Part shown: one piece after another, positions 1-13,040 of the stretch
Layout of the letters: each line of letters begins with the position of its first letter
Position numbering within the stretch: position 1 is the first letter of the stretch
Assembly: GCA_021837545.1 (NCBI GenBank)
Contig: JAKBFR010000060.1
Span: forward strand, 1 to 13,040
Length of the DNA: 13,040 nt
DNA from: Bacillota bacterium
GTDB lineage: Bacteria; Bacillota_A; Clostridia; Clostridiales; Clostridiaceae
Direction of reading: 5' to 3'
Program-made: the position numbers and the translations under genes
Notes under the pieces: generated by a model
The model's database searches: none
What the model was told of the DNA's origin: nothing
The model's input: only the letters and a program-made list of their open reading frames with translations

Positions 1-32
1 TGAATGTTATGCCACTTTGAGTGTCCTGACAT
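1..32 (-). CDS. yebC: YebC/PmpR (TACO1) family regulator, N-terminal fragment
   Basis: Only the first ten codons are in the window; the gene runs off the left edge. Read on the minus strand from the ATG at 32-30 they give MSGHSKWHNI, the near-invariant N-terminus of the YebC/PmpR/TACO1 family. Members were first described as DNA-binding regulators. More recent work on the family points to a role in translating difficult stretches such as polyproline. A strong ribosome binding site (TAAGGAGG, plus-strand 40-47) sits 7 nt before the ATG and fixes the start. The identity rests on this short but distinctive N-terminus. A good promoter lies at 185-213, implying a 5' leader of roughly 145 nt. YigZ lies upstream in the same direction, so some read-through from it is possible. 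Confidence 0.88.
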   Translation of the reverse strand, partial: MSGHSKWHNI

Positions 33-184
33 TTGTTTTCCTCCTTACTTTAATTTAAATACATAGTTTTCAATAAATAAATGTACAATTCATTATAATT
101 TAAATTCCATGTGTTTATACAGATTTTTATTATTACTTATAATAAAATTAATTTAGTTATTTTGAAATACAAAATTCACAAAAA

Positions 185-213
185 ATTATACCATATTATG
201 AACAAATTCACAA
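185..213 (-). promoter_or_regulatory. SigA-type promoter for yebC
   Basis: On the minus strand there is a -35 box TTGTGA (213-208), a 17-bp spacer and a -10 box TATAAT (190-185). The -10 is preceded by TGG, an extended -10. Transcription would start near 178, giving a leader of about 145 nt before the yebC ATG. Spacing and -10 are ideal and the -35 matches 4 of 6 consensus positions. This is prediction from sequence only. Confidence 0.6.
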
Positions 214-283
214 TATATACTGAGTCCATGCAAATGGGTGCCCCTCTTGGTTATACGTATACGTGTAGTTTTCACCTTGGTAT

Positions 284-931
284 CTATATTTTCAAATAAA
301 GTCTATTTCCTTCTTTAAAATAAATTCCTTCTTCGCTCTTTCGAACTATTACTTTTCCATTTGTAGCTTCTACAATTTCATTTTCTATATCACCTGAAAT
401 TAACTTTTCTGATAATATATGAACTATTACCTTATCACTATATTCTGTATCTTCTATGTGCCAGGAATTTTGCCCGCATATATGTTGAATTCTGCCAAAT
501 AAATCATATTCTATTTCAAAGCTTAATTTTAGTCCCTGAACTTTTTCTACAATACCTGCAGCTTTTATGGCAATACTCGCCCCTTTTATATATGCTCTTG
601 TTAATCCACCTGTACCTAAAAGTATTCCTCCAAAATATCTAGTAACCACAACTGCACAATCTGTTATTCTACTTTTCTTCATTACTTCAAGAATAGGTAT
701 TCCTGCTGTTCCTTGTGGTTCTCCATCATCAGAATATCTTTGAATATTCATATTGCTTCCAATAATATAGGCAAAGCAATTATGCCTAGCTTGTTTATGC
801 ATATTTTTTATTTGATTTACAAAAGCTTTAGCTTCTTCTTCATTTTCAACTCTTTTTGCATATCCAATAAACTCTGATTTCTTTTCTTCAAATCTATCTT
901 CACCGAAATCTCTTATTGTAATATAGGACAT
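284..931 (-). CDS. yigZ: YigZ/IMPACT (UPF0029) family protein
   Basis: The 215-residue product has the usual length and layout of bacterial YigZ proteins. The N-terminal IMPACT domain (about 1-125) carries the family signatures KKSEFIGYA (17-25), ARHNCFAY (48-55), SDDGEPQGTAG (67-77) and VTRYFGGILLGTGGL (96-110). The C-terminal half (about 135-215) is the DUF1949 ferredoxin-like domain. The biochemical role in bacteria is not firmly known; the eukaryotic relative IMPACT/YIH1 restrains the Gcn2 kinase by binding Gcn1, and structures of bacterial members suggest nucleic-acid or ribosome contact. The ATG at 931-929 is preceded by AAAGGGG, about 11 nt upstream, and by AGGT closer in. The gene is monocistronic-looking: no terminator separates it clearly from yebC, but yebC has its own promoter. 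Confidence 0.93.
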   Translation of the reverse strand: MSYITIRDFGEDRFEEKKSEFIGYAKRVENEEEAKAFVNQIKNMHKQARHNCFAYIIGSNMNIQRYSDDGEPQGTAGIPILEVMKKSRITDCAVVVTRYFGGILLGTGGLTRAYIKGASIAIKAAGIVEKVQGLKLSFEIEYDLFGRIQHICGQNSWHIEDTEYSDKVIVHILSEKLISGDIENEIVEATNGKVIVRKSEEGIYFKEGNRLYLKI

Positions 932-965
932 CTATACCTAACCCCTTTCTAGTTTTGCATTTATC

Positions 966-1171
966 AATTATCAATTGTCATTGTTCAATTACAGTGTAAT
1001 TTCCGTTGGAAATTTATTTATTTATTTATTATATCTAGAAATGCCCGGCATTTCTCATTCCTATTTTTTCTCAAATTCCGTCAGGGAAAAGTAAGAATCG
1101 AAAAGTGAGAATCGAAATTTTACATTTCGTTCTTCGAACTTTCTCTGTGAGCTTGTTCCTCATTGATAATT
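966..1171. repeat. Hairpin-rich intergenic repeat, copy A (MITE/REP-like)
   Basis: This is the bulk of the 301-bp gap between yigZ and the MocR gene and contains no plausible gene. It is bounded by the inverted ends AATTATCAAT (966-975) and ATTGATAATT (1162-1171). Inside are three perfect hairpins: AATTTCC-GTT-GGAAATT (998-1014), AGAAATGC-CCG-GCATTTCT (1037-1055) and CGAAAT-TTTAC-ATTTCG (1113-1129). A short ATTT microsatellite runs from 1012 to 1030. The segment from 1084 to about 1148 aligns without gaps to 7304-7368 of copy B. An outer imperfect pairing of CAGGGAAAAGT (1082-1092) with ACTTTCTCTG (1138-1147) encloses the last hairpin. No transposase is present. A non-autonomous element or a dispersed structured repeat is inferred. 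Confidence 0.6.
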
Positions 1172-1232
1172 AAGTATTGACCATTAATCTCCTCTACATT
1201 AAATAATATTGAATTAGTCAACAGTTTATTCA

Positions 1233-2678
1233 TTAATTATCTAATTTAGGTTGATTCTTAACCTTTGCAGAAATTAGTTCTTCTTTAAGTATTTTCATAC
1301 CTTTTTCAATCTTACATTTATCAGTTTGATAAAATGCTATTCTAAAAGAATCTTGTCCCTCATTTTTTGATGTGAAAAACATGACGGCCGGAGTAATATA
1401 TACATTTCTTTGTCTAAGTCGCATAAAAAGATCCTTTGTATTCATCATATAATTTTCATTTAAAGTTAAATAAAAATTTAACCCTCCCTTTGGATCTTTA
1501 TATGTTAATATGTCTTTAAATTCTTTATCTAATATGGATTTCATATATGTATATCTCTTTATATATTCATCATTTAAATTTTTTATATTTTCTTTCCATT
1601 TGTTATCTGAAATATATAGTTCTAATGCTCTTTGCATTAAGCTTGAAGTTGTTATATCTGTGTTATGTTTAGAATTTTGAAGTATTTCTCTAAATATTGT
1701 TGGTGCTACTAGATATCCCAATCTTATTCCTGGAAGAAATATTTTTGAAAAACTTTTTATATAGATAACCCTGTCATTTTTATCAAGCCATTTAAATGGT
1801 ATATATTCTAAGGAATTTTCATATATAAGTTCTGATAAATAATCATCTTCAATTATGTAAAAATTATAAATCTCTGCAAGCTCTAAAATTCTTTTTTTCT
1901 TTTCTAAGCTATAGCTTGTTCCTGTTGGATTTTGAAAATAACTCATTGTATAAAAACATCTTATTTCATTTTTTTGAAGTATTTTTTCAAATTTAACTAA
2001 GTTTATTCCATCTTCTTCAATTGGTACTTCAAATAAATTAACCTTTCTCCATTTAAAAACTGATAATGCGCCTGCATAGGTTGGCTTTTCAACTATTATA
2101 TTATCATTTATGTTTAATATTCCCTTAGAAGCTATATCAATTCCTTGTTGAGCTCCCGATACAATTATTATATCTTCATTATTTAATTTATAATCCCAAA
2201 ATACCTTATTTATTGTATATATCAGATTAGTGTATCCATTTCTGTTATCTGAAAGCAATGCATTAGCGCCATCTCTTTCTAAAACTTCATTTATAATATG
2301 TTTTAAATCATCTATAGGGAATAATACTTCTGATGTAGTTTCTCCTGTAAAATCTACTACATTTGTTAAATCTTCCATAGATATTTTTTTCAAAGTCTTT
2401 GAATACTCTCGCCTAAAGTTTGAAGTAACTTCTTTTCTCTTAGCATAACTTCCACTACCAACTTTTTGATAAGCATATCCTTCTGCTTTAAGCTTATTGT
2501 AAGCACTTACTATTGTAACATTATTTACGCCTAGTTTTTTTGATAATTCTCTTATGGTAGGGAGCTTATCTCCCTCTTTTATTTCTCTCTTATCAATTAA
2601 ATTCTTTATAAAATTAGCCACTTGAATATATTTGGGTACTTCATCATCTTTAAATTTAAAATCTTTGTAAATATCCAT
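1233..2678 (-). CDS. MocR-type GntR/aminotransferase transcriptional regulator
   Basis: The 481 residues have the classical MocR layout. A GntR winged helix-turn-helix occupies about 12-80 (PKYIQVANFI, then DKLPTIRELSKKLGVNNVTI). A linker leads to a fold-type I aminotransferase domain at about 110-470. PLP-site features are intact: QNPTG (249-253), EDDY with Asp278 for the pyridine nitrogen, SFSKIFLPGIRLGY (309-322) with Lys312 as the Schiff-base lysine, and FRIAF (445-449) with the carboxylate-binding Arg446. Such proteins usually bind DNA in response to PLP or an amino compound; PdxR, GabR and TauR are examples. No pyridoxal, GABA or taurine gene is adjacent, so the target is unknown. The ATG at 2678 has AGAGGTC just upstream. 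Repeated ATATTCT/AGAATAT half-sites at 2697-2752 suggest autoregulation. Whether it keeps any enzyme activity cannot be told. Confidence 0.92.
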   Translation of the reverse strand: MDIYKDFKFKDDEVPKYIQVANFIKNLIDKREIKEGDKLPTIRELSKKLGVNNVTIVSAYNKLKAEGYAYQKVGSGSYAKRKEVTSNFRREYSKTLKKISMEDLTNVVDFTGETTSEVLFPIDDLKHIINEVLERDGANALLSDNRNGYTNLIYTINKVFWDYKLNNEDIIIVSGAQQGIDIASKGILNINDNIIVEKPTYAGALSVFKWRKVNLFEVPIEEDGINLVKFEKILQKNEIRCFYTMSYFQNPTGTSYSLEKKKRILELAEIYNFYIIEDDYLSELIYENSLEYIPFKWLDKNDRVIYIKSFSKIFLPGIRLGYLVAPTIFREILQNSKHNTDITTSSLMQRALELYISDNKWKENIKNLNDEYIKRYTYMKSILDKEFKDILTYKDPKGGLNFYLTLNENYMMNTKDLFMRLRQRNVYITPAVMFFTSKNEGQDSFRIAFYQTDKCKIEKGMKILKEELISAKVKNQPKLDN

Positions 2679-2696
2679 AAGACCTCTTTTCTTCTA

Positions 2697-2752
2697 ATAT
2701 TCTAAACCATATATATTCTTCAGAATATTACCATAGATATTCTGAAGAATAT
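2697..2752. promoter_or_regulatory. Candidate operator: two 16-bp palindromes plus a half-site
   Basis: The sequences at 2713-2728 and 2737-2752 are each a 7-2-7 palindrome, ATATTCT-NN-AGAATAT. They are also exact reverse complements of one another, so together they form a perfect 16-bp inverted repeat with an 8-nt loop. Their centres are 24 bp apart. A further ATATTCT half-site lies at 2697-2703. The cluster is 19-74 bp upstream of the MocR start codon, where an autoregulatory operator would sit. On RNA the same sequence could form a 16-bp stem. The arms lack a following T-run in the minus direction, which argues against a terminator. Confidence 0.55.
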
Positions 2753-2760
2753 GCACGTAT

Positions 2761-2778
2761 AAAAAAGTGCGATAGCAC
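2761..2778 (-). terminator. Weak hairpin plus T-run downstream of the nucleotidyltransferase gene
   Basis: Minus-strand reading gives GTGC-TATC-GCAC (2778-2767) followed directly by six T (2766-2761). The stem is only 4 bp, so efficiency would be low. It lies between the nucleotidyltransferase gene and the MocR gene and could supplement the longer AT-rich hairpin at 2828-2871. Confidence 0.3.
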
Positions 2779-2827
2779 AATTAAAAACTTTTACACCTAT
2801 AAAAAATCAAAAACATTTATTCATTTA

Positions 2828-2871
2828 TTATAATTAATATTAATATATCATTATATTAACATTAATTATAA
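2828..2871 (-). terminator. AT-only inverted repeat overlapping the stop codon of the nucleotidyltransferase gene
   Basis: The arms 2828-2847 and 2852-2871 are complementary at 19 of 20 positions, with a 4-nt loop TCAT. The stop codon (TAA, plus-strand 2862-2864) lies within the right arm. The stem is almost pure A/T and only a scattered T-rich stretch follows in the minus direction, so it may act as a weak terminator or mRNA 3'-end stabiliser. Confidence 0.4.
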
Positions 2872-3767
2872 CTCTTATATGAATATACATTTTCGCTTAC
2901 CAGTTTTTCATTAAAAGATAAATCTAAATCTTTAGTATCCTTTATTATCAAATTTCTTTTAAATAATTCTTTTAATATATCCTCTATTTTTATGTCAAAT
3001 TCTTTAAATAATTCATCATTTTTTATTTCATATGAACTTAAAAAAGTATTTTTTTTATATAGATAATCTAATAAATATTTAGCTGCTTCATTTATATACT
3101 CATCTAAAAAAATTTCTATATAATCTACAGTATTTTGTACAATTTCTTTTGTACATTTCTTATTAAACAAGTTTTCAACTATTAAATTAAAGTTATTATT
3201 TAAATTTGTTGCCATTTTCACAGCATCTTTACTTACAGTATATCCATTTAAATTTAAATATAACTTAGCAAAGCTATCTAAAGATCTAATTAATACTTCA
3301 TAGGAGGTAAATGCATTATCATTATGTATATACTTTTTAGTTATCCTTATGTCCTTTATAAGTTTCCCTAAATACACCAAATTCCATATTTTTTTACTTT
3401 TATCTAAACTATATTTAGCTTTATTAAAAATATTTTCAATTTCATCATCTCTTGAAAAGATTATCTTAGAAGATATAAGTAAATTTCTTATAATCCCCTT
3501 CTTTCCATCACTTTCATATAGAGCTAAAAACTTTTCTTTATTTAATACTTTTATATGTACCGGTATATCTAATATTTCTGAATATATATCTCTAACCTCA
3601 TCAAAAGCATCTTTATATACAACAAATAGGTCTATATCAGATTCTTCCCAAAGATCTCCACTAATTATGCTTCCAAATGCAAATATAGCTAATACTTTTT
3701 TGTTTATTTGTAATATACTTATTAATTTTTCTGATGATTTTTGATAATTTAATATGGATTTTAACAT
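2862..3767 (-). CDS. Nucleotidyltransferase-fold protein with helical C-terminal domain
   Basis: The N-terminal part has the pol-beta-type nucleotidyltransferase signature GSIISGDLWEESDIDLFVVY. Numbered from the upstream in-frame GTG, the Gly-Ser pair is at 36-37 and the metal-binding acidic pair is Asp48/Asp50; subtract 4 for the start chosen here. The third family carboxylate is not obvious: the expected strand reads VHIKVLN. The remaining ~180 residues are helical and unassigned. They contain an R-x6-H stretch (RITKKYIH) slightly reminiscent of the HEPN RNase motif, and then a winged-helix-like end (DELFKEFDIKIEDILKELFKRNLI). The ATG at 3767 is preferred over the GTG at 3779, because AAGGTGAAGGT (3782-3772) is correctly spaced for the ATG and overlaps the GTG. 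It could be an antibiotic or small-molecule adenylyltransferase-like protein, or a fused MNT/HEPN-like protein; substrate unknown. Confidence 0.75.
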   Translation of the reverse strand: MLKSILNYQKSSEKLISILQINKKVLAIFAFGSIISGDLWEESDIDLFVVYKDAFDEVRDIYSEILDIPVHIKVLNKEKFLALYESDGKKGIIRNLLISSKIIFSRDDEIENIFNKAKYSLDKSKKIWNLVYLGKLIKDIRITKKYIHNDNAFTSYEVLIRSLDSFAKLYLNLNGYTVSKDAVKMATNLNNNFNLIVENLFNKKCTKEIVQNTVDYIEIFLDEYINEAAKYLLDYLYKKNTFLSSYEIKNDELFKEFDIKIEDILKELFKRNLIIKDTKDLDLSFNEKLVSENVYSYKSYN

Positions 3768-3771
3768 ATTT

Positions 3772-3782
3772 ACCTTCACCTT
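3772..3782 (-). promoter_or_regulatory. Ribosome binding site that decides the nucleotidyltransferase start
   Basis: Minus-strand AAGGTGAAGGT lies 4-9 nt before the ATG at 3767-3765. The alternative in-frame GTG (3779-3777) is embedded in this Shine-Dalgarno sequence and has no spaced site of its own, so the shorter protein (301 residues) is favoured. Confidence 0.6.
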
Positions 3783-3941
3783 CTTTAGCTATACTCTAAC
3801 TTTATAATTAAAAATATTGCATTGTATATGCTAATTACATATATTTTTTAACTAAAATCACTTAATATTATAACTGATTTAATTAAATATGCACACTTAA
3901 TAGCATATAATTATACATAAGTTATGATTAATATAGTAGAA

Positions 3942-3984
3942 AGATTCTTAGATTTAGTATTATTAATTCTAAATCTAAGAATCT
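3942..3984 (-). terminator. Perfect 16-bp hairpin overlapping the end of the unknown gene
   Basis: The arms 3942-3957 and 3969-3984 are perfectly complementary around an 11-nt loop. The TAG stop (plus-strand 3975-3977) lies inside the stem, so the last codons are part of the hairpin. In the minus direction it is followed by TTTCTACTATATT, a modest T-rich tract. It probably ends the hflX/unknown-gene transcript. Confidence 0.6.
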
Positions 3985-4628
3985 CTCTTAAAATCAAATG
4001 GTGGACAGTTTTTATCCATATTATCTAACTGACCAATATAAAATTTAATTCTTCTACTTAAAGCATCTAACACATCATCAATTTCATCATTCATTTTATA
4101 ACATAGTTCTAATGCATTTTTAATTTCTTTCTTCTCTCCAAATGAATTAATGTTTATATTATTTGCAACATTAGATATATTGGAAGCTGCAAAAGAAATC
4201 AGATTTACAGTATCAATCAATGGTCTCATTTGCCTTGTAAAATAAATACTACTTAATAGCTCAATTCTAAGTGAATCTGTATTATCTCTAGTTAATGTTA
4301 TAAGTGCTACAGAATCGCTTAAATTTTTAAGCTTATTTAGAAGTTCTTGTTGCTTTGCTTTTACCTCCTCACAACACTCATTAGTACTATCCGAACTTGT
4401 TTCTGATGTACTTTCATTAGCACCTGTATCACTGGTTTCTGTTGTACTTTCAGCGGTACTTGTTTTATTTTGTTCTACGTTACTTTTTAAAATAGATTTA
4501 GAAAACTCTTCATATGCTGATTTTTCTAAATTTTGTTGTTGTTTTAATAAATTAGACTCACCATTCTTCTCTCTACTCTTCTTTGATTTACCTTTTTTAG
4601 AACCACCCCTAGAATTTCGCTTCCCCAT
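3975..4628 (-). CDS. Hypothetical protein with basic N-terminus and Ser/Thr-rich linker
   Basis: I do not recognise this 217-residue protein. Residues 1-24 are very basic and Gly/Ser/Lys-rich (MGKRNSRGGSKKGKSKKSRE). Residues 25-55 look helical and Gln-rich. Residues 56-84 are a low-complexity Ser/Thr/Glu linker, followed by Cys85-Cys86. Residues 87-205 are predicted helical with amphipathic periodicity and no membrane segment. No signal peptide is visible, because the basic start is not followed by a hydrophobic core. The layout suggests a nucleic-acid- or surface-binding tail, a flexible linker and a helical bundle. The ATG at 4628 has a weak site (AAGGA about 10 nt upstream). It begins 55 bp after the hflX stop with no intervening terminator, so co-transcription with hflX is plausible. 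Function unknown; the reading frame is real by length and the well-placed hairpin at its end. Confidence 0.7.
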   Translation of the reverse strand: MGKRNSRGGSKKGKSKKSREKNGESNLLKQQQNLEKSAYEEFSKSILKSNVEQNKTSTAESTTETSDTGANESTSETSSDSTNECCEEVKAKQQELLNKLKNLSDSVALITLTRDNTDSLRIELLSSIYFTRQMRPLIDTVNLISFAASNISNVANNININSFGEKKEIKNALELCYKMNDEIDDVLDALSRRIKFYIGQLDNMDKNCPPFDFKRDS

Positions 4629-4683
4629 AGTTATACAGTCCTTAATTAATACTCATATTTAATATATTAATTAAAATATTAAA

Positions 4684-6474
4684 TTATTCTTGTGTAACAT
4701 AATCTCGAGTCTTGTTATATACCTCATCATCTACTTCAGCTAGCATATATGTACCATCATCTTTATAATCTTCTTCAATTATTCTAGCATTTCTATGTAA
4801 AAATGATTGAACATCACCTTTTTCATAAGGTATTAAATACTCAACTTTTCTATAATTATAAGGTAATTTTTCTTCTATTAAATTTAAAAATTCTTCTAAA
4901 TTAGTTCCTTCTTTAGCAGAGACTTCTATTACTTGTGTTTCATCTATGGCTTCTTTTATTATTGCTATTTGTTCTTCACTTGCTTTATCTATTTTATTTA
5001 AAACTAATATCATTTCTTTATTTACTACACCAAGCTCATTTAAAACTTCATTTACAGCTATATACTGTTCTACAGCAGTATCTGAAGATGTATCTATTAC
5101 ATGACATAAAAGATCAGAAAATATTACTTCTTCTAATGTTGACTTAAATGCTTCTACTAGCTCATGAGGTAACTTTCTTACAAATCCAACTGTATCTGTA
5201 AGAGTTATTAAACCCTTTTTTTTCAATGTTATTGCTCTTGTTGTTGTATCTAATGTTGCAAAAAGCATATCTGCTTCAAATACTTTTTCCTTTATTTTAT
5301 TTTCTTTTTTTGCAGCCAAGTCACAAAGTGCATTTCTCAAAGTAGATTTTCCTGCATTAGTATATCCAACTAAAGATACTTGAGGAATATTTTCTTTATT
5401 TCTTTTTTCTCTTTGAACTTCTCTAGTCTTTTTAATTTTTTTAAGTTCATCTTTTAAGTCATATACGGTTTCCATTATATGTCTTCTATCTGTTTCAAGT
5501 TTCTTTTCTCCAGGACCTCTCGTACCTATTCCTCCACCAGTTCTAGATAATACTGTCCCTAATCCTTTTAATCTACTTAATCTATATTTAAGTTGAGCTA
5601 GTTCTACTTGTATTTTAGCTTCCTTTGTCTTAGCTCTAGTTGCGAATATTTCCAGTATTAAAGTAGTTCTATCAATTACTTTTGCACCTATTGCTGCTTC
5701 TAAATTTCTAACTTGAGAACCTGAAAGCTCATCATCAAATATTATTACATTTGCTCTTTCTGTTTGTCTCATAGATGCAATTTCTAGAACCTTACCTTTA
5801 CCTATAAAATATGCCGCATCAATTTTATGTCTACTTTGAAATACTGTATTTAAAACAGGTACATTACACGCTTCTGAAAGTTCCTTCAATTCTTCTAAAC
5901 TTTCTTTTGTATCAGAACCAACTAATATTGCTTTTTCTTCTGTTTCTTCTATAACATCATTGGTTTTAATTAAATTCTCTATAAATCTTATTTTGTCTAT
6001 TATATTTATAGATGTTATTTCTTCTAATGAAAGATTACTTTTTTCTTCAAATTCCAATTTATTATTATACAAAGTAAGCATTCCTAGTGAAAAGTCTATT
6101 ATTTTTCCATCTATTATTGCTACTGACACAATTGCATCTAATTTTAGTTTTAAAAGTGCTGTTAAATCTAAAGCAGAAAGATTACAATAACCATTTGGAT
6201 GGGTATGAATTACTCTAATTCCTGATAATCTTTTTTCCTCTATATCTATTATTGGGACTTCAACTGATGTTGAATCTCCAATTGCAACAGACGTAACATT
6301 ACCTTTTCTACTTATTCCTACACTTACTTCTCTTTCAATGAAACTAGACACTCTAGAAATTATATTTAAAATTTCTATGTCACATACTTCATCTTTTAAA
6401 TTTTTAATAGAATAAATACTCTCTAATTCCTCTATTATAGATTTTCTAATTCCTTCAATATTTCCATATATCAT
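4684..6474 (-). CDS. hflX: GTPase HflX with extra N-terminal JAMM/MPN+-like domain
   Basis: HflX is a ribosome-associated GTPase that splits stalled or heat-damaged 70S ribosomes. The typical HflX part starts near residue 181 (KAILVGSDTKESLEELKELS). It contains the HflX glycine-rich signature GGGIGTRGPGEKKLETDRR (313-331) and a full G domain: G1 GYTNAGKST (370-378), G2 region around FATLDTTTR (405-413), G3 DTVG (427-430), G4 NKID (493-496) and G5 SAK (519-521). At 596 residues it is about 175 longer than E. coli or B. subtilis HflX (about 420-426). The extension contains HTHPNGYCNLSALD (90-103), an exact H-x-H-x7-S-x-x-D JAMM metal-site pattern, with Glu49 as a candidate upstream catalytic glutamate. 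The ATG at 6474 has GTGAGGT 6 nt upstream. It is followed by the unknown gene at 3975-4628. Confidence 0.96.
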   Translation of the reverse strand: MIYGNIEGIRKSIIEELESIYSIKNLKDEVCDIEILNIISRVSSFIEREVSVGISRKGNVTSVAIGDSTSVEVPIIDIEEKRLSGIRVIHTHPNGYCNLSALDLTALLKLKLDAIVSVAIIDGKIIDFSLGMLTLYNNKLEFEEKSNLSLEEITSINIIDKIRFIENLIKTNDVIEETEEKAILVGSDTKESLEELKELSEACNVPVLNTVFQSRHKIDAAYFIGKGKVLEIASMRQTERANVIIFDDELSGSQVRNLEAAIGAKVIDRTTLILEIFATRAKTKEAKIQVELAQLKYRLSRLKGLGTVLSRTGGGIGTRGPGEKKLETDRRHIMETVYDLKDELKKIKKTREVQREKRNKENIPQVSLVGYTNAGKSTLRNALCDLAAKKENKIKEKVFEADMLFATLDTTTRAITLKKKGLITLTDTVGFVRKLPHELVEAFKSTLEEVIFSDLLCHVIDTSSDTAVEQYIAVNEVLNELGVVNKEMILVLNKIDKASEEQIAIIKEAIDETQVIEVSAKEGTNLEEFLNLIEEKLPYNYRKVEYLIPYEKGDVQSFLHRNARIIEEDYKDDGTYMLAEVDDEVYNKTRDYVTQE

Positions 6475-6550
6475 ATAAACACCTCACATAAGCTATCTTG
6501 ACAACTTTCATATAATTTTATACTATTAATTCATTAATTACAACTTATTC

Positions 6551-6680
6551 AATTCGTAATGCATAATTCTGGAACAAGTTACTCAGTAACTTGAAATATA
6601 TATAATAAATATTGTAAAGATTTATTCCTTAGTTATGCATCGTGAACTGTATATTGTAAGTAAGCTGTGCGAATTATAAA
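6551..6680. repeat. Possible degenerate inverted-repeat element between hflX and hpt
   Basis: The 232-bp divergent gap holds a perfect dyad CAAGTTACT-C-AGTAACTTG (6575-6593). It also holds an outer inverted pair, ATGCATAA (6559-6566) and TTATGCAT (6633-6640). Further out, AATTCG (6551-6556) is mirrored by CGAATT (6670-6675). The arrangement resembles other structured intergenic repeats of clostridia but differs from copies A and B. It may equally contain operators for the divergent genes. No convincing promoter with ideal spacing was found for either gene. Confidence 0.3.
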
Positions 6681-6706
6681 TAAATATAAAAGGAGTTTTA
6701 GAAACA

Positions 6707-7228
6707 ATGGAAGATAAAAAACGTAACATTCTTTTTTCTAAAGAACAAATCAATTCTAGAATAGAGGAACTCGGAAAAATTATTTCTGAAGATTATAAAG
6801 GTAAAAATATTTATGTTTTATCTTTACTTCGTGGAAGCTTTGTATATGCTGCTGATTTAGCTCGCGCTATAGATTTAAATGTGAAGATTGGATTTATGAC
6901 TACATCAAGCTATGACAATTGTGAAATATCTTCAGGATGCGTTAAGGTAGTTAATGATATTTCTGATAATATTGAGGGATGGGACGTTCTTATAGTTGAT
7001 GATATTGTTGATACTGGTTATACGATGGATTTCGTTTTTAATCATGTGAAAAAATTAAATCCGACTTCTGTCAAGACTTGTGTTCTTCTTGATAAGCCGT
7101 CACGAAGAAAAATTGAGATAAAGCCAGATTATTGTTGTTTTGAAATTGAAGATTTATTTGTAGTTGGATATGGATTGAATTATGGTGATTTCTATAGAAA
7201 TGTACCTTATGTATTTAATTGGGAGTAA
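6707..7228 (+). CDS. Hypoxanthine phosphoribosyltransferase-like protein
   Basis: The 173-residue protein has the length and fold markers of bacterial HPRT, which salvages hypoxanthine or guanine with PRPP in the cytoplasm. The PRPP-binding motif is VLIVDDIVDTGYT (about 94-106). The loop I position reads LLRGS (40-44), where most HPRTs have LKGS. The hood and C-terminal signature is VVGYGLNYGDFYRNVPYV (about 152-169). The protein ends at FNWE, shorter than the usual tail after RNLPYI. With the LRG change and the VDD instead of VED motif, this looks like a divergent paralogue rather than the standard hpt found near tilS/ftsH; substrate preference is therefore uncertain. Four of its seven Arg codons are CGN, an uncommon class in such AT-rich DNA. 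The start has AAAGGAG 11 nt upstream, slightly far. A strong terminator follows immediately. Confidence 0.88.
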   Translation: MEDKKRNILFSKEQINSRIEELGKIISEDYKGKNIYVLSLLRGSFVYAADLARAIDLNVKIGFMTTSSYDNCEISSGCVKVVNDISDNIEGWDVLIVDDIVDTGYTMDFVFNHVKKLNPTSVKTCVLLDKPSRRKIEIKPDYCCFEIEDLFVVGYGLNYGDFYRNVPYVFNWE

Positions 7229-7254
7229 AAAGAAGCCTGATGGCTTCTTTTTTT
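7227..7254. terminator. Strong bidirectional intrinsic terminator after hpt
   Basis: AAAAAGAAGCC-TGAT-GGCTTCTTTTT is an 11-bp stem with a tetraloop followed by a T-run ending at 7254. The left arm begins within the TAA stop of hpt. The A-run on the left gives a T-run on the minus strand, so it can also stop transcription arriving from yunB. Confidence 0.9.
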
Positions 7255-7261
7255 AATGCTC

Positions 7262-7429
7262 AATTATCAATTTTCAATGCTCAATAATGCATCAAATCTC
7301 CAAGGAGAAAGTGGGAGTCCAAAAGTGAATGTCCAAATTTTATATTTGGATACATGAACTTTCTCTGTTAACATTTTCTATTTAGGTTATTAAACTTTCT
7401 CTATGAAATTTCTTCGTAAATTGATCATT
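7262..7429. repeat. Hairpin-rich intergenic repeat, copy B (MITE/REP-like)
   Basis: This fills the gap between the hpt terminator and yunB. The ends AATTATCAAT (7262-7271) and ATTGATCATT (7420-7429) match those of copy A (966-1171) with one change. Positions 7304-7368 align to 1084-1148 without gaps. The central hairpin is CCAAAT-TTTAT-ATTTGG (7333-7349) where copy A has CGAAAT-TTTAC-ATTTCG, so the second base pair changed from G-C to C-G. GAACTTTCTCTG follows at 7356-7367 in the same register as 1136-1147 in copy A and can pair with GGAGAAAGT (7304-7312). It carries no gene. Confidence 0.6.
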
Positions 7430-7430
7430 G

Positions 7431-8093
7431 TTAATTAGTCTTGTTTTGTTCATTTGCAGGGAATCCAAACGTTGTGTTTGGTATCTTACCGACTATAATT
7501 GTATCTGAAACTGGTATTTGTGTGCTTACCTCGATGTCTTGATTTGTCAGTGGTAATTTCAGTCTTATTTTAGCAGTAACATTTAGATATATTTTATGTC
7601 TAGTTTGATTAATTCCAGCGCTTTCAAATTTTGATTCATAACTTGTACTAATATTTCCCATAGGCTCTATCTGTGTGGTTATTGTAGGTCCTAGATTATA
7701 GAAAATACTTTTATCACTCATCCATCCAAAAGGAACTTTTATAGTAGAATTATTCATATCACTTAATTCCTTGTTACATTCTGTAGCTAATTTCGCTGCT
7801 ATATAATTTAATTTTATAGTATCTGATTGGACTAAAATTATATTTCCTTGATTATCCTTTTCTATTTTTATCATTTCATCATATTTAAATTCCTGTGATA
7901 GAATATCTACACTTTTTTTATTTATTATATCTAATGTTTGCGATTTTGCCATCATTGTTGCTATTTCTATGATTGACGGCATAACTCTTTTATTAAAGAA
8001 TCCTATCATTATATTGAAAACAACAATTATAAAAATAATAGCAGCTATAAATGATATATATTTATGAGATTTACGTTTGGTATAATATTGCAT
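7431..8093 (-). CDS. yunB: Sporulation protein YunB
   Basis: The product (220 residues from the chosen start) has a Lys/Arg-rich N-terminus, then one hydrophobic membrane segment (about residues 11-33, YISFIAAIIFIIVVFNIMIGF), and an extracytoplasmic remainder. The end SDTIIVGKIPNTTF is typical of YunB, as are VPFGWMSD and the Gly-Pro stretch before TTQIEPMGN. YunB is a conserved endospore-former protein that in B. subtilis is made in the mother cell during sporulation; its biochemical role is not established. The ATG at 8093-8091 is chosen over the upstream in-frame GTG at 8102, because the Shine-Dalgarno sequence AAAGGTG (8106-8100) includes that GTG and is 6 nt from the ATG. It is divergent from the PBP gene and converges on hpt. 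Confidence 0.87.
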   Translation of the reverse strand: MQYYTKRKSHKYISFIAAIIFIIVVFNIMIGFFNKRVMPSIIEIATMMAKSQTLDIINKKSVDILSQEFKYDEMIKIEKDNQGNIILVQSDTIKLNYIAAKLATECNKELSDMNNSTIKVPFGWMSDKSIFYNLGPTITTQIEPMGNISTSYESKFESAGINQTRHKIYLNVTAKIRLKLPLTNQDIEVSTQIPVSDTIIVGKIPNTTFGFPANEQNKTN

Positions 8094-8099
8094 TATCAA

Positions 8100-8106
8100 C
8101 ACCTTT
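8100..8106 (-). promoter_or_regulatory. Ribosome binding site that decides the yunB start
   Basis: Minus-strand AAAGGTG lies 6 nt before the ATG at 8093-8091. The alternative GTG start (8102-8100) is the last three bases of this site, so initiation there is unlikely. Confidence 0.65.
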
Positions 8107-8121
8107 ATATTGAGTTATTTA

Positions 8122-8149
8122 TTTACTCATATTATAATTATGCTATAAT
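8122..8149 (+). promoter_or_regulatory. SigA-type promoter for the PBP gene
   Basis: The -35 box TTTACT (8122-8127), a 16-bp spacer and the -10 box TATAAT (8144-8149) are preceded by TGC, an extended -10. The start of transcription would be near 8156, leaving a leader of about 187 nt before the PBP start codon. Predicted from sequence only. Confidence 0.5.
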
Positions 8150-8256
8150 GATATAAAATATTATTAAATTTACAAAGTGATTCTTAGTTTTAGGTTGAGT
8201 TATAATTAATATTAATATAATTTAATCTGTTTGAAGCTTAGAAGAACTTACACCAC

Positions 8257-8323
8257 AAGGGGCATAGTATCCAAAGCGTGCAGTCGTTATATTTTTACGA
8301 ATGCTAACTATCGGATAAACCTT
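8257..8323 (+). ncRNA. Candidate structured 5' leader of the PBP gene
   Basis: Three nested helices can form in the leader: AAGG/CCTT (8257-8260 with 8320-8323), TATCC/GGATA (8268-8272 with 8313-8317) and an inner stem GCAGTCGT/ACGAATGC (8280-8287 with 8297-8304, 7 of 8 pairs) with a 9-nt loop. The segment is visibly less AT-rich than the surrounding intergenic DNA. The structure ends 8 nt before the Shine-Dalgarno AGGAGG (8332-8337). It matches no riboswitch core I know (TPP, FMN, SAM, purine, c-di-GMP, ydaO, T-box and glmS considered). It could be an unassigned cis-regulatory RNA or chance folding. Confidence 0.3.
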
Positions 8324-8342
8324 ATAATTTTAGGAGGATAAA

Positions 8343-10895
8343 ATGGCAGTTAATAATAACGCAAAAGGAACTAGTAGTACTCCACGAAAGAAAAAGCCAA
8401 TAAAGCAAAAAAAAGCAAGAAAAATATTTAAAGGCATATCTTTTGGTTTATTATTTTGTTTTCTAGCAATTTTTGTAATAGGTGCAGGCTATGGTTTTGC
8501 TATTATAAAAACTACACCTCCTCTAAATGTTGAAGCTGTATTATCATTAAATCAACCTTCAAGCTTATATGATAGCAATGGAGACTTTATGGATAATCTT
8601 CATACAGATGAGGAACGTTATGTTATAGATTCTAAAAAAATACCTACAAACCTAAAAAATGCTTTTGTGTCAATAGAAGATGAAAGATTCTATTCGCATA
8701 AAGGAGTAGATATTCAAAGAATTTTCAGTGCAGCATTACTAGATGCTAAAAAAATAATAACAAGGCAAAAAGGCTTTCAAGGAGCTTCTACGTTAACCCA
8801 GCAGTTGCTTAAAAATACCATTTTAACCAACGATTTTTCTTTACAAAGAAAAATACAAGAAGCATATCTAGCAATTAACTTAGAACAAAAGTTGACCAAA
8901 GATCAAATATTAACAGCATATTTAAATACAATTCCTCTAGGTGGTCATGCTTATGGTGTAGAAGCTGCCTCCTTGTTATATTTTAGCAAAAGTGCCTCTG
9001 ATTTATCATTAATCGAATGTGCATACATTGCAGGTGTAACTCAAGCTCCAAGTTATTACAGTGCTTATAATGAAAATAATATAAAAGATCCAACACCATA
9101 TATTGATAGAACTATCACAGTTTTGACCATGATGCATAAACTTCAATACATTAATGATGCTGATTATAATAAAGCAGTTAGTGATGTAAAAAGTGGTGGA
9201 TTGGTCTTTAAATCAAGTAAAAAGGATTATAGATTAAACTATGAATGGTTTGTCTATCCTGCTGTATCTCAAGTAAAAGAAGATTTAAAAGAAAAATTTA
9301 ATTATACTGATGAAGAAGTATCTCAATTAATTGTAAATGGCGGTCTTAAGATTTACACAACAATGAACCGACAACTTCAAGATTTTACTCAAACTACTTT
9401 GGATAACTACAGTAACTTAGGAATTAGTAATAAAGAAACCTATGATAAGGATGGTGTTCCTTTATTACAAGCATCTGCTACTATTATGGATTACAGAACT
9501 GGTAATGTAATTGCAATGGTTGGAGGACGTGGAAAGCAACAACCACAATCAACCAATAGAGCTTATAATGATCTAAGACCTATTGGCTCTTCAACAAAGC
9601 CATTAACAGTATATGGACCTGGAATTGATCAAAAAATCATAACAGCTGCTACACCTATAGATGATGCTCCATTACCAGAAGAAATTGGTAAAAAATATCC
9701 GACTAGTGATGGACCTTATAATCCGTTAAATTCTCCCAATGAATATTTAGGGCTCATTCCTTCAAGAGAGGCTCTAACTCATTCTAAAAATGTTGATGCC
9801 GTAATAACTGAAGATAAGGTTGGATTAAAGACAGGTATCTCTTATGGAGAAAAATTAGGGCTAAAATATAATTCTGCATCTAAGACATCAATTGCAGCTC
9901 TTGCTTTAGGTCAATTTAATAATGATCCAAATGATCGAGATGGCGGTAATACTTCTATTATGGCTGGAGCATATGGTGCTTTTGGTAACAACGGTATATA
10001 TACAAAGCCTGTATTATATTCAAAAGTTGTTGATGCAACAGGTAAGACTATACTTGAAAACACTACTCCTAAGCAAACTAAAGTGTTTTCACCTCAAGCT
10101 GCCTATATTCTGTACGATATGTTAAAAGGTCCAGTAACTGAATATAATGCTACTGCTGCAAAATGGGGAGAAATGCCTGTTGCTGGTAAAACTGGTACCA
10201 CTTCTAACTCTACTGATTTATGGTTTACAGGACTTTCACCATACCTTTCTGCTTCTGTTTGGGTTGGATATGATAAACCAACAAAACTTCTCGGAAGCTC
10301 AAGTGGCTCTGCTGCTATTTGGGGAAAGCTAATGGCTAAAGCACATGAAAATTTAGAAGTAAAGGATATAGAAGAACCTAGTGGTATAGTAAAAGTTAGT
10401 GTTTGTAAAGACTCTGGTTTATTACCTAGTTCATTATGTAGCGAAGACCCTCGAGGTAATAGAGTATACGATGAATTATTTATTGAAGGAACAGAACCTA
10501 CAACAACATGCACAACTCATGTTGTTGCCAATGTAAATATATTGAGTAATAAACTTTCAACACCAGGAACACCTTCTTTCTTAACAAAAAGTGTAGTATT
10601 TATAAAAAAGGATAATCCTAATCCTATCACAGCAGATTATTTTATGATTTTGCCATCAGCTTATGACCTTACAACTGGAAATTCTGTGACAAATGTAAAT
10701 CGAGATGCATCTTCAACTAATGTTACTATGAGTCCTCCTATTGTAAATAATCCTACTACACCTAATACTAGTAATGATAACACTAATAGTACTAATGATA
10801 ATAAAGATAACCATAAGAAAGATAATGCTAACACTCATAATTCTTTAGGTCCTGGTGATATTAATTCTGGAACTGCAGATCAAACTCTAAATTAA
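8343..10895 (+). CDS. Class A penicillin-binding protein (PBP1A-type)
   Basis: This bifunctional peptidoglycan synthase of 850 residues polymerises lipid II and cross-links the glycan strands outside the membrane. A Lys/Arg-rich cytoplasmic start (about 15-30) precedes one transmembrane helix (about 31-55). The GT51 transglycosylase domain shows EDERFYSHKGVD (112-123, catalytic Glu112), QGASTLTQQLLKN (146-158) and RKIQEAYLAINLEQKLTKDQILTAYLN (169-195, given by position only as a motif). The transpeptidase domain has SSTK (416-419, nucleophile Ser416), SKN (481-483) and KTGT (616-619). All catalytic motifs are intact. A post-TP segment with three or more Cys (688-723) and an Asn/Thr/Asp-rich tail from about 795 to the end follow. 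The start has AGGAGG 5 nt upstream. The gene is preceded by a promoter and a foldable leader, and ended by a 23-bp hairpin. Confidence 0.96.
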   Translation: MAVNNNAKGTSSTPRKKKPIKQKKARKIFKGISFGLLFCFLAIFVIGAGYGFAIIKTTPPLNVEAVLSLNQPSSLYDSNGDFMDNLHTDEERYVIDSKKIPTNLKNAFVSIEDERFYSHKGVDIQRIFSAALLDAKKIITRQKGFQGASTLTQQLLKNTILTNDFSLQRKIQEAYLAINLEQKLTKDQILTAYLNTIPLGGHAYGVEAASLLYFSKSASDLSLIECAYIAGVTQAPSYYSAYNENNIKDPTPYIDRTITVLTMMHKLQYINDADYNKAVSDVKSGGLVFKSSKKDYRLNYEWFVYPAVSQVKEDLKEKFNYTDEEVSQLIVNGGLKIYTTMNRQLQDFTQTTLDNYSNLGISNKETYDKDGVPLLQASATIMDYRTGNVIAMVGGRGKQQPQSTNRAYNDLRPIGSSTKPLTVYGPGIDQKIITAATPIDDAPLPEEIGKKYPTSDGPYNPLNSPNEYLGLIPSREALTHSKNVDAVITEDKVGLKTGISYGEKLGLKYNSASKTSIAALALGQFNNDPNDRDGGNTSIMAGAYGAFGNNGIYTKPVLYSKVVDATGKTILENTTPKQTKVFSPQAAYILYDMLKGPVTEYNATAAKWGEMPVAGKTGTTSNSTDLWFTGLSPYLSASVWVGYDKPTKLLGSSSGSAAIWGKLMAKAHENLEVKDIEEPSGIVKVSVCKDSGLLPSSLCSEDPRGNRVYDELFIEGTEPTTTCTTHVVANVNILSNKLSTPGTPSFLTKSVVFIKKDNPNPITADYFMILPSAYDLTTGNSVTNVNRDASSTNVTMSPPIVNNPTTPNTSNDNTNSTNDNKDNHKKDNANTHNSLGPGDINSGTADQTLN

Positions 10896-10907
10896 GAAAG
10901 TACTTCA

Positions 10908-10957
10908 TAATATAAAAGAGATGATAATCATTACTGATTATCATCTCTTTTATATTA
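10908..10957. terminator. Bidirectional terminator between the PBP and PepSY-like genes
   Basis: The arms 10908-10930 and 10935-10957 form a perfect 23-bp stem with loop TTAC. The flanking stretch CTCTTTTATATT occurs on both strands. It lies 13 bp after the PBP stop and contains the TAA stop (plus-strand 10955-10957) of the convergent gene in its right arm, so it should serve both genes. Confidence 0.85.
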
Positions 10958-11812
10958 CTTTATTATTGCTTCTTTTTCTGCTCCATCTTTTAATATATTT
11001 AATATATTTCCATTTTCAGAACTCACAAAAATTTTCCAACTAATATTTACATTCTCATCATTTTTACCATCTATATTTACAATATAACAAACTTCATATA
11101 TTTTACTTGCGTCCTTATCTATCTTATTATCTGCATAAACTAAATTTGTCTCATTCTTAACAATACCATCCTTATTGAACTTTTGAAAATATTCTAATGC
11201 TGCCTTTTTGGCTTCTTCATCCGAAAGGTTTATTACAGATTCTTTGCATTCTCTTTGCATCGTTGAATTTGAATATCCATCCAAAAAACCATTTTCTTTG
11301 TCAATATTTAATTTTATCTCATCAAAATAAAATGGATGTCCATCTTTTTGTTTTGTATATATAAATGAATAATATGGTAAATATTTCGAATCGTCATTAC
11401 TATTAATTGTCTTTAATACCACTTCTCCATCATATATGTTTTCTAAATATCTCTCTGCTAAAATCCTAGCATCTTGTAAATTAAATTTAGTTGTATTGGT
11501 TGGAATTTCTTTTCTAGCAAAACCAATTACATTATTGTTTTTATCTAAATCTATACCAAAACTTTGAGTTATTATACTTCTATAAACCAGATCGTTCTGA
11601 CTATTTAATATTTTAATTCTCTCATATTTTATATCATCTAAATTTTGTTCAGTATCTATTGCATTAATTGAATATAGCTTAGTTATAAAGTTTTTAGATG
11701 CTTTAATATCTCCTGAACCAGGTCCAATAAAATTATATAGTATTATAACTATAATTATAAGAAGAAATAATAAAGTAATACTTCCTATAATACTAGCTTT
11801 TTTAAATTTCAT
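10955..11812 (-). CDS. Membrane-anchored protein with PepSY/YcdB-like repeats
   Basis: The 285-residue product starts with a short basic stretch and a strong hydrophobic segment (about 8-28, IIGSITLLFLLIIIVIILYNF), an uncleaved signal anchor with the rest outside the cell. The ectodomain contains what look like PepSY-type units: LQDARILAERYLENIYDGEVVL (about 112-133) followed by an aromatic-rich beta segment, and LSDEEAKKAALEYFQKF (about 197-213) followed by VNISWKIFVSSENGNILNIL near the C-terminus, with the typical W-x-V-x-NG-x-I pattern. PepSY/YcdB-like domains occur in exported protease inhibitors and envelope proteins, and the architecture also recalls YycI-type regulators; I cannot choose. 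The ATG at 11812 has GGGAGGT 5 nt upstream and a TATAAT at 11848-11843. It converges on the PBP gene and shares its terminator. Confidence 0.65.
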   Translation of the reverse strand: MKFKKASIIGSITLLFLLIIIVIILYNFIGPGSGDIKASKNFITKLYSINAIDTEQNLDDIKYERIKILNSQNDLVYRSIITQSFGIDLDKNNNVIGFARKEIPTNTTKFNLQDARILAERYLENIYDGEVVLKTINSNDDSKYLPYYSFIYTKQKDGHPFYFDEIKLNIDKENGFLDGYSNSTMQRECKESVINLSDEEAKKAALEYFQKFNKDGIVKNETNLVYADNKIDKDASKIYEVCYIVNIDGKNDENVNISWKIFVSSENGNILNILKDGAEKEAIIK

Positions 11813-12190
11813 TAATAACCTCCCATACTAAGTTCTTATTTTATTATATCATATTTCGACATATTAAAGAAATTAACACGCAAAGATGCATTGTATGTTT
11901 TGAATATGTTTTAGACATTTAACCTACCTTAATCTGATTAGGGTAAAATATTATATATCATCGTTAATGATAATTTTTCTAAAAAATGCTGATGACTTGA
12001 ACTATTCTTAAATTTAGCTTATTCCAAACGTATAAAAATGCTTGTTCTTTAGAATTAAATTATTTCTAGAACAAGCATTTTTATATATTCTAATTAACAA
12101 TTTAATATAAAACTTTTGTAGGATTTTTAATAATTCAATTATTGAAATGTATAATCTAAATTATCACACATATATTTTTATAATTTATTG
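11813..12190. other. 378-bp gene-free interval between the PepSY-like gene and ndk
   Basis: I see no gene here. The left end holds the ribosome binding site and a -10-like TATAAT (minus strand, 11848-11843) of the PepSY-like gene, but no good -35 box at 17 bp. A 6-bp hairpin TATCAT-CGTTA-ATGATA (11956-11972) is followed by ATTTTT on the plus strand. The strong hairpin at 12031-12085 is listed separately. The remaining sequence is plain AT-rich DNA. Confidence 0.5.
12031..12085. terminator. Long hairpin downstream of ndk
   Basis: TATAAAAATGCTTGTTCT (12031-12048) and its exact reverse complement (12068-12085) form an 18-bp stem, with a further inner AGAA/TTCT pairing (12051-12054 with 12064-12067). 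The stem base contains runs of five A/T so both strands end in TTTTTATA. It lies about 105 bp past the ndk stop and is its likely terminator. Confidence 0.75.
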
Positions 12191-12610
12191 TTACTTATGA
12201 TTTTCTACTTCTGGAAACCATAATTCAATTTCTTCTTTTGCGCTTTCTACAGTATCAGATGCATGAACACAATTTTCTGTTTTACTTCTCGCATATCTAT
12301 GCCTTATAGTTCCTTCAGCCGCATCAGTTGGACTAGTCGCACCATTAATATGTCTTACCCTCGCCACTGCATCTTCACCTTTTAGAATTATTGCACATAA
12401 TGGACTTCTTGTTATAAAGGTTATAAGTTCTTCATAAAAATCTTTTCCTTTATGTTGACAGTAATGTTTTTCTGCAATTTCTCTTGTAGCTTGCATAAGC
12501 TTTAACTCTACTATCTTCAATTCATTAGCTTCATAACAACTTATAATATTTCCTATTATGTTTCTTTCGACTCCGTCTGGTTTAATTAATACTACACTTT
12601 TTTGAATCAT
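12191..12610 (-). CDS. ndk: Nucleoside diphosphate kinase
   Basis: This enzyme of 139 residues transfers the terminal phosphate of ATP to nucleoside diphosphates through a phospho-histidine intermediate and balances NTP and dNTP pools. Visible family features are SVVLIKPDGVERN (5-17), the region ATSPTDAAEGTIR (91-103) with Arg103, and the active-site segment NCVHASD (113-119) with the phosphorylated His116. The segment RHRYARSKTE (103-112) differs from the usual RGDFA-type sequence, and HASD replaces HGSD, but the catalytic Asn and His are kept. The length is slightly below E. coli Ndk (143). The ATG at 12610 has GGAGGG upstream. A TATAAT (minus strand, 12670-12665) gives a likely promoter with a weak -35. 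It is divergent from the acylphosphatase gene. Confidence 0.95.
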   Translation of the reverse strand: MIQKSVVLIKPDGVERNIIGNIISCYEANELKIVELKLMQATREIAEKHYCQHKGKDFYEELITFITRSPLCAIILKGEDAVARVRHINGATSPTDAAEGTIRHRYARSKTENCVHASDTVESAKEEIELWFPEVENHK

Positions 12611-12664
12611 TTTAAGCCCTCCATATAATGTAAATTATTTGATATTATTGCCCACCATATGAAT

Positions 12665-12670
12665 ATTATA
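12665..12670 (-). promoter_or_regulatory. -10 box of the probable ndk promoter
   Basis: Minus-strand TATAAT lies 55 bp before the ndk ATG. The hexamer 17 bp upstream (TTTTAA) is a poor -35 match, so the call rests mainly on the -10 box and its position. Confidence 0.4.
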
Positions 12671-12731
12671 CTAAAAATTCTGAAAATTTAAAATACTTTT
12701 ATAATTTTATTCCATATTTATTATATTATGA

Positions 12732-12737
12732 TATAAT
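12732..12737 (+). promoter_or_regulatory. -10 box of the probable acylphosphatase promoter
   Basis: Plus-strand TATAAT lies 57 bp before the acylphosphatase ATG, followed by a run of T. No good -35 hexamer is found at 16-18 bp. Confidence 0.4.
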
Positions 12738-12793
12738 TTTTTTAGAAATAAAAGTTAAATTTTATTATTCTGAAAGAAATCTGGAGGATAAGA

Positions 12794-13040
12794 ATGGTTA
12801 GATATTCAATAATCGCAGATGGTAAAGTACAAGGCGTTGGATTTCGATATTTCACTCAAATTGCAGCTCACACATTAAATTTAACTGGTTGGTGTGAAAA
12901 TCTTATGGATGGTAAAGTAAAAATTGAAATTCAAGGATCAGAAGAAGATATTCATTCATTTATAGCTAAAATAAAAAAGGGAAATAATTTTTGTAGAGTT
13001 GATGATATAGACTTAATTAGTATTCCTCTAATAAATTTTG
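12794..13040 (+). CDS. acyP: Acylphosphatase, C-terminus beyond the window
   Basis: The first 82 codons are present. The gene is open at the right edge, and the family is about 90 residues, so only the last few residues are missing. Acylphosphatases hydrolyse carboxyl-phosphate bonds of small molecules such as acetyl phosphate and 1,3-bisphosphoglycerate. The signature GKVQGVGFRYF (10-20) carries the phosphate-binding Arg18. The second motif GWCENLMDGKV (32-42) carries the catalytic Asn36, with Glu35 where many members have Arg. The ATG at 12794 has GGAGGA (12783-12788) 5 nt upstream. It is too short to appear as a closed reading frame in this window. Confidence 0.93.
   Translation, partial: MVRYSIIADGKVQGVGFRYFTQIAAHTLNLTGWCENLMDGKVKIEIQGSEEDIHSFIAKIKKGNNFCRVDDIDLISIPLINF

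Follow-up and report, generated by a model that had tools for sequence, protein, structure and literature searches.

The window, by which we mean the whole stretch of 13,040 nucleotides that was analysed, carries on its reverse strand an hflX gene whose product has a long N-terminal extension. The features of this gene and of its downstream neighbours are listed below.

284-931, reverse strand: YigZ-type gene with UPF0029 and DUF1949 (Pfam)
3975-4628, reverse strand: lysine/serine-rich protein of 217 aa, without a Pfam match, immediately downstream of hflX
4684..6474, reverse strand: hflX, an ORF of 596 aa whose product is GTPase HflX carrying a JAMM-type domain at its N-terminus (TIGR03156 match)
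4993..5382, reverse strand: GTPase domain, residues 365-494 (PF01926, 1.3e-17)
5401..5904, reverse strand: HflX N-terminal and middle domains, residues 191-358 (PF13167, 1.2e-31; PF16360, 9.7e-32)
5914..5961, reverse strand: linker, residues 172-187, of low model confidence
5950..6474, reverse strand: N-terminal extension, residues 1-175
5995..6393, reverse strand: JAMM/MPN-like fold, residues 28-160
6166..6207, reverse strand: HTHPNGYCNLSALD, residues 90-103, with His90, His92 and Asp103 (predicted zinc ligands) and Ser100
6328..6330, reverse strand: Glu49, predicted catalytic Glu, from conservation and the RadC alignment

HflX is a well-known ribosome-splitting factor that has been studied in E. 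coli, Listeria and mycobacteria. The HflX of the window scored 456.6 bits against TIGR03156, whose curated cut-off is 216.75. Its ATG start is well placed, as GTGAGGTG lies a few bases 5' of it. Matches to HflX-specific profiles of Pfam and NCBIfam begin at residues 188-191, and the C-terminal ~410 residues would form an ordinary ribosome-splitting GTPase, the splitting being assigned from the family. Residues 1-178 alone gave zero family matches in Pfam and NCBIfam up to an E-value of 10. Counted from the preceding stop codon, 174-365 residues lie ahead of the HflX core in proteins that have the extra domain and 18-116 in those that do not. The extension is joined to the core by a linker from about residue 172, where the means of the last blocks in the two AlphaFold models are 72 and 39, and 59 and 47. 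Between hflX and the divergent phosphoribosyltransferase gene, a perfect inverted repeat, CAAGTTACT-C-AGTAACTTG, was noticed by eye at 6575-6593 and is a possible operator. The window had no match in Rfam.

A sequence-only reading of this DNA had proposed that the extension holds a JAMM/MPN+ metal site, made up of an H-x-H-x7-S-x-x-D motif at residues 90-103 and an upstream Glu49, and both elements are present exactly as described. The motif occurs once across the six frames of the window, and shuffling the residues of this HflX 200,000 times produced it in 50 cases. In JAMM enzymes the two His and the Asp hold zinc, the Glu activates water and the Ser stabilises the intermediate; non-catalytic MPN relatives lose these catalytic or ligand residues. 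To judge the conservation of the site, we collected 80 close loci using HflX peptide patterns that lie outside the motif (57-90% identity over the best segment). Glu49, His90, His92, Ser100 and Asp103 were all kept in the 81 sequences formed by the window and these loci, and the positions invariant in all 81 include Glu49, Ser51, Arg56, His90, Thr91, His92, Pro93, Ser100 and Asp103. With 99 further loci added, which were found with a profile containing the motif and are biased towards intact sites, the five residues occurred together in 173 of 180 rows. The eight most conserved of the 185 positions in these rows were Asp103, Ser100, Glu49 (kept in 0.989 of rows), Thr91, Glu180, Gly66, His92 and His90. 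As a control, 59 loci were found by the HflX model alone. Twenty of them had the domain, and the site is intact in 19 of these, including L248, which is the same G001 gene as L094; the exception (L241, the gene of G462) is already counted among the losses described below. The pattern was absent from all 39 domain-less HflX of this control, in which at most 116 residues precede the core. The proposed site residues thus held up among close homologues.

In a wider alignment, A2, which reaches down to 23% identity, the sole invariant columns were Glu49, Gly66, His90, Thr91, His92, Ser100 and Asp103, an invariance conditional on the rows excluded beforehand. A2 comprises 82 of the 180 rows, with L132 and L160-L165 (no His pair), L129 (a long insertion) and many close relatives set aside. 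The seven sequences that keep the domain and have lost the His pair fall within three family codes: L132 in f31, L160 and L165 in two genera of f116, and L161-L164 in one genus of f159. These seven offer natural contrasts for a catalytic role. Across seven pairs, dN/dS was 0.066-0.196 for the domain and 0.073-0.150 for the remainder of HflX.

Since the Glu and the Ser are as conserved as the metal ligands, the simplest reading is that the domain is probably an active metallo-hydrolase. A quite unlikely alternative is that it is a JAMM-fold docking module with no enzymatic role, which helps HflX to grip or pry the ribosome and in which the metal is structural or absent. JAMM-fold modules of this non-enzymatic kind are exemplified by the MPN- subunits of eIF3 and by Rpn8, and the seven of 180 sequences that retain the domain without the His pair are what such a module would allow, as is the promotion of splitting by the N-terminal extension of mycobacterial HflX, reported in a review (PMC12493154). 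A scaffold should need neither Glu49 nor Ser100, yet both are kept besides the metal ligands in 173 of 180 sequences, and the losses of the site are confined to the three family codes, which also argues against a docking module.

Kinship to known JAMM members was recognised by family profiles and not by the sequence of the window alone. Searched against PDB sequences, the window's sequence gave the plant receptor PYL3 (E 0.04) and phospholipase A2 (0.18) as its best matches and Sst2 only at 1.1, none of them significant, and the A1 profile, built from 51 close sequences, gave Sst2 at E 1.5. Only with the wide family profile A2 did the relationship emerge in the PDB: the nine best matches were AMSH-like proteases, with E-values of 4.2e-4 to 1.3e-3, and HTHPNGYCNLSALD lay in register with the HTHP..S..D of the AMSH-like Sst2. 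In Pfam, Prok-JAB was matched by 51 of the 82 A2 members (best E 9e-5) and RadC by 27, the next family being matched by five of the 82. One HflX fusion scored narrowly above the Pfam RadC cut-off (22.8 vs 22.1 bits, neighbours in the frame included), and the window's own protein gave no match to PF04002, so it is not a RadC member by this measure. An hhalign comparison of the domain with clostridial RadC returned a probability of 89 and an E-value of 2.1e-6, with the Glu, His, His, Ser and Asp in register and HTHPNGYCNLSALD opposite HNHPSGDPTPSKED of RadC. In this comparison Glu49 aligns with Glu26, which is invariant in a RadC alignment (A3) restricted to the 15 of 20 RadC loci that contain the HNHPS/HEHPS pattern. 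Because of this alignment, Glu49 is the right candidate for the catalytic Glu.

Two AlphaFold models of the domain (pLDDT 90 and 86) matched mainly JAMM/MPN structures, with moderate scores. Chains of JAMM/MPN type, among which RadC, EMC and BubCD chains are counted and some of which we take to be of this type from general knowledge, made up 47 of 50 listed structure matches in one comparison and 48 of 50 in another. Could the motif have arisen by chance in an unrelated domain? The lack of a Pfam match for the window's own domain and the moderate fold scores would fit such an origin, but conservation, the profile matches and fold lists led by JAMM chains speak so strongly against it that we regard it as refuted, with hardly any probability remaining. 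The kinship and fold anticipated from the sequence were thus borne out by hhalign, profiles and predicted structures. Together, the motif with its conserved residues, the upstream Glu, the RadC and AMSH-like profile matches and the predicted fold place the extension in the JAMM/MPN+ metallo-isopeptidase superfamily, and we consider it almost certain that it is a JAMM domain.

The domain is widespread in the family and extends beyond it. With the A1 profile it was detected in 141 of the family's 146 genomes, in 90 of 291 of the class and in 53 of 299 drawn across the phylum; of these last, 52 carry labels from outside the class and the remaining one is G001. Five family genomes gave no match; HflX is present solely in a short form in four of them (frames of 423-453 aa), and in the fifth a contig end cuts the copy. 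The listed open frames of domain-bearing HflX measure 522-765 aa, apart from four shorter ones (G148, G350, G385 and G395); judged by coordinates, three of these four sit at the end of a contig. The HflX frames of L127, L129 and L138, of 667, 765 and 735 aa, have extra sequence in or after the domain, and G432 (listed without a JAMM domain) and G478 encode HflX in frames 574 and 615 aa long. In 39 family genomes, 49 HflX copies exceeded the cut-off, namely 43 long ones, five short ones beside a long one and one cut copy, and the long HflX was the sole copy over the cut-off in 28 of the 39. Two domain matches were present in 17 of the 146 family genomes. From these, 12 second long copies were fetched (L294-L305) and each keeps the whole JAMM site; the paralogues are therefore also under constraint. 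The 185 queried residues of L175 (G473) are identical to the GTPase HflX of Heliophilum fasciatum, and the fusion therefore extends to heliobacteria.

A quick FastTree tree was built from 132 distinct HflX cores of at least 300 residues, 93 with the domain and 39 without. The two kinds are intermixed: the label needs 17 changes on the tree compared to a mean of 33.6 after shuffling, and at least three of the 17 gains or losses are forced by well-supported branches. This suggests that the domain may have been gained or lost several times. A profile search for stand-alone forms, limited to about 0.55-1.75 times the domain length (matches of 91-413 aa), yielded 119 proteins, in many of which the domain is followed by HflX sequence or the contig is short. 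Five of these short matches carry other Pfam domains (P0146, P0180, P0202, P0219 and P0237), some others lie on long contigs, and no clear case of a free-standing form was seen among the 119.

The surroundings of hflX were compared across 31 loci. By eye, a YigZ-type gene lies downstream of hflX on the same strand in 15 of them, and a neighbour that we take to be yebC was assigned in 11. A basic protein resembling the lysine/serine-rich product next to hflX in the window forms a cluster of four loci. No ubiquitin-like or modifier gene was recognised among frames of at least 70 aa recurring in at least four of the 31 loci. These comparisons bear on the idea that the domain is an active JAMM hydrolase with a substrate away from the ribosome, such as a small molecule, a sulfur-carrier-type protein or another modifier, with HflX serving as a nucleotide or translation-state switch. 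Bacterial JAMM proteins act on varied substrates, and bacterial BubCD, Cap3 and Ubl-deubiquitinase complexes are among the structure matches listed, both of which favour this idea. We nevertheless hold it to be unlikely, given that we recognised neither a modifier gene nor a pathway gene in those recurring neighbours and that the domain was not clearly found on its own in the stand-alone search.

Where the domain might act is suggested by published work on HflX. According to the review, GTP-bound HflX binds vacant 70S ribosomes or 70S with deacylated tRNA, and its ND1 docks at the 50S interface and displaces H69, with a helical part pointing to the peptidyl transferase centre (PMC12493154). 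For mycobacterial HflX the same source describes an extension of 39-58 residues at this end of the protein, which touches uL16 and helix 38 of the 23S rRNA and extends as far as the H69-H71 junction (PMC12493154). As the JAMM domain is attached to the ND1 end through a linker, we infer that it would sit near the subunit interface rather than at the tunnel exit.

On balance we lean towards a two-enzyme HflX, in which a JAMM hydrolase acts on a protein at the 50S interface before or during splitting. Its N-terminal ~175 residues would fold into a compact JAMM/MPN+ domain. His90, His92 and Asp103 most likely hold a single zinc there, while Glu49 would activate water and Ser100 would stabilise the intermediate, in the manner of AMSH, Rpn11 and archaeal JAMM1. 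A short linker would tether this domain to the one with which HflX docks at the 50S subunit interface, and the binding of HflX to a stalled or vacant 70S would deliver it there. The JAMM domain would then hydrolyse, in a protein bound there, a bond of the peptide, isopeptide or thioester type, before or during splitting. The zinc, the catalysis, the place on the ribosome and the substrate are each predicted, as is the idea from the sequence-only reading that splitting is coupled to the cleaving of a substrate that is a nascent chain or is linked to the ribosome. We give even chances to the substrate being a ribosome-associated protein. According to the review, HflX binds vacant or deacylated-tRNA 70S (PMC12493154), which makes ribosomal proteins, hibernation factors or other bound factors likelier substrates than a nascent chain still held by tRNA on the ribosome.

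A bolder extension, which we put forward tentatively, is that HflX acts across Clostridia and relatives as a ribosome-rescue zinc peptidase, whose cut is coupled to GTP-driven splitting. The substrate cut at the 50S interface could conceivably be an attached modifier, a factor bound to the ribosome, or a polypeptide chain, either nascent or already released. As a speculative parallel, such an enzyme might be a bacterial counterpart of the proteasome-lid Rpn11 that acts on ribosomes.

We found no description of an HflX-JAMM fusion in the open literature, a coverage to which subscription papers mostly do not belong, so an earlier mention is possible. The three co-mentions of HflX and JAMM in the open text available arose only from 'jammed' or 'jamming' in two cases and from an author name in the third, and PMC6514570, as far as its text was available, has 'jammed' or 'jamming' only and no HflX. 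The review of mycobacterial HflX names extensions in several Clostridium without naming a domain, and JAB/MPN is absent from its available part (PMC12493154). Listeria HflXr, a paralogue of HflX, is described in another report as conferring antibiotic resistance via ribosome recycling, with duplications noted in Firmicutes (PMC6310831).

The locus points to what is very probably a family of JAB type, joined to a housekeeping protein and unreported by Pfam and NCBIfam in the window's protein. If the domain is active, ribosome splitting in a large bacterial branch that includes Clostridium would have a built-in hydrolytic step, whose substrate could be looked for directly with one catalytic mutant.

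Among known JAMM systems, the AMSH-like deubiquitinases (S. pombe Sst2, human AMSH and AMSH-LP) have in common with the HflX domain the HTHP-x6-S-x-x-D site and the fold. These enzymes are eukaryotic and ubiquitin-specific and are not known to be fused to a GTPase, whereas no ubiquitin-like partner was recognised at the HflX loci (31 loci, frames of at least 70 aa). Bacterial RadC (PF04002) has a Glu and an H-x-H-P-x-G-x4-S-x-x-D in register with the HflX domain, but differs in its HNHPSG signature and in that most of its frames are 223-285 aa, and the window's domain has no PF04002 match. The compact JAMM fold of archaeal JAMM1 (P. furiosus) and AF2198 is among the best structural matches of the HflX domain, although the solved chains are ~100-130 residues long and lack HflX. 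Canonical HflX (E. coli; Listeria lmo1296 and HflXr) shares the HflX N-terminal, middle and GTPase domains with the protein of the window, and we know of no JAMM domain in the HflX of E. coli, Listeria or mycobacteria. Mycobacterial HflX likewise carries additional residues, 39-58 in number, in front of the same HflX domain.
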